Shown here piece by piece: positions 1 to 61,006 of a stretch of 61,006 nucleotides of DNA; positions within the stretch are counted from its first letter, which is position 1; every line of letters starts with the position of its first letter. The DNA comes from Ignavibacteriota bacterium (GTDB lineage Bacteria > Bacteroidota > Ignavibacteria > UBA10030 > SZUA-254): NCBI GenBank assembly GCA_025358305.1, contig JANYJZ010000038.1, positions 1-61,006 of the forward strand, read 5' to 3'. Made by a program: the position numbers and the translations under genes. The notes under the pieces are model-generated. The model saw nothing but the letters and a program-made list of their open reading frames with translations, had not been told where the DNA came from and did not search any database.

Positions 1-46
1 CGGCCGGGCGGACCACCCGCCCGCTTCTCTTTACTACGCCAGAGTG

Positions 47-661
47 TTACTTCTTCATCTTCTTCATCGTGTCGGATTCCGCCTTCTGCTGCTCCGCCGT
101 CCAAGGCGGGACGACGCCGTTCATCCGAGCGTACGCGATCGACTGGCCGAGGTGCTCGTGGAGATGGGAGAGGCACACCATGAACGCAGCCCGGGTGGTC
201 ATCTCTGTGCCGAAGAGGTTGACCTTCTTCTCGAGATCGGCGTTGGAGAGCTTCGCAGCGATCGCGAGAATATTGTCGAACGAGCTCTTCATGATCGATG
301 CGATCTTCGCCTTGTCCGTGGTCTGGCCTTCCCATTTCTTGCCGTCCATGGAGAACCCGGCATCGGCGGGCGGTTCAAATCCGATGAGCTTCGGTATGAA
401 GTAGTTCGCGAACGCGATGTGAAGATAGACCTCGCCGATCGAGCGGACGCCTTCGCCGGGGCGCCATTCGACCTTTGCCTGGGGGATGGCTGCTTCGAGG
501 TCCATGATTTGTTTCTGGACCTGACCGACCTGTGCCGATAATTCTGACTGGAACCCGGATGCGGGGCTCGCCGACTTGTCCTGCGCGGCCACAACGGCGC
601 ACAGGCCGGCGACGAGCGTGAGGAGAAGTGCGTGGCGCAGTATGATGCGGTGGGTGTTCAT
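47..661 (-). CDS. Exported DinB-superfamily protein
   Basis: A 204-residue protein with an N-terminal signal peptide (hydrophobic stretch at residues 10-25, cleavage likely near AAQ), followed by a DinB-type four-helix fold. The likely metal triad is His81 (VYLHIA) plus His166 and His170 in the C-terminal helix (LSHLHEHLG), the spacing expected of DinB/YfiT metal-dependent enzymes. In the family such proteins are thiol transferases or hydrolases of unknown substrate, usually cytoplasmic; the signal peptide places this one in the periplasm or outside the cell. It ends in a lysine-rich tail. It is the first of three DinB-fold genes within 10 kb. The fold is fairly certain; the reaction is unknown. 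Confidence 0.8.
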   Translation of the reverse strand: MNTHRIILRHALLLTLVAGLCAVVAAQDKSASPASGFQSELSAQVGQVQKQIMDLEAAIPQAKVEWRPGEGVRSIGEVYLHIAFANYFIPKLIGFEPPADAGFSMDGKKWEGQTTDKAKIASIMKSSFDNILAIAAKLSNADLEKKVNLFGTEMTTRAAFMVCLSHLHEHLGQSIAYARMNGVVPPWTAEQQKAESDTMKKMKK

Positions 662-796
662 GAAGATCCCTTCCTTGAAAAGTGGTGAACAATCGGTGAA
701 AAAGGCATAATGCCTCTGTTTCTAAGGCGTAATCTACAACAATCGGGCCTCTGTGTCAAGCGGAGCGATCGGTCCTTGTTCCCCCTTGTCCTTGTT

Positions 797-843
797 CCCC
801 CTCCCCGAGATCCTCTCTTAGGGTTGGAGGTAGGGAGAGGGGG
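797..843 (-). terminator. Possible GC-rich hairpin after DUF4412 gene
   Basis: A C-run (797-806) and a G-run (833-843) can pair over about ten bases with one imperfection. On the minus strand this overlaps the stop codon of the DUF4412 gene and lies before the DinB gene. There is no U-tract, and the loop is long, so the call is weak. A 12-base direct repeat (CCTTGTTCCCCC at 774-785 and 790-801) sits beside it. Confidence 0.22.
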
Positions 844-1594
844 TCTTCTGGTACCCGTTCGGCACCTCGAACATGTCATGCGAGGTCGGGCGGCTCTCGA
901 CCTTTATGACCGTCGTCGTGAGCGTCTCGCCGATCTGGGTCATGATCGGGAACCCCACGACCTCCTTCATCGCGTCTGCGAGGGACTTGCCGTTCGCCGC
1001 GTTCAGGGACGCCATTCTCCGGCCGAACTCCTGGAGCTCCTTCTGCATCGCGGCGTACCCGGCGATATCCTTCGTCGCCCAGACCGTCATGATCGTCTTC
1101 TCACCCTGATGGAGGACGTACTGCGTGCAGGCGTACCCGCTGATCGTCTTCGCCTCCGCCGTCTTGGTCACCGTGACGGGGGTCTCGGCGGGATCTCCCG
1201 CCGAGGCGCTGCCGAGCATCTTTTCCATCATCTTGCGCTTCTCTTCGGGAAGGTTCTTCATCTTCTCCGCGAGGATGTTCTTCTGCTTGTCGATCCCCTC
1301 GCCTTTCTTCCTTACCGCCGATTCGATCTCGTCGAACGTCATTTCGGAGTAGGTCTTGTTGTGCTCGTTGATCGACACGATGACCTTCCTGTCGAGCCGG
1401 AAGATCGTCGCCGTGCCGTTCTCTGCGGAGGCCTGGCGCATCATGCCGGGCATATAGCTGAACGTCGAGTGAAGCGTCTTCTCCTTCAGCATGGGGCTCG
1501 TCGTGTTGCTCTCCCAGTAGAGTCCCTGGGAGAACGAGAGAGCGGCCGATACGAGGAGGAGGAGCGTGAGCGTGGCGATGGTCCTGATGGTCAT
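818..1594 (-). CDS. DUF4412-like secreted protein
   Basis: A 258-residue protein. The ATG at 1594 was chosen because it gives a clean signal peptide (MTIRTIATLTLLLL, cleavage after SFSQG region); the open frame extends upstream but without family-like sequence. The mature part resembles DUF4412-type periplasmic proteins: an antiparallel beta domain in which a model compound's oxidation or binding state is unknown, with the typical segments YMPGMMR, IFRLDRK and a central Lys/Glu-rich helix (roughly residues 75-105). Its C-terminus is enriched in Thr and Pro. It lies 47 bases downstream of the YfiT-like gene on the same strand. The function of the family is not known. Confidence 0.72.
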   Translation of the reverse strand: MTIRTIATLTLLLLVSAALSFSQGLYWESNTTSPMLKEKTLHSTFSYMPGMMRQASAENGTATIFRLDRKVIVSINEHNKTYSEMTFDEIESAVRKKGEGIDKQKNILAEKMKNLPEEKRKMMEKMLGSASAGDPAETPVTVTKTAEAKTISGYACTQYVLHQGEKTIMTVWATKDIAGYAAMQKELQEFGRRMASLNAANGKSLADAMKEVVGFPIMTQIGETLTTTVIKVESRPTSHDMFEVPNGYQKTPSPYLQP

Positions 1595-1641
1595 GGATGG
1601 TCCTTTTGGGTTCGTGGGAAAAGGGCCGGCATGCGCGGGGG

Positions 1642-2166
1642 TCACCACCCGCTGCGTGTCCGGAGGTTCGTGATATGCGCCGTGTGATGCTGTCCGTGCC
1701 AGGCGTAGAGCTGGAGGAGAAAGTCGAGTTTCAGCAGCCCGCTGTCGGGATGGAGGAACGTCCGCTGGAAGTCCGCCTCGCCGAGCGACCGGAGGAGCAT
1801 CGCCCAACGGAAGTGGAGCGCGTCGAGAAGTGCGAGCGAATGCTCGACGGGCGCGGTGCGTCCGTCGATGAGTTCCGCCCAGACGTTCTCCCGGTAGGTC
1901 TTGATGGCCGGCGCGTCCTCGGTCAAGGCAAGCTTGAAGCGGATGTACGCGTTCAGGTGGCTGTCCGGGACGTGGTGGACGACCTGCCGCACGGTCCACC
2001 CTTCGGGGCGGAAGGGGGTCTCGAGCTGGGCCTCGGAGAGTCCGGCGACGGCCGAGCGGAGGTTCCGTGGGGCCTCGGCGATCTGCCGGACGCACTCGGC
2101 CCGGTCGGCGGCCGTGAGGGCCTCCTTTTTCTGGAATTTCCCGATGGGGTACCGCAGGTCTGTCAT
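1642..2166 (-). CDS. YfiT/BstA-type DinB metal-dependent transferase
   Basis: A 174-residue protein beginning MTDLRYPIGKF, the usual opening of the YfiT family of putative metal-dependent hydrolases, several of which act as bacillithiol S-transferases (BstA). Metal ligands are visible as His64/65 (VVHHVPDSH) and the C-terminal HGQHHTAHI (His157 and His161). The ATG at 2166 is preferred over the one at 2187 because GGAG lies six bases upstream and family members start here. It should bind a divalent metal in the cytoplasm and modify or detoxify thiol-linked substrates. Family assignment is secure; the thiol cofactor used in this organism is not visible. Confidence 0.86.
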   Translation of the reverse strand: MTDLRYPIGKFQKKEALTAADRAECVRQIAEAPRNLRSAVAGLSEAQLETPFRPEGWTVRQVVHHVPDSHLNAYIRFKLALTEDAPAIKTYRENVWAELIDGRTAPVEHSLALLDALHFRWAMLLRSLGEADFQRTFLHPDSGLLKLDFLLQLYAWHGQHHTAHITNLRTRSGW

Positions 2167-2214
2167 GAAGTGCTCCGTTGTGCTCATTCAATGTACGATT
2201 CGGCCGGCGAAGAT

Positions 2215-3357
2215 TCAACTCAGGGGACGCGCGTGGGCGGTCTCATACCGGACGATCGGCCTCGCCTTGGACCACCGCCGCTCCTCGCGGAAGCCCGCCT
2301 TGAGGAACGCCGAGAGCATCCCGGTCCAGGCGAACGCCGCCGGCATGTCGGGCGCGTAGGGGATGATGGGATAGGCTTCGACGACCGGGATCCCCTTCCC
2401 GTTGCAGTAGGCGACGACCCCTTTCAGGATCTCGGAGGAGAGTCCCCTGCGCCGGTATCCCTTCGCGAGGAAGAAGCAGGGGATCGACCAGACCGGCGTG
2501 TCGTCGACGGGCCGGAGCACGCGGCTCGACGCGAGACGCGTGAAGTCCTCCCGCGGTGCGAGTGCGCACCACCCGACCGGCGTACGCCCGTCGTAGGCGA
2601 GGATCCCAAGCTGCCGAGCGTCCCGGACGAGTCTGCGCATCGCGCGCTTGTTCTTCTCCCCCTTGTTCGCGGCATACTCGGCGCGCGACTGCCGCCACGA
2701 CATGCACCAGCATCCGCCGCACGCGCCACGCTCGCCGAAGAGCGTTTCGAAGTCCTTCCATGTCCTGTCCGTGAGCGGTTTGAACGTCAGCTGGACGCGG
2801 GCGGCCGGAGCCGCCGAGAGAAGCTTCAGGAGCTTCTTGCCGCGGGCCTTCATCGCGGGCGTTCCCGTCCGGGCGAGCGATACGATCCTCTCGGCGGTGC
2901 GTTCGCGCAGCGCCGGATGCCGGAGCGCGATGTCGGCAAGCGCCTGCATCGCGAACGTCCGGACGATGCTGCTCTCGTCCAAGGTGAACCGTTCGAGGAC
3001 GTCGAGGGCCTTGCGGACGTCGCCCGGAGAGAGGGAGAGCCTGCCGATAAGCTGCGCGGCGTGCCAGCGGACCTCTTTTTGGTCCACGGACGAGATGTCT
3101 GAAAGGATCATACGTGCGTGGGGAGTGAGAAGGCCGGGTCGGGCGCGCGACGCCTTTTCGGCGGCGTCGGCGGCCCGCATGGAGAGCACCGGGTCGCCGC
3201 TGAGTGTTGCGCCGAGGAGATGGACGAACAGGCGCGGGTGGGCGAGGACGACCTGTACGGCCTCCCCGGACCGTCCGATGGAACGCCGGTCCGCACCGGC
3301 GAGGAGCGCGAGGAGCGCCGGGCCGGAACCGGCGTCACTTCTTCTTTTGGAGGGCAA
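2215..3357 (-). CDS. HEAT-repeat/GNAT acetyltransferase fusion
   Basis: A 380-residue fusion. Residues about 15-182 are short alpha-helical HEAT-like repeats (segments around RAADAAEKA, VRWHAAQLIGRL, VRTFAMQALADIA). Residues 186-380 are a GNAT acetyltransferase of the CWCM type, with a Cys-rich motif (GACGGCWCMSW, 210-221) and an acetyl-CoA-binding loop (KGYRRRGLS, 299-307). Translation probably starts at TTG 3357, inside the end of the preceding gene (23-base overlap); the next in-frame ATG would remove the first repeats. The HEAT part could bring a protein or nucleic-acid target to the acetyltransferase. Each domain is recognisable; their combination is unusual and its target unknown. Confidence 0.82.
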   Translation of the reverse strand: MPSKRRSDAGSGPALLALLAGADRRSIGRSGEAVQVVLAHPRLFVHLLGATLSGDPVLSMRAADAAEKASRARPGLLTPHARMILSDISSVDQKEVRWHAAQLIGRLSLSPGDVRKALDVLERFTLDESSIVRTFAMQALADIALRHPALRERTAERIVSLARTGTPAMKARGKKLLKLLSAAPAARVQLTFKPLTDRTWKDFETLFGERGACGGCWCMSWRQSRAEYAANKGEKNKRAMRRLVRDARQLGILAYDGRTPVGWCALAPREDFTRLASSRVLRPVDDTPVWSIPCFFLAKGYRRRGLSSEILKGVVAYCNGKGIPVVEAYPIIPYAPDMPAAFAWTGMLSAFLKAGFREERRWSKARPIVRYETAHARPLS

Positions 3358-3934
3358 GCCGGACTCCGAGCATGCTGAGGAGAAGGATGAGCATCAGGCC
3401 GAGAGGTCCCAGGACCTTGTCCAGGGCCTTGACGCCGGTCCACTGGAGATAGTGGATCCGATAGTAGAAGTCGATCCGGTCGGTGTCGGGGCCCCGCTGG
3501 GAGAGGCTCAAACGGTCCCAGTCGAGCGTCACGACGACCCCCGTCGTCGTCGTCACGGTGTCGCCGGAGACCGTCGCGACGTGGCCGTAGCGTTCCGGGT
3601 CCTGCGAGATCGCGTCGGCAACGAGTGCCCGGATCTTGCCGGCGGTGGGATGGGGCCGAAGGCCGCGGGAAGCCGTATCGTACTGCGCCCACCCGGCCGG
3701 CGTCCGCGCGAGAAGGTGCGAGCCGAGGATCGTCCGCACGCACCGGACCTCGCGCCACGACGTATCGGGAGCGACAGCGAGCGGAGCGCCGAGGGGGTAG
3801 GTCCTCGGCTGGAGAAATGCGTACGCGCCTTCGTACCCCGGCTTCAAGTAGAAGATCATCGCGGTGACGATCCAGGCGAGGAACGGCAGGAGGAGCGCGA
3901 GTCCCGCGGCGGTGTGGAGCTTCCGGACGGTCAC
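3335..3934 (-). CDS. PepSY-associated membrane protein
   Basis: A 199-residue inner-membrane protein with one N-terminal helix (about residues 9-27), a periplasmic domain of roughly 140 residues, and a C-terminal helix (about 172-192) followed by a KKK tail. This is the layout of PepSY-associated proteins, which occur with iron-uptake and redox systems. The start is taken as GTG 3934: AAGGAG lies eight bases upstream and overlaps the stop of the gene before it, and the protein then begins VTVRKLHTAAG. It is translationally coupled to the upstream 118-residue membrane protein and overlaps the HEAT-GNAT gene downstream. Function is inferred only from topology and weak family resemblance. Confidence 0.68.
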   Translation of the reverse strand: MTVRKLHTAAGLALLLPFLAWIVTAMIFYLKPGYEGAYAFLQPRTYPLGAPLAVAPDTSWREVRCVRTILGSHLLARTPAGWAQYDTASRGLRPHPTAGKIRALVADAISQDPERYGHVATVSGDTVTTTTGVVVTLDWDRLSLSQRGPDTDRIDFYYRIHYLQWTGVKALDKVLGPLGLMLILLLSMLGVRLALQKKK

Positions 3935-3938
3935 GTGG

Positions 3939-4295
3939 TCACTCCTTATCGTCGCTCGGTTCTTCGAGGTGTATCCGGTGGAGAAGGCGGTGCGCCGCCG
4001 GGGCAAGGAGCATCCCCGCGACGACGAGGAAGACGACGCCGGCGAAGAGGGCGTAGGCCGAGGCGAAGAGCTTCCCGGCGGTCGTGTGGAGCTCGTTCAC
4101 GGGGCCCATGCCGCCGAGGATCATCGACGCATTGACGAGCGAGTCGATCCAGGGAAGGTCCTCGGTGAGATGATAGCCCAAGATGCCGATGAGGAGAGAT
4201 GCCGCCATGACGTAGCCGGAGAGCATCGCGTGGCGCAAGAGCCTCCGGATGAAGAGTGGTTTTGGCAGAAGGGGCTCGGAACGGTGCTCAAACAT
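3939..4295 (-). CDS. Small three-helix membrane protein
   Basis: A 118-residue protein with three hydrophobic segments and the conserved-looking central stretch GYHLTEDLPWIDSLVNAS and MILGGMGPVNEL between the first two helices, which recalls a widespread family of small membrane proteins sometimes annotated as two-pore-channel-like. The ATG at 4295 follows an AAAGG ribosome site; a longer open frame upstream lacks family-like sequence. The C-terminus is charged and cytoplasmic (HRIHLEEPSDDKE). Its stop is four bases before the next gene's GTG, so the two are co-translated. No function can be assigned. Confidence 0.68.
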   Translation of the reverse strand: MFEHRSEPLLPKPLFIRRLLRHAMLSGYVMAASLLIGILGYHLTEDLPWIDSLVNASMILGGMGPVNELHTTAGKLFASAYALFAGVVFLVVAGMLLAPAAHRLLHRIHLEEPSDDKE

Positions 4296-4336
4296 GGACG
4301 GTACCTTTGATGGGTGTGATCCGCCGCCGTCGGCGC

Positions 4337-5167
4337 TCAATGTGGCGATCCTTCAATGCAGCCCGCGGCGACGACAAACTCGCCCGGCACGTCGAATCCC
4401 CCGCCGGAGGCGTAGGGAGCGATCGAGGCGAGATATTCATTGTGGGCCTCGTCGCGCGTCTTCTCGTCGAACCGAGAGTAGGCCAGGGCGACCGGGCCGC
4501 CGACGAAGGCCGCCCCGATCGCCTCTTCGGAGGAGTCGTAGTGGAGCGTCGTCGTGATCCGCCGGGACTCGACCCGGCAAAATCCCGCCTTCTCGAACAT
4601 CATCCGGAGAACGTCGCCCGTTCCCGTCTGGAAGAACATGGGGCAGACCTCCGATTTCACGCGCGCGTCGACGATGGGGAAGATCTCCGCCCAGCCGCAG
4701 CGCTTGCGCTCCCCCCAGACCGCAGCGGCCGCCCGGCCGCCGGGTCGCAGGACGCGGCGGAGCTCTCTGAGCGCGGCGAGCGGGTCGGGAACATACATGA
4801 GTCCAAGGCCGCAGAGCGCGGCGTCGAATGACCCGTCGGGAAAGGAGAGCGCTTCAGCGCCCATCTGCTGGAACGATGCGTTCAAGATGCCGCGGTCCGC
4901 CGCAAGGCCCGCCGAGAGGGCGACCATCTTGTCGGAGATGTCGGTGCCGACGATGCTCCCCGAGGGTCCGACGGCCGCACTCGCGCGAAACGTGAGGAGT
5001 CCCGTCCCGCAGGCGACGTCGAGGACCCGTTCGCCCGTCCGGAGCGCCGCCATCGTCAAGAGTAGGGACTGCGCCGGTTCGAGCTGACGCTCCCAGTAGG
5101 CCTCGTATGCGTCGGAAGCCCGGTCCCAGCCGTATCGCTGGATGCGCCTCTGGAGGTCTCCGTCCAC
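4337..5167 (-). CDS. Class I SAM-dependent methyltransferase
   Basis: A 276-residue methyltransferase of the UbiE/COQ5-like class. Motif I is VLDVACGTG, followed by VGTDIS (acidic end of strand 2), a motif II-like FDAALCGLGLMY and the post-I segment LRPGGRAAAAVW. The start is GTG 5167, two bases after the stop of the OsmC gene, with GGAG about twelve bases upstream; the longer open frame is an out-of-frame shadow of OsmC. It is the third gene of an NmrA-OsmC-methyltransferase operon, which suggests a role with small reactive or xenobiotic molecules, but the substrate cannot be read from the sequence. Confidence 0.86.
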   Translation of the reverse strand: MDGDLQRRIQRYGWDRASDAYEAYWERQLEPAQSLLLTMAALRTGERVLDVACGTGLLTFRASAAVGPSGSIVGTDISDKMVALSAGLAADRGILNASFQQMGAEALSFPDGSFDAALCGLGLMYVPDPLAALRELRRVLRPGGRAAAAVWGERKRCGWAEIFPIVDARVKSEVCPMFFQTGTGDVLRMMFEKAGFCRVESRRITTTLHYDSSEEAIGAAFVGGPVALAYSRFDEKTRDEAHNEYLASIAPYASGGGFDVPGEFVVAAGCIEGSPH

Positions 5168-5168
5168 C

Positions 5169-5723
5169 TTAGCGCAGCTCCGGGGCCGGATTGATCCGGA
5201 GTGTCCGGACGCATGACTGCGCCCGGCGGAAGATGTCGAGGTAGGGGCTGCGCGTGTCCGCGCTGTCGACGAGCCTACGCAGTGCCTCTTCCGACGCGCT
5301 GCTCCGGATCGTGACGGTGTAGCGCACCTCGAGATACCCGGGCGGATTGCCGGAGACGCCGAGGAGCGCGCCGTCGTCGAAGTCGGCTTGAATCTCGACC
5401 TCGATCGCGTCGAACGGCACGGACGTCTTCGCAGCTTCCAGCGCGTACCCTTGTGCGAGACAGGAGCCGAGGGCCGCGCGCCCGTAGACGCCCGGCGTCG
5501 GGGCAGAGGCGTCACCGCCCAAGCCGGCCGGCATGTCGGCGGAAAGTTTCCACGCGCCTTCGGTGATCTCCGCCGCGAACCCCCGAACGAGACGCGTCCG
5601 GGAGACGCCCGTCCCCAGGCCGATCGACGGCCGCAGGGCGATCGCCTTGACGATGCGGTCGAACGCTTCCTTGATCTTCCCTGCCGCCGGTACGTACGGC
5701 GTACGCTGGTCGTTGCCGTTCAT
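5169..5723 (-). CDS. OsmC-family peroxiredoxin-like protein
   Basis: A 184-residue OsmC/Ohr-fold protein. The segment GRAALGSCLAQGYALEAAK carries the conserved cysteine (in GSCLAQ) at the start of the long central helix, and FDAIEVEIQADFDD is the following strand region. OsmC proteins reduce organic hydroperoxides through two cysteines; the second candidate is in RAQSCVRTLR near the C-terminus. The ATG at 5723 is preferred to the overlapping TTG at 5729. It follows the NmrA gene with no real gap and is followed directly by the methyltransferase. Family assignment is good; peroxidase activity is inferred. Confidence 0.82.
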   Translation of the reverse strand: MNGNDQRTPYVPAAGKIKEAFDRIVKAIALRPSIGLGTGVSRTRLVRGFAAEITEGAWKLSADMPAGLGGDASAPTPGVYGRAALGSCLAQGYALEAAKTSVPFDAIEVEIQADFDDGALLGVSGNPPGYLEVRYTVTIRSSASEEALRRLVDSADTRSPYLDIFRRAQSCVRTLRINPAPELR

Positions 5724-5725
5724 GG

Positions 5726-6673
5726 TCAACCCAGAGGGATGCGGTTCTTGTTCGCGGCGAGCCAGGTGTCGAACGTTTGGAGCGCAGGGTTAAGGGACCG
5801 GGAGAATGCGACGTCCCGGATGCGGCAGTACTTTTCCTGAAAATCGCGCTTGTACTGGAACATGTTGCCGACGTCGTCCGCTCCCGGGAACCCGAGGGCC
5901 CGGAACGCGTCCGGGGAGATGTCGTTGTGGCGGATGTCCTTCCCGAGCGCCGTGGAGAGCGAGGCCGCCATCGCGGCGCCGGTGAGGTGCTCGCCGGCGA
6001 TGCCGACGTGTTTGCCGATGAATTCCGCGCCGGGTTTGAACAGGCCGTAGGTGCATTTGCCGATGTCTTCGGAGGCTATGCCCGGGAGCTTCTTGTCGCC
6101 CATGGGGAGGGTGAAAGAGTAGCTGCCGTCGGGGTTCTTTGTCGGACCACTGCCGAAGAAGATGAGATTCTCCCAGTAGAATGACGTATAGAGGAACGTC
6201 GTTGGGACCCCTTCCTCGGTGAAGAAGCGGTTCGCCTCGGCCTTGCCGTCGAAGTGCGCGACCTTGTATTTGCCGTGGATCGTCGGCATGCGGTTGTCGG
6301 CGAGCGGAACGTCGAGGCGCGTGTCCTCGAACGTCGACCAGACGGCGTGCCGGATGCCGGCCGCTTTCGCCGCGACCGCCATGTTGCGCGCCTCGGCCAT
6401 CTCCTTCTCCGCGGAATAATGGTCCCAGAAGAAGGTGACGCAGAAGGCGCCGTAGGCGCCGTTGAACGCGCGCTTCAGGCTTTCCGCGTCGTCGACGTCG
6501 GCGGCAACGACTTGCGCGCCGGCGGCCTTGAGGGCCTTCGCCTTTTCGGAGTTCGGGTCGCGCGTGATCGCCCGCGGCGTGAAGTCGCCCGAGGGGTCTT
6601 GGAGGATCGCCCGGACAAGTCCGCCGCCCTGGGCGCCCGTGGCCCCCAGGACCGCGATGATCTTCTTCGTCAT
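5726..6673 (-). CDS. NmrA/HSCARG-family NAD(P)-binding protein
   Basis: A 315-residue atypical short-chain dehydrogenase of the NmrA/HSCARG type. It starts with the dinucleotide-binding loop VLGATGAQGGGLV (residues about 8-20), then ITRDP, in which the Arg is the usual NADPH selector, and shows WSTFEDT and HGKYKVAHFDGKAE where the usual Tyr-x3-Lys would be, KYKVAHFD keeping only part of it. Such proteins sense the NADPH/NADP ratio or act as weak reductases. The ATG at 6673 has AAGGAAG upstream. It heads the NmrA-OsmC-methyltransferase operon. Confidence 0.88.
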   Translation of the reverse strand: MTKKIIAVLGATGAQGGGLVRAILQDPSGDFTPRAITRDPNSEKAKALKAAGAQVVAADVDDAESLKRAFNGAYGAFCVTFFWDHYSAEKEMAEARNMAVAAKAAGIRHAVWSTFEDTRLDVPLADNRMPTIHGKYKVAHFDGKAEANRFFTEEGVPTTFLYTSFYWENLIFFGSGPTKNPDGSYSFTLPMGDKKLPGIASEDIGKCTYGLFKPGAEFIGKHVGIAGEHLTGAAMAASLSTALGKDIRHNDISPDAFRALGFPGADDVGNMFQYKRDFQEKYCRIRDVAFSRSLNPALQTFDTWLAANKNRIPLG

Positions 6674-6710
6674 GTGCTTCCTTTCGAGTGGAGTGTGGTC
6701 GTCATCGGTG

Positions 6711-8933
6711 TCACCGGACGACAAAGATCCGGTGATTGGAGATATTCTGCGCCTCCGTGATCCGGAGGATGTAGATGCCCGACGGGAGAGAACCCGTTCG
6801 GAGGCTCACGGTCTGATCGGCGGCGATGGGGCCGAAGTGCGCCGTGAAAAGTCGCTGGCCGAGGACGTTATAGAGTTCGGCGTCCGCATGCTGCGCGGGC
6901 GCCTCGAAGCGGACATGGACGGCGCTGCCGGAGGGGACCGGGTTCGGAAAGATGCTCACGGTTCTCGCGGCGGAGACGGGCGGAACCTGGGCCACGGCCG
7001 AGACCTGGCCGGTGAAGTACTTCTCCGCGAGCAAGAACGCCTCGATGCCGATGGTCCTGCCGGCGAGCCTGCCCGGCATGTCGTCGATGGGGGGATGGAT
7101 GCCCCCCCAGATCCGCGAGAGGCTGCACTGGTCCGACGCGTCGCGGTAGGTCGCCCACTGGAGCGTCACGTCGACGCTCGGGCCGTCCTCGAACACGAGA
7201 AACTCATTGTGCGGCGCGAAGAACTCCCCCATCCCTCCCGGAAAGTACTCGTCGCCGGTGAGGAGTGTCATGAGCTCCGCCGCCGCGCGGGAATAGGTGG
7301 AGTGCCCCGACACGTAGCCGGCGAACGGCGGCGTGACGAACGTGCGCCGCTGGTAGGGCCACCACTCCTCGGCGAGGATCCAGCCGACGCCGGCGTAGGT
7401 CGTGGCGGGGTTCGCGATGTAGGAGTGCCCGCGCCAGGCGTAGATCTTGATCTTGCCGACGTTGACGCCGTCGGCCCCTTGGAGCGAGTCGCCGGGCGCG
7501 ACGAGCTCGATGAACCCGGGGATGAGGGGGAGGCCGCTCCGGGAATAGTGCGCGAGCGTGGAGTCGGAACACTGTCCCTGCGCCGCCATCCAGCGGATCG
7601 CGGAGATCGGACGGATATTGTCGTACCATCCCTTCATTCCCCACGCGGTGATCGCAGCGTCGTGAACCGCACCGCCGAGCGCGAAGTAGGCCTTGACGTC
7701 CCACTCGAGCGTGTCGAGGACGGGACCGGTGCCGCGGAAGCGCTTCTGAAAGAGGGGGTGGTCGCTGACGTAGTTCAGGATCGTGAACCAGTGTCCGGGG
7801 GGCGTCTCGGAGCTGGGGCCGTCGGCCCAGAACTCGGCGAGCGACCGAGTATAGTCGCCGCGCGGCACGATCTGGGGGACGTAGGGCGCTCCGGTGCGTG
7901 GGTTGACGGTATGGCCGATGCCGGCATCGCCGCCTTCGGCGAGCTTATAGAACGACGGCAGCTCCGCGAACGTTTCCGGCAGCGGAGGGTTGTTGCCGAT
8001 CGAAGCGGGGGAAATGTCCCACAGGACCGTGTCGGCCCCTTTTAGGTGCGACGACCAGACGGAGACGAGTGAGTAACCCCACCGGTAGAGCTGCGACCCG
8101 GCGCTCGCAACGTCGTTCGTGTCGAGCATCGGCGGCGGCCCCTGATCGTGGTAGACGATGTAATCGTGCCCTTCGCGCGAATGGACCGTGCGCTCCGTGC
8201 TCGTCAGGGCGAAGGGGGTGACGTTGCCCCACTCGGGCCCGAGGAACTTCGGCGTGCTCCCGGGGATGATGTTCCCGTTCTGGTCGATGAACGTCGTCAA
8301 GGTCAGCGGCTGCCAGCGGTTCGGGTCGGTGAGCGTGCTGTCACCGGGCCGGCTCACGATGAGCGGCAGGTTCGAAGGATGGTAGTACGTATAGGCGTAG
8401 TCGTTCGCCTCGTTCGAGCCGTCCTGCATGCCGAAGTCGATGACGCTCTGGGCGATGTAGTTGCCGAGGGCAGCCGCGGAACCCGTCGAGTAGTCGGTCG
8501 ACGTCATGAGCGTGTCGTAGCCGTAGGCGAGCATGAGGGAATCGAACCGGGCGGCGGACGCGGTGGCCCCGGGCGAAGTGCGGAACCGGTACTTCAGGAT
8601 GCGGTAGGCCGCGTAGCTCACGGCCTCCTTGCGCGCCGCGGGGAGATCCGCAGGCGCAGCGATCCCGTTGAAGGGGACGGTGAACCCTCCGACGGTCTTC
8701 CCGAGGAGGAACGTCTGGGCCAGATTGTCGTACGCGGCCCACGCATCGTACATCGCGAGTGACGTGTGGAAGAGGTTCCGAGCGTGGATCGTCGGGCGGG
8801 CGAAGTCCTTCCGGATCGCCTGAAGGAGCGCCTCGTTCCAGTCGCGGGCCACCGAATGCTGAGCGAACGCGGCGGCCGCAAGAAGCGAAAAGGCGGCCGC
8901 GACGGCAAGCGTGCGCTGAAAGAATCGGATCAT
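6711..8933 (-). CDS. T9SS-exported vanadium-dependent haloperoxidase
   Basis: A 740-residue secreted enzyme. A signal peptide (residues 1-24) precedes a mostly helical domain of the PAP2/vanadium haloperoxidase class. The vanadate or phosphate pocket is seen in YVSGHSTYSRAA (His544) and SRIWGGIHPPIDD (Arg607, His613), the latter His being the axial vanadate ligand in the family. The last 80 residues are a T9SS type A sorting domain (IFPNPVPSG... LYNVLGQRLF... LPSGIYILRI). It would oxidise halides with peroxide, or hydrolyse phosphate, on the cell surface or outside. The ATG at 8933 has GGAG close upstream. It is transcribed alone, 36 bases before the NmrA gene. Family and export route are well supported; the substrate is not. 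Confidence 0.92.
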   Translation of the reverse strand: MIRFFQRTLAVAAAFSLLAAAAFAQHSVARDWNEALLQAIRKDFARPTIHARNLFHTSLAMYDAWAAYDNLAQTFLLGKTVGGFTVPFNGIAAPADLPAARKEAVSYAAYRILKYRFRTSPGATASAARFDSLMLAYGYDTLMTSTDYSTGSAAALGNYIAQSVIDFGMQDGSNEANDYAYTYYHPSNLPLIVSRPGDSTLTDPNRWQPLTLTTFIDQNGNIIPGSTPKFLGPEWGNVTPFALTSTERTVHSREGHDYIVYHDQGPPPMLDTNDVASAGSQLYRWGYSLVSVWSSHLKGADTVLWDISPASIGNNPPLPETFAELPSFYKLAEGGDAGIGHTVNPRTGAPYVPQIVPRGDYTRSLAEFWADGPSSETPPGHWFTILNYVSDHPLFQKRFRGTGPVLDTLEWDVKAYFALGGAVHDAAITAWGMKGWYDNIRPISAIRWMAAQGQCSDSTLAHYSRSGLPLIPGFIELVAPGDSLQGADGVNVGKIKIYAWRGHSYIANPATTYAGVGWILAEEWWPYQRRTFVTPPFAGYVSGHSTYSRAAAELMTLLTGDEYFPGGMGEFFAPHNEFLVFEDGPSVDVTLQWATYRDASDQCSLSRIWGGIHPPIDDMPGRLAGRTIGIEAFLLAEKYFTGQVSAVAQVPPVSAARTVSIFPNPVPSGSAVHVRFEAPAQHADAELYNVLGQRLFTAHFGPIAADQTVSLRTGSLPSGIYILRITEAQNISNHRIFVVR

Positions 8934-9051
8934 AGGTCTCCGTTCGTGAGGAAAGAGAATGTTGGTATCATTCGCCCCGGCAGGGATAGTGAGCATGTGG
9001 GGCCGGAAATAATGTACACATCTCCGGGGGGAAATTCAAGAGTTCCGGGGC

Positions 9052-9075
9052 CGAGTGGAGGGTCGAGTGGAGGGT
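9052..9075. repeat. 12-bp direct repeat, two copies
   Basis: The unit CGAGTGGAGGGT occurs twice head to tail in the gap upstream of the haloperoxidase gene (8934-9169). No function is apparent. Confidence 0.6.
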
Positions 9076-9169
9076 CTTCAGGGGGGATCGTTTCGGGCGA
9101 TACAGTGATCTACCGCCATTCCTCCAGGCCGGCCCCTGGCAACTCACACAGTGATGACCTGACCAAGCG

Positions 9170-9679
9170 TCATGCGTAGCGCATCCTTAGGACCTCCATG
9201 TGGTGCCGCTCATGTCCGACCATGATGAACGCCAAGGCCCGGACCGTGAACTCGACGCCGCTCCCGACGCCGCGGCGCGACCACGCGTCCGGACTCAGAT
9301 GCTTGAACATGAGGATGTTCGACCTGCGGGTGAACTCGAACTCCGAGATGAGCTCCCCGAGATCCATTGCGTCGAACGTCGAGGCCTGGACCCAATCGTC
9401 CTGTTCCATGCCCGGGAGGGGCCCCGGAACATTCCGTGCGAAGAAGAGCGCCCGCTGGGCGAAGACCCGCTCGGTGTCGGTAAGGTGCCCAAGGATCTCG
9501 GCGACCGACCATTTGCCGGGGGCGTAGCGCTTCTTCCCCGCCCCGGGCGGAAGCGCCCGAAGCTCGCGCACGGTCGCTGCTATCTGGGTCTCCATGGCGG
9601 CGAGGACGTCAGTCTCGGGGACGAGCGCGATATATTTGCCGTAGTACGGGGCGTGTTCGGATGGATCGGGTCGGGTCAT
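9170..9679 (-). CDS. DinB-family protein
   Basis: A 169-residue cytoplasmic DinB-fold protein. Characteristic segments are KWSVAEILGHLTDTERVFAQ (first His ligand in ILGHL) and the C-terminal VGHERHHMEVLRMRY, with the second and third His. An AGAGGAG ribosome site lies upstream of the ATG at 9679. In the family these act as metal-dependent thiol transferases or related enzymes; no substrate is known. It follows the CsgG-like gene by 26 bases on the same strand and probably shares its transcript. Confidence 0.86.
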   Translation of the reverse strand: MTRPDPSEHAPYYGKYIALVPETDVLAAMETQIAATVRELRALPPGAGKKRYAPGKWSVAEILGHLTDTERVFAQRALFFARNVPGPLPGMEQDDWVQASTFDAMDLGELISEFEFTRRSNILMFKHLSPDAWSRRGVGSGVEFTVRALAFIMVGHERHHMEVLRMRYA

Positions 9680-9705
9680 GGGTGCTGCTCCTCTTGTGGA
9701 ATGGT

Positions 9706-10656
9706 TCAGAGAATGCCGATCGTGAAGACGACCGCGCGGTCGTCGTAGTCGTTCATGGTGTAGATGAACTCCAGATTGAGGATCATCTGAAAGTTGTAGG
9801 TATGGAGCAGCCGCAGGCCTGTCATGGCCGAAAGCTCGATCCCGTCCCCGCGGCGGTTGTCTTGGGGCGCGCCGGAGAAGTTGATGAGCGTGTTGTGGCT
9901 GATCCAGTGAAAGCCTACTCCGCCGCCGAAATACGGGCAGACGTCCTGTCTCGAGAGAAGATACGCGCCGTAGAGGTCCATCGCAAATCCCTTGCGGATC
10001 CCGACGAGCATCCCGACCGCGTAGTCCTCGATCTCGTAGTCGAACCGGGAGTCGACGATGAACGACCGGTCGCCGTTGTCGTAGCCGTGCTGGGGGTAGA
10101 GGTAGCCGAACGAGAACCCGAAGTTCTTCCGCGACGCCCGGCGCTGGGGCTCGGTCGTTTCCGTCGCGAGGATCTGCCCGACCTCCGCGCTCTTGGAGAT
10201 CGGCTCCAAGTCGACGACGCTCTTCGCGAGGCGCTTCATGAGGACCTCGAGGTCCTCGGCGGTCGCTGCCGTCGCCTGATCGATGAGGATCTGCTTCTTC
10301 GTGGGGACGTCGACGAGGAAGTACTGCACGATGATTTTCTCCCCGAGGGCGGAGAGGCGGCACCCGAGGACCTGCGCGGCGCCGAGGGTCTGGCCGGCGG
10401 CGGCGGCACACTCGCTCTCGGTGCAGGGAGTGTCGCCGAGGGCCTCCTTCGTCTTTTTGCCGGAGACGATGTCCATGGAGCTCTGCTTGCCGATCTCGGT
10501 CCGGAGGATCGACTCGGCGGTCTCCGCCGTCACGGCGTCGACGCCGTTAGAGGTCAGGGGAAGGATGACAATTCGGCCTGAGCCCTTTTGCTGGCCGGAG
10601 GCGTACGTGACACTCAGGAGTGCGAACAGTGCGAGGACGGAAATGATCGTTTTCAT
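9706..10656 (-). CDS. CsgG/TolB-like domain plus outer-membrane barrel
   Basis: A 316-residue exported protein. After a signal peptide (MKTIISVLALFALLSVTYA), residues about 28-150 look like the alpha/beta domain of CsgG/TolB N-terminal proteins: a first strand RIVILPL, a helix with ILRTEIGK, a paired-cysteine segment (CTESECAAAAG) and GAAQVLGCRLSALGEK. Residues about 175-316 alternate hydrophobic and polar residues with turns, ending VVFTIGIL, typical of a small outer-membrane beta-barrel. Its ATG overlaps the stop of the YdeI-like gene (ATGA), so the two are coupled. The domain reading is by pattern only; the function is unknown. Confidence 0.62.
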   Translation of the reverse strand: MKTIISVLALFALLSVTYASGQQKGSGRIVILPLTSNGVDAVTAETAESILRTEIGKQSSMDIVSGKKTKEALGDTPCTESECAAAAGQTLGAAQVLGCRLSALGEKIIVQYFLVDVPTKKQILIDQATAATAEDLEVLMKRLAKSVVDLEPISKSAEVGQILATETTEPQRRASRKNFGFSFGYLYPQHGYDNGDRSFIVDSRFDYEIEDYAVGMLVGIRKGFAMDLYGAYLLSRQDVCPYFGGGVGFHWISHNTLINFSGAPQDNRRGDGIELSAMTGLRLLHTYNFQMILNLEFIYTMNDYDDRAVVFTIGIL

Positions 10657-11222
10657 GGGGTTAACCCCTTCGTTGTCTTTTGTGTGAGGGATCGTCGCGC
10701 GGCGTCGAGCTCGTGCGCGAGGATCTTGTGGTTGATCGTTCCGTGCTGTGCGATGAGGTGCCGGACGATCGTGATGGAGCGGATGATGCGCTGGTCCTGG
10801 CTCTTCGCCGACCCGATGATATAGAGCAGCACGCGCTGCTTTCCCTTCGTGAGGGCGTGGAAGAGGGCGTTCCCCTTCTTTTCCTGCCGGAGCAGTTCGG
10901 CGAGTTCTTCGGGCATCGGGAGGCCGTACGTGCTCTCGTCCTTCCGGAGTTCGACCCGGACCTCCGCGCCAAAGGTCAGTCCGAGCGAGTCCCGGCGCTT
11001 TTTGTTCACGGTGATGACGAAGGTCCCGCGGCCATGGGGAAGCATCGCGCATTGGTGCTCCTCGCCGCCGTTGAGCCGGCAATAGACCCTGCGGTGGTCC
11101 TCCGAGGAAAGCTGCTCCACGACGCTCGCGGGGACCTCAAGGTGTGCGCCCCAAAGCCTGTTCTCGGAGCGCTCGAGTTTCACGGTGAAGCGACGGACCT
11201 TGACGGCTGACGTTGTACTCAC
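10653..11222 (-). CDS. DUF1905/YdeI-like protein
   Basis: A 189-residue protein with an N-terminal beta-barrel-like DUF1905 domain (VKVRRFTVKLERSENRLW through FGAEVRVELRK) and a C-terminal helical segment of the YdeI/OmpD-associated family (KQRVLLYIIGSAKSQDQR, then RSITIVRHL). GTG 11222 is taken as the start because the DUF1905 domain begins directly after it; the upstream extension is Arg-rich and unlike the family. YdeI relatives are linked to stress and bacteriocin tolerance, but the molecular function is unsettled. It is coupled to the barrel gene that follows by a four-base overlap. Confidence 0.74.
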   Translation of the reverse strand: MSTTSAVKVRRFTVKLERSENRLWGAHLEVPASVVEQLSSEDHRRVYCRLNGGEEHQCAMLPHGRGTFVITVNKKRRDSLGLTFGAEVRVELRKDESTYGLPMPEELAELLRQEKKGNALFHALTKGKQRVLLYIIGSAKSQDQRIIRSITIVRHLIAQHGTINHKILAHELDAARRSLTQKTTKGLTP

Positions 11223-11568
11223 GCGCCTGTGCCTCGGGCCGCCGGACGGACGCGGAAGACGAATGCGGGAACCCCTGCGCGCGCGCTCGTGTATGGCGTA
11301 GAGAACGCATCTTGCGCGGCGCCGTTGAGGACCGCCAGAAACGCGATGCCATGCCAGGCTATGAGGTGTTTTTGTATCACTGAGGGGGTCCCCTTCACCC
11401 AATGTACGGATATGCTTTCTGAATCTCAATCGATTCGCAGGGACAGAAGCTCATCTGCAGAAGGAACGACGGATCCGTGCGCCGGGTGATGGGATTTCCC
11501 GGCAGGGCGTTTGCGCGAATCGGTCTTTGTCGTAAAATATGCCCTATTTTATTGTATATCTTTATTAA
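11223..11568. other. Divergent intergenic region, no gene seen
   Basis: This gap separates the YdeI-like gene (minus) from hipBA (plus). I see no convincing coding sequence. The first 200 bases are GC-rich like the chromosome; from about 11525 the sequence turns abruptly AT-rich and leads into the hipBA operators. Confidence 0.5.
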
Positions 11569-11624
11569 AGCCCTTATAAGGGCTATATATATGAAATAAT
11601 TAATATAAAGCCCTTATAAAGACT
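11569..11624 (+). promoter_or_regulatory. Twin palindromic operators of hipBA
   Basis: A perfect 16-base palindrome, AGCCCTTATAAGGGCT, lies at 11569-11584. A second, imperfect copy, AGCCCTTATAAAGACT, lies at 11609-11624, exactly 40 bases on, or about four helical turns. Both lie just upstream of the -35 box of the hipBA promoter. HipB-type antitoxins bind spaced palindromes to repress their own operon, so these are the likely operators. The symmetry and spacing are seen directly; the binding is inferred. Confidence 0.75.
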
Positions 11625-11634
11625 ATAATAACTA

Positions 11635-11663
11635 TTGACTTAATGTTGCATGTACAGTATATT
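11635..11663 (+). promoter_or_regulatory. Sigma70-like hipBA promoter
   Basis: TTGACT (11635-11640) and TATATT (11658-11663) are separated by 17 bases, each one mismatch from the sigma70 consensus. Transcription would start near 11670, leaving a short leader before the GTG of hipB at 11689. The form is the general bacterial one and not the TAnnTTTG type of Bacteroidales. Confidence 0.65.
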
Positions 11664-11688
11664 AAATATATCAGCGAAAGGGTCGATC

Positions 11689-12006
11689 GTGAATACCACA
11701 ACAGACGTTTCTCATCTCGAGATGATCGGCGCACGGGTCCGGCAAGAGAGGCTCAATCAGAACACGACCCAGTCGGAGGTTGCATCGACGGCCGGCGTCG
11801 CGCTGAACGTCGTGAAGCAGCTCGAGAGCGGCAAGGGCTGCGCCCTGCGCAACTTCATCCGCATTCTCCGAGCGCTCGGCAAGCTCGATCAGATCGATCT
11901 CTTCCTGCCCGAGCCGGGCATAAGCCCGCTTCAGCTTGTCGCGCTTGAAGGCCGACGGCGGAAAGGGGCCTCCGGCAAGCGGGGCAGGAAGGCGTCAGGG
12001 GCCTGA
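11689..12006 (+). CDS. hipB: HipB-like XRE-family antitoxin
   Basis: A 105-residue DNA-binding protein with an XRE/Cro helix-turn-helix (IGARVRQERLNQNTTQSEVA, then AGVALNVVKQLESGKG, residues about 12-50). The start is GTG 11689, with AAGGG six bases upstream; an in-frame ATG at 11650 lies inside the promoter and is rejected. The C-terminal tail is rich in Lys, Arg and Gly (RRRKGASGKRGRK) and may be disordered, as often in antitoxins. It lies two bases before hipA and should repress the operon through the two palindromes upstream while neutralising HipA. Confidence 0.9.
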   Translation: MNTTTDVSHLEMIGARVRQERLNQNTTQSEVASTAGVALNVVKQLESGKGCALRNFIRILRALGKLDQIDLFLPEPGISPLQLVALEGRRRKGASGKRGRKASGA

Positions 12007-12008
12007 CG

Positions 12009-13310
12009 ATGGCGAAGGCCCCAAGAAAAGTGCGCTATGCGACTGTGATCCTCTGGGGGAAAGAGGTTGGCGCCGTCGCGTGGGACGACGGCCGGGCCTT
12101 CGCCTCGTTCGAATACGACCCGTCCTTCCTCCGCGACGGTGTTGAGATCGCTCCCCTGGTCATGCCCCGGCGCCGGGGGATCTTTTCCTTCCCGGAACTC
12201 AGGCGTGAGACGTTCCGGGGTCTCCCCGGCGTACTGGCGGATTCGATACCGGACACGTTCGGCAATGTGCTCATCGACGCCTGGCTTGCCCGCCACGGCC
12301 GCTCGATAGAGGACTTCTCCCCGGTGGAGCGTCTGTGTTACATCGGCTCGCGCGGCATGGGGGCGCTGGAATTCAAGCCGGCGTTGCGCTCGGCCGAGCG
12401 GATGTCCGTTCCGCTCGAGATCGGCGCGATGATCGAACTCGCCCAGTACGTGCTCGACAACCGGACGGAGATGATCGCCAACCTCCAAGACCACGCTCGG
12501 GCGATCGAAACGATCATCCGCGTCGGGACCTCGGCAGGCGGAGCGCGTGCAAAGGCGCTCGTGTCGTGGAACCGCGCTACGAACGAGGTGCGCTCAGGCC
12601 AGGTGCCGCCTCCGCCGGGGTTCGAGCCGTGGATCCTGAAGTTCGACGGCGTCGACGACCGGGCGCTCGGCGTCTCTCAGGGGTTCGGGAGGATCGAACT
12701 TGCCTATCATCTCATGGCGTTACAGGCCGGGATCACGATGACCGAATGCCGGCTCTTCGAGGAGACCGGACGGGCCCATTTCATGATCAAGCGGTTCGAC
12801 CGGGATGCCAAAGGAGAAAAGATCCATCTCCAGTCGCTCTGCGCTCTTGCGCATTTCGACTTCAATAGCGCCGGCGCGTACAGCTACGAGCAGGCGCTTT
12901 CGGCCGCCCAGCAGTTGGGGCTCGGCTACGATGCGCTGGAGCAGATGTATCGCAGAATGGTGTTCAATGTCGTCGCGAGGAACCAGGACGATCATACGAA
13001 GAACATCGCATTTCTCCTCGACAAGAGCGGGCAGTGGAGCCTCTCGCCCGCGTTCGACGTCACGTGGGCGTATAACCCCTCAGGCCCCTGGACGAGCAGC
13101 CACCAGATGACGATCAACGGAAAACGGGACGGATTCCTCAAGGAGGACCTTTTGGCCCCGGCGAAGCTCTTCGGGATCAAGCATGCGAGCGCGATCCTCA
13201 CGCAGGTGAGCGCCGCACTCTCCGAATGGCCGGCGTTCGCCGAACAATCCGGCGTTCCGCCGAAGATCAGAGATCAGGTCGGAGCTTCGCACCGGCCGAT
13301 GCTCGCGTAA
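12009..13310 (+). CDS. hipA: HipA-like serine/threonine kinase toxin
   Basis: A 433-residue HipA-family kinase, close in length to the E. coli protein (440). Seen in order: the N-terminal subdomain (VILWGKEVGAVAWDD), the Gly-rich nucleotide loop with the autophosphorylated Ser (GTSAGGARAKAL, 173-184), the ATP-binding Lys (WILKF, Lys211), IKRFDR (260-264), the catalytic loop RNQDDHTKN (324-332) and the metal-binding Asp350 in LSPAFD. All key residues are present, so it is likely active. HipA toxins phosphorylate glutamyl-tRNA synthetase or related targets and induce dormancy. hipB precedes it directly. Confidence 0.93.
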   Translation: MAKAPRKVRYATVILWGKEVGAVAWDDGRAFASFEYDPSFLRDGVEIAPLVMPRRRGIFSFPELRRETFRGLPGVLADSIPDTFGNVLIDAWLARHGRSIEDFSPVERLCYIGSRGMGALEFKPALRSAERMSVPLEIGAMIELAQYVLDNRTEMIANLQDHARAIETIIRVGTSAGGARAKALVSWNRATNEVRSGQVPPPPGFEPWILKFDGVDDRALGVSQGFGRIELAYHLMALQAGITMTECRLFEETGRAHFMIKRFDRDAKGEKIHLQSLCALAHFDFNSAGAYSYEQALSAAQQLGLGYDALEQMYRRMVFNVVARNQDDHTKNIAFLLDKSGQWSLSPAFDVTWAYNPSGPWTSSHQMTINGKRDGFLKEDLLAPAKLFGIKHASAILTQVSAALSEWPAFAEQSGVPPKIRDQVGASHRPMLA

Positions 13311-13350
13311 ATGGTCATCGGCGCGCGCCCCCCTCCCTTCCAGAGAGAGA

Positions 13351-14805
13351 TCAGTGCACGAGGTTGCCGCGCGGCTCCTCAACCTTGAATACCCATGCGT
13401 GCCTCCCGAGATAGGAGGATCGGACCGTCTCCGGTATCATGATCGTTGTCTCCGTGCTCGAGACGATCCCTTTGAGTTCCTCCCCGCAACCGAGAAGCCG
13501 CACCGAACGACTCGCCAGTTGGAGCCCCTCGACGGTCAGACGTGACGGAAGCCTCTCCCCCTCGTCCGCCAGATAGATGAGATATGCGGGGCCGGAGGCA
13601 TGTTCTGGCCCGTGCGACGGTTGCGTGGCGACGATCTTTCCTCCCAGAAACGTGCCGCCGGGCTTGGTCTTGTAGATCGCTTCGTTGTTCACCTTCATCC
13701 AATCGCCGATCTCCTTCAGGCGGCTGTAGGCCGTGTCGTCGAGCGTCCCGGAAGGGGACGGCGCGACATTGAGGAGAAAGTTCCCGCCCGATGAGACGAT
13801 CCGGGCGAGCAGATGGATGAGTTCGTTCGCCGGTTTGTACGTGTCGTTCGGGACGTAGCTCCAGGAGGTCGCCATCGTCATGCAGGTCTCCCAGGGATAG
13901 GGAAGGGGCTTGTCGGGGATCTTCTGCTCCGGCGTGAGGTAGTTCTGGTTCGGGCCTTCAACGTCGCGGTCGACGACGATGAGTCCCGGCTGGTGCGTCC
14001 GAGCCATCCGTGCAATCGAGTCCATGCCGATATCCTCGTTGAACCGGACCAGTGACGCGCACGCGGAATCCAAGGCCGTGTTCGGCCTCACCCACCCGCC
14101 GTCGAGCCAGAGGATGTCGACGGGACCGTAGTGCGACATGAGTTCGGTGATCTGGTTCGCGGTGAAGGTCTTGAACGCGTTCCATTTCTCGGGATACTTT
14201 GCCGGGTCGTAGTTCACGTGCCGGTCCTTCGGCGGGAAGTGCGGATTCCAGTAGGACGGCACATGCCAGTCCGCCTTCGAAAAATACGCTCCCACGCCGA
14301 ACCCCTCCTTCCGAAAAGCGGAGAAGATCTCCCGTGTCACGTCGCTTGCGGGGTTCGCGCTAAAGGGACACTCCGGATCGGTGATCTTGTAGTCGGTCTG
14401 CTTCGTGTCGAACATGCAGAAGCCGTCGTGGTGCTTCGTCGTAAAGACGACGTACTTCATCCCGGCCCCCGCGGCCGCTTTGGCCCAGCGCTCGGGCTCG
14501 AACTTTGCCGGATTGAACGTGGTCTTCAGGTTCTCGTAGGAGGCCTTATACGCGAAATAATTGCCGCTGTCGGGGCCTAAGCGGCGGCACCAATCCTCGT
14601 CCTCGGGGCAAATGCTCCAGCTCTCGACGATGCCCCATTGGGAATACGTCCCCCAATGCATGAGAAGGCCGAACTTCGCGTCGCTCCACCACTGGAGCTT
14701 CGCTTGGACGAGCGGATCGGACGGCGGGTAGTATTTCTGCTCCTGCCCGGCGGCACCCGCGCCGAACAGAAGAAGGAACAGGAAGAGACAGAGGGTCTTT
14801 TGCAT
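13351..14805 (-). CDS. Secreted GH29 alpha-L-fucosidase
   Basis: A 484-residue glycoside hydrolase of family 29 with a signal peptide (residues 1-20). The fold starts with KFGLLMHWGTYSQWG, continues with VVFTTKHHDGFCMFD (His125, His126), and has the nucleophile Asp235 in DILWLDGGW, all typical of GH29. After about residue 390 there is a short C-terminal beta domain. It should release terminal alpha-L-fucose in the periplasm or at the surface. It is transcribed divergently from the GH3 gene across only 79 bases, so both are probably induced together by a plant- or algal-type glycan. The family is clear; the linkage preference is not. Confidence 0.93.
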   Translation of the reverse strand: MQKTLCLFLFLLLFGAGAAGQEQKYYPPSDPLVQAKLQWWSDAKFGLLMHWGTYSQWGIVESWSICPEDEDWCRRLGPDSGNYFAYKASYENLKTTFNPAKFEPERWAKAAAGAGMKYVVFTTKHHDGFCMFDTKQTDYKITDPECPFSANPASDVTREIFSAFRKEGFGVGAYFSKADWHVPSYWNPHFPPKDRHVNYDPAKYPEKWNAFKTFTANQITELMSHYGPVDILWLDGGWVRPNTALDSACASLVRFNEDIGMDSIARMARTHQPGLIVVDRDVEGPNQNYLTPEQKIPDKPLPYPWETCMTMATSWSYVPNDTYKPANELIHLLARIVSSGGNFLLNVAPSPSGTLDDTAYSRLKEIGDWMKVNNEAIYKTKPGGTFLGGKIVATQPSHGPEHASGPAYLIYLADEGERLPSRLTVEGLQLASRSVRLLGCGEELKGIVSSTETTIMIPETVRSSYLGRHAWVFKVEEPRGNLVH

Positions 14806-14884
14806 CGCGCACCTACCATATGATGAAATTTATCAGTACCATTGTACGAACTCCCGCAACAAGGTTCAACTATCGGAGGGCACG

Positions 14885-16999
14885 ATGCGAACGCGGTATC
14901 TCGTACCATTCTGCTTCCTTTTGCTGACGTCGGCACAGGCCCGGCAGGCGCCGGGCCGGGCGGAGGAACTCCTCCGGGCGATGACCTTAGAGGAAAAGAT
15001 CTCACAACTCGGGTACAACAGCCCGGCCATCGACCGCCTCGGCATATCGTCGTACGTCTGGTGGAACGAGGGGCTCCACGGCGTCGCCCGTGCCGGCGAC
15101 GCAACGGTATTCCCCCAGGCCATCGGCCTCGCCGCGACGTTCAACCCGGAGCTCGTCCGCGAGCTCTCCGACGCGATCTCCACCGAAGCCCGGGCGAAGT
15201 ACAATCTCGCCACGGCCGCGGGGACCCGCACGCAGTACCTCGGGCTCACCTTCTGGGCGCCGAACGTCAACATTGACCGCGATCCGCGCTGGGGCCGCGG
15301 CCAGGAGACCTACGGCGAAGACCCGTTCCTGACGGCGGCGATGGGGACGGCGTTCGTCACGGGCCTCCAGGGGAACGATCCGCGCTGGCTGAAGGCGGCC
15401 GCGTGCGCGAAGCACTTTGCTGTCCACTCAGGACCCGAGGCCGTCCGGCACGAGTTCAACGCCGTCGTGGGCACTCGCGACCTTCGCGAGACGTATCTCT
15501 ACGCGTTTCATGCGCTCGTCGGGGCCGGCGTCGAAGCGGTCATGTGCGCCTACAACCGCCTGAACGGCGAGCCCTGCTGCACCAATGCCACGCTTCTCCG
15601 GGACATCTTGCGCAGCGAATGGGGCTTCCGCGGGCACGTTGTCACCGACTGCTGGGCCCTGGACGACATCTGGCTCCGGCACAAGACGATCCCCACGCGC
15701 GTGGAGGTGGCGGCGGCCGCCATCCGGGCCGGGGTCGACCTCGACTGCGCGGATATTTTGCAGGAGGATGTCGCAGCCGCGATCGCAGGAGGGCTCCTCA
15801 CTCCCGCATCAATCGACAATGCGCTCCGGCCGCTTCTTTCGACGCGTCTCAAACTCGGCATGTTCGAGCCCGAGGGGTCGCAGCCGTTCCGGTCGTACGG
15901 CCGTGACAGCATCCGGAATGCCGGGCATACGGCGCTCGCCCGGACGGCTGCCGAAGAGAGTATCGTGCTCTTGAAGAACAGCGGCGTTCTCCCCTTGAGC
16001 CGGGACTCGGTCCGGTCGATCCTCGTCACGGGCCCGAATGCGGCGTCGATCGACGCCCTTATGGGGAACTACCACGGCGTCTCAGGAGAGATGGTGACGT
16101 TCGTCGAGGGGATCTCCCGGGCCGCAGGTCCGGCGGTCGCCGTGCAGTACGACCAGGGATGCGACAACTCCGACACGGTGCATTTCGGGGGGATTTGGGT
16201 CTCCGAGAACAGCGACGTGACGGTGGCGGTCGTCGGTCTCACGCCGCTGGTCGAAGGGGAGGAGGGAGACGCGTTCCTCTCCGGAACCGGCGGCGACAGA
16301 ACCACCCTTGCGTTCCCTCCGTCGCAACTCGCCTTCCTGAAGAAGCTCCGCGCCGCACACACCCATCCCATCATCGTCGTCGTGACCGGCGGCGGCGCGC
16401 TCGACATCCGGTCGATCGAACCGTACGCCGATGCGATCCTCTTCGCCTGGTATCCGGGGGAGCAGGGGGGCAACGCGCTGGCGGACATCCTCTTCGGCGT
16501 CGTGGCGCCGTCGGGGAGGCTGCCGGTGACGTTCTACCGTTCGGTCGAGGACATTCCACCGTACGCCGACTACGCCATGAAGGAGAGAACGTACCGGTAT
16601 CACACCGGTCCCGTGGCGTATCCGTTCGGGTATGGGCTGTCGACGACGCAGTTTGACGAGAGCTGGAGGGAAAAACCACGCACCGAGTACCAATACGGCG
16701 ACACGATGCGCGTGAGCGTTACGGTGGAGAATACCGGACTGCGCGACGGTGACGAGGTCGTCCAGGCCTACGTGGAATATCCGGGCCGTGAGAGGCCATT
16801 GCGTGAGCTCAAGGCGTTCCGCCGAGTCACGGTCGCACATGGAAGTTCGGTCGTTGCGACGCTCGCGATCCCCTTGGACGACCTGAGAAAATGGGACATG
16901 AACACCAGCACCTGGAGACTCTATCCCGGAACGTACCGCCTTCGTATCGGGAAGAACTCGGCGGAACTGCCGCTCGAGGCGGAGTGGACCGTGCGTTAG
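14885..16999 (+). CDS. Secreted GH3 beta-xylosidase/beta-glucosidase
   Basis: A 704-residue GH3 enzyme with a signal peptide (residues 1-20). Recognisable parts are the start of the TIM-barrel (MTLEEKISQLGYNSPAIDRL), WWNEGLHGVAR, NVNIDRDPRWGRGQETYGEDP, the substrate-binding KHFAVHSGPE, and the nucleophile Asp255 in HVVTDCWALDD. The second alpha/beta domain follows (VLLKNSGVLPL), then a C-terminal fibronectin III-like domain (VTVENTGLRDGDEVVQAYV). The WWNEGLHG and CWALDD forms are those of bacterial xylosidase-type members. It is divergent from the fucosidase. Confidence 0.94.
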   Translation: MRTRYLVPFCFLLLTSAQARQAPGRAEELLRAMTLEEKISQLGYNSPAIDRLGISSYVWWNEGLHGVARAGDATVFPQAIGLAATFNPELVRELSDAISTEARAKYNLATAAGTRTQYLGLTFWAPNVNIDRDPRWGRGQETYGEDPFLTAAMGTAFVTGLQGNDPRWLKAAACAKHFAVHSGPEAVRHEFNAVVGTRDLRETYLYAFHALVGAGVEAVMCAYNRLNGEPCCTNATLLRDILRSEWGFRGHVVTDCWALDDIWLRHKTIPTRVEVAAAAIRAGVDLDCADILQEDVAAAIAGGLLTPASIDNALRPLLSTRLKLGMFEPEGSQPFRSYGRDSIRNAGHTALARTAAEESIVLLKNSGVLPLSRDSVRSILVTGPNAASIDALMGNYHGVSGEMVTFVEGISRAAGPAVAVQYDQGCDNSDTVHFGGIWVSENSDVTVAVVGLTPLVEGEEGDAFLSGTGGDRTTLAFPPSQLAFLKKLRAAHTHPIIVVVTGGGALDIRSIEPYADAILFAWYPGEQGGNALADILFGVVAPSGRLPVTFYRSVEDIPPYADYAMKERTYRYHTGPVAYPFGYGLSTTQFDESWREKPRTEYQYGDTMRVSVTVENTGLRDGDEVVQAYVEYPGRERPLRELKAFRRVTVAHGSSVVATLAIPLDDLRKWDMNTSTWRLYPGTYRLRIGKNSAELPLEAEWTVR

Positions 17000-17016
17000 G
17001 AAAGGGGAAGAGTCGC

Positions 17017-18258
17017 TTATTCGTACCGGAGCGCGTCGACCGGGTCGAGGCTCGCGGCTTTCCGGGCGGGGAAGAACCCCGCCAACAAGCCGATGACGCC
17101 GAGGATGCCGGTCGTCATGAGCATGATACCGGGAGAGAGGACCGGCTTGCCGAGGAACTGCATCGCCCCGTCGCCCGACGGGATGAGCCGCATGAGCGAG
17201 ATGACGCCCCACGAGAAGAGGATGCCGATCGTCCCGCCGATGAACGCGATGAGGAGCGCCTGGAAGATGAACTGCCCGAGGATGTAGCGCCGGCGCGCCC
17301 CGACGGCGATCCGGATGCCGATCTCGCGGGTGCGCTCCTTGACGATCGCGTACATGACGTTCGCCACGCCGACCCCCGCGATGAGGAGCGTCAGGAACCC
17401 CACCGAAAAGAGGAAGATGGAGACGCCGAGGCTCACCTTGGCGTTGATCTTGGCCTCCTCGATGAAATCCCAGATGAAGAGCGTCCGCTCGTCCGCCGGG
17501 TTGAAGTGGTACTTCCGCGAGAGGACCCGGAAGATGTCTTTTTTGAGTTCCGCCTGCTTGCTGGGATCGGAGGGGCGCACGACGATGGAGTTCACGCGCT
17601 TGCTCCCGTACATCGTTCGGAACGTGCTGTAGGGCATCACGGCGCGCTCGTCGTCGGGGCCGTTGTTCATGCTCGTCTGGATCTTCTTCTGGATGATCCC
17701 GACGACCGTGAAGGGGGTGTTGTCGAGGAGAACGACGCTGCCGACCGGCGCCTCCTTCCCAAAGATATCTGCGGCGATCTTGGAACCGAGGACGATGACG
17801 CGCCGCTGCTGCTCGACGTCGACGTCGTTCAGAAACCGCCCCCCCGACATCGGGTACATCCTGCGCATCTCTTCAAATGCGGGGTTCACGCCCTCGCATT
17901 CGGTGTTCGTCGAGAACTTCGCCAAGGTGAGCCGTACGTTTTGGTGGTACTGCGGGCTGATCATGGCGATCTCCGGGATGGCGTTCTTCAGGAGTTCGAC
18001 GTCCTCCTCGACCATGCGGATCTTCCGGCCTTTTGGCATCCCCTCGAACTGCATCCCCGTCTCACCGCCGTAGAGGATCATGATCTGGTTCCCGGCGTTG
18101 AGGAGCCCGTTCTCCATCTGCGTGCCGAGTCCCTGGCCGAACGACAACAGGAGGACGACCGCGATGGTGCCCCACGTGATCGCGATGATCGTCAGGAGCG
18201 AGCGCGTCCGCTGCGTCTTGAGGTCCAGGAAGAAGTCCTTGAGAAGTTCGAGCCACAT
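17017..18258 (-). CDS. MacB-like ABC transporter permease
   Basis: A 413-residue FtsX/MacB-type permease with four transmembrane helices: one N-terminal (SLLTIIAITWGTIAVVLLL), a large periplasmic MacB core domain (about 60-270), then three helices ending in a C-terminal GLLAGFFPARKAASLDPVDALRYE, the canonical ending. The segment VKERTREIGIRIAVGARRRYIL is the usual coupling region for the ATPase. It is the last gene of an adaptor-permease-permease operon, four bases after the second permease. No ATP-binding subunit is encoded here. It likely exports a peptide, lipid or drug across the envelope together with its neighbours. Confidence 0.88.
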   Translation of the reverse strand: MWLELLKDFFLDLKTQRTRSLLTIIAITWGTIAVVLLLSFGQGLGTQMENGLLNAGNQIMILYGGETGMQFEGMPKGRKIRMVEEDVELLKNAIPEIAMISPQYHQNVRLTLAKFSTNTECEGVNPAFEEMRRMYPMSGGRFLNDVDVEQQRRVIVLGSKIAADIFGKEAPVGSVVLLDNTPFTVVGIIQKKIQTSMNNGPDDERAVMPYSTFRTMYGSKRVNSIVVRPSDPSKQAELKKDIFRVLSRKYHFNPADERTLFIWDFIEEAKINAKVSLGVSIFLFSVGFLTLLIAGVGVANVMYAIVKERTREIGIRIAVGARRRYILGQFIFQALLIAFIGGTIGILFSWGVISLMRLIPSGDGAMQFLGKPVLSPGIMLMTTGILGVIGLLAGFFPARKAASLDPVDALRYE

Positions 18259-18262
18259 GGGG

Positions 18263-19498
18263 TCAGGTCCTCAGACATTCGACGACGTTGAGGTTCGCCG
18301 CGCGCTTCGCCGGCAAGAGGCCTGCGGTGAGGCCGATCGCGCCGAGCATGAGCATCGTCGCGAGGGCGACCTCGACGGAGATCTCGGGCGTCCCGACGTA
18401 CTCCTTGATCGGGATGAACGCCATCGCCTGGGTGATGCCGACGGCGATGAGGAACCCCACCGAGGACCCGATCCCGATGATGAAGAGCGTCTCGAGGAAG
18501 AACTGCGACAGGATGTTCGAACGCTTCGCGCCCACGGCCCGCTTGATGCCGATCTCCTTCACACGCTCCTCGACGACGATGTACATGATGTTCGCCACGC
18601 CGATGCCGCCGACGGCGAGGGTGAAGCTTCCGATGAGCCCCATGAAGACGTTGAGCGCGAGGAAGAAGTAGAACGCGAACTTGTCGAACTCGGCGGTGTC
18701 CCAGATCCAGACGGCGTCCTTGTCCGTCGGGTCGAACATGTAGCGTTTCGAGAGCACCTGGCGCACCTGCGCGATGACCTCTTCGGAGCGCGTCGGGTCG
18801 CGCGGTTCGTAGATGATGTTGTTGATATGCGTCGCGCCGAAGACGGAGGCGTACGTGCTCGCCGGGATGAAGACCCGGTCCTGGTCCCGGCGGTTGTAGG
18901 AGGAGTTTTGGGTCTTCTTCAGCATGACGCCGACGACGGTGAACGGCACTTCGCCGACGGTGACGAGCTTGCCGATGGCGTTCCCCTCGCCGAACAGGAG
19001 GATCTTCACCTGGTCCCCCAGGATGATGACCCTCCGGCGCTGCTGCATGTCGAGGTCGTCGATGAACCGGCCCCCCTGTTCGGGGATGATGTTGCGCATC
19101 TCGCTGTAGATGGGGTAGACCCCCCCGACCGAGGAGTTGACGATGTTCTCGCCCAAGCGGATGGGCGTCTCGCGCGATGAGTATTCGGGGCTGATGCGCG
19201 CGATCTCGTGCACCTGCGAGGCGAGGAGCGCGGCGTCGTCCTCGACGAGCGTGATCGGGCGACCGACGCCGAAGCCCTGGTACGCCTTGGTCGTCGCGCC
19301 GGGGAAGAGGATCGCGATGCTCTCGCCGATGCCGTGCATGTCCTTCGAGAGCTGACGCTTGAACCCCATGCCGAACGCGAGGAGGACGACGATCGCGACG
19401 GTTCCCCAGACGATGCCGAACACCGTGAGGAACGTCCGGAGCTTCTGCGCCTTGAGGTCCCGGACGAACTCCGAGAGTATCGTCGCGAGGTTATTCAA
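18263..19498 (-). CDS. MacB-like ABC transporter permease
   Basis: A 411-residue MacB-type permease, homologous in layout to the neighbouring permease: an N-terminal helix (FLTVFGIVWGTVAIVVLLAF), a periplasmic core, and three C-terminal helices with VEERVKEIGIKRAVGAKRSNIL as the ATPase-coupling segment and a LLPAKRAANLNVVECLRT end. Together the two probably form a heterodimer, since MacB proteins are dimers. It overlaps the adaptor gene upstream by eight bases. As in its partner, no nucleotide-binding domain is fused, unlike E. coli MacB, whose ATPase is at the N-terminus. Confidence 0.88.
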   Translation of the reverse strand: MNNLATILSEFVRDLKAQKLRTFLTVFGIVWGTVAIVVLLAFGMGFKRQLSKDMHGIGESIAILFPGATTKAYQGFGVGRPITLVEDDAALLASQVHEIARISPEYSSRETPIRLGENIVNSSVGGVYPIYSEMRNIIPEQGGRFIDDLDMQQRRRVIILGDQVKILLFGEGNAIGKLVTVGEVPFTVVGVMLKKTQNSSYNRRDQDRVFIPASTYASVFGATHINNIIYEPRDPTRSEEVIAQVRQVLSKRYMFDPTDKDAVWIWDTAEFDKFAFYFFLALNVFMGLIGSFTLAVGGIGVANIMYIVVEERVKEIGIKRAVGAKRSNILSQFFLETLFIIGIGSSVGFLIAVGITQAMAFIPIKEYVGTPEISVEVALATMLMLGAIGLTAGLLPAKRAANLNVVECLRT

Positions 19499-20582
19499 TC
19501 TTTTTCACCGGCTTTTCGAGGATCTCGTCCCCCTCGTTGAGCCCAGAGAGGACTTCGACGTTGATCGCGTCCGAGAGGCCGGTCTTGATGTAGTGCTCCT
19601 CCTCCTTCTTGGGGCCGACGGAAATCTTCACGAACGCGGAGTCGTTCCGGAAGGTCACCGCGCGTTCCGGGACCGTCAGGACGGAGTCCTTCTTCTGAAT
19701 GATGATGTTCGCGTTCGCCGAGTAGCCGGCGCGCAGTGTCGTGTTCTTGGCCTTTGGAACGAGGATCTCTATCGGGAAGATGGTGGCGTTCTCCTTCTTC
19801 TCGGCCTTGAGGGAGATCTTCCTGACGACGCCAAGGACCGTGTCGTTCGGGAGGGCGCCGACCTTGATCTCCGCGCGCATGCCTTCCTTAAGCTTGCCGA
19901 CTTCGATCTCGTCGACGGTCCCCTTGAACAAGAGGAGCTCCATGTTCGCCATCTTCATCAGGACGGTCCCTTCCTGGTACGTCGTCAGGGGCGTCACCGG
20001 GTCGCCGACCTCAACGGTCTTCGACAGGACGTAGCCGGAGATCGGGGCCTTGATGATCGACTCGATCTCGGTATTGTCGATGGTGACCCTGCCGCTCTCG
20101 AGCAACGCGAGCTTCTCCTTCGCGATCGTCCGCCGAAGCTGCGCTTCCTCGTATTTGCTGTTGAAGTCCTCGTATTCCTTCGAGGAGATCATCTGCTTCT
20201 CGCTCATCGATTTTTGGCGAACCTCGTCTTTTTTGAGGTTCTGGACCTCCACGTCGGCGAGCTGGAGCTGGCGTTTGGCGTCGGCGAGTTCGATGGGCGT
20301 CGGGTCGGGCCGCACCTCGAGGAGCGGGTCTCCCGCCTTGACGTAGGTGCCCGCGTCGGCGAAGATCTTCTTCACGACGCCGGAGACCTTCGATTTGATC
20401 GAGATCTCGTTCTCGGGCTCGATCGTTCCGACGGCGAGCGCCTTCTCGACGATATTGGACCTCGTGACCTTGATCTTCGCCGCCCCCGCGTCGGCGGGGT
20501 CTTTCGACCCGCCGAAGACGAAGAGTCCGCCGGCGACCAGGGCGACGATGATGACCGAAAAAATGATGACCTTTTTCTTCAT
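19491..20582 (-). CDS. MacA-like periplasmic adaptor
   Basis: A 363-residue membrane-fusion protein. A single N-terminal helix (residues 4-22) anchors it; the lipoyl-like halves flank a short coiled coil (about residues 85-145, rich in Lys, Glu and Gln), with ISIKSKVSGVVKKIFADAGTYVKAGDPLLEV as first half and IIKAPISGYVLSKTVEVGD as second. A beta-barrel domain follows (GTVDEIEVGKLKEGMRAEI), then a membrane-proximal domain. ATG 20582 has GAGGGG upstream. It heads the operon with two permeases and should link them to an outer-membrane channel, which is not encoded nearby. Confidence 0.88.
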   Translation of the reverse strand: MKKKVIIFSVIIVALVAGGLFVFGGSKDPADAGAAKIKVTRSNIVEKALAVGTIEPENEISIKSKVSGVVKKIFADAGTYVKAGDPLLEVRPDPTPIELADAKRQLQLADVEVQNLKKDEVRQKSMSEKQMISSKEYEDFNSKYEEAQLRRTIAKEKLALLESGRVTIDNTEIESIIKAPISGYVLSKTVEVGDPVTPLTTYQEGTVLMKMANMELLLFKGTVDEIEVGKLKEGMRAEIKVGALPNDTVLGVVRKISLKAEKKENATIFPIEILVPKAKNTTLRAGYSANANIIIQKKDSVLTVPERAVTFRNDSAFVKISVGPKKEEEHYIKTGLSDAINVEVLSGLNEGDEILEKPVKKIE

Positions 20583-20769
20583 ACGCACCCCTCGAGTACA
20601 TGGAATAATGGCTGAGACGCAAACCCGGCAAGGACCCCCCTCAACTGCTTGAGAATACGGCGTTATGGGGGAAATGTTACGGCGATCGCCGCTTGAGGGT
20701 CCGATAGGTTTGACCCGCCGTGCGCTTGATCGGTTTCAGTGGCAAAAAAAAATCGGACGGTGCGGTCCC

Positions 20770-21171
20770 TTAGGACGCTTCGGCGAGCGGGTGCGAAAGA
20801 AGGATGAGTGCGAACGCGAGCGCGAAGAGCGCATAGACGCCCAACAGGACGAAGGCCGGTGTGAACGGCGTTCCGCCGGCCACGAATTTCACGAGAGCGA
20901 GCGCTCCCATCGTGAAGTGGAGCGTGTTCCCGACCGCCACCGGCCGGCTGTAGATCCCGCCGATGAGGTTCGTGCGCCCCATCCAGTTCACCATCGCGAA
21001 CGAGAGGTAGAGCGCGCCCAGAAGTTGCACGAGGATCGTGTTCGGGCCCGAAGCCGGCGCGCCGGCACTGGAGAGGATCTCCTGGGGGAGGAACGAGGCC
21101 GTGAGGCCGAACAGAGCGAGAACGACCGCGCTCGTGCTCATGAGAACGAGGCGGTTCGCGGGCGTGTTCAC
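20770..21171 (-). CDS. Small four-helix membrane protein
   Basis: A 133-residue protein with four predicted transmembrane helices (starting near residues 9, 44, 78 and 105) and little extramembrane sequence. [21 protein letters not shown] between helices two and three is a typical cytoplasmic loop of an uncharacterised family of small membrane proteins. The start is GTG 21171, which overlaps the purE stop (GTGA), so it is the last gene of the long purEK transcript. No function is known. Confidence 0.66.
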
Positions 21172-21689
21172 GATCTCGGCTTCCGGGACGGACGGCGGCC
21201 GCGCGCGAGCGTGCGCGCCGATCGCTCGACCTTCGTGCGGAGGGCTGCCTTGAACGCGGCGAGCTTTTTCGCGGTCCTCGCGTCGCTCACGCCGAGGATC
21301 TCGGCGGCGAGGATGCCGGCGTTTCGGGCCCCGTTGATCGCGACGGTCGCCACCGGGACGCCGGCGGGCATCTGGAGGATGGAAAGGATCGCATCCCATC
21401 CTTCCGAGAGGGCGCCCGTGCGCACCGGGACGCCGATGACGGGGAGCGTCGTCAGGGAGGCGACCATGCCGGGGAGGTGCGCCGCTCCTCCCGCTCCGGC
21501 GATGATGACCTTGATCCCGCGCGCGCGCGCGGTCCGGGCGTAGCGGACCATTTTGGAGGGCGTGCGGTGCGCCGAAACGATCGCGAGTTCATGCACGATG
21601 CCGAACTCGTCGAGGGCGAGGGCCGCGTCCGACATGACGCGCAGGTCGGATTCGCTCCCCATGATGATGCCGACGACGGGACGCTTCAT
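21168..21689 (-). CDS. purE: PurE, N5-carboxyaminoimidazole ribonucleotide mutase
   Basis: A 173-residue PurE. The N-terminal [13 protein letters not shown] and the catalytic-loop [11 protein letters not shown] are canonical class I PurE motifs, as is [14 protein letters not shown] further on. It moves the carboxylate of N5-CAIR to give CAIR in purine synthesis, working with PurK directly upstream. Compared with the usual ~160 residues it has an Arg/Ser-rich tail ([11 protein letters not shown]). Its ATG overlaps the purK stop. Confidence 0.97.
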
Positions 21690-22834
21690 GTGGTCACCTT
21701 CAGGAGTGTGTTGATCGTTGAAGCCGTCGCCAAAAGTGAGGCGGCGTCGGTGCCGGTGAGCGTGACATGCCCCATTTTTCTGAAGGGCTTCGTCTCCGCC
21801 TTCCCGTAGAGATGGACCGCCGCTCCTTCGATCGCGAGGACCTGTTCGAGCCCGCGGTAGCGTGCCGGGCCCGTGTGGCCTTCGACGCCGAGAATGTTCA
21901 CCATGACCGACGGGGAGGTGATCGCCGTCGAACCCAAGGGGAGCCCGAGGATGGCGCGCAGGTGCTGTTCGAACTGGCTCGTGACGTTTCCCTCGATCGT
22001 GTGGTGGCCGCTGTTGTGGGGGCGCGGCGCGACCTCGTTCACCAGGACGGATCCGTCGGCGGTGACGAACATCTCCACCGCGGCGAGGCCGATGATCTCA
22101 AGGGCGTCCGCGACGTCGAGAGCGATCCGTTCCGCCTTCTTCTCCACGGCGGGGGTGACGCGCGCCGGCGAGAGGAGGTACTCGACGAGGTTCGCCCCGG
22201 GGTGGAAGATCATTTCGATCGACGGGTAGACCTTCGTCTCGCCCGACGCGCTGCGGGCCACGATGACCGAGAGTTCCTTCTCGAAGACGACGAGTCGCTC
22301 GACGACGCTCGGCGCGTCGAAGCCGCCGGCGAGATCCTTCCGCGCGGCGATCTTCAGGACGCCGCGGCCGTCGTAGCCGGTCGTCCGGAGTTTCTGAACC
22401 AGGGGAAAGAATGTGGTGAACGCAACGAGTTCGGCCCGGTTCGACAGCAGGGCGAACTCCGCCGTCGGAATGGCGTGCTTCTCGAGAAAGAGCTTCTGTG
22501 CGCCTTTGTCCTGGATCGTCCGGATGACCGATGGCTGCGGATAGACCGTGACGCCCTCGGCGGCGAGGCGTTCGAGCGCCCGAGCGCTGACGTTCTCGAT
22601 CTCGATCGTGAGGATGTCCACCCGCTTGCCGAAGCGGTAGACGGCCTCCTCGTCGGTGAAGGGTCCCCAGGTGAACTCGTCGCAGAACGCCTTGCACGGC
22701 GCGTTCGCGTCGGGGTCCATGACGTGGATCCGCAGGTCGAGGTTCATCGCGGCCTGGATGAGCATCTTCCCCAATTGGCCGCCGCCGAGGATGCCGATGG
22801 TCGTTCGCTTTGACTCGGTCTCGTTCATGATCAT
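21686..22834 (-). CDS. purK: PurK, N5-carboxyaminoimidazole ribonucleotide synthase
   Basis: A 382-residue ATP-grasp enzyme. The AIR-binding N-terminus is [18 protein letters not shown], followed by [10 protein letters not shown], the ATP-grasp [14 protein letters not shown] and the active-site [17 protein letters not shown]. It carboxylates AIR using ATP and bicarbonate. The start at 22834 overlaps the ridA stop (ATGA); an ATG two codons later is possible. Its place next to purE is the usual bacterial arrangement, but the surrounding ridA, ICMT-like and apaG genes are not usual neighbours. Confidence 0.97.
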
Positions 22835-23235
22835 GCGGTCCCGGGTCTGGCGCCGATGTATGCTTCCGCTTCGATCTCGACGAGCATCTCCGGGCTGATG
22901 AGGCGCGAGACCTCGACCATGGATGTCGCGGGCCGGACGGCGCCGAACGCCTCGCCGTGGGCCTTCCCGATGAGTTCCCAGTCGTTCATGCGCGTGACGA
23001 AGATCCTGGTCCGGACGACGTCCGAGAGCACGGCCCCCGCGCTGTGCAAGGCCCGCTCGATGTTCTGGATCGTCTGCACGGCCTGGAGGTACGGATCGCC
23101 CCGGCCGACGATCTCGCCGCTCTGATCGGTCGCGGTCGTCCCCGACACCCAGACGTGCGGGCCGACCCGGACGGCCCGGGAATAGCCCACGATGGGCTCC
23201 CACGGCGTACCGCTCGATATGAGGCGCTTGTTCAT
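22831..23235 (-). CDS. RidA-family enamine/imine deaminase
   Basis: A 134-residue RidA/YjgF family protein. It carries the typical elements: [20 protein letters not shown] at the N-terminus, WVSGTTATD, the trimer-interface [20 protein letters not shown], and [12 protein letters not shown] near the end, with the conserved Arg before PATS. RidA hydrolyses reactive enamines made by PLP enzymes; other members act on different imines. It is overlapped by four bases with both neighbours, purK and the ICMT-like gene. Confidence 0.9.
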
Positions 23236-23825
23236 TTGGTGAACGGGATGAAGGAGGGGACGCGTGCGCGGTATTCCTCGTAGGCGCTCCCGAAGGTTTC
23301 GAGCAACAGGCGATCCTCGCTCCTTGTGCGGAGGATGGTCCCCGCGACGCAGAAGGCGATCCCGACCAGGAGGCCCTGCCACGTGCTGATGGAGAGGCCG
23401 GTCGCGACGAGGAGCCCGAGGAGTCCGGTGTAGATCGGGTGCCGGACGACGCCGTACGGCCCGGTCATGATGAGCGCATGGTCTTCGAGGACTTGCGCGG
23501 AGACGGCCCACTGCTTACCGAGGGTCTTGATCGCCGAGATGGTGAACCCGGCGGAGGCGAAGGCGAGAGCGACGGTGAAACAGGCGAGCGCGACCTCGAC
23601 GATATACGGGACCTCGACGATGTGCGTGAGGAGCTGCCGTCGCCAGTTCCAGACCGCGGCGAATCCGACCGCCTGGAGGATGAGGCCCGGGAGGTAGCTC
23701 GTGGTGCTCCTGACGGTCGCTGTGCGCTTCGGGCGCTTCCGAAAAAGGAACGCGACCGCGAAGGCGAACCAGGAGAGGATGACCGCGACGAAGACGGAAA
23801 CATGGAATATCTCGAGATGGCCCAT
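23232..23825 (-). CDS. ICMT/PEMT-like membrane methyltransferase
   Basis: A 197-residue integral membrane protein with five or so hydrophobic segments and the C-terminal signature [22 protein letters not shown], followed by [24 protein letters not shown]. That HPxYxG plus E-x-R pattern is typical of isoprenylcysteine carboxyl methyltransferases and phospholipid methyltransferases. Bacterial members methylate unknown lipids or small lipophilic acids. It overlaps ridA by four bases. The family is clear; the substrate is not. Confidence 0.88.
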
Positions 23826-23842
23826 TGGTCCCCCGACGTGTG

Positions 23843-24235
23843 TTAGTTCGCCATGGCCCGCAGCGTGAACCGCGGGATCGTCACACGGAAGAACTCGCCG
23901 CCGTCGCGCTGCATGAGGTAGGTCCCTTCCATGGTTCCTTCGAAGGTCTCCAGTATGCAGAAGCTGTTGTACTCGTGCGACGTCCCGGGAGGGATCATCG
24001 GCTGCTTGCCGACGACCCCCTCGCCTTCGACCTCTTCGACCCGGCCGCCGGCGTGATTGATGAACCAGTGGCGCCGCAACAGCTGGACGTTTTGGGGGCC
24101 GTTGTTCTCGATCCGTACGAAATACGCGAACACGAACTTCTGGATGAGCGGGTCCGACTGGGAGTCGATGTAGACGGGACGGACGCGGATGGTGATGTCC
24201 TCCGTCGTCGCCGTATACGGCATGGTCATGGGCAT
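23843..24235 (-). CDS. apaG: ApaG-domain protein
   Basis: A 130-residue ApaG protein. It keeps the family line: FAYFVRIENNGPQNVQLLRRHWFI, then a Gly/Glu loop with EGEGVVGKQPMIPPGTSHEYNSF, and GTMEGTYLMQRDG. It forms a fibronectin III-like beta sandwich; in enterobacteria it influences cobalt and magnesium resistance, mechanism unclear. Three ATGs lie close together (24235, 24229, 24223) and none has a strong ribosome site; the first is given. Confidence 0.93.
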   Translation of the reverse strand: MPMTMPYTATTEDITIRVRPVYIDSQSDPLIQKFVFAYFVRIENNGPQNVQLLRRHWFINHAGGRVEEVEGEGVVGKQPMIPPGTSHEYNSFCILETFEGTMEGTYLMQRDGGEFFRVTIPRFTLRAMAN

Positions 24236-24277
24236 GGCGCGGTTCTCATATGGCGGGAAAAATACGAAATTTTCCCG

Positions 24278-24868
24278 TCATTGTGAAATGCCGAGCTTCG
24301 CTTCAAGCCCCTTCTTGACCGCAGGCCACTCGCGGGCGAGGATGCTGAAGTAGACGCTGTCTCGGATCCGTCCCCCCGGCGCGATCTGGTGCTCGCGGAA
24401 GATCCCTTCCTGCGTGGCGCCGATCCTGAGGATCGCGTTGCGCGACTGCGTGTTCAAGACGTCGGTCTTGAACTCCACGCGGTTGAACCCAAGAGCCTCG
24501 AACGCGTGTCCGAGGAGGAGGTATTTCGCCTCCGTGTTCACACTCGTGCGCTGATAGGGGCGCGCGACCCAGGTCCAGCCGATCTCGAGCCGGCGATTGG
24601 CCCGGTCGATGTTCCCGAAGCGCGTCGAACCGGTCACCCGGCCCGTCGCTTGCTCGATGATGGCGTAGGGCAGGGCGAGGCCCGCCGTCTGGAGCCTGAG
24701 CGCCTCGTCGACGTACGCGCGCATGGCCTCCTCGGTCACGATGAGCGTCATGGTGAGCTTCCAGAGTTCCGGATCGAGCCCCGCGTCGCAGAGCCCGGGG
24801 AGGTGTGCGACACCGAGCGGCTCGAGACGGACGACTCTTCCCTGAAGGGTCACGGGTTGGGGGTTCAT
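24278..24868 (-). CDS. RimJ/RimL-type GNAT acetyltransferase
   Basis: A 196-residue N-acetyltransferase of the RimJ/L class: VTLQGRVVRLEPLGVAHL at the start, IGWTWVARPYQRTSVNTEAK as the acetyl-CoA pyrophosphate loop, and GFNRVEFKTDVLNTQSRNAILR toward the end, where NxxSRxAIxRIG is typical of this class. Its likely substrate is an N-terminal amine of a protein or a small molecule. The ATG overlaps the permease stop (ATGA), so it is coupled to the permease. Confidence 0.9.
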   Translation of the reverse strand: MNPQPVTLQGRVVRLEPLGVAHLPGLCDAGLDPELWKLTMTLIVTEEAMRAYVDEALRLQTAGLALPYAIIEQATGRVTGSTRFGNIDRANRRLEIGWTWVARPYQRTSVNTEAKYLLLGHAFEALGFNRVEFKTDVLNTQSRNAILRIGATQEGIFREHQIAPGGRIRDSVYFSILAREWPAVKKGLEAKLGISQ

Positions 24869-26202
24869 GCGGTTCTTCTCCAGTAAAAATATGCCGGGAT
24901 GCCGAGGGCGATGATGCCGGCGCCGATCGCGGAGTCGGCCGGGCGCTCCACGATGGCGGCAACGACGAGGAACGCCGAAATGAGGATGAAGATCACCGGC
25001 GTGACGGGATACCCCCACGTCCGATACGGGCGTGCTCGACCGGGCGAGCGGCGCCGGAGGATCATCACGGCGCCCGCCGACATGGCGTAGAAGAGGAACG
25101 ACGCGAAGACGACATAGGTCGTCAGCTGCTCGAACGTCCCGGTGAGGATGAACGCGGATGCGAGGAGCCCCTGGACCAGGAGCGACTGCACCGGCGTATG
25201 GTACCGCGGATGGATGTGCGCGAGCCACCGGAAGAAGAGTCCCTCCTTCGCCATCGCGTAGTAGATCCGCGGACAGGTGAAGATGAACCCGTTGTTCGTC
25301 CCGAACGTCGAAAGGATGACGACCGCAGCGATGAAGGCCGCACCGGCCGGTCCGAGGATCGTGACGGCCGCGTCGGAGGCGACGAGCGGCGATCGCGCGA
25401 TCGCGCTGGGGGAGAGGACGAACATGTAGCCGAGGTTGACGACGACGTAGAGCGCGATGACGGCGGCGGTGGAGAGCAGGAGCGCTCTGGGGAGGATGCG
25501 CTGGGGGTCCTTCACCTCGCCTGCGACGTACGTGATCTCGATCCATCCGTCGTACGACCAGAGGACGGCGACGAGCGCCACCCCGATCGGCCCGAGGAGG
25601 CCCGGGAACGCCATATGGGGGAGGACCGGCGACAGATTGCTCACGCTCCCGCCGCTCAACACGAAACAGAGCAGGGCCAGGAGGGCGAGCGCGAGGATCT
25701 TGACGATCGTGAACCCGTTCTGTATGAGCGCCCCCGCCTTGATGCCGAAGCAGTTCGCGGCACTCAGGAGGAGGACCGAGGCGATGGCGATGGCCTTGAG
25801 TCCGAGTGCGCCCAAAGGGAAGAAGTAGCCGAGGTACGCGGCGAACGTGACGGCGACCGCGGCGATCGAACCGGTGTTGATGACGAAGAACGCCGCCCAA
25901 CCGTAGAGGAACCCCCACAAGGGGGAGTAGGCCTCCCTGAGGTAGACGTACTGCCCTCCGGCCCGGGGCATCATCGCGCCGAGTTCCGCGACCGAGAGGG
26001 CGCCGAAGAGGCTCACGGCACCGCCCACGACCCAGACGAGCGTCATCATGAGGGAGGAGGGGAGGGCGAATGCGATCGCCGCCGGGACGATGAAGATCCC
26101 GGAGCCGATCATGCTCCCGATGTTGATCATCGTGGAATCAAGGAGCGTCAGCTCACGGACGAGCTCCCCATCCTGGGGATCTGTCGCCCGGGGCCCGGTC
26201 AA
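24865..26202 (-). CDS. APC-family amino-acid permease
   Basis: A 445-residue permease with about twelve transmembrane helices, of the LAT/amino-acid-polyamine-organocation type. Helix 1 contains the unwound-substrate motif GSMIGSGIFIVP. LWSYDGWIEITYVAGEVKDPQRILP is the conserved helix 6 region, and GTNNGFIFTCPRIYYAMAKEG the helix 8-loop. Translation starts at TTG 26202, overlapping the stop of the Rieske oxygenase (TTGA); any later start would lose helix 1. It probably imports an amino acid or exchanges it, perhaps the substrate of the neighbouring oxygenase. Confidence 0.92.
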   Translation of the reverse strand: MTGPRATDPQDGELVRELTLLDSTMINIGSMIGSGIFIVPAAIAFALPSSLMMTLVWVVGGAVSLFGALSVAELGAMMPRAGGQYVYLREAYSPLWGFLYGWAAFFVINTGSIAAVAVTFAAYLGYFFPLGALGLKAIAIASVLLLSAANCFGIKAGALIQNGFTIVKILALALLALLCFVLSGGSVSNLSPVLPHMAFPGLLGPIGVALVAVLWSYDGWIEITYVAGEVKDPQRILPRALLLSTAAVIALYVVVNLGYMFVLSPSAIARSPLVASDAAVTILGPAGAAFIAAVVILSTFGTNNGFIFTCPRIYYAMAKEGLFFRWLAHIHPRYHTPVQSLLVQGLLASAFILTGTFEQLTTYVVFASFLFYAMSAGAVMILRRRSPGRARPYRTWGYPVTPVIFILISAFLVVAAIVERPADSAIGAGIIALGIPAYFYWRRTA

Positions 26203-27311
26203 CGGCCGTCCCGAGCGAACCGGGCGTAGTGCTTCTTGAGGAGCGCCTGGAAGTGGTGGACACCTTCTTCCATCTCCACGGAGAACCGCCCCTTATCGTA
26301 TGCGTCCGAGGCGAGCCCCAGCTGGACCCGCTCGCAGATCTCGATGTCCTCGTGCTGGATCGCGTCGCTGTACCGGAGGTCCTCGTCGATGATGGCAAAC
26401 GGCGTCTCCTCGTCGTAATAATAGTCGAAGATGACCGTCGTCCGGTCGTGGCCCATCGGCATGACGAGGTTCGTCTGGAGCCGTCCGGGGAGGATGTTGA
26501 GCATGAAATTCGGGAAGACGCAGTAGTAGAATGCCTCGCCCCCGGACGCGCCGTAGAAGTTCTCTTTGCCGGTGAAGGGGCTCGTCTGGAGGGAGTAGTG
26601 CTCGAACGCTTCGGTGACGTACGCTTGGGTGTCGAGGAGGTTGCAGAGCTCCGGATGGACAAGGGGGAGGTGGTACCCCTCGAGGTAGTTGTCGACGTAG
26701 ACTTTCCAGTTGCACCGGACATTATAGGTGACCCTTCGGGAAAACCGCTTCGTGCCGAGCGTGACGGGCGCGATCCGTTCGCAGATCCCTCGCATGACGG
26801 CTGCCAGGGGGAGCTCCATTGCCGCCTTTTCGGAAAGATTGACGAAGAGCATCTCCTCCCAGACGGCGACCGTGACCGGCACGAGCCCGAAATCCTTCTT
26901 GTCGAAGAGCTCCGCGCGGTCGAACTTCGGCACGCCGCGCAAACTCCCGTCGAGGAGGTAGGTCCAGCCGTGATACTTGCACTGGAGCACGTTGCAGGTC
27001 CCCTGCTCCTCGAGCGCGATCGGCCCGCCGCGGTGCCGGCAGACGTTGTAGAATCCGCGCAGGACGCCGTCCTTGCCGCGGACGATGAGCACGGGGTTCC
27101 CGGCGACCATTGCCGTCACGAACTGCCCGGGCGAGCGTACGATCGCCGCGGTGCCGGCATACTGCCACGTCCGGGCGAAGATCCCTTCCCGGTCGGCCTC
27201 GTGCATCGCGGGGTCGGTGTACCAGCTCGACGGGATCGTCTCGGACCGCTCGATCGGGGAGACCGAGAGGTTCTCGTCGGTCCAGTCGGGGAGCTGTGCT
27301 TTTGGGCGCAC
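26199..27311 (-). CDS. Rieske non-heme iron oxygenase, alpha subunit
   Basis: A 370-residue ring-hydroxylating or demethylating oxygenase. The Rieske cluster is CRHRGG (Cys91, His93) and CKYHGW (Cys111, His114). The mononuclear iron site is NWKVYVDNYLEGYHLPLVHPEL (His214, His219), with a later Asp in QHEDIEICERVQLGL as third ligand. That last motif is common in quaternary-amine enzymes such as glycine betaine or carnitine oxygenases. The GTG start at 27311 shares a base with the previous stop codon. No dedicated reductase is visible nearby. The family is certain; a quaternary-amine substrate is an inference. Confidence 0.93.
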   Translation of the reverse strand: MRPKAQLPDWTDENLSVSPIERSETIPSSWYTDPAMHEADREGIFARTWQYAGTAAIVRSPGQFVTAMVAGNPVLIVRGKDGVLRGFYNVCRHRGGPIALEEQGTCNVLQCKYHGWTYLLDGSLRGVPKFDRAELFDKKDFGLVPVTVAVWEEMLFVNLSEKAAMELPLAAVMRGICERIAPVTLGTKRFSRRVTYNVRCNWKVYVDNYLEGYHLPLVHPELCNLLDTQAYVTEAFEHYSLQTSPFTGKENFYGASGGEAFYYCVFPNFMLNILPGRLQTNLVMPMGHDRTTVIFDYYYDEETPFAIIDEDLRYSDAIQHEDIEICERVQLGLASDAYDKGRFSVEMEEGVHHFQALLKKHYARFARDGR

Positions 27312-27724
27312 TAGCGTTTGAACTTGATGAGTTTGGCGCGGAGTTCCTTCTTTTCCTTGACGCTCGACTCCGAGTGTTCGTTGGTCCGGACCTTATCCTT
27401 CGTCACCTTCGTCTCGCTCGAGCTCGAGCCGGTCTCGCCGGTGACCCGGCGCTCGAGTCCGCTGAGGATGATGCCGTCGGCCCCTTTCTTCTTCGCCTCT
27501 TCGACGAGCTTGTTCTGCATCTTCTCACCGTTGGTGAAGACCATGTCGTCGGTCTCCGCGATGAGCTCGCCCATGACCTCGTATTCCCGGGGGATGTCGG
27601 CTTCGGCGAAGTAGATCTCTACGTTGGTCGTTGCGGGGTACGATTTGCCGACATAGTCGACGCTGACGCAGGAACAGAGAAGGAACGCAAGAGCAAAGGT
27701 GAAGAGCGGAAGCTTTGTGTTCAT
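27311..27724 (-). CDS. Small outer-membrane-type lipoprotein
   Basis: A 137-residue protein with a signal peptide and lipobox (FLLCSC). The mature part has VEIYFAEADIPREYEVMGELIAET and then a Lys/Glu-rich helix and KKKGADGIILSGLE, a pattern seen in small lipoproteins that resemble YajQ- or DUF4156-like beta-alpha units. The tail is highly charged. ATG 27724 is preferred because GGAG lies seven bases upstream. It is immediately upstream of the Rieske oxygenase. Function is unknown. Confidence 0.7.
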   Translation of the reverse strand: MNTKLPLFTFALAFLLCSCVSVDYVGKSYPATTNVEIYFAEADIPREYEVMGELIAETDDMVFTNGEKMQNKLVEEAKKKGADGIILSGLERRVTGETGSSSSETKVTKDKVRTNEHSESSVKEKKELRAKLIKFKR

Positions 27725-27759
27725 GGGGATCTCCATGTGTGGTCGGCCGAGGTCTTGAC

Positions 27760-29268
27760 TTACTGCGCCGGGATGATCACGAGCGACGCAAGAAAGATGA
27801 CGATTATTCCAATAATATCCAACAGAAGGCCGTATTTGACCATATCGGCGAGCCGCACGTACCCGGAACTATAGACGATGGCGTTCGTGGGAGTGGAAAT
27901 GGGGAGCATGAACCCGAGCGAGGAGGCCATCGTGGCGGCCAGGGCGGCCGGGAGGCCGATGGAGCCGCCGACGAGGATGACGACGGGAACGACCATGTTC
28001 GCCGACGCGACGTTCGAAGTGAACTCGGACGTGAACGCGGCGACCGCGGAAAACATCGGGATCGCGGCGTGCGCCGATGAGGGGATGAGCCCGGCGAGGG
28101 AGGTCCCGACGGCCTGCGCGAGCTTCGTTTCGAAGACGAGCTGCCCGAGCGCGATCCCCCCGCCGTAGAGGGCCATGACGCCCCAGTCGATCTGGAGCGC
28201 GGAGCGCAGGTCGAGCGTGAACTCATGCCGTTTCCAGTCCACGGGTATGATGAACAGGAGACACGCGCCGACCATTGCGGCGACGCTCTCCGGCACGTGG
28301 CGGGAGAAGGCCGCGGTGACCCAGTGCTGGTCCCCGAGCGTGAGCGTGAGGATGCCGGGCGTGAGCCAGAGGAGGATCGTGATGCCAAAGGCGGCCATCG
28401 TGTTCCGTTCGCCCTTCGAGATCGCTCCGAGTTGCGCGTGCTCTTCGATGAGAAGGCGCCGGACGTCCTTTAACTGCTTGACGCCGGCCGGGCAGAGCAG
28501 GTAGAGGTAGCCGAAGAGAAGGAAGAAGAGGACGATGACGATCGGTATCCCGAAACTCATCCACTCAATGAACGCGACATGCCTTCCGAGCTGCCGTTCG
28601 ATGAACCCCAGGCCGATGAGGTTCGTCGGCGTCCCCACCGGCGTCGCCAGCCCGCCGATGCTCGCCCCGAAGGCGCAGATGAGCATCATGGCAGAGGCGT
28701 ACGCCGCGCTGATCGGCGTTCCTTCCGCGCGGCGCAGGGTCCGGATGATCGCGATGCCGATGGGGAACATCATCGCCACCGTCGCGGTATTGGAGATCCA
28801 CATCGAGATGAAGCAGCAGACGGCGCCGTACGCGAACAGAATGCGCCCCGGGCTCTCTCCGACCCACCGGAGGGAGAGGACCTTGTAGGCGAAGCGCTTG
28901 TCGAGGTTGTGCGCGCTGATGGCGCGCGCGAGGACGAACGCGCCGAGGAAGAGGAACATGACTGGGTCGGCGAAGGGGCCGAAGGCCTTCGGAGCAGGGG
29001 CGACGCCCAAGAGGACGGCGAATGTCGGACCGAGGAGTCCCGTGACGGCCAGTGGAAGCGCTTCGGTCACCCAGAGGCAGATGACCGCGGCCATGATGGC
29101 CGCGAGTGTGTGCGCTTCCGGTGAAAGCTCGGGCATCGGGATGAACGAGACGATCGCGAACAGTACAGGCGCAATGAAGAATCCGGAACGCTTGCGCAGC
29201 GCCTCGAAGCGTTCCTCTCCCGGGCTGAACGCTTGGGTGATCTCCTGGTCGGGGGGAGCGCCGGTCAT
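27760..29268 (-). CDS. DASS/SLC13-family anion transporter
   Basis: A 502-residue sodium-coupled dicarboxylate or sulfate transporter with about eleven helices. The repeated sodium/substrate loops are seen as WISNTATVAMMFPI with GGLATPVGTPTNLIG in the first half, and TSNVASANMVVPVV with PISTPTNAIVYSSG in the second; the second SNT is changed to SNV. The ATG at 29268 overlaps the previous stop (ATGA). It probably imports C4-dicarboxylates or related anions. The family is secure. Confidence 0.92.
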   Translation of the reverse strand: MTGAPPDQEITQAFSPGEERFEALRKRSGFFIAPVLFAIVSFIPMPELSPEAHTLAAIMAAVICLWVTEALPLAVTGLLGPTFAVLLGVAPAPKAFGPFADPVMFLFLGAFVLARAISAHNLDKRFAYKVLSLRWVGESPGRILFAYGAVCCFISMWISNTATVAMMFPIGIAIIRTLRRAEGTPISAAYASAMMLICAFGASIGGLATPVGTPTNLIGLGFIERQLGRHVAFIEWMSFGIPIVIVLFFLLFGYLYLLCPAGVKQLKDVRRLLIEEHAQLGAISKGERNTMAAFGITILLWLTPGILTLTLGDQHWVTAAFSRHVPESVAAMVGACLLFIIPVDWKRHEFTLDLRSALQIDWGVMALYGGGIALGQLVFETKLAQAVGTSLAGLIPSSAHAAIPMFSAVAAFTSEFTSNVASANMVVPVVILVGGSIGLPAALAATMASSLGFMLPISTPTNAIVYSSGYVRLADMVKYGLLLDIIGIIVIFLASLVIIPAQ

Positions 29269-29897
29269 GCGTTGCCCGGAGTTCGTGCGGCGCGCGCGCG
29301 TTCCTGCAACGACGCGGCGAAGACGATGACGCCGAATCCGGCGAGCGCGACGAACCCCATGCCGATCAGGACGTAGATCCTGCCAGCGATATAGGAGCCG
29401 ATCTCGTAGATCTGCGGCGGGAGGATGGAGATCTCCGCCGGCACCGCGCTGAAGGCGCTGTCGGGAGTGGCAACCCTCGCCCTGACGTTCCAAGACGCTT
29501 CCGTCGGTTCGGCGACGTCGAACGTCCCGATGACCATGCTCATCCCGGAATCCGGGAGGGGAAGCATGATGCCGTCGGGTCGGACGGTCTTCCGGAACGC
29601 GACCTTGCCGTCGGGCGAAGAAACCTCGACGTCGAGAGCTCCCTGGTATCGGGCCGGGGCTGCGCCGCGGGTCGAACCGTCAAGCGACAGGATGACCGCG
29701 TGGCTGCCGGACCGGAAGAGCGTGCACGCGCCCTTGCGCCAGTCGCCGGCGTGGCCAAGGGAGAGTGCGATGTCTCCCGTCCTGGCATGCTTCAGTGTCT
29801 CGATCTTCATGTCGCGGTAGAGCAATCCGGCGCCGGCGATGCCGCCGGCACTCATGAGGATGCCGAGCGTGAGGAGGATCTTCGGGAGTGACTTCAT
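29265..29897 (-). CDS. Membrane protein with periplasmic domain
   Basis: A 210-residue protein with an N-terminal helix (residues 4-26), a beta-rich periplasmic region (about 35-165) and a second helix (about 173-197) followed by a short basic tail. No family is recognised. It overlaps the DASS transporter by four bases and is the first gene of the long minus-strand chain, so it may be an accessory to that transporter. Confidence 0.62.
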   Translation of the reverse strand: MKSLPKILLTLGILMSAGGIAGAGLLYRDMKIETLKHARTGDIALSLGHAGDWRKGACTLFRSGSHAVILSLDGSTRGAAPARYQGALDVEVSSPDGKVAFRKTVRPDGIMLPLPDSGMSMVIGTFDVAEPTEASWNVRARVATPDSAFSAVPAEISILPPQIYEIGSYIAGRIYVLIGMGFVALAGFGVIVFAASLQERARAARTPGNA

Positions 29898-29962
29898 GGT
29901 TTTCTTGTTTTTTTGCGCTGGAAATGTAGCAAGAATGGGGGTGAGTGTCAACCATGATCGGG

Positions 29963-30002
29963 GAATGCGTTCGTGAATGCGTTCGTGAATGCGTTCGTGA
30001 AT
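29963..30002. repeat. 12-bp tandem repeat, 3.3 copies
   Basis: The unit GAATGCGTTCGT is repeated three times without change (29963-29998) and then begins a fourth time. It lies 65 bases upstream of the membrane-protein gene. It may be a slippage tract or a binding-site array. Confidence 0.8.
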
Positions 30003-30241
30003 CGGCGGAGAGGGAATTCCGTAGTCATTTTTAGGGTTTTCCTTATTTATTTTTCCCGATGGCTTGTGTATGTTGCCACTGTGCGAGGGAGGCATGCGAT
30101 CGAGGGACCTGGGTCGCGGCTTGCCCGCACGAACGGGAGGCGGGCGAGGCGGTTCCAGGTGATCGGGGCTGCCTCGTCTTTGTTTCTGGGCCGGTGTGCG
30201 GTTCGGCTCGCAGAAATGAAGAGATTTTTACATGCAAAGGA

Positions 30242-30270
30242 TTGACTCGAACTGCGATTGTTATATCTTG
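30242..30270 (+). promoter_or_regulatory. Possible promoter of sensor kinase
   Basis: TTGACT at 30242 is followed, 19 bases after TTG, by TATCTTG (30264-30270), close to the TTG/TAnnTTTG form of FCB-group housekeeping promoters. It is 84 bases before the ATG used here. Weak evidence. Confidence 0.3.
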
Positions 30271-30353
30271 AATAAGTCGTTCGGGAGTGAATCGGGAGAA
30301 TTCAGTGTTCCAGCCAGCACAACATCCAAGTGCATACTCCGTCGCGCGTGACG

Positions 30354-33300
30354 ATGACACCGAGAAAACGAAGGGTTATAAGAGTAATTCGGGATCTGCT
30401 CATGATGAGCATTTTCGCGGGTGTGATATGTTCATCTCCGGCGTCAGCGCAGCCAGAACCAAACCCAATGTTCCGCCACCTTACGGTGGAAGATGGTCTG
30501 CCCTCCGGCAGCGTTAATTGCATCTTGCAGGACCGTCAGGGATATATCTGGATCGGAACGGAGGGCGGTCTCTGCCGCTATGATGGAGTGAGATTTGAAT
30601 ACTTCTTTCATAATGAACAAGACTCGCTCTCGCTCATGAGCAACTTCGTCTATGCTCTTGCTGAAGATAGTTCTGGTTCCATCTGGGTGGGGACAACTGC
30701 CGGATTGTGTGAATTGGATCCGTTCCACGGAACCTTTAAAAGGCTCTTTGGGGAAGGTGAAGTCGGCTCGCAGAATGGTCCTCGTTGGGTGAGCTCTCTG
30801 CTGTGTGACACAAAAGGAAGCGTGTGGGCTTCATCTATTTCTGGATTGCGGCGAATTGACGCGCAGACTGGAAGAGTGTCCATCTTTCGCCATGATCCCG
30901 ACAGAACATCCTCGATTTCCTCTGATTCAGTCTTCACACTCATCGCGGAAGCGGAAGGGATGCTCTGGCTTGGAACCGCCAGCGGTCTCGACGAGTTCGA
31001 TCCGACCACTGGACGCGTCTTACGCCATTATTCGTCCTTTGAGTCCGAAGGAAGAGATGTTCCATTGCGGATGATACTGTCTCTCTTGCTTGATGAGAAT
31101 CGATCTCTCTGGGTTGGCACAGCAGACGGCTTAATTCGGTTTGACCTTACGCAGCGGAGATTTCAACGGCTCATGATCAAGCTGGAGAATCCAACCTCTG
31201 ATACCCGAACGTATGTGGCAGCACTCAGCGAGGATAGCTCGAAGAATGTTTGGGTCGGGCTGCCCGTCGGACTCGTTCGCCTGGATGCTTCCCTGAAGAG
31301 TATGTCAAGATACCTCAATGATCCGGTCGTCCCAACCAGCCTTAATAATAACCAAATTCTCTCGCTTGTCTGTGATGAAGGCGGTACGTTATGGGTGGGG
31401 ACAAGGCTCGGAGTCAATACACTGAGTCAGAATGCGAATAAGTTTCACGTGTTCCGAAATCATCCAATGAAAGCGAACTCGCTCAAGAACAATCGTGTCT
31501 GGTCTTTTTGTCTCGATGACGACAACAAGCTGTGGCTTGGTACGACGGGAGGAGTGGAGGTCTTTCATAGGGCAGCTGCTATGTTTGACCACTCTTCTCA
31601 GGGATCATCACCTCATTGGGACATCGCGAGGGACTTTGTTTGGCCTATCATCCGCGATAGATCTGGAAATCACTGGCTCGGGACCTGGACCTCCGGCCTC
31701 GTGAAGGTGAGTTCCGGAGGCCAGATTAAGAAGTTCTTGTCGCCGGTCCATGACTTTGACGCAAGAAGGGTAGTTTCCCTCGTGCAGGATCATGAGGGCA
31801 TCGTCTGGGTCGGCACGGGTAAGGGCCTTTACGCTTTTGATCCAACTAGCGAATCATTTCTAATTACCCCCGCGGGAGTCGATCTCAATTTTGTAAAGGA
31901 TGATGTTATATCCTACCTGTATGAGGATTCTGTCGGCGATCTTTGGATTGGCACGTACAACGGTGTCGTGCATTTTGACAGGCGAAAGGGAAAGGTTCTT
32001 CGACTCGGGAATTCGATGGTACTATGTATCCTCGAGCGTCGGTCTTCAAGCGGTGAATTCATCATCGGGACCACATCCGGAATCGATTTCGTTGAGCCTG
32101 ATGCTCCCGAGAGGATTGCGAAACATGAAGGGACCGAATCCGGGCTGCCGAGTGAAGTGGTCTGCGGGATGCTAGAGGATTCTGCCGGCTTCCTCTGGCT
32201 CAGCACCCTGCGCGGACTGGTAAAATTCAATCCCGACACCAAATTCCTCCGCGTCTACGATGTCCACGATGGTTTGCCGGGGAACGAGTTCAACCAGCTC
32301 GCCTTCCTCAAAAGCCCTTCCGGCGAGATGTTCTTCGGGGGCAACAACGGATTCGTGAGCTTCTTTCCGTCCGAGCTTCAAGATAATCCGCATGTTCCTC
32401 CTGTCGTCATCAACAGGTTTCGGGTGTTCGAGCGCGGCGGCAAGGAGGACCTGCTCTTCTCGACTTCCTCGAAGCAGCTCGACCTCTCCTCTGCACAGAA
32501 CACCTTTTCCTTCGAGTTCGCCGCGCTCGACTATGCGATGCCCGAACGGAACCGGTACGCGATCATGCTTGAAGGCTTCGAGCACGAGTGGCGGCATCTC
32601 GAACCGGACCAGCGTTCTGAAATGTATACGAACCTCGATCCGGGAGAATACACGCTCCGGGTCAGGGGGTCGAACGGCGACGGCGTCTGGAACAACGAAG
32701 GCGCGTCGGTGAAGATCCTCATTCATCCGCCGTTCTGGGCGACCTGGTACTTCCGGGGAGGCGCCATCCTGTGCGTCGTTCTCCTTGCGGTGTCTTTTTA
32801 TACATACCGCGTCAAAAAGGTCGCCGAGCGAAATATCGAACTTGAATCGAAGGTCCAGGAGCGTACGCGCGAACTCCACGAATCGAACGAGCAATTGAGC
32901 CTCTACAAGAACAACTTGGAAACCCAGGTGAAGGAGCGGACGCTGGATTTGGAGCGGATCGTCATGACCCTCCAAGCGGAGGTCTCTTCGCGCGAGCGGA
33001 TACAAAAGGAGCTCATCAACTACCAGAAGGACCTCCAGCACCTCGCCTCCGATCTTTCAAAGAGCGAGGAGCGTGAGCGGCGGCGCATCGCGATATTCCT
33101 TCACGACGTGGTCGGCCAGACGCTCTTCTTCTGTAAGATGAAGGTGGGGTCGATGAAGGACGGGCCGCACGCGGCAGAGCTCGTCAAGGTTCACGGGCTC
33201 GTTGAGGATCTTCTCAACCAGGTCCAGTCCCTCACGTTCGATCTGAGCCCGCCGGTCCTCTACGAGCTCGGGCTCGAGGAGGCGATCGTATGGCTCATTG

Positions 33301-33692
33301 AACAGATGCGGAACACGCACTCGACCGAAGTGCACTACACACGGACGCACCTGCCCCGTACGATCCCGGAGGAGGCGAGGTTCGTGGTCTTCACCGCGGC
33401 GAGGGAACTTCTCACGAACGCCTTGAAGCACTCCGCAGCGTCCCGGATCGACATCGCACTCCTCGTGGACGAACCCGGCCTCATCCGGCTCTCCGTCGCC
33501 GACGACGGCTGCGGTCTCGACGCGGAACAACTTCTCGGTTCGACTGCCCGGCGGAAGCGGGGCCGTGGAGGATTCGGGCTTTTCAACGTCCGGGAGAGGA
33601 TGACGTTTCTCGGCGGCACCTTGAAGGTCGAATCGTCTCCCGGCCGGGGGACGCTCGTCGAACTGACGCTTCCCTTGAACGGATATTCGTAG
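30354..33692 (+). CDS. Reg_prop sensor histidine kinase, NarX/HisKA_3 type
   Basis: A 1112-residue kinase. A signal peptide is followed by repeated beta-propeller blades (about residues 40-690; repeats of the form GxIWIGTxxGLxxxD) and a Y_Y_Y domain (YAIMLEGFEHEWRHLEP... LRVRGSNGDGVW). A membrane helix near 798-820 leads into a coiled coil and a HisKA_3 domain, with the phospho-acceptor His917 in RRRIAIFLHDVVGQ. The ATPase has ELLTNALKHSAA, then SVADDGCGLD and GGFGLFNVRERM. ATG 30354 is chosen; GTG codons at 30330 and 30348 are alternatives, and none has a ribosome site. The response regulator follows 38 bases downstream. G+C is low in the first half. Confidence 0.92.
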   Translation: MTPRKRRVIRVIRDLLMMSIFAGVICSSPASAQPEPNPMFRHLTVEDGLPSGSVNCILQDRQGYIWIGTEGGLCRYDGVRFEYFFHNEQDSLSLMSNFVYALAEDSSGSIWVGTTAGLCELDPFHGTFKRLFGEGEVGSQNGPRWVSSLLCDTKGSVWASSISGLRRIDAQTGRVSIFRHDPDRTSSISSDSVFTLIAEAEGMLWLGTASGLDEFDPTTGRVLRHYSSFESEGRDVPLRMILSLLLDENRSLWVGTADGLIRFDLTQRRFQRLMIKLENPTSDTRTYVAALSEDSSKNVWVGLPVGLVRLDASLKSMSRYLNDPVVPTSLNNNQILSLVCDEGGTLWVGTRLGVNTLSQNANKFHVFRNHPMKANSLKNNRVWSFCLDDDNKLWLGTTGGVEVFHRAAAMFDHSSQGSSPHWDIARDFVWPIIRDRSGNHWLGTWTSGLVKVSSGGQIKKFLSPVHDFDARRVVSLVQDHEGIVWVGTGKGLYAFDPTSESFLITPAGVDLNFVKDDVISYLYEDSVGDLWIGTYNGVVHFDRRKGKVLRLGNSMVLCILERRSSSGEFIIGTTSGIDFVEPDAPERIAKHEGTESGLPSEVVCGMLEDSAGFLWLSTLRGLVKFNPDTKFLRVYDVHDGLPGNEFNQLAFLKSPSGEMFFGGNNGFVSFFPSELQDNPHVPPVVINRFRVFERGGKEDLLFSTSSKQLDLSSAQNTFSFEFAALDYAMPERNRYAIMLEGFEHEWRHLEPDQRSEMYTNLDPGEYTLRVRGSNGDGVWNNEGASVKILIHPPFWATWYFRGGAILCVVLLAVSFYTYRVKKVAERNIELESKVQERTRELHESNEQLSLYKNNLETQVKERTLDLERIVMTLQAEVSSRERIQKELINYQKDLQHLASDLSKSEERERRRIAIFLHDVVGQTLFFCKMKVGSMKDGPHAAELVKVHGLVEDLLNQVQSLTFDLSPPVLYELGLEEAIVWLIEQMRNTHSTEVHYTRTHLPRTIPEEARFVVFTAARELLTNALKHSAASRIDIALLVDEPGLIRLSVADDGCGLDAEQLLGSTARRKRGRGGFGLFNVRERMTFLGGTLKVESSPGRGTLVELTLPLNGYS

Positions 33693-33730
33693 AACAACCA
33701 CATCCCACTTACCAGACGAAAGGCAGGCAT

Positions 33731-34399
33731 ATGGCGGAGGAACCACGTGTTGTGACGGTACTGCTCGCGGACGATCACGAGATCGTCCGGGCCGGGCTCA
33801 GGGAGCTTCTCGCAAAGAAATCCTGGATCAAGGTCGTCGCCGAGGCGGAGAACGGCGTCGTGACGCTCCGGCTTGCGAGAGAGCACCGGCCGGATGTCGT
33901 CATCATGGACATCTCGATGCCCGACATGAACGGCATCGAGGCGACGCGCAACATCATCACCGACGAACCGGGAACGAAGGTGATCGCCCTGTCCATGCAC
34001 TCCGACAAGCGGTTCGTCGCCAACATGCTCGGTGCCGGGGCCTCGGGGTACCTCCTGAAGAACTGCGCGTCCGAGGACGAGCTCACCCGGGCGATCGAGA
34101 CGGTCATGAAGGGGCAGGTCTACGTGACGCAGACGCTCGTCGGCACGCTCGCGGAAGAGCTTGCAAAATATTCCCGGGGTGAAAAGCCGGACCGGGACCT
34201 CCTGACACCGAAGGAAAAGGAGGTCCTCCAACTGCTTGCCGAAGGGAAATCGACGCGGCAGATCGCGGAGATCCTCCTGGTGAGCTCAAAGACGGTCGAG
34301 AAGCACCGCGAGCATGTCATGGGCAAGCTGAATTTCCGGAGCGTGGCGGACCTCACGAAGTTCGCCATCCGCGAAGGGTATACGTCGTTGGGGGAGTGA
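33731..34399 (+). CDS. NarL/FixJ-family response regulator
   Basis: A 222-residue regulator. The receiver has the acidic pair LLADDHE (Asp14, Asp15), phospho-acceptor Asp60 in VVIMDISMPDMNG, and the Lys in SGYLLKN. The C-terminal LuxR/GerE helix-turn-helix is LTPKEKEVLQLLAEGKSTRQ to SSKTVEKHREHVMGKL. It is the partner of the kinase just upstream. It may control the T9SS protein gene that follows on the same strand 161 bases later. Confidence 0.95.
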   Translation: MAEEPRVVTVLLADDHEIVRAGLRELLAKKSWIKVVAEAENGVVTLRLAREHRPDVVIMDISMPDMNGIEATRNIITDEPGTKVIALSMHSDKRFVANMLGAGASGYLLKNCASEDELTRAIETVMKGQVYVTQTLVGTLAEELAKYSRGEKPDRDLLTPKEKEVLQLLAEGKSTRQIAEILLVSSKTVEKHREHVMGKLNFRSVADLTKFAIREGYTSLGE

Positions 34400-34560
34400 T
34401 CACCAAGCTGTCATTCCTTTAAATTCAGTGATTATTGAACATTCCGAGGATCTCTGCACTCATGGTTTTCACCGATTGACAGGCAAAGGAATATTCCGTA
34501 CCTTTCTCTGGTTCTTCCCCCACCGCTCCTTCTGCCTTGTACCGTCCGAAAGGATGCACG

Positions 34561-37500
34561 ATGAAGATTTCATACCGCCTCGGAAAGTTCGTGTTCTTGA
34601 TATTCTATCTCCTCAGTGCCGTGTCATGGGGCTCGCCGTCTTGTCTCGCCCTCTGGGAGGTCAGCACATCGGTCGACTCCGCATCGAATCTTCTCGTGAA
34701 CGGGAGTTTTGAGGTCGGTCCGGACCCAGGGACCTACCTCCCGCTCAACCCCGGCTCCACCGTGATCACTGGATGGACCGTAACGCGCGGGCAGGTCGAT
34801 TACGTCGGCATCTGGCAGAGCTTCGACGGCTCGCGGAGCATCGACCTCGACGGAACGCCCGGATTCGGGGGCATCGCGCAGACGTTTGCGACGCACGCAG
34901 GGGTCACCTATGCGGTGAACTTCGCGATGGCCGGGAACCCGCATGGTTCACCGGAACCGAAGGTCATGGCGGTGGAAGCCGCGGGACAGTCCACGTCGTT
35001 CATCTTCGACGCCACAGGCACGACGTACGTGAATATGGCGTGGGAGAAGAAGAACTGGAAGTTCGTCGCTACAGGCACGACGACGACGCTCGAGTTTTAC
35101 AGCCTCGATAACATCGACGGCTTCTACGGCCCCGCGCTCGACAGCGTCAGCGTCAACCCCGTCCCGGTCGCGATCGATCCGACCGTTCTTGCTCTCTGGC
35201 ATTTTGACGAAGGGTCCGGCAGTACGCTCCACGATGCGTCGATCTACCACAATGACGGGACGATCCACAATACGACGTGGGTTCCCGGGATCGTAGGCGA
35301 CGCGCTGCATTTTGACGGCCTCACGTCGCACGTGGACGTACCGAACTCTGCTTCTTTGCAGCCTGCACGGAATTTTGTCATTGACTCCTGGTTCAACCTC
35401 GATACACTGCAATTCGATTCTGTCCCGCTCCCCGATTACGGCCATGGTGTCATCCTCGGGAACCTCGGTCCGTATCCGGCGGGAGGGGGTTACCAGCTCC
35501 ACATCAGGACCGGAGCGCAATTTCAGTTCGCATACAGGGTAGGCAATCCGATCTCGGAATTCACCGGATTTACGCCGATCCCCCTGGCGCACCACTACTA
35601 TCACATCGAGACCTTTTACCTTCGCAGGCTCCTCGGTGTGGACTCGATGACGGTGGTGAAGACATACCTCGACGGAGTCCTGACGGACAGCGTCGCGTTC
35701 ACCGACCAGATCCAGTACTCGAACACGCCGACATTCTATATCGGGACGAACATCGACGGGAGAGCGGTCGGCGGCCCGGGCGTGCGTGATTTTCCCGGGA
35801 TCATCGATGAGATCACCATCAGAAGTCTTGAATCAGATGGGCTGCCACCGCCTCCGCCTCCGCCGTTAGGGAGCGTCACGGGATGGGTGAACGAGGCAAG
35901 CGGCACGACCGAATGGCTCCTCGGCACGCTCTTTCAGAACGCGATGACGGGGTGGGTCTGCGGCATGGATGGGACGCTCTTGAAGACGTCGAACGGCGGT
36001 CACTCATGGATTCCGCAAAGCTCCGGCGTGTCCCAGCCCCTCTGGTCGATCGACTTCGTCGACGCGAACAACGGCTGGATCGTCGGCGACCAGGGTACCG
36101 TCATACACACGACGAACGGCGGGTCGACATGGGTCGAACAATCGACGACCGGAACGACCCTCCGTCTGGAGTGCGTCGATTTCGTCGATCCGAATACGGG
36201 GTGGATCGCCGGCGGCCAAACGGGGCCGGGGACGATCCTGAAGACGACCGATGGGGGAGTGACCTGGGCGACGCAATACAGCAGCCCTGGGGCATGGCTC
36301 CTCTTCGTCCGATTCTTTGACGCCAATACGGGCTATGTCTCCGGCGCGGACGGCAGGCTCATGAAGACGACCGACGGTGGGGCGAACTGGACGATCCTCA
36401 CGAGCGGGACGACAAACTGGATACTTGCGCTCCATCTGTTCGATGCGAACACCGTCACCGCCGTCGGGTGGAACGGGACGATCATCAAGACGACCAACGG
36501 CGGGACATCCTGGATTCCTGCGCTGAGCGGTGCCGGCGGCGCCTTCTATGAGTCCGTCGATTTCACCGATCAGAATCACGGATACGCAGTGAGCAACGAC
36601 AATGCGATCGTCCGAACCGTCGACGGTGGGATCCACTGGACGGCCATGACCAACCCGAGCAACGAGGGGCTCTACTATGTGCACTTTGCGGACGCGACGC
36701 ACGGATGGGCGGTCGGTTTTAACGGCGCGATCATCAGCACCGATACAACGACATCCGGTCTGCCTGGGGGTCCGGCCGGGCCAGCCTACCGGACATTTTC
36801 GCAATTGGATTATGCCGCGCGTGCACATCCGCTCCGCGGCAGCACGGCCCCGACTGCGGCGAACGTTCGCGATGAAACGTTCATCGAGATGGGCTGGTTC
36901 AGCAACGGGCTCTTTGTCGGCATCCCGCGGCGTGACAGCACATTGTACTACGGATACTTCTATTTCCGCAAGAGTCTTGAACGATTGAACCGTTTCCTTC
37001 CGCATTCGGGGCCGCCGCGGGGATTTGATACCTATATCGGGAACAAGCCGTGGCATTTTTCACGCGCCAATCCCGCTGTCAAGTATCACGACAACCACCT
37101 TGCGGGGGAGCAGTATATCCTGAAGTTCAATGTGGGTGCGAGCGACGTCGGAATCACGCCAACAGGATTCGGGGATCTCATTTATGGAGACTCGGCGCAG
37201 CCGGCCAATCCCTTCAACGGCATGACGATACGCGAGATCATGGCGCATACCGATACGGCACTGACGTTCTTCCGGCGCTTCACGCCGGCGTATTACGCCA
37301 AGCTGGATTCATGCCTCTCGCGGATCAACAGCGCGTTTCTCGGGCCCATCACGATCTACACGACGAGCCCGCTTCATGTCGCAGCGGCGGTCTCCCTCTC
37401 ACAGGTGTCCTATCTCCATCCGAACCCGGAGGCCCTGCCTGTCGTACGGCCGGTTGATGACGCGGGGCTGGATGAACAGACCCCAACGACGTATGCGCTC

Positions 37501-37773
37501 TATCAGAACTACCCGAACCCCTTTAACCCGGTGACATCGATCGATTTCGACCTGGTGGCGCCGTCCAACGTCACGCTGCGAGTGTACAACACCCTGGGCC
37601 AGATCGTCGGAGATCTCCTCCACGGCGCCGCGCTCGACGAAGGGAGGCAGACCGTCGAGTTCGATGCCAGTGCCCTGCCCTCCGGGGTCTATTTCTACAG
37701 GTTGGAATTGACCTCACAGGAATCGAGCGCACTGCGGCACACGATGGTGCGGAAAATGATGCTCATGAAGTAA
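34561..37773 (+). CDS. T9SS surface protein with LamG and YCF48 repeats
   Basis: A 1070-residue exported protein. After the signal peptide comes a choice-of-anchor-C/DUF642-like beta domain (NLLVNGSFEVGPDPG, about residues 35-200), a LamG/concanavalin-like domain (ALWHFDEGSGSTLHD, about 205-425), a PPPPPP linker, and seven YCF48-like repeats (GWxxGxxGTxxKTTNGGxxW, about 440-735). A region without match (about 740-960) precedes the C-terminal T9SS sorting domain (NYPNPFNPVTSIDF, LPSGVYFYRL). The ATG at 34561 has AAAGGA upstream. It is probably a surface-attached binding or adhesion protein. The domain boundaries are by eye. Confidence 0.9.
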   Translation: MKISYRLGKFVFLIFYLLSAVSWGSPSCLALWEVSTSVDSASNLLVNGSFEVGPDPGTYLPLNPGSTVITGWTVTRGQVDYVGIWQSFDGSRSIDLDGTPGFGGIAQTFATHAGVTYAVNFAMAGNPHGSPEPKVMAVEAAGQSTSFIFDATGTTYVNMAWEKKNWKFVATGTTTTLEFYSLDNIDGFYGPALDSVSVNPVPVAIDPTVLALWHFDEGSGSTLHDASIYHNDGTIHNTTWVPGIVGDALHFDGLTSHVDVPNSASLQPARNFVIDSWFNLDTLQFDSVPLPDYGHGVILGNLGPYPAGGGYQLHIRTGAQFQFAYRVGNPISEFTGFTPIPLAHHYYHIETFYLRRLLGVDSMTVVKTYLDGVLTDSVAFTDQIQYSNTPTFYIGTNIDGRAVGGPGVRDFPGIIDEITIRSLESDGLPPPPPPPLGSVTGWVNEASGTTEWLLGTLFQNAMTGWVCGMDGTLLKTSNGGHSWIPQSSGVSQPLWSIDFVDANNGWIVGDQGTVIHTTNGGSTWVEQSTTGTTLRLECVDFVDPNTGWIAGGQTGPGTILKTTDGGVTWATQYSSPGAWLLFVRFFDANTGYVSGADGRLMKTTDGGANWTILTSGTTNWILALHLFDANTVTAVGWNGTIIKTTNGGTSWIPALSGAGGAFYESVDFTDQNHGYAVSNDNAIVRTVDGGIHWTAMTNPSNEGLYYVHFADATHGWAVGFNGAIISTDTTTSGLPGGPAGPAYRTFSQLDYAARAHPLRGSTAPTAANVRDETFIEMGWFSNGLFVGIPRRDSTLYYGYFYFRKSLERLNRFLPHSGPPRGFDTYIGNKPWHFSRANPAVKYHDNHLAGEQYILKFNVGASDVGITPTGFGDLIYGDSAQPANPFNGMTIREIMAHTDTALTFFRRFTPAYYAKLDSCLSRINSAFLGPITIYTTSPLHVAAAVSLSQVSYLHPNPEALPVVRPVDDAGLDEQTPTTYALYQNYPNPFNPVTSIDFDLVAPSNVTLRVYNTLGQIVGDLLHGAALDEGRQTVEFDASALPSGVYFYRLELTSQESSALRHTMVRKMMLMK

Positions 37774-37794
37774 CATTCGCGCCAGGGCAGAAAT

Positions 37795-37832
37795 GAGAAG
37801 AGCCGATCGTCCTTCGATGATCGGCTCTTCTC
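37795..37832. terminator. Bidirectional intrinsic terminator
   Basis: A perfect 14-base-pair stem, GAGAAGAGCCGATC (37795-37808) against 37819-37832, with a ten-base loop, lies between the convergent T9SS gene and RND operon. It should end transcription from both sides. There is no long U-run on either strand, so efficiency is uncertain. Confidence 0.75.
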
Positions 37833-37846
37833 GTGTCAGACCGGGA

Positions 37847-40800
37847 CTACTTTACGGGAGCGACCTCGGACTCAACGTCCACAAGTGAGGGGATCCCGGT
37901 GCGCGACGGGGCCTTCGCATGCGCCTCCTTGGAGAAGAACGTATACATCGCCGGAATGACAAAGAGGGTCAGCACGAGGGAGAAGAACAGTCCTCCGATG
38001 ACGACGATCCCCATCGAGACGCGGCTCTTTGCGCCGCCGCCGAGGGCGAGGGCGATCGGGAGGGCGCCGAGCATCGTCGCGATGCTCGTCATAAGTATCG
38101 GCCGGAACCTCGCCGCCGCGGCGACCTGCACGGCGTCGAGGAGCTTCAAACCGCGCTCCTTCTGCTGGTTCGCGAACTCCACGATCAGGATGCCGTTCTT
38201 CGTCACGAGACCCACGAGCATGATGATGCCGATCTCGCTGAAGATGTTCAACGTCTTGCCGAAGATCCATAGAGAGAGCAGGGCGCCGGCGAGGGCAAGC
38301 GGCACGGTGAGCATGATCGTGAACGGGTCGATGAAGCTTTCAAACTGCGCCGCAAGCACGAGGTAGATGAGGGCGAGCGCGAGGATGAATGCGAATGCGA
38401 TGTTCGAGGAGCTTTCCGCGTAGTCCCGCGACGGGCCGCTCAGGGCGGTCGTGAATGACTCGTCGAGGACCTTTTTCGCTATACGGTCCATCTCGTCGAT
38501 GCCGTCCCCGATGGTCTTCCCCGGAGCGAGTCCGGCGCTCACCGTCGCCGCCTTGAGACGGTTGAAGTGGAACAGCTGCGGCGGTGCGCTCTGCTCCTTC
38601 AGCGTCACGAGGTTGTCGAGTTGGATGAGCTGGCCTTTCCCATTTCGCACGTAGAGGGAGGTGAGATCGAGCGGTTCGTCGCGATCCTTGCGGTCCACCT
38701 GCCCGATGACCTGGTACTGGAAGCCGTTCATCTCGAAGTACGAGAACCGCTGTCCGCTGAAGGCAAGTTGAAGCGTCTGGGCGATGTCGATCGTGGACAC
38801 GCCGAGGCTCCGGACGCGGTCGCGGTTGATCGAGAGATCGATCTGCGGCTTGTTGAACTTCAAATTGACGTCCGAACCCTGGAAGATCTTGCTCTGGTTG
38901 ACCTCCTCCATGAACGTTGGGAGGAGACTCCGGAACTTCTCAAAATTCTGGTTCTGCAGAACGTACTGGACCGGGAACCCCCCTCTCGCGCCGCCCCCGG
39001 AGGCGGAGATCGTCTGTTCCTGTAGGACGAACGTCCGCGCCTCCGTCATCGTGCGCGTGTTTGCCGCAATGTACTCGGCGATCTCCTGCTGGGAGCGCTT
39101 TCGGTCCGAGTGGTCGGTGAGCATCATCCGCGCGGAACCGGTATTCACCGCCCCGGCGCCGGAAAAGCCGGGAGCTGTCACCGTGAGGAAGAGATGCGCG
39201 TCAGGGATCGAATCGGCCACAAAGCTGGCGAGGCGATCCATGAACGCATCGGTGTAGCTGTAGGATGCGCCCTCCGGCGCCGTGACGGAGACCCGCAGGA
39301 AGTTCCTGTCGTCGAGGGGAGCGAGCTCCGACTGGAGCGTCAGCCCGAGGACGACGATGATGACGAGGGATGCGGCGATGATCGCGCTTGCCACCCAGCG
39401 GTGCTGCATGAACCGCGCCAGCATGGATTCATACCAGGAGTTCATGGCGATAAAGATGGGCTCGGTGCGCTCGTAGAACCGGCTGTGCTTCTGCTTCTTC
39501 CGAATGAGCCGGGCGTTGAGCATCGGAGTGAGCGACAGCGAGACGAACGCGGAGATGAGCACTGCGCCGGCGATCACGACGCCGAACTCGCGGAACAATC
39601 GTCCCACGAACCCCTGGAGGAAGATGACGGGAAGAAAGACCGCAGCGAGTGTGATCGACGTCGAGACGACGGCAAAGAAGATCTCCCTGGAACCTGCGAA
39701 CGCCGCCTCCATGGGACTCATTCCCTCTTCCACCTTCTTGAAGATATTCTCCGTCACGACGATGCCGTCGTCGACGACAAGCCCCGTGGCGAGGACGATC
39801 GCCAGGAGCGTCAGGACATTAATGGAAAAGTCCATGAGATACATAATGAAGAACGCCCCGATAAGGGAGACGGGGATGTCGATGAGCGGCCGAAACGCGA
39901 TGAGCCAGTCCCGGAAAAAGAGGAAGATGATGCAAATGACGAGAAGGATGGCGATAATGATCGTCTCCTGGACCTCGGTGATGGACTGCGTGATGAACCT
40001 TGTGTTGTCGAGTGCGATATCGAGCTTGAGGTCGGCCGGGAGGTCCTTCCTGATCTGGTCGATCCGTTTGTAGAATTCAGTGGCGATCTCCACGTAGTTG
40101 CTTCCGGGCTGCGGGATGAGCGCGACGCCGACCATCGGCGTTCCGCTGATCTTGAGGATGGTCTCCTCGTTCTCCGGGCCGAGATTCGCGAAGCCAATGT
40201 CGCTGATCCTCACAATCTTCGTTGCGTCGGACTTCACGATGAGGTTGTTGAATTCCTCGACCGTTCTCAGGCGCCCTTTCGTGTTCACGATAAGTTCGGT
40301 CTGGTTGCCGGAGATCTTGCCGGACGGGAGTTCGACGTTCTCCCGGGTGAGTGCGTTTCTGATGTCGAGCGGCGTCAGGCCGTACGCGGCGAGCTTCGCC
40401 GGGTCCATCCAAATGCGCATGGCGTAGCGCTTCTGTCCCCAGATCTGCGTCGCACTCACGCCGTTGATGGTCTGGAGGTTCTGCGCGATGACGTTCTCGG
40501 CGTAGTCGCTCAATTCGAGGAGGTTCCTCGTATCGCTCTGCACCGTGAGAGAGATGATCGCGTCGGAGTTCGCGTCGCTCTTGGTGACGACCGGGGGTGC
40601 GTCGATGTCCTGGGGGAGCGTACGGGTCGCGCCCGACACCTTGTCCCGGACGTCGTTCGCGGCGGCCTCGAGGTTCGCATCGAGGTTAAACTCAACGGTA
40701 ATGTTGCTTACGCCTTGGCTGCTGCTGGAAGAGATGTTGCGGACGCCGGAGATGCCGTTGATCGCCTTTTCGAGCGGCTCGGTGATCTGCGACTCCATGA

Positions 40801-40972
40801 CATCGGCGTTCGCGCCGGAGTAGCTCGTTCGGACGGTGATGATGGGCGGATCGATCGCGGGATATTCCCGCACGCCGAGGAAGTGAAAGCTGATGACGCC
40901 GAAGAGCACGATCACGATCGACATGACGATCGCGAGGACGGGGCGCTTGATGCTGATGGAGGCGAGACTCAT
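37847..40972 (-). CDS. RND multidrug efflux permease (HAE1 type)
   Basis: A 1041-residue AcrB-like inner-membrane pump. It opens with SLASISIKRPVLAIVMSIV and has the paired Asp of the proton relay in TGLVVDDGIVVTENI, and the Lys of the second half in VTKNGILIVEFANQ. Two large periplasmic loops and twelve helices are as in the hydrophobe/amphiphile efflux-1 family. It uses proton entry to expel drugs or lipophilic compounds. Its ATG overlaps the adaptor stop (ATGA). No outer-membrane TolC gene is in this operon. Confidence 0.96.
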   Translation of the reverse strand: MSLASISIKRPVLAIVMSIVIVLFGVISFHFLGVREYPAIDPPIITVRTSYSGANADVMESQITEPLEKAINGISGVRNISSSSSQGVSNITVEFNLDANLEAAANDVRDKVSGATRTLPQDIDAPPVVTKSDANSDAIISLTVQSDTRNLLELSDYAENVIAQNLQTINGVSATQIWGQKRYAMRIWMDPAKLAAYGLTPLDIRNALTRENVELPSGKISGNQTELIVNTKGRLRTVEEFNNLIVKSDATKIVRISDIGFANLGPENEETILKISGTPMVGVALIPQPGSNYVEIATEFYKRIDQIRKDLPADLKLDIALDNTRFITQSITEVQETIIIAILLVICIIFLFFRDWLIAFRPLIDIPVSLIGAFFIMYLMDFSINVLTLLAIVLATGLVVDDGIVVTENIFKKVEEGMSPMEAAFAGSREIFFAVVSTSITLAAVFLPVIFLQGFVGRLFREFGVVIAGAVLISAFVSLSLTPMLNARLIRKKQKHSRFYERTEPIFIAMNSWYESMLARFMQHRWVASAIIAASLVIIVVLGLTLQSELAPLDDRNFLRVSVTAPEGASYSYTDAFMDRLASFVADSIPDAHLFLTVTAPGFSGAGAVNTGSARMMLTDHSDRKRSQQEIAEYIAANTRTMTEARTFVLQEQTISASGGGARGGFPVQYVLQNQNFEKFRSLLPTFMEEVNQSKIFQGSDVNLKFNKPQIDLSINRDRVRSLGVSTIDIAQTLQLAFSGQRFSYFEMNGFQYQVIGQVDRKDRDEPLDLTSLYVRNGKGQLIQLDNLVTLKEQSAPPQLFHFNRLKAATVSAGLAPGKTIGDGIDEMDRIAKKVLDESFTTALSGPSRDYAESSSNIAFAFILALALIYLVLAAQFESFIDPFTIMLTVPLALAGALLSLWIFGKTLNIFSEIGIIMLVGLVTKNGILIVEFANQQKERGLKLLDAVQVAAAARFRPILMTSIATMLGALPIALALGGGAKSRVSMGIVVIGGLFFSLVLTLFVIPAMYTFFSKEAHAKAPSRTGIPSLVDVESEVAPVK

Positions 40973-42018
40973 GAGCCTGCCGGCGGGTTCTCCTGCACGG
41001 CAACGTCGACCTGGAGGCCGGGGCGCATCTGCATAAGGCCGGTGGTGATGACGGTGTCTCCGGCGGCGAGTCCGGTGAGGATCTGCACGGAGGATGCGGT
41101 CCGGATCCCGATCGTGACCGGGACGGACACGATAACGCCGTTCTTCCGGACGAAAATGGTCTGGCCTTTGAGCACAGGGACGATCGCCTGCGTCGGAATG
41201 AGGAGCGCGTTCGGGATCGCCTTCAATTGCAGTTCGATCTGGACGTACGCCCCGGGAAAGACCGTTTCAGATCTGTTGTCGCACATCGCCCGAAGCTGGA
41301 GCGTGCGGGTGGCCGCGTCGATCTGCGGTTCGACGGCGAAGACCTTGCCGGAGAACTGAAGGCGCGCTTCGTCGCTCCGGAACTGCACGGGGTCGCCGAC
41401 GCTCACCTGCCCGGCGTACTTTTCCGGGATCGCAAAGTCCACTTTCAGCGGATTGAGCTTCTGGACCGACGCGATGCGCGTCGTCGGCGTGACGTAGCTT
41501 CCCTCGCTCACGTAGCGCAATCCGATGACCCCTTCGAATGGGGCCCGGATCTCCCGCTTTCGGATGGAGGCGAGGAGGTTGTCGCGGTCGGCTTTGTACG
41601 AATTCAGCTGGTTGAGCGCGATGTCGTAGTCCTCTTTGCTGATGCCGCTGATATCGTACAAATGCTTCTGTCGGGACTCCTGCTCGGAGGTAAGGGAGAT
41701 CTGCAACTCGATCTTTTTGAGCTGCGCCTGCAGGTCGTCGTCATTGATCTTGACCAAAAGGTCGTTGCGGTGCACGTGCGCGCCTTCCCGGATCGCAAGT
41801 GAATCGATGCGGCCGGCCGCTTCGGCGACGAGGTCCACCGATTCCGATGCGAGGACCGTACCGGATGACCGCACGACATTCTCCAGCGGCTGCGGCTGGG
41901 CAACGATGCCTTTGACGAGGAGCGCCGAAGAAGGCTTCGGAGCGGCCCCGCCGCTCTTGGACCCGCAACCAGCGAATATCCCCGCGCAAAGACAGAAGAT
42001 CAAAAAGGAGAGACGCAT
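40969..42018 (-). CDS. RND periplasmic adaptor lipoprotein
   Basis: A 349-residue membrane-fusion protein with a lipobox (GIFAGCGSK, Cys18). The lipoyl halves are VDLVAEAAGRIDSLAIREGAHV and IRAPFEGVIGLRYVSEGSYV, separated by a short coiled coil (about 95-150). The beta-barrel and membrane-proximal domains follow, ending VTTGLMQMRPG-like. It links the RND pump to a TolC-type channel encoded elsewhere. It is co-translated with the pump. Confidence 0.94.
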   Translation of the reverse strand: MRLSFLIFCLCAGIFAGCGSKSGGAAPKPSSALLVKGIVAQPQPLENVVRSSGTVLASESVDLVAEAAGRIDSLAIREGAHVHRNDLLVKINDDDLQAQLKKIELQISLTSEQESRQKHLYDISGISKEDYDIALNQLNSYKADRDNLLASIRKREIRAPFEGVIGLRYVSEGSYVTPTTRIASVQKLNPLKVDFAIPEKYAGQVSVGDPVQFRSDEARLQFSGKVFAVEPQIDAATRTLQLRAMCDNRSETVFPGAYVQIELQLKAIPNALLIPTQAIVPVLKGQTIFVRKNGVIVSVPVTIGIRTASSVQILTGLAAGDTVITTGLMQMRPGLQVDVAVQENPPAGS

Positions 42019-42616
42019 AGAGGTGCTGTTTATCTTACGTATGGAAGTGTTGCATAAATATCATCAATCGGTGCGAGAAAGTCAAAAGAGAGTCGAGAGG
42101 CGCCTTTGCATGCGTCTGTACGCCGTTAGACACGAAAAGGGGTGTCGACGCTTAATGATGCGTCGTAACTCTTTGAAAATGACGGCGTCGATGACCTTGC
42201 GGACCATTTGCTACACGTGGCGCTGTGCGGAGCGATGCGGGGATGATCCTCCCTGGAGAGTATACGATCGATGCTCCCCGACGTTGCGGCGGGTGTACCC
42301 GCACGAGAAGCCATTCGACCGCTTGAGGTCACGGACCGCGTCGTGGCGCGGCGGCCGACGGAGGGGAGAGAAAGAAGACCATTACGTCCGATTTCTATGA
42401 TATATTTTTACTCGCTCTTTCTACTATTAAACTTTTTGGTATATTATATTGTCTCATAGAAATGAGGCTCGGTATATCCTCTGCCGATGGACAATAATCA
42501 GGATACGATTACTCTCAAAGTACATGATGAATTGATAGAAGGCGGTTTGGCATTTCCATCGTGCAGAAACGTCGTCGCGGTATCACTATCAATTCACAAC
42601 TTTGGGATGATCACCT
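42019..42616. other. Long intergenic region, no gene seen
   Basis: About 600 bases between the RND operon and the plus-strand Rieske cassette, their divergent control region. A small hairpin with arms CGACGC and GCGTCG lies at 42146-42165, and an AT-rich tract at 42396-42470 (including TATATTATATTG) may hold the cassette's promoter. The short frames here have no support. Confidence 0.5.
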
Positions 42617-43030
42617 ATGAAGAGAAAAGAGTTCCTCTCCACTCTCGGGTTCACTGCCGCTGGTGTTATCTGCGCCCAGTGTCTTAGCGGTTGCTCGATG
42701 CCTACCGATTTTGCCGGTCCGACCAATGTCGATTTTACCCTCGACCTCACATCCGCCACGTACCACGCTCTGACAGTTCCCGGAGGTTCCATCTATAAGG
42801 GCGGCGTCGTCGTCGCTCATACGAACGGCGGGGCATATGTCGCGGTGAGCCAGGCGTGTACGCACGCCGGCGTCACGATCGATTTTGATGCCGCAGGCAA
42901 CCGGTTCCACTGCTCCAGCCATGGGTCGAATTTTGCGCTCGATGGTTCGGTCATCAACGGGCCGGCCGGCACTCCTCTCTCGAGATACAACACGAGTCTC
43001 AGTGGCACGTCGCTCCGGGTCTATTCCTAG
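42617..43030 (+). CDS. Exported Rieske [2Fe-2S] lipoprotein
   Basis: A 137-residue small Rieske protein. The N-terminus KRKEFLSTLG resembles a twin-arginine signal with Lys-Arg in place of Arg-Arg, followed by a hydrophobic stretch and a lipobox (CLSGCS). The cluster ligands are in CTHAGV and HCSSHGSNF, the standard CxH...CxxH. Such proteins carry electrons at about +100 to +300 mV in the periplasm. It begins the cassette with the four-helix membrane protein and YceI. The Tat route is inferred from the cofactor and the signal. Confidence 0.9.
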   Translation: MKRKEFLSTLGFTAAGVICAQCLSGCSMPTDFAGPTNVDFTLDLTSATYHALTVPGGSIYKGGVVVAHTNGGAYVAVSQACTHAGVTIDFDAAGNRFHCSSHGSNFALDGSVINGPAGTPLSRYNTSLSGTSLRVYS

Positions 43031-43167
43031 ATGCGGAACAACCTCGGTGTGCGATGCCGGTGCGTCTGCCGGATCCGGACGAGCTCGTTCCCCGGCCAGA
43101 GCATCCGATCACGGATCGGTCTCGGATATGGCCGATCTCCCTCAATGATACCGCAGAAAGGTCCGTT

Positions 43168-43836
43168 ATGAAGTCGGTTCTCCTTCTTGTCTCGCTCGTC
43201 GTCATGTTCTCCTTCACACTCCGCGCGCAGGTCGCGCACATCGATAGTACGGCGGCTGCACCCGGCCTCTCAGCGAACCCGGCGGATTCAGGCGCAACGC
43301 TCGATAAGCCCGTCGTGCGAAAACTCCTGCCGGACAATATGAGCCTCATGGAACGCACGATGTGGGGGGAATCGGGGGTGCTCAGGGGGATCGGGATCGC
43401 TTCCACGCTGACGCCGGAGGTACGCAAGAGCGAGCTTCAGCTCCGGAGAACGATGCTGACGCTCCATCAGATCAGCGGTTTCGTGACGCTCGGACTGATG
43501 GGGACGGCCGTGTACTACGGCCAACAGCTCATCAACGGCAAGAACACAAAGGACGCGCATAAGACCTTCGTTGCCGCAGCCATTGTTTCGTACGGCTGCA
43601 CCGCCGCATTGTCCATCTTCTCGCCTCCGCCCCTCATCCGCCGGGATGAAGCGAGTACGACGACACTTCATAAAACGCTCGCCTGGGTCCACTTTGCGGG
43701 AATGATCGTCACGCCGATCCTCGGATCGATGATCGGGCGGCACGCCGACTATTCGCAGCGCGCTCGAACACACCAAGTGGCCGCGTACATCACCACCGGC
43801 ACGCTTGCGCTCTCCATGATCGTCATGACCTTCTGA
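43168..43836 (+). CDS. Four-helix histidine-rich membrane protein
   Basis: A 222-residue protein. After a signal-like helix (1-20) and a periplasmic stretch come four hydrophobic helices, each opening with a His: LHQISG (His100), AHKTFV (His131), LHKTLAWVHFAG (His168, His175) and THQVAAY (His202). Such paired His in four helices are the usual axial ligands in cytochrome b561-type diheme proteins, though I cannot prove heme binding. The ATG at 43168 has AGAAAGG upstream. In E. coli a b561 protein (YceJ) is next to YceI, which is the case here too. Confidence 0.6.
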   Translation: MKSVLLLVSLVVMFSFTLRAQVAHIDSTAAAPGLSANPADSGATLDKPVVRKLLPDNMSLMERTMWGESGVLRGIGIASTLTPEVRKSELQLRRTMLTLHQISGFVTLGLMGTAVYYGQQLINGKNTKDAHKTFVAAAIVSYGCTAALSIFSPPPLIRRDEASTTTLHKTLAWVHFAGMIVTPILGSMIGRHADYSQRARTHQVAAYITTGTLALSMIVMTF

Positions 43837-43843
43837 GGCTGAC

Positions 43844-44401
43844 ATGCATAAAACACTTTTCCTCACGGTTCTCACTTTCGCCGCGCTCGTCTCATGGACG
43901 GCCGTCGACGCCCAAAACACCGTGTCGATCCCGCGGTGCGATAGTGCGAGCATCACGTACCGGATCGTCCACCCGCTTCATGTCGTCGAAGCGACGAGCA
44001 CGGAGCTCGCGTTCCGATTGACGGTCGATACGCTCAACCGGCAGATCAAGAACGTCTCCGCCATCGTCGATGTCATGACGTTCAACAGCGGTAATTCGAA
44101 CAGGGATTCTCATGCCATGGAGGTGATCGACGCGCTGACCTATCCGGACGTCCGGTTCAGCTCGACGGAGATCATCCAGCATCATGACACGCTCTCGGTG
44201 AGCGGTCCCCTGGCATTTCACGGCGTGACAAAGCCCGTCGTGATCAATGCGATCGGTCGCTGGGACGGGATGAAACTCGCCGTCGAGGGGACGTTCGTGC
44301 TTTCCCTCACCGACTTCAAGATCGAACGTCCTTCGATGCTCATGATGCCGGTGGAGGATACGCTTCGTTTCGCTTTCCACACGGCATTCCACGTGAAATA
44401 G
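43844..44401 (+). CDS. YceI-family periplasmic lipid/quinone-binding protein
   Basis: A 185-residue protein of the YceI family with a signal peptide (1-23). The lipocalin-like beta-barrel is recognised by VEATSTELAFRLTVD, the conserved ..FNSGNSNRDSHAMEVIDA (NRD/S-HM-type segment), YPDVRFSSTEI and GPLAFHGVTKPVVINA, and ends with LTDFKIERPSMLMM. The family binds isoprenoid quinones or polyprenyl lipids. It starts seven bases after the stop of the four-helix protein, so the two are co-expressed. Confidence 0.9.
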   Translation: MHKTLFLTVLTFAALVSWTAVDAQNTVSIPRCDSASITYRIVHPLHVVEATSTELAFRLTVDTLNRQIKNVSAIVDVMTFNSGNSNRDSHAMEVIDALTYPDVRFSSTEIIQHHDTLSVSGPLAFHGVTKPVVINAIGRWDGMKLAVEGTFVLSLTDFKIERPSMLMMPVEDTLRFAFHTAFHVK

Positions 44402-44404
44402 GCG

Positions 44405-45217
44405 ATGAGACGCGTTCTCATACTCTCGATCCTGTGTGCGGCGTCCGCGTGCCGCCTCACGGCGGCGTGGCAGGATCGGAGCGGTGCGCTTGATACTTCC
44501 TCCAATTCTTCCTACCTTCATCCCATGACGACAGAGCTCAAACCACCCTACATCCGGAAGGCCGGCGTCCGCGGCAAGATCACGATCTGGATCGTGGATG
44601 GCACATATGTCCGGACGCATCTTGATGAAGAATTCACCAATTACGGACAGGGTCTCGTCTTCGACTGCATACCGAAGAACGAGTTCTGGCTCGACAAGGA
44701 GGCGAAGGAGGACGAACAGAAATTCTTCGTCGATCATCTCCTGGTGGAGCACCGGCTCATGCTGAAGGGGATGGCGTACGACGACGCGCTCGAGGCGGCC
44801 GACCGCGCCGAGATGGCGGAGCGCAAACGGTCCGGCGACATCGAAAAACTCACTGGACGCGGCGGCCTCCCTGACCCGGCGAAAGTGCACGTGACGCTCT
44901 GGAAAATGCTAACCTCCGGTGTCTCCGTCTGGATCGTCGACGGCAGGCTCGTCCGAAGCGTGTTCGACGATGACTTCACCGAGGGCGGACATGACCACGT
45001 CTACGAGTTCGTCCCGCAGAAGGAGGTCTGGATCGACAACGACCTCGAGGAGGCGGAACGGCCGTATGTCCTCTTCCACGAGCTCCACGAACGAAATCTT
45101 ATGGCGAAGGGCTGGACCTACGATAAGGCCCACGAAGATTCCAGCAGGCTCGAATATCACTACCGCCACACCCCGAACGAGCTCCATGATGCCCTGGTGA
45201 GCGAAGGCTGGGAGTAA
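44405..45217 (+). CDS. Duplicated HELHE-domain protein, putative metal enzyme
   Basis: A 270-residue protein made of two homologous halves. Repeat 1 (residues 59-140) has IWIVDGTYVRTHLDEEFTN, FWLDKE, then DHLLVEHRLMLKGMAYDDA. Repeat 2 (173-253) has VWIVDGRLVRSVFDDDFTE, VWIDND, then FHELHERNLMAKGWTYDKAH. Only repeat 2 keeps His225-Glu226-x-His228-Glu229 plus His243; repeat 1 keeps His111 and Glu115. Similar single-domain proteins occur in phages and bacteria, function unknown. ATG 44405 gives a signal-like start (LILSILCAASAC); ATG 44525, directly before the first repeat, is the alternative. Metal binding is inferred. Confidence 0.65.
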   Translation: MRRVLILSILCAASACRLTAAWQDRSGALDTSSNSSYLHPMTTELKPPYIRKAGVRGKITIWIVDGTYVRTHLDEEFTNYGQGLVFDCIPKNEFWLDKEAKEDEQKFFVDHLLVEHRLMLKGMAYDDALEAADRAEMAERKRSGDIEKLTGRGGLPDPAKVHVTLWKMLTSGVSVWIVDGRLVRSVFDDDFTEGGHDHVYEFVPQKEVWIDNDLEEAERPYVLFHELHERNLMAKGWTYDKAHEDSSRLEYHYRHTPNELHDALVSEGWE

Positions 45218-45601
45218 CACTCCCGCCCCCTCCTTCCTTGCACGACCTCGCCGCTGAGCCCCGCTCTCCGCCGCCGAGAATCGTACGACCGCTCCTCCCC
45301 CCCGCCACCCCGCGCACCCGCCATTGACCCCTCTTCGTCTGCATCCTTGAACCACCTCTTCCCACATGCGAGTACTGATCCCGCCCGATCCATGCACCAA
45401 ACGTGGGTCCCAATGCTGCCTACGCTGTGACATGTATGGGACACGTATATGACATACCACTGAATTATCACTCCTTTGGAGCATTTTCACTTGTGGTACG
45501 GATGTTGCGCTAGTAAGAGCCGACCACCGCTGAACATCGAACAAGACGCGCTCGACGCCGTCAGCAGTCCACATCACGTATCACTACTATCGAGGTTCGA
45601 G
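45218..45601. other. Intergenic region, C-rich tract, no gene
   Basis: The gap before the giant surface protein gene. Its first 150 bases are strongly pyrimidine-rich on the plus strand, followed by ordinary sequence. An 11-base imperfect repeat lies near 45429-45461. The frame continues upstream of the start used here but without an ATG and without protein-like sequence. Confidence 0.5.
45429..45461 (+). repeat. 11-bp imperfect repeat, helically phased
   Basis: GACATGTATGG, GACACGTATAT and GACATACCACT stand in a row with a period of 11 bases, near one helical turn, about 140 bases upstream of the surface protein start. This looks like a short array of binding sites on one DNA face. Whether it is functional is unknown. 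Confidence 0.4.
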
Positions 45602-48600
45602 TTGAAATCGTACCGATCCCTTCTTCTGTTTGCATGTCTTCTCCTTCTCATCGTTGCCACGGGTGCGCACGGCGCAACGAAGACGACCTCGCAATCGGGC
45701 AACTGGAGCGTCGCCAGCACGTGGGGCGGGAATCCGGCGCCCGGACCGGGCGACGACGTGATCATCAACGGCGATTTTACCGTCACGCTCGACGTGGCGA
45801 ACGGGTCCAGCCTCAGCATCCAGCTCGGGGGCTCGACGCTCGGCACGGGAGGGGGAACGCTCCTCTTTTCGGGCGGGTCACAGCTTACGGTCTCCGGAGC
45901 GGTGACGATCGGCGTAACGAACAATACGCCCGGAAGCCTCAACATGACCGCGGGCGGCACGCTCGTCTGCCAGGGGTTCCTTCTGAATCGGCTCGGCACC
46001 TGGACGCAAGGGACCGGCACGGTCGTCTTGACCGCGACGAATACGATCCCGAGCGACAATAACATCAATTTCAATAATTTGACGCTGAGCGGCGGGACGA
46101 CGACCCTCTCGAGGAACATCACGATCGCCGGAAACCTCATCATCGGCCTCGGCGCGACTCTCAATGGGGGCGCAAATATCCTTACCCTGAGCGGCAATTG
46201 GACGAACGACGGCACGTTCACCGGCAGCACCGGGACGGTGACCTTCGCGCGCAATGGCAACCAGTCGGTCACGGGGAGCGGTGCGAACAACTTCAACCTC
46301 ATCCGTGTGAACATGGGCGCCGCGATCGCCAACACAGTTGAGGTCACAGCGGCGAACTTCAATGCTCCGGACGGGTTTTTGACGCTGACGAACGGCACCT
46401 TCAAAGTGTCCGGCTCATTCACCTTTGCGAACTCGTTCATCGTCGGTCCGATCTACAACATTCAGCCGACCTCCGGGCTTTGGATCAACAACCCGAACGT
46501 GACGGTGACCCCCCAGGCGGGCGGGGTATCGGTCAGAGGCCTTTTCCGACTGTCGGCCGGCACGTTCAACGTGGGAACCTCGGTGGACAATTCCCTCGAA
46601 TACATCGCCGGATCATCCATCATCATCGATGGCGGCGTGCTCAATATCGCCGGCCGGTTGAGCCGCAATGCTCCTTCGGGCACGACTTCGTATACGCAAA
46701 GCGGCGGGACGGTGACGGTCGCCATCCAGGGCTCCACGAGCGTCACCTTCGGCGCATTCGACCTCGGGGTGGCGGGATCGTCCTGCACGATCTCCGGCGG
46801 GACTATTGTCGTGCGAAATGCGACGAGCAACACGGCCGATTTCGTCGATCTCGCCGGCACGGCAAGCATCACGGGAGGGACGCTTCAGATCGGAGATGGA
46901 TTGAGCCAGGACGCTCAGGTCATCCGCATCCAGAGCGCGCGGCCCGTTGGAAATCTCCTCGTATCGAACGCGACCTCGTCCCCGACGAAGCCGACGGCCG
47001 CGCTCGTGTCGTCTGGCCTGAACGTCGTCGGCGGTGTCACGATCCAGTCGGGTACGACATTCAATGCGAACGGACTAACGGTCGCACTCGGCGGGGACTG
47101 GACCGACAACGGCACATTTACCGCCGGCGGGAACAGCGTGACGTTCAACGGTTCAGGGGCGCAGGCGTTAACGAAGCCGGGCGGCGAGTTCTTCGCGTCG
47201 CTCATCGTCAATAAGGCAGGGGGGTCACTCCTCCTCAATAGTTCCGCCTCTGTCGACAACACCTTCGCGCTGTCGTTGGGGACCATCGACGTCGGGGCCA
47301 GCACACTGACCCTCAATAGTACGGTCGCAGGTGGTGGGATCTTGACAAGCGGAGCTGCTGGGACCGTCGCCTACGGTCAGGTGAGTCCGGGCCAAGGTGT
47401 CCTCCCGGGAACATACGGCAATCTTGCCCTGAGTAATTTTGACAAGGTTTTTTCCTCGTCGGGAACGATCGGGATCGCCGGAACGTTCACGCCAGGCTCC
47501 GCGACGGGGCACACGACCACCGGGAGCACGATCGATTTCAACGGCACATCACAGAGTATCCCGGCCTTCCCCTACTTCAACCTCACACTGAGTGGGACCG
47601 GCACGAAAAGCGCAATCGGAGCTGTCGATGTCGCGGGATCGTTAACGAACGGGGCGGGGGTCGTCTTTACCGGGGTGACCTCGCTGAGCCTCCATGGCGC
47701 GGCCCACACGAATGGAGGAACGCTTAACGCAGGATCGGTCGACGTCGGCAGCGGAGCCGCCTTGACCAATAACGGCGCGATGACCGCCGGAACCCTTCTC
47801 GGAGGTCTCGGCACTCTCGCGCAGGGTAGTAGCGGCACACTCAGCATCGCCGGATCGATCTCGATCAGCACGTTGAATGCCTCGGCAATAGGCAACACGG
47901 TGATCTATACGGGAGCAGGCCAGAGCGTCCAACCGGTGATCTACCATCATCTCACGCTCGCTGGGTCCGGCACGCCGATACTGGCGGGAGTGAGCGACGT
48001 TCATGGCAATCTTTCCCTTTCCGGCAGCGTGACACCTTCCGCGGCGACAGGGATGACGATCGGGGGAAACTGCACCATTGGTCTTGGGACAACTCTTAAC
48101 GCCGTATCGTTCGCGCTCGTCGTCAAGGGAAATTGGGTCAACACGGGAACATTTAATGCGGGGACGGGAAGCGTGACGCTCGGGGGAACGGTCGCGCAAA
48201 CGGTGGTCGGCTCGACCTTTCACGATCTTACCGTCAACAACACTGCGGGCGTCGCGATGGCGGGGGACAATGGGATCTCGAACAGTCTCACGCTTGCGAA
48301 CGGCGTGTTTTCGATCGGGGCCCACGTGCTGACACTCAATGGGACGATGACCGTCGCCTCCGGGACACTCGTCGGCGGCTCGAGCTCGGATCTTGTCGTC
48401 GGGGGCGCCGGACCGACGATGACGCTTCCCGGGCTGACCCTCAACAATTTCACGCTGAACCGCGCCTCCGGCGATTCTCTCTCGGGCGACGTCACGGTAC
48501 TGGGCACGCTCGCCGCGACGAACGGTACACTGAACACCGGGACGCATACGGTCGTCCTGGGTGCGGCTGGGACGCTCGCGGAGGTCTCGGGGAAACCCCT

Positions 48601-51064
48601 CATCGGCACCATCAGCACGACCCGAACGATCGCGGCGACGTCGGGGACGATCTCCTTCGGCAATATCGGCGCTGAGGTCACACTGCACGGCGTCGCGCTC
48701 GGCGCGACGACGATCGTCCGCAGGACGGGATCCTCCTCTGCAGGCTCCGGGCACGCGTCCATCGGCCGTTCGTTCGACATCGCTCCCGCGACGAACACCG
48801 GACTGAATGCGGGATTCGTGTTCCATTACGATCCGCTGGAACTTGCCGGCCAGAACGCCGCCATGTTGGAGCTCTACCGATCGAAGGACAACGGCGCGAC
48901 GTGGACGAATCTCGGGGGAACCGCCGATACGGCCTCCCGAACGATCAGCCTATCGGGCATCAGCGACTTTTCTCGGTGGACCGCTGCCGATACGGCGGAC
49001 CGGATCGGCAGTACGCCCGTCCCGACGACGGCAAGTATCGCGCCTGCGTCGAAGAACATCGGCGAATCAGGGTTCACGCTCGTCGTGGACGGCACGAATT
49101 TCGTGGAAGGGAAGTCGGCCGTCCGCTTCAACGGCGTCACCAAGCCGACGTCGTACGTCAGCGAAGTGCAGCTCACGGCGTCCGTTCCGGCGAGCGATCT
49201 TTTGAGCGTCGCGAGCATGCCGGTGACGGTGTTCAACTCAGGTGGAGGCGGCCTTTCGAATGCGCAGACCTTCGCCGTGCTTCCGCTTCCCCCGAAGAGC
49301 GTCCGTGTGGAATCGGCGTCGGACGGGTCCGGGTCGCCCGTCCCGGTCCAAGCGCTCGCTTCGGGATCGTCGATCACGGTTTATGCGATCGCGCGGGACT
49401 CCCTGAACAATTTTGTCTTCAACGCGGCGTCAACCTGGGCTTTGCAGAACCTCTCCGGCGGCGTCGTCACGGGCGATCTCGTGCCCTCGCCCGACGGCAA
49501 GAGCGCGATCTTCACCGCCCACGCGACCGGTAGCGCCGCCATAGCGGCCACTTCGGGTCTCCTGACGGCGATTCCTTCGGGGATCATCACCGTAACGCAC
49601 GGCATCGCGGCGGTTGTGCGGGTCGAGACCGCGTCGAACGGTTCCGGCACGATCGTGCCGTCCCAGTCGGTGGCGTCCGGGAACAACGTGACCGTCTACG
49701 CCATCGTGAGGGACGCGTCGAACAATTTCGTGGCAAATGATTCGTCGACGTGGTCGCTCCTCGACGCCTCGGGCGGCATCGCACTCGGCGACCTGGTGCC
49801 GGCGACCGACGGCCGGAGCGCGCTCTTCACGGGTCACCTGATCGGGGCGGCGAAGATCTTCGCGTCGTCGGGAGTTCTGCCGTCGACGCCGACGGGGATT
49901 CTCACCGTCACGCCGGGCGCGGCTGCGCTCGTCGTCGTTGAGACGGCCGGGAATGGATCGGGAACTGCCGTCGGTCCGCAATCGTTGGCTTCCGGATCAT
50001 CGATGACCGTCTTTGCGGTGACGAGAGACGCGTCGGGAAATTTCGTTGCGAACGTGGCGGCAGATCTCTGGTCCCTCCAGAATACGACCGGCGGAGTGAT
50101 CGCGACCGATCTTGTGCCGTCGCTGGACGGCAAAAAGGCGGTCTTCACGGGGCACGGTTTCGGGAGCGCGAAGATCCGCGCAACATCGGGCACCCTGGCC
50201 AGTACGAGCACGGGAACGCTCACCGTCGTCCTCGGCTCTGTGTCGCTCCACATTCCGATCTCCGCGGGGTGGAACCTTGTTTCGAATCCAGTGCTTGACC
50301 CGATTCCGGGAGACTCAGTCCTGCAGCTCTACCCCGCATCGGTGAACGCGTATGCGTTCTCATTCAACGCCGCCTACGTGCAGACCTTCACGCTGGTGAA
50401 CGGGAAGGGATACTGGGCGAAATTCGGTGGAAGCGCCACAGAGACGATCAACGGGAGCAGCCTGTACGTCGACACGATCGCGGTCACTGCCGGTTGGAAC
50501 CTCATTGGGTCGATCTCCGCGCCGCTCCCGGTCGCCGCGATCACGAGCATCCCCGCAGGCATCGTCACGAACAACTTCTTCGGCTATGCCGCAGGCTACA
50601 GCGTGGCGGATACCCTTCTTCCCGGGCAAGGGTATTGGGTGAAGGTGGCACAGTCTGGCTCGCTCGTCTGTTCGGCGTATCCTGCGGCCTCGCCCGCCAA
50701 TGCGATCAGGATCGTCCCGACATCGGAAGCGCCCCCGCCGCCGCCCGAAGCGGCCCTCGCGGGCCCGGCGCCAATACCGTCCACGCATGTCCTTGAGCCA
50801 AATTATCCCAACCCATTCAATCCGAGCACGACCATTCGGTTCGGCTTGCCGACGCGCAGCCGGGTGAGGCTCGAGATCTACAGCACGGTGGGGCAGCGCG
50901 TCGCCGTACTCCTCGATGAGGACCTCGAGGCCGGGTTTCATGAAGCATCCTGGAACGCTTCGGACGTCGCTTCCGGACTCTACATCTACCGGATACAGGC
51001 CGTCGATCCCGCCGCCCCGACGAACAGTTTTGTGGAAGTAAGAAAGATGCTGCTCGTCCGCTAG
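45602..51064 (+). CDS. Giant T9SS surface protein with Ig-like repeats
   Basis: A 1820-residue exported protein. The start is TTG 45602, with GAGG six bases upstream and a clean signal peptide after it; no ATG is available. Residues about 25-1120 are a long run of irregular Gly/Thr/Asn-rich beta units (TNxGTxxxGTGSVTxxG), like a beta-helix or adhesin stalk. A beta-sandwich (NIGESGFTLVVDGTNFVEGK, IPT/TIG-like) precedes three Ig-like repeats of 105 residues, then two GWNL(V/I)-type beta domains and a T9SS sorting domain (NYPNPFNPSTTIRF). It is probably an adhesin or sheath protein on the cell surface. It is the largest gene here. Confidence 0.9.
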   Translation: MKSYRSLLLFACLLLLIVATGAHGATKTTSQSGNWSVASTWGGNPAPGPGDDVIINGDFTVTLDVANGSSLSIQLGGSTLGTGGGTLLFSGGSQLTVSGAVTIGVTNNTPGSLNMTAGGTLVCQGFLLNRLGTWTQGTGTVVLTATNTIPSDNNINFNNLTLSGGTTTLSRNITIAGNLIIGLGATLNGGANILTLSGNWTNDGTFTGSTGTVTFARNGNQSVTGSGANNFNLIRVNMGAAIANTVEVTAANFNAPDGFLTLTNGTFKVSGSFTFANSFIVGPIYNIQPTSGLWINNPNVTVTPQAGGVSVRGLFRLSAGTFNVGTSVDNSLEYIAGSSIIIDGGVLNIAGRLSRNAPSGTTSYTQSGGTVTVAIQGSTSVTFGAFDLGVAGSSCTISGGTIVVRNATSNTADFVDLAGTASITGGTLQIGDGLSQDAQVIRIQSARPVGNLLVSNATSSPTKPTAALVSSGLNVVGGVTIQSGTTFNANGLTVALGGDWTDNGTFTAGGNSVTFNGSGAQALTKPGGEFFASLIVNKAGGSLLLNSSASVDNTFALSLGTIDVGASTLTLNSTVAGGGILTSGAAGTVAYGQVSPGQGVLPGTYGNLALSNFDKVFSSSGTIGIAGTFTPGSATGHTTTGSTIDFNGTSQSIPAFPYFNLTLSGTGTKSAIGAVDVAGSLTNGAGVVFTGVTSLSLHGAAHTNGGTLNAGSVDVGSGAALTNNGAMTAGTLLGGLGTLAQGSSGTLSIAGSISISTLNASAIGNTVIYTGAGQSVQPVIYHHLTLAGSGTPILAGVSDVHGNLSLSGSVTPSAATGMTIGGNCTIGLGTTLNAVSFALVVKGNWVNTGTFNAGTGSVTLGGTVAQTVVGSTFHDLTVNNTAGVAMAGDNGISNSLTLANGVFSIGAHVLTLNGTMTVASGTLVGGSSSDLVVGGAGPTMTLPGLTLNNFTLNRASGDSLSGDVTVLGTLAATNGTLNTGTHTVVLGAAGTLAEVSGKPLIGTISTTRTIAATSGTISFGNIGAEVTLHGVALGATTIVRRTGSSSAGSGHASIGRSFDIAPATNTGLNAGFVFHYDPLELAGQNAAMLELYRSKDNGATWTNLGGTADTASRTISLSGISDFSRWTAADTADRIGSTPVPTTASIAPASKNIGESGFTLVVDGTNFVEGKSAVRFNGVTKPTSYVSEVQLTASVPASDLLSVASMPVTVFNSGGGGLSNAQTFAVLPLPPKSVRVESASDGSGSPVPVQALASGSSITVYAIARDSLNNFVFNAASTWALQNLSGGVVTGDLVPSPDGKSAIFTAHATGSAAIAATSGLLTAIPSGIITVTHGIAAVVRVETASNGSGTIVPSQSVASGNNVTVYAIVRDASNNFVANDSSTWSLLDASGGIALGDLVPATDGRSALFTGHLIGAAKIFASSGVLPSTPTGILTVTPGAAALVVVETAGNGSGTAVGPQSLASGSSMTVFAVTRDASGNFVANVAADLWSLQNTTGGVIATDLVPSLDGKKAVFTGHGFGSAKIRATSGTLASTSTGTLTVVLGSVSLHIPISAGWNLVSNPVLDPIPGDSVLQLYPASVNAYAFSFNAAYVQTFTLVNGKGYWAKFGGSATETINGSSLYVDTIAVTAGWNLIGSISAPLPVAAITSIPAGIVTNNFFGYAAGYSVADTLLPGQGYWVKVAQSGSLVCSAYPAASPANAIRIVPTSEAPPPPPEAALAGPAPIPSTHVLEPNYPNPFNPSTTIRFGLPTRSRVRLEIYSTVGQRVAVLLDEDLEAGFHEASWNASDVASGLYIYRIQAVDPAAPTNSFVEVRKMLLVR
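49289..50233 (+). repeat. Three 315-nt Ig-like coding repeats
   Basis: Units 49289-49603, 49604-49918 and 49919-50233 each encode 105 residues with the same line: V-E-T/S-A-x-G/D-G-S-G, then ASGxxxTVxAxxRDxxxNFV, then GDLVPxxDGxxAxFTxH. The period is exactly 315 bases in both steps, so no codons have been gained or lost since duplication, though the DNA has diverged. Confidence 0.9.
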
Positions 51065-51505
51065 GGGGTACGTTGGTCTTCGTCCGATGAGATGTCTCGG
51101 GAGAGACGAGGATCTGCGACCGGCACTGAAGGTAGCCTGGACTGGAGATCTGAGACTCAAACGTCCGCATTCAAAGCGGCCAATACCCTCGAAAGGGGAA
51201 TATCTTCGCGGCGACTGGCGCGGGAGGTGTTCCCCTTGGTCGTTCCCGGCCGTGTCTCTCTCCGAACCGGCCTCGCGCTGCTTTGACTTTTGCCGCCAAT
51301 CTCAGTACGTTGTTCCTACCACATTCTCACAATCGTCGATCTGCCCCTCAATATGCGCCGTTTCGTCACGAAGCCGCAGCGACCGGTCTACGGAGGAAAC
51401 CCGGGAGTCCCAACACGTCAACCATTTGAGCGTTTCGACGGTCTAAATCTGCAGGCCCCTGATCTCGTTGCTTCACCCTGATGTCTTTGGAATGAGGAAC
51501 CACCC
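51065..51505. other. Intergenic region, no gene seen
   Basis: The gap between the surface protein and the efflux operon, both plus strand. A small inverted repeat (GTCTC GGGA GAGAC near 51095) could be a weak terminator. Otherwise I see no coding or structural element; the promoter of the efflux operon must lie here. Confidence 0.5.
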
Positions 51506-52774
51506 ATGAAATTCTCCAACGTCCTTTCCCTGGTACCCCCGCGGTTCAGAAAGAAGAAAATCGCGCTCCCGATCGCCGGAGTCGTCGTCTTTCTCCTCCT
51601 CCTGGTCATCCTCTCCGCGTCCAACAAGGAGAACGTGGCGACGGCGGACGTCCACCGCGGCGAATTCTTCGTCAGCATCAAAAACAGCGGGGAGATCCGG
51701 GCGGCGAATTCCTTCACTCTCACGACGCCGCGCCTGCGCTACGGTCAGCTCCAGATCATCTACCTCATCCCGGAAGGGACGACGGTGAAAGCGGGGGACG
51801 TCATCGTCCGGTTCGCGACGACAGATGTCGACAAGACGATCGCCGACAAGCAGTCCGAGCTCAGCATCAACCAGTCGGACCTCGACAAGTTCAAGGCGGA
51901 CAGGGACCTGAAGCTCTCCGAGCTCGACGGGAACCTGCGCAACGCGGAGCTCTCCTACGAACAGGCCAAGCTTCAGGTCGAAAAGATGAAGTTTGAGGCC
52001 GAACTCCAGCGCAAGGAGACGGAGATCAACCTCGAGAGGAGCCGCATCGCGTTCGAGCAGGCGAAGAAGACGGTCGAGTCGCAGGGCATCGTCGACAAGT
52101 CCGAGGAACGCAAGCTGACGCTCAAGCTCCAGCAGACGCAGAACGATCTGAAGCGTGCCGAGCAGGACAAAGAACAGTACACGTTGAAGGCGACGCTTGG
52201 AGGCCTCGCCGTCTATGAAACGAACTGGAACACGGGGCGCAAGGTGGCCGTCGGCGATTCGCCGTGGGGCGGGATGTCCCTGGTGAGCCTTCCGGACCTC
52301 TCGAGGATGCAGTCCGTCACCAACGTCAATGAGGTCGAGGTCAGCAAGGTGAAGAAGGACCAGGCGGTGAAGATCAAGCTCGACGCCTTTCCAGACAAGG
52401 AGTTCGAGGGGACCGTCGCTTCGGTGGGGACGATCGGCCAGCAGCGCGACCAATCCACGACGAAGACCTTCGAGGTCATCGTCGACATCAAGGGGACCGA
52501 CCCGGTTCTGAAGCCCGGAATGACGACGAGCAACGAGGTGGTCATGACCTCCATCCCCGGCGTGCTCTTCATCCCCATTGAAGCGGTGTTCGAGAAGGAC
52601 GGTAAGAATATCGTCTATAAGAACTCGCGCGCACAGGAGGTGACGCTCGGGACGAAGAACAGCAATTTCGTCATTGTCACAGCCGGACTCGAGGAGGGGG
52701 ACAAGGTCGCGCTCCGCGATCCGGAGGCGCTCGATGCCCGCACGGGAAAACCGGCCCCGGAGAAGAAGTTGTGA
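51506..52774 (+). CDS. HlyD/MacA-type periplasmic adaptor
   Basis: A 422-residue membrane-fusion protein: a membrane helix (about residues 21-37), lipoyl half (IYLIPEGTTVKAGDVIVRF), and an unusually long coiled coil (about 95-225, Lys/Glu/Gln-rich, no glycine break), then second lipoyl and beta-barrel (VNEVEVSKVKKDQAVKIKLDAF). A C-terminal PGMTTSNEVVM domain follows. Its stop overlaps the permease GTG (GTGA). It is the first gene of an adaptor-permease-TolC operon. Confidence 0.9.
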   Translation: MKFSNVLSLVPPRFRKKKIALPIAGVVVFLLLLVILSASNKENVATADVHRGEFFVSIKNSGEIRAANSFTLTTPRLRYGQLQIIYLIPEGTTVKAGDVIVRFATTDVDKTIADKQSELSINQSDLDKFKADRDLKLSELDGNLRNAELSYEQAKLQVEKMKFEAELQRKETEINLERSRIAFEQAKKTVESQGIVDKSEERKLTLKLQQTQNDLKRAEQDKEQYTLKATLGGLAVYETNWNTGRKVAVGDSPWGGMSLVSLPDLSRMQSVTNVNEVEVSKVKKDQAVKIKLDAFPDKEFEGTVASVGTIGQQRDQSTTKTFEVIVDIKGTDPVLKPGMTTSNEVVMTSIPGVLFIPIEAVFEKDGKNIVYKNSRAQEVTLGTKNSNFVIVTAGLEEGDKVALRDPEALDARTGKPAPEKKL

Positions 52775-54078
52775 ACCTTGACGAAAGCGTCCGTATCGGG
52801 ATGACGGGGATCCTCGTCCACCGGATCCGCTCGGTGCTGACGGCCCTCGGCATCATCTTCGGCGTGGCGGCGGTGATCGCGATGATGTCGATCGGGGAGG
52901 GGGCGCGGCTCGAAGCGCTTGAGCAGATCCGCCTCATGGGTGTGAACAACATCATCATCAGGACGAGAGAGCAGACCGTGCAGACGTTCGAGAACGCGAA
53001 GGCGAACTTTTCGCCCGGCTTAACGGCGCTCGACGCCGACGCGATCACCCAGGTCTGCCCCGGAGTGAAGACGGTCGTGCCGCATTGGGAGAAGACCACG
53101 CCGGCCCAGCATAACGCGGACAAGGTCGAGGTCAAGCTCATCGGCACGACCCCGGAGTTCCTTTCCTGCTACGGCTATCAAATGTCGGCGGGTCGATTCT
53201 TCGACCAATCGCACATGGCGGATCAGGCGAACGTCTGCGTCCTTGGCGGGGACGTGAAGAACAAGCTTTTTCATTTCGAACAGCCGATCGGCCAATCGGT
53301 GAAGATCGACGACCAATGGTTCTCGATTATCGGCGTGATGGCCCGCCAGCTCGCACCGAGCAAGAAGGTCGACAATCTCGAGGTGCGCAACCTCAATGTT
53401 GACGTCTATATCCCTCTTACCACGGCGCAATCGAAGCTCGTTCGGTACAAGAGCCAGTCGAACGGCGCAAACGTGCGGTTCACCGGAGGCGGCATCAGCG
53501 TATCGAACAACAAGAACCCCCGGCCGAAGATGGAGCTCGACCAGATCACGGTGAAGCTCGTGTCCGAGGACCGCATCGACGAGACCACCGACATCATCGA
53601 ACGGATCCTTGCCCGGCGGCATTTCGGGGTAGCCGATTACGACATCATCGTCCCGGAGGCGCTCGTCCAGCAGAGCCAGAAGACCCAGCAGATCTTCAAC
53701 GTCGTCATGGGCGCGATCGCGAGCATCTCGCTCCTTGTCGGCGGCATCGGCATCATGAACATCATGCTCGCCTCCGTCCTTGAGCGGACGAAGGAGATCG
53801 GGATCCGGCGCGCCGTCGGCGCTACCCGCGTCGACGTCCTCACGCAGTTCCTCTTCGAGGCACTGTTCATCAGCGTCGTCGGTGGCATCATCGGCATCAT
53901 CATCGGATGGCTCCTGACGAGCGCGATCACCCTCTATGCGGGCTGGCCGACGGTCGTCTCGCTCCCGGCGGTCATCCTCGCGTTCACGGTCTCCGCGGCG
54001 GTCGGTGTCGGCTTCGGCTATTACCCCGCAAAGAAGGCTGCGGGACAGAATCCCATTGAATCGCTCCACTATGAATAG
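52771..54078 (+). CDS. MacB-like ABC transporter permease
   Basis: A 435-residue MacB/FtsX permease: helix 1 (RIRSVLTALGIIFGVAAVIAM), a periplasmic core (about 50-310), and three C-terminal helices with LERTKEIGIRRAVGATRVDVL before the second and the ending GYYPAKKAAGQNPIESLHYE. No ATPase is fused or present nearby. The GTG start overlaps the adaptor stop. The TolC-like gene begins within its last codons. It probably works with that channel and adaptor as a tripartite exporter. Confidence 0.92.
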   Translation: MNLDESVRIGMTGILVHRIRSVLTALGIIFGVAAVIAMMSIGEGARLEALEQIRLMGVNNIIIRTREQTVQTFENAKANFSPGLTALDADAITQVCPGVKTVVPHWEKTTPAQHNADKVEVKLIGTTPEFLSCYGYQMSAGRFFDQSHMADQANVCVLGGDVKNKLFHFEQPIGQSVKIDDQWFSIIGVMARQLAPSKKVDNLEVRNLNVDVYIPLTTAQSKLVRYKSQSNGANVRFTGGGISVSNNKNPRPKMELDQITVKLVSEDRIDETTDIIERILARRHFGVADYDIIVPEALVQQSQKTQQIFNVVMGAIASISLLVGGIGIMNIMLASVLERTKEIGIRRAVGATRVDVLTQFLFEALFISVVGGIIGIIIGWLLTSAITLYAGWPTVVSLPAVILAFTVSAAVGVGFGYYPAKKAAGQNPIESLHYE

Positions 54079-55570
54079 AACGATGAGAGTCCTACCGCTT
54101 CTCTTTGGCATCCCCCTCCTTCTCAGCACGCAGTCGTTCGGCCAACATGTTTTCCGGTTGTCGCTCGAGGAGAGCATCGCACGGGCCGTGGAAAAAGGGC
54201 TCGTGGCAAGCGACGTCACCGCACGCTACCGCGCCGCGCGGAACCGCGGCGAATCGTCCCGGCGCTCCTTGTGGACCTCGATGTCCCTCTCGCTCTCCGC
54301 CCCGAACTATTCGGAATCGCTGACGCAGCAGTTCAACCCCATCACGGGCAACTTCGAGTACTACCAGCTCCAATCGAAGAACTACCAGAGCTCCCTCGTC
54401 ATCAACCAGCCGGTGACGATCACCGGCGGGACGCTGAGGTTCACCCAGACGCTCTTCGGCCGCGAACAGACCTCGGGTCTCTCCGGGACCAACAGCACGA
54501 TCAAGAACTACTTCGGGGACTTTGCGGTGGAACTTCAGCAGCCGATCCTCACGAGCAACCAGCACCGGCTGAGCGCCAGACGGTCGGATATCGCTCTCGA
54601 ACAGGCGGAGACGGATTTCATCAGCGCACAGCTCGACCTCGTCTACCGGGTGACGGAGGCCTTCTACAACCTCTACCAGCAGTTCCAGCGTCTGGAGATC
54701 GTGAAGGAGCAGGTGCAGCAGAACGAGGAATCCTACAACACGGCGCAGTCCAAGTTCACCGGCGGCCTTATCCCGGAGGTGGACGTCCTTCAGTCCGAGG
54801 TGGACCTTGCGTCGAGCCGGAATGATTCGCTCAATAACGACCGGGAACTCGCGCAATCGAAAAACACGTTCCGGCTCCTCCTGGGCGTACCGCCGGAGGA
54901 CGATATCGAGCCGGTCGCCGAAGTGACGTACGCGCCGATCGCGATCGACCGCGACAAGGCGATCGAGTCGGCCCTGAAGTACCGGTCGGACGCCCTCAGG
55001 GCGGAGCGCGACATTGAATTGCGGGAGATCGACGTCTCGTCGGCGAAGTCGCAGCACGATTTCCGGTTCGATCTCACGGCACGCTACGGGGTCAACAAGA
55101 CAGATACGCTCTTCAAGGACGTCTTCCATGATTTCAACCGTTCGCGCAGCGCCTCACTCACCCTGTCCATCCCCATTTTCGACTGGGGGAGCAACAGCCT
55201 CAACGTCCAGGCGGCGGAGATCGACTACCGGAACACAGCGGTGCAACGCGATTACATCCAGCAGCAGGTGCGGCAGGAGACGATGGACCTGCTCAACCGG
55301 ATCCATGTCGCCCAGTCGAGGATCGAGGTACTTCAAAAGTCGGTGGCGGTCGCGCAGAAGAGCTACGACATCAGCCTGCAGCGGTTTCGGGTGGGGACCA
55401 TCAACCGCAATGACCTCGCCCAGGCGCAACAGCGGCTGACGGCGGCGAAGATCAATTCCCTCGGGGCGCTCATTGATTATCAGCTCGGCGTAGCGGACCT
55501 GAAACGGCAGACCCACTGGGATTTCGAGCGAAATGCGCAGGTGGCGCCGATCATCCGCGCCGATGACTGA
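54071..55570 (+). CDS. TolC-family outer-membrane channel
   Basis: A 499-residue TolC-like protein with a signal peptide (1-25). Two related halves each have long helices; markers are LSLEESIARAVEKGL at the start, SKFTGGLIPEVDVLQSEVDLASS and SLQRFRVGTINRNDLAQAQQRL, where (Y/F)xxGxxxxxDVLxAQ is the family line. The beta-barrel strands are near SSLVINQPVTITGG and SLTLSIPIFDWGS. The ATG at 54071 overlaps the permease stop; ATG 54083 is possible. It completes the efflux operon. Confidence 0.93.
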   Translation: MNRTMRVLPLLFGIPLLLSTQSFGQHVFRLSLEESIARAVEKGLVASDVTARYRAARNRGESSRRSLWTSMSLSLSAPNYSESLTQQFNPITGNFEYYQLQSKNYQSSLVINQPVTITGGTLRFTQTLFGREQTSGLSGTNSTIKNYFGDFAVELQQPILTSNQHRLSARRSDIALEQAETDFISAQLDLVYRVTEAFYNLYQQFQRLEIVKEQVQQNEESYNTAQSKFTGGLIPEVDVLQSEVDLASSRNDSLNNDRELAQSKNTFRLLLGVPPEDDIEPVAEVTYAPIAIDRDKAIESALKYRSDALRAERDIELREIDVSSAKSQHDFRFDLTARYGVNKTDTLFKDVFHDFNRSRSASLTLSIPIFDWGSNSLNVQAAEIDYRNTAVQRDYIQQQVRQETMDLLNRIHVAQSRIEVLQKSVAVAQKSYDISLQRFRVGTINRNDLAQAQQRLTAAKINSLGALIDYQLGVADLKRQTHWDFERNAQVAPIIRADD

Positions 55571-55654
55571 GCCATACATCGTGCCCCCGCCGTTTTCTTT
55601 TTACTCTGTCGCAGTGACCGACAATTTTCCCAGCACATCAATGCACTTGCGCAT

Positions 55655-56353
55655 ATGACGCACACCGAAAAGCACTTAAAGAGCTCGGATCTCATCACCG
55701 ACATTGTCATCGGGATGAGCGACGGGCTGACCGTACCGTTCGCCCTGGCAGCAGGGTTAAGCGGCGCCGTAAGCAACAACAGCATCGTCATCACCGCCGG
55801 GATCGCCGAGATCGTGGCGGGCTGCATCGCCATGGGATTGGGCGGCTATCTCGCGGGCAAGACAGAGCAAGAACATTATCAAAGCGAATTGAAGCGGGAG
55901 TACGACGAAGTTGAAGTCGTTCCCGAAAAAGAGATGCAGGAAGTGAAGGAGGTCTTCGCAGAATACGGCATCAGCGAACAGGGGCAGAATATGCTCGCCG
56001 TCGAACTGGCGAAGGACAAGACCAAGTGGGTGAATTTCATGATGAAGTTCGAACTGGGCCTGGAGGAACCGAACGTCAACCGGGCCCGGAACTCGGCGCT
56101 CACGATCGGCATGGCGTATTTTGTCGGGGGCCTCTTGCCGCTCTCCGCCTATTTCGTGACGAACACGCCACATAACGGACTCATCGTATCGATCATCTTT
56201 ACGACGATCTGTCTCTTCGTGTTCGGGTACTTCAAAAGCAAGGTGACCGGTCAACCCGAACTCCGGGGGGCGCTCAAGGTCACCGCGATCGGCCTCATCG
56301 CGGCCGCAGCGGCGTATTTCGTGGCGGTGAGTTTTGACTCCTCGTTCCATTGA
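55655..56353 (+). CDS. VIT1/CCC1-family metal transporter
   Basis: A 232-residue membrane protein of the VIT1/CCC1 type. The first helices hold DIVIGMSDGLTVPFALAAGLSGA and GIAEIVAGCIAMGLGGYLAGKTEQEHY, where the Glu and Met residues form the metal path. The cytoplasmic loop (about 75-145) is the metal-binding region, acidic and Met/Glu-containing. Helices 3-5 follow. Family members move Fe(II) or Mn(II) out of the cytoplasm. Transcribed after the TolC gene, probably on its own. Confidence 0.93.
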   Translation: MTHTEKHLKSSDLITDIVIGMSDGLTVPFALAAGLSGAVSNNSIVITAGIAEIVAGCIAMGLGGYLAGKTEQEHYQSELKREYDEVEVVPEKEMQEVKEVFAEYGISEQGQNMLAVELAKDKTKWVNFMMKFELGLEEPNVNRARNSALTIGMAYFVGGLLPLSAYFVTNTPHNGLIVSIIFTTICLFVFGYFKSKVTGQPELRGALKVTAIGLIAAAAAYFVAVSFDSSFH

Positions 56354-56543
56354 TCGTGCCACGAACGGCGGTGCGTGCGACGCCGAACCCATCATGCCCG
56401 CCACGTGCGAAGCAACGAGATGGTGAGTGCATGTTGGGTCTTCGAGAAGTAGAAGTATTGAACACCCTGATCTTATCTTCTCGGAGTTCACAGCCGCAGG
56501 TCTGAGCAATTAAACCCTGGCGAAGCATGCGGGTCCAATAGGC

Positions 56544-57027
56544 ATGCATACAATTCTGTTTCGTCCCACCCTTGCAGTTGCATTCCTCGCTCTCCTCTTC
56601 TCAACGCCGGCCCTCTCTCAGGAGTACTCCATCAGTGGAAAGATTCTCGATGAACGCCGAATGGCGCTCCCAGGCGTGAACATTCGCTTGGTCAACTTTG
56701 CAGACACCTCTCTATTGATCCGTACGGATACAGGGCCAGACGGCGGCTTCACGATCTCACGGGTCCGGCCCTCGGCGTACCGGCTCGATTTCACGGCGAT
56801 CGGTCGCCAGCCGATCTCTCTCTCTCCAGGTCGACATCGTTCTCAATATCGGCGAAAACTCACCATGGCTATCGTGCCGGTGCCGTTGGGCTGAGGTCGT
56901 CGTGGAAGGACGTGTCCCCCCTGCGGTACAGAACAAAGACACGACGAAGTTCGAGGCCAAAGCGGTGAAGGCCAACCGGGACGCGACTGCGGAAGACTTG
57001 TTGGCAACACTGCCCGGTATCACCGTC
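56544..57027 (+). pseudogene. Frameshifted TonB-dependent receptor remnant
   Basis: The first frame encodes a signal peptide and a carboxypeptidase-regulatory-like domain (ISGKILDERRMALPGVNIRLV, TGPDGGFTISRVRPSAYRLDF). Around 56810 the reading shifts +1: that frame gives LQVDIVLN and, after about 56898, VVVEGRVPPAVQNKDTTKF and ANRDATAEDLLATLPGITV, the classic start of the plug in outer-membrane receptors. Similarity stops at 57027 and no barrel follows. It is a decayed 5' fragment. The 240 bases after it have no recognised content. Confidence 0.62.
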
Positions 57028-57267
57028 ATACTCGCACGATTAGCGTGGGGGCAGGGCATGGTGCCTTCGGCGATTCTGCAAGCCAGAGGCGCCACGGTCT
57101 GTATCGAATTGCCAGAGATCGGATTGCTGGCATTCCGTACGGAGCCGGTCAATCTCGGCGTGAGCATTGGGTGTAAACACCAATTCCTGGCCGAATTCTC
57201 ATCAAGAAGCGGATGGATTGTATACGGGACCCGAGAAGATCTATCAGAAAATTCCAGCGTGCGAGTG

Positions 57268-57645
57268 CTATTGAACGACAACTGTTCCGGTCATGCCCAT
57301 CGCTCCGTGATACAGACAATGGTAGGTGTATGTTCCAGGGACGTTAAAGGTGATCCCCTTGCTTAGGCTGATTGCGATGATACCCGTATCCCACAAGGAA
57401 CTGTCGCTCGTTGCGGTGTGGGTGGCATAGGCGTCTATATTCTTCCAAGTGACCGTCGTGCCGTGCGCGACAGTGATGCTCTTTGGGGTAAACACCATAT
57501 TCGCCATAAGAACGGTGTTCGGAGAACCGGTGGGAACGGGCGTTGAAGTGGTCCCATAGGAAGTAGATTGATCCTTGCATGATGCGAGCACGAGGATGGT
57601 AGCGACAATCACAGTGCCCTTCACCCAAACCGATGTGAGTTTCAT
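57268..57645 (-). CDS. Plastocyanin-like copper lipoprotein
   Basis: A 125-residue type I copper protein. The signal ends in a lipobox (LASCKDQ, Cys23), followed by a Ser/Thr/Pro linker. The cupredoxin fold has VFTPKSITVAHGTTVTWKN and the ligands in ATHTATS (first His) and YHCLYHGAMGMTG (Cys, His, Met). It would carry electrons in the periplasm. AAAGGAG lies eight bases upstream of the ATG. It is convergent with the receptor remnant. Confidence 0.93.
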   Translation of the reverse strand: MKLTSVWVKGTVIVATILVLASCKDQSTSYGTTSTPVPTGSPNTVLMANMVFTPKSITVAHGTTVTWKNIDAYATHTATSDSSLWDTGIIAISLSKGITFNVPGTYTYHCLYHGAMGMTGTVVVQ

Positions 57646-58026
57646 ATATGTGGCTCCTTTCGAAGTGAAAAGTGATCTGAGGCCAAACGTCTAACATTGT
57701 GACAACCGTGGTCTTCTTAATAGAGCCGCAAATGATATGCCAGAGTGGAATGTGGCTCTTGCGCTGAGAAGGAGGACACCTATCGACGATCATGTGACTG
57801 GGAGTCCACTTCGAAAGCCGATCAATCGAGCCGCCTGCGACAGTAATGTCCCACGCCGACCGTTCGGAATGCAAGAGAAGGACTACCCCGTTTTTAATCG
57901 TGGCCCGTACACTCAGAGCCACCATTGACGCTCTTGAAGGGGGAGGGAATTGGCCGTGATTGATAGTCGGGATTTCTTTTCCTATACTTCTTTGGCGGGT
58001 CAAATACGAGGAGGGAGTCGCAGTCA
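57646..58026. other. Divergent intergenic region, no gene seen
   Basis: The gap between the cupredoxin (minus) and the glycosyltransferase (plus). I see no conserved element. The longer minus-strand frame across it is an extension of the cupredoxin shadow. Confidence 0.45.
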
Positions 58027-59157
58027 ATGCTACGAGATAAGATCAATTGGGCCGAATTCAGACTGTTCGGAGAGATTCTCCTCCTGATCAGGTTGAGACT
58101 GAAGAAACTCTTTGGGAAGGTGTCCACAAAACATCTTGGAGTGCTTGTCATTGACACCTGCATCATCGGCGATTTCGTAGCCACGCTTCCAGCATTACGG
58201 GTCTTTATTGAACATCAGACGCAGGATGTCGATCTCGTCGTCACGCCGCCGCTCAAATCGCTTGCTGAATCGATCAGAGGAATACGAAAGGTCTATACCG
58301 CGCGATCTATCTATAGGAGAAGCAACCAGGGCGGGGAAGAACATGAATCCATGCCTACGCAGTACGACCACGTCATGGTCCTACGTATAAGCCCTGAATC
58401 GTATAGGATCCTGAGCTCCATCAGATATTCGAAACTCACGATCTATGATGTCCCTTTCTTCAAATACATCGGCCATTTAATAACGACCACCGCTCTCAAA
58501 CGTCAGGTGAGGCAATGGAGTGACGTCAATTTCGAGATGATAGGCATGAAGAAGCCGGCCAGGCAGTTAGGGTTTGACGACATCTTCGATCTGAACGAAT
58601 CGGATTACGCACAAATGAAGGACCTATTGCCACTGCCAGGGCACGGGAAGAAGATCATCGTCCACACTGGGTCCGGATGGAGCGTGAAGTTATGGAATAA
58701 TAGTAAATGGGTCGAACTGTTAAGGAAGTTGAATGAACGGGGGGACTTTACGTTTATGGTCGTTGGAGGTACCGAGTTCGAACAGAAGTCGTTCGAGTTT
58801 ATTCAGAGCAAGCTTGACTTCACCATATACTCCCTCATAAACAAGGTTGACCTGAGGACGGTTCTCCTCCTCATGAGGACGAGCGACTATTTTGTAGGAA
58901 TCGATAGCGGTCCGAGAAATCTCGCTCATCTCGCCGATCTCAGGAGTGTGAGTATGTTGGGTCCGTCACCGAATAATTTTATGCCTCTCAAGAGGGAGGA
59001 TGTCGTCATAGATCGATTTACCTGCAGATGCAAAAGTCTATACTATCTACACAAGACGAGCGCAATGGACAAGATTACGGCAGATGAAGTCTGCAATGCA
59101 TTCCTGGGACTCTCGGGGATATCAGCGAGCAAGAGAGCACTCTCGCCGACAATGTAA
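58027..59157 (+). CDS. GT9-family glycosyltransferase
   Basis: A 376-residue enzyme resembling heptosyltransferases. The N-terminal Rossmann half begins LGVLVIDTCIIGDFVATLPALR. The donor half has KKIIVHTGSGWSVKLWNNSKW, FMVVGGTEFEQ and the nucleotide-sugar region YFVGIDSGPRNLAHLADL. In family 9 these add heptose or related sugars to lipopolysaccharide cores. An AGGAGGGAG lies upstream of the ATG. G+C is clearly lower than the main chromosome (24 of 60 in one spot count), so it is probably acquired. The acceptor is unknown. Confidence 0.88.
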   Translation: MLRDKINWAEFRLFGEILLLIRLRLKKLFGKVSTKHLGVLVIDTCIIGDFVATLPALRVFIEHQTQDVDLVVTPPLKSLAESIRGIRKVYTARSIYRRSNQGGEEHESMPTQYDHVMVLRISPESYRILSSIRYSKLTIYDVPFFKYIGHLITTTALKRQVRQWSDVNFEMIGMKKPARQLGFDDIFDLNESDYAQMKDLLPLPGHGKKIIVHTGSGWSVKLWNNSKWVELLRKLNERGDFTFMVVGGTEFEQKSFEFIQSKLDFTIYSLINKVDLRTVLLLMRTSDYFVGIDSGPRNLAHLADLRSVSMLGPSPNNFMPLKREDVVIDRFTCRCKSLYYLHKTSAMDKITADEVCNAFLGLSGISASKRALSPTM

Positions 59158-59333
59158 ATTGATCCCATTGACTTAATCCACTAGAAAACCGGGCCATTTC
59201 GTGTCCTGCGGACGGGTCAGAAGCTTGAGTCTGTTTCGTTTCAGCTGTCGCAGCCTTGATGCGAGAGGCATAGGAGGTAGATCAACAGAGTGAATGTCGT
59301 CCATGATCATGAGAGATGGAAGTCTGTGATCAC

Positions 59334-59450
59334 ATGAGAGCGGTGATATACACAAGATACGGACCCCCGGATGTTCTTCAGTTCTTGGATGTAGCGATAC
59401 GTGCACCCAAGGACGATGAGGTCTTGGTAAGAATTCGCGCGGCATCCGTC
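59334..59450 (+). pseudogene. Oxidoreductase (MDR) N-terminal fragment
   Basis: The plus-strand frame from ATG 59334 reads MRAVIYTRYGPPDVLQ and then DDEVLVRIRAASV, the standard first 40 residues of medium-chain zinc/quinone oxidoreductases. Similarity stops at about 59450, exactly where the integrase fragment on the other strand begins. The rest of the gene is absent, so it is a deletion scar. Confidence 0.7.
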
Positions 59451-59735
59451 AGTGAGGTTGCGGTCCCCGATGATGGCAAGGAATTTGTTCAGCGACTGCC
59501 TGTAAATCGTAATCGTTCCGGCGGAATAGTTTGCGGTGGCGGAAGCGAGGAAGTCTTCGGTGAACTTCGAAAGCAGGAGCTGTCTTCCCGGTTGGGTGAC
59601 GAGTTTGTCCAGCTTGAGTAGTGCGCTGATTGCCAGATGCTTTTCCGTATTCCCCGTAGATTTCCATCGGCGCTTCCCGTCGGCGGTGTACGCTATATAA
59701 AACACACCATTAGAACGTCTGAAAAGACTTGGCAT
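59450..59735 (-). pseudogene. Truncated tyrosine recombinase (integrase)
   Basis: About 95 codons from ATG 59735: MPSLFRRSNGVFYIAYTADG, WKSTGNTEKHLAISALLKL (arm-binding-like domain), then FLASATANYSAGTITIYRQS and LNKFLAIIGDRNLT, the SAM-like core-binding domain of phage integrases. At about 59450 the sequence runs into the oxidoreductase fragment, so the catalytic domain (Arg, His-x-x-Arg, Tyr) is missing. It is non-functional. Confidence 0.75.
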
Positions 59736-60362
59736 GGCAGAACTCCTCCTTCTGTTAGCAGAAGTGTTAGCAGGAGCAATCTGACAACGGGGGGGCTTAC
59801 AGCAAGAGGCTAAAAAGTTCTCGAAAGGAAGGTGAAAAAGAGGATGTCAAAGTGCGCCAGAAGGGAGTCGAACCCCTAACCCTCAGCTCCGTAGGCTGAA
59901 AGCGTCTTCAAAAAAACGCCTCTTTTGCCTACAGAGACCCAACTATTTTAGCAGTGGGGAGCTCGACTGTTAGCACTGCTGTTAGCATCCTTCAATCTTG
60001 CCGCAAACACTCGTTTAAAAAATCCTCCGTCTTGTGGGAGGCGTTGATTAATAGTAATCTATGCAAGTAGAAGATGTAAGTCAATAGCATTCTGCGAATC
60101 GAGCGATCCTTCGTGGTTGCAACTCCTATGCGACATTGAGCCCTCAATCTGCCCAGGATTGATCGGCTGAGTGGCGGATAGACTCTTGTGCCTCACGATC
60201 GGTGTCCGATGCTCGGGAAAGTACTGCCCCGATAATGTGATAGCAATTTATTCTGATGCTTCGCGGCACTCTTTTGATGCTAACCTTCGACACCTATCGT
60301 CAATCATTGTTCGAACGCCCCTTGGAGCCTGTCCAGCATTCTTGCGACAATCACACGGGAAA
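59736..60362. other. Non-coding stretch with tRNA scar
   Basis: About 630 bases with no convincing gene. It carries the tRNA-Arg fragment and, around 59947-60000, repeats of the word TTAGCA (three close copies). The 89-residue plus-strand frame at 60171-60440 has no start signal and no protein-like pattern. Confidence 0.5.
59853..59899 (-). tRNA. 3' half of tRNA-Arg(ACG), likely att scar
   Basis: Read on the minus strand, a five-base anticodon stem TCAGC/GCTGA encloses the loop CTACGGA (anticodon ACG), followed by a five-base variable loop, a T-arm with loop TTCGACT and an acceptor 3' strand CTGGCGC with A. No D-arm or 5' acceptor strand lies upstream, and CCA is not encoded. The 3' half of tRNA genes is the usual integrase attachment core, and a truncated integrase starts 118 bases away. 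It cannot function as a tRNA. Confidence 0.6.
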
Positions 60363-60893
60363 TCAGTTGCGCAGATTGCTCAACGCTTGGCAATAGAGGT
60401 CGATTCCCGCCTCGACTCCCGTTCGGTAGGGGTCGCATAATGGAGCTCCTCTTTTTTTCTCTCCCGCGAGCGGATCTAGTTGCGCATCACTCCTAATTTT
60501 GGCATGGTGGATGAAATAATAATCTTCGAACTTGGTCTTGATAGCTATCAATGCAGCAAAGAGACCGCACACGTACCATTTGCCGTGATGCTTTTTGTTC
60601 AGGATAATCCCTATACTAAAGGGCACTGCACCCCAGAGGAGAGAGCTACAGGTGATAAGAATGAGATCACCTTTGACGTGTGTAAATGCGCGGAACATGA
60701 ATTCGGAAATGTCGTCGCTCATGTTTTCTTTTCCACTATCGTGGTAGATGGCAAAAAATATCGCAAACAATATGAAGGTCATCAATCCGACCACAGCGAG
60801 ATCTTCTTTAGACCTCCGGCTTTTCCAAACGATGATTCCTGCCGCCGAAACGCTAAGGGAGAGATAGGTGAACCGAAACAGATCAGGGCTCAT
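60363..60893 (-). CDS. Hypothetical multi-helix membrane protein
   Basis: A 176-residue protein with about four hydrophobic segments (near residues 8-20, 30-46, 75-100, 113-127) and a polar C-terminal third. No family is recognised. The ATG at 60893 begins six bases after the stop of the P-type ATPase, so it may be co-transcribed with it; there is no clear ribosome site. The last 30 residues look less protein-like. Confidence 0.5.
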   Translation of the reverse strand: MSPDLFRFTYLSLSVSAAGIIVWKSRRSKEDLAVVGLMTFILFAIFFAIYHDSGKENMSDDISEFMFRAFTHVKGDLILITCSSLLWGAVPFSIGIILNKKHHGKWYVCGLFAALIAIKTKFEDYYFIHHAKIRSDAQLDPLAGEKKRGAPLCDPYRTGVEAGIDLYCQALSNLRN

Positions 60894-60898
60894 TTGAT

Positions 60899-61006
60899 TT
60901 ATCCTGCGATCCCATGCTGTATCTGAGAGATTTTCAGGAGGCGTAATCCATTCATCACGACAATCAGCGACGCTCCCATATCTGCAAATACCGCCATCCA
61001 TAAATT
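60899..61006 (-). CDS. Heavy-metal P1B-type ATPase, 3' end only
   Basis: The minus strand enters the window in frame and encodes 35 residues: NLWMAVFADMGASLIVVMNGLRLL then KISQIQHGIAG and a stop. The segment MAVFADMGASLxVVxNGLRLL is the last transmembrane helix of P1B-type ATPases (CadA/ZntA-like), which export Zn, Cd or Cu. The bulk of the gene lies beyond the window. Confidence 0.88.
   Translation of the reverse strand, partial: NLWMAVFADMGASLIVVMNGLRLLKISQIQHGIAG

Follow-up and report, generated by a model that had tools for sequence, protein, structure and literature searches.

The closest known system to the locus described here is LcoA–BcnA, whose Escherichia counterpart is named yceJ–yceI; we take the LcoA/YceJ/CybB type of membrane protein to be PF01292. 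CYB561/Dcytb proteins (PF03188) have six helices, and a two-cysteine motif represents the disulfide of high-potential Rieske proteins. In the accessible part of its description, LcoA–BcnA combines a cytochrome b561 with a YceI lipocalin in defence against lipid peroxyl radicals, and the b561-type membrane gene lies directly upstream of the YceI gene in a conserved pair (Naguib et al. 2022, PMC9113575). Further relatives are Cbp2D and Cbp2E, the YceI–cytochrome proteins of Cellvibrio, which, according to the accessible portion of their report, couple a YceI-like domain to one-electron carriers, as our cassette appears to do; unlike it, they are multidomain proteins with carbohydrate-binding modules, Cbp2D joining its YceI-like domain to two c-type cytochrome domains, and that portion of text makes no mention of b561 (PMC8981238).

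The locus lies in 61,006 nucleotides of DNA from an Ignavibacteriota bacterium (contig JANYJZ010000038.1; the whole stretch is referred to as the window) and comprises genes for a Rieske protein, a b561-like membrane protein (hereafter MEM) and a YceI protein. LcoA–BcnA is paralleled by a membrane gene, b561-type by resemblance, that stands directly upstream of a YceI gene, but MEM stays below the PF01292 cut-off, and a Rieske gene is added in 31 of 59 MEM cassettes, whereas the main text of PMC9113575 contains neither the word Rieske nor Bacteroid-. MEM shares with CYB561/Dcytb four helices bearing one histidine near each head, and some of its members exceed the PF03188 cut-off; it differs in its helix number, the structure model showing a signal-like helix at the N-terminus and then four long ones instead of six, in an extra invariant histidine (H175) and in genetic linkage to YceI and Rieske. 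As in bc1/b6f complexes, a Rieske gene adjoins that of a membrane b-type candidate, but MEM matches neither PF00033 nor PF13631 at E ≤ 1 and the cassette Rieske is lipoprotein-like by motif. An earlier note on this DNA had nominated the locus as an undescribed system. The b561–YceI pairing is already published in LcoA–BcnA (PMC9113575, accessible text); what is new, as far as our literature search reaches, is the MEM family and its link to Rieske, the search having found no description of a cassette of all three.

Cassette architecture and distribution

All four plus-strand ORFs that the earlier note had reported as closely spaced are present in the window (Table 1), with gaps of 137 bp between Rieske and MEM (taking the ATG as the MEM start), 7 bp between MEM and YceI, and 3 or 123 bp between YceI and the fourth ORF, depending on which of its two starts is used. 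A promoter/terminator scan found no terminator-like site; the two promoter-like sites that it gave lie on the minus strand, and shuffled sequence yielded 1.3 on average.

Table 1. Positions of the genes and of the MEM histidine codons in the window; fractions refer to the 59 non-redundant MEM loci
Feature	Position	Strand	Remarks
Rieske [2Fe-2S] protein	42617..43030	+	137 aa; predicted exported lipoprotein
MEM, b561-like membrane protein	43168..43836	+	222 aa; signal-like N-terminal helix and four transmembrane-length helices
YceI lipocalin-like protein, cassette-type	43844..44401	+	185 aa; PF04264
Fourth ORF, HELHE repeat protein	44405..45217	+	possible internal start (ATG) at 44525; judged outside the cassette
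MEM His100 codon, helix 1	43465..43467	+	invariant, 59/59
MEM His131 codon, helix 2	43558..43560	+	52/59
MEM His168 and His175 stretch, helix 3	43669..43692	+	both invariant, 59/59
MEM His202 codon, helix 4	43771..43773	+	58/59

Rieske, MEM and YceI form a real three-gene cassette kept in distantly related bacteria; the titles of the records that carry it name Ignavibacteriae, Chlorobiales/Thermochlorobacter, Kapabacteria and Fibrobacteria. When the 68 rows were grouped at 95% MEM identity, nine fell away and 59 non-redundant loci were left; at part of the loci ORFs were called by length only, six MEM loci being recovered there by HMM, and the HMMs for MEM loci were built from sequences which they then recover. 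In 56 of the 59, YceI is the next gene downstream of MEM, an adjacency that is not chance because the window's genome carries four YceI genes in 3.2 Mb. The Rieske gene occurs upstream of MEM in 25 loci and after YceI in six; the 28 cassettes lacking it are an upper bound, as short contigs are among the loci, and one Rieske-less genome (G435) has no Rieske relative anywhere at E ≤ 1e-5. A later sample of 20 loci from the same class included eight with 100% MEM identity to earlier loci; the other twelve, each matching earlier loci at below 95% and uncompared among themselves, contained YceI in 12/12 cases and Rieske in 6/12. Besides the window's own, 25 genomes of the class carry MEM, three fetched earlier and 20 in the later sample, with G377 and G380 left out. 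COX1 is present in 25/25 MEM genomes, and since 283 of 296 genomes overall carry it, its co-occurrence is uninformative as a link to oxygen.

Neighbouring genes bear on two alternative functions. One is a periplasmic ferric or cofactor reductase, with MEM acting like Dcytb/ferric reductase, Rieske as a relay and TonB-dependent receptors supplying the metal chelate. Consistent with it, a TonB-receptor gene from one ORF cluster (two samples confirmed by Pfam) is the direct same-strand neighbour in eight of the 31 Rieske-bearing loci, in two arrangements, some of these loci have ORFs further upstream that by appearance are sigma-factor-like and FecR-like, and Dcytb is found among the structural neighbours of MEM. 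Against this, the receptor is missing from the remaining 23 loci, the 28 Rieske-less loci provide a single candidate (L041, a 1076-aa ORF that is receptor-like by appearance), this phylum is very rich in TonB receptors, and YceI, the most constant partner, is of the lipid-binding type; we judge this reading unlikely. The other alternative, which we also find improbable, is that the cassette sends electrons outward, to secreted oxidoreductases or to c-type cytochromes at the surface, in the way suggested for Cbp2D and LPMOs. The domain fusion in Cbp2D would fit such a role, as would a single-CxxCH ORF that directly adjoins the cassette on the same strand in six Rieske-bearing loci, with type IX sorting tails in all three of these that were scanned; yet this neighbour is missing in 25/31 Rieske-bearing and 28/28 Rieske-less loci, and a later study, in its accessible part, suggests roles of Cbp2D/Cbp2E beyond electron transfer.

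Separately, an aldo/keto reductase ORF stands beside MEM–YceI in L092 (Pfam-tested) and L079 (same cluster). Its likeness to the aldehyde reductase PsrA was set aside as evidence, PsrA being a YqhD ortholog that is unlinked in the published system.

The three cassette proteins

The Rieske and YceI assignments in the earlier note are both sound. The Rieske protein scores 43.4 bits against PF00355 (cut-off 20.3), with C81, H83, C99 and H102 as [2Fe-2S] ligands, and the CxH...CxxH ligands are kept in 31/31 cassette Rieske proteins, window included. It has an RKEFL motif near its N-terminus and a lipobox-like LSGC containing C26; across the 31 proteins, [RK][RK]x[FLIMA][LIV] occurs within the first 45 residues in 29 and a lipobox-like motif in 28, so that by these motifs the cassette Rieske is probably exported via Tat and lipid-anchored. 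The two disulfide cysteines are missing in 20/31, unlike in high-potential Rieske proteins of the bc1/b6f kind. That the gene encodes an ordinary bc-complex subunit placed here by accident would agree with its closest PDB sequence relatives, which are b6f-type Rieske subunits, but each of the four other Rieske genes in the genome adjoins a PF00033 cytochrome b while this one does not, and relatives of the window Rieske recur with MEM–YceI, making such an origin highly improbable.

The cassette YceI scores 61.6 bits against PF04264 (cut-off 23.7), its nearest solved structures being E. coli YceI 1y0g (E 5.4e-10) and PA0423 7bwl, and in a tree it stands apart from the other three YceI proteins of the genome. 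Isoprenoids are held in YceI structures, as the accessible text of PMC9113575 reports, which is compatible with quinone or isoprenoid trafficking free of redox catalysis, MEM loading lipid into YceI and its histidines binding something else. We regard this as decidedly unlikely: it leaves unaccounted for both the Rieske gene in 31/59 cassettes, in two orders, and the b561 resemblance of MEM.

The structure model of MEM places helices at 83–122, 128–151, 162–187 and 195–221, with a histidine close to the head of each (H100, H131, H168 and H202), in agreement with the four-helix protein of the earlier note. The histidines are also conserved in homologues (Table 1), including H175 on helix 3, which that note had not listed. 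H131 is the least conserved, and since it is missing in 7/59, a second haem would not be universal in the family.

Profile searches place the window's MEM over no Pfam or NCBIfam cut-off: it does not match PF03188 (cytochrome b561) at E ≤ 1 and reaches 17.8 bits against PF01292 (cut-off 30.1). Among 43 relatives, 12 match PF01292 at E ≤ 0.1 (best E 0.0022) and only six match PF03188 at that threshold. Eight other MEM proteins were hand-chosen, six of them already matches in a 296-genome scan; four pass the PF03188 cut-off of 23 bits and two more fall within 0.4 bits, and their best PF01292 score, 27.0 bits, is under the cut-off. Weak PF01292 scores say little in any case, because two genuine bc-type cytochromes b, out of four scored, likewise reach about 24.6 bits. 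The 296-genome scan with PF03188 returned 17 places at E ≤ 0.01, ten of which, including the best nine, are MEM places; its cut-off was passed in only two genomes. Fold comparison alone does not give the identity of MEM, because Foldseek of the model against the PDB returned no match at E ≤ 0.001 and the VIA structural ranking puts designed helical bundles on top, with Dcytb at a VIA Z of 9, within the range of unrelated helical bundles. Searched against the PDB, the MEM sequence gave a best E of 0.17 with unrelated names, and the MEM profile found no PDB sequence at E ≤ 10. By resemblance, then, we class MEM as b561-type.

A putative envelope redox module

Our preferred reading, which we hold to be evenly poised between right and wrong, is that Rieske, MEM and YceI constitute one envelope redox module, in which MEM would serve as a b561-type conduit reducing a YceI-borne quinone and Rieske as an optional relay. 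It draws support from the MEM–YceI adjacency (56/59), the Rieske gene in two orders (31/59), histidine conservation and the PF03188 matches, as well as from the published analogue LcoA–BcnA and the YceI/c-type fusion of Cbp2D, each as described in the accessible texts; it is weakened by the failure of the window's MEM to match PF03188 and by the 28/59 cassettes that lack Rieske. The electron-transfer or quinone-handling unit proposed in the earlier note survives as a conserved envelope unit with membrane histidines and a YceI of lipid/quinone-binding type, minus its fourth gene.

From the gene association, ligands, superfamily resemblance and export motifs we infer a possible course of events. 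MEM would be a compact b561-type haem protein, with H100 and H168 holding one haem near the periplasmic face. In most members H131 and H202 would bind another haem close to the cytoplasmic face, and H175 is an extra invariant site that lies deeper within helix 3. MEM could take electrons from the cytoplasmic side or from the quinol pool and pass them to the periplasm, where the acceptor may be a quinone or other isoprenoid lipid inside the YceI barrel; held in the reduced state, this lipid might scavenge lipid radicals or hand electrons on to further acceptors in the envelope. The Rieske lipoprotein would act as an optional one-electron relay from MEM to YceI or other periplasmic partners. More speculatively, and in our view quite improbably, the b561-type bundle and a mobile Rieske lipoprotein would form a minimal quinol/periplasm electron-transfer complex that charges the quinone carried by YceI and not cytochrome c, in which case evolution would have found a second way of joining a Rieske protein to a membrane cytochrome b.

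The role of YceI proteins is unsettled. The locus ties to YceI, in another bacterial branch, a membrane protein that resembles b561 but falls outside the profile family of LcoA, with Rieske in about half of the cassettes. It thereby lends weight to the idea of YceI lipids as redox partners of membrane cytochromes, and it supplies a third component together with residues H100, H168, H175 and H202 as targets.

The fourth open reading frame

The fourth protein, which the earlier note had taken for a new member of the set, was rejected as a cassette component: the neighbourhood conservation that holds for three genes fails for four, with all four together in 0/67 other loci and 0/20 later loci (some being short contigs or ±2.5-kb stretches). 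Relatives of this ORF occur in seven of 296 genomes; 25 MEM neighbourhoods of the phylum contained none, nor did the 20 later loci to a distance of about 2.5 kb, and a viral_contigs scan confirmed no relative. MEM and the relative lie on different contigs in G078, G243 and G082 (the MEM contig of G082 being only 3.2 kb). In two of 42 loci (L085 and L087), which share one gene order, a relative precedes MEM at a distance of about 0.5 and 1.8 kb, a weak link. A single-domain model of the protein (pLDDT 79.9) had no PDB match at E ≤ 0.001. As to its description as a duplicated putative metal protein, the metal motif did not hold up: across six domain copies the final Glu is the one residue of HELHE that never varies, so that there is no HExxH-type site; the duplication is genuine, with 33% identity between the two copies.

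Distribution and gene order of the cassette

All four plus-strand open frames that the earlier note had placed at 42617-45217 are present, and three of them, encoding a Rieske protein, a four-helix b561-like membrane protein (hereafter MEM) and a YceI protein, form a real, conserved and so far unnamed cassette. Of the phylum's 296 genomes, 25, counting the window's own, gave a MEM relative in a protein search, and a profile of 22 relatives recovered the identical 25; MEM occurs in 26 of 245 genomes of the class. Scanning a one-genome-per-species collection (84,980 species) with two peptide patterns retrieved 42 loci, with record titles that include Ignavibacteriae, Melioribacter, Bacteroidetes, Chlorobiales, Thermochlorobacter, Kapabacteria and Fibrobacteria.

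Features of the region
Feature	Position or length	Strand	Characteristics
Rieske protein	137 aa	+	PF00355, 43.4 bits
MEM	from ATG 43168	+	222 residues, N-terminus signal-like
YceI protein	185 aa	+	PF04264, 61.6 bits
Fourth ORF	start 44405 (with signal-like stretch) or 44525	+	internally duplicated protein
Efflux-pump-like pair	37847-42018	-	ORFs of 1041 and 349 aa that look like an RND protein and an adaptor; divergent from the cassette and upstream of it
Further Rieske domain	26916-27167	-	inside a 397-codon open frame

Grouping at 95% MEM identity reduced 68 MEM loci, the window among them, to 59. The YceI gene lies on the same strand directly 3' of MEM in 56 of these and is absent at three (L052, L063 and L100), and a Rieske gene belongs to the cassette in 31, either upstream of MEM (25) or after YceI (6). 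That its position changes while the linkage stays argues for selection. Among 20 additional loci from the class, YceI was found in 19 and Rieske in 10; the 12 of them with no 95% match to earlier loci gave 12 and 6, respectively.

Searches with the window's Rieske protein covered 19 genomes, 5 that carry the gene in the cassette and 14 that do not. Two of the 14 encode a relative of almost full length at another place (G150, 45% identity; G190, 43%), 11 yielded weaker matches (best 29–38% identity, some nearly full length), and G435 had no relative at E<=1e-5. Because genomes lacking the linked gene mostly have weaker relatives, and G435 none, MEM and YceI are the core of the cassette and Rieske is optional.

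The fourth gene, which the earlier note had counted as a member, is most likely a bystander, and its relatives occur in 7 of the 296 phylum genomes. Its protein reaches no family cut-off in Pfam or NCBIfam. The family (window 44525-45214; L053, L054, L055-L062, L085, L087) is duplicated with the pattern WIVDG...NEIWID...HEL[HN]ER..., and has neither a Pfam match nor HExxH; by eye, relatives at L053, L057, L058, L085 and L087 have a signal-like start and L054 has none. At L085 and L087, a family gene lies <=2 kb upstream of MEM. ORFs of both efflux-pump-like clusters (1041-aa and 349-aa types) also occur near MEM in L067 and L074.

Family assignment and histidines of the membrane protein

We class MEM as b561-like rather than as a member of PF03188. 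The window's protein reaches no Pfam cut-off, and at E<=0.1, 12 of 43 aligned members touch PF01292 and 6 touch PF03188. Across the 296 genomes, PF03188 matched 17 places at E<=0.01, of which the best nine, and ten overall, are MEM, as are the only two above cut-off. Among eight hand-picked members, six of them already among those matches, four exceed the PF03188 cut-off of 23, two score 22.9 and 22.6, and two have no match; the matches cover helices 1–2, in the best case positions 66–130 of the 137-position model. The PF01292 cut-off is reached neither by the window's MEM nor by these eight, and such sub-threshold scores are uninformative: of four true bc-type cytochromes b, two reach 24.5 and 24.7 bits against this model.

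The earlier note had described a histidine at the head of each helix; all four heads were confirmed, the helix 2 residue (H131) being the least conserved at 52/59 (Lys in six, Gln in one). H100, H168 and H175 are invariant across the 59 grouped loci, helix 3 carrying a second invariant histidine besides that at its head, and H202 is kept in 58, the sole loss being L052, also without YceI. Should the N-terminus prove to be a signal peptide, one pair (H100 and H168) would lie near the periplasmic face and the other (H131 and H202) near the cytoplasmic face. L052, a second copy in its genome (G249), has no YceI or Rieske nearby, has lost H131 and H202, is followed by an 810-aa ORF, and looks like a repurposed copy. 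At L104, tandem MEM matches (5247-5780 and 5908-6516) precede YceI, which groups with Fibrobacterota in the YceI tree.

An AlphaFold2 model from an alignment of 43 sequences (mean pLDDT 83.6) places helices at 2-21, 60-66, 71-74, 83-122, 128-151, 162-187 and 195-221. In a VIA structure comparison, designed diheme bundles match MEM at Z 10.6–10.7 and Dcytb (5zle) does so at Z 9.0 (131 residues aligned, rmsd 4.2, 12% identity); because other designed bundles reach Z 13, the fold comparison is only compatible with the b561 type.

The YceI and Rieske proteins and a proposed electron path

The window's cassette YceI protein scores 61.7 bits, versus 159–174 for the other three YceI proteins of its genome, and the cassette YceI proteins split from these three, the tree's only outgroup, with 100/100 support (59 rows). 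None of those three genes has a PF01292 match near it (different contigs, or ~90 kb apart on contig C25). PDB relatives of the cassette YceI include E. coli YceI (1y0g) and PA0423 (7bwl).

The window's genome has seven Rieske matches. Since four of its other Rieske genes adjoin PF00033 cytochrome b genes, the cassette protein is probably not a bc-complex subunit. The CxH...CxxH ligands are kept in all 31 cassette Rieske proteins, [RK][RK]x[FLIMA][LIV] falls within the first 45 residues in 29 (strict RR in 15), and 28 have a lipobox-like motif; Tat export and lipid anchoring are predicted from these motifs. Both extra cysteines are present in 11/31 and neither in 20/31, and the redox potential probably differs among lineages. 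Elsewhere in the window's genome, one run (L121, G000:C33:190000-203000) has a Rieske/cytochrome b pair together with PF01292-type matches and proteins that carry several CxxCH motifs.

Alongside the demonstrated linkage, ligands, export motifs and b561 resemblance, we infer a path in which MEM would bear haem and pass electrons toward the periplasm, YceI would carry quinone, and the Rieske protein would act as a relay. The published LcoA-BcnA system (PMC9113575) consists of a b561 and a YceI lipocalin; lipid peroxidation is increased in its mutants, and its authors presume that ubiquinone bound to YceI is reduced again by LcoA. The cassette likewise joins a b561-like protein to YceI but uses another b561-like family and adds a Rieske protein; it seems to be a version of that system that arose independently or has diverged deeply. 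The Cellvibrio protein Cbp2D offers another YceI-like domain joined to one-electron carriers (PMC8981238), and a further paper suggests that Cbp2D/E do more than carry electrons (PMC12542752). In open-licence literature, we found no paper on YceI, Rieske and cytochrome b561 together, on polyisoprenoid-binding and Rieske, or on YceI, Bacteroidetes, periplasm and quinone; YceI with Rieske returned only papers unrelated by title and abstract start, and bacterial CYB561 terms only papers unrelated by title.

Neighboring genes

Counting direct same-strand neighbors only, with samples of each cluster tested by Pfam, the 31 Rieske-bearing loci adjoin a TonB-receptor cluster member in eight cases, a single-CxxCH ORF in six and the DUF4835 cluster in six. 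Neither that receptor cluster nor a CxxCH ORF is represented among the direct neighbors of the 28 Rieske-less loci; one of these loci (L041) adjoins a 1076-aa ORF that is receptor-like by appearance. We regard the TonB-receptor, CxxCH and DUF4835 neighbors as hints to acceptors rather than shared cassette parts. At L085, where Rieske is absent, YceI is followed by two genes, one for a DUF362 protein that begins with an RRDFLK-type motif and one for a protein containing several Fer4 domains, which might donate electrons instead; L087 has the same ORF clusters. An aldo/keto reductase-cluster gene lies upstream of MEM-YceI in L079 and L092, and nearby on the opposite strand in L078.
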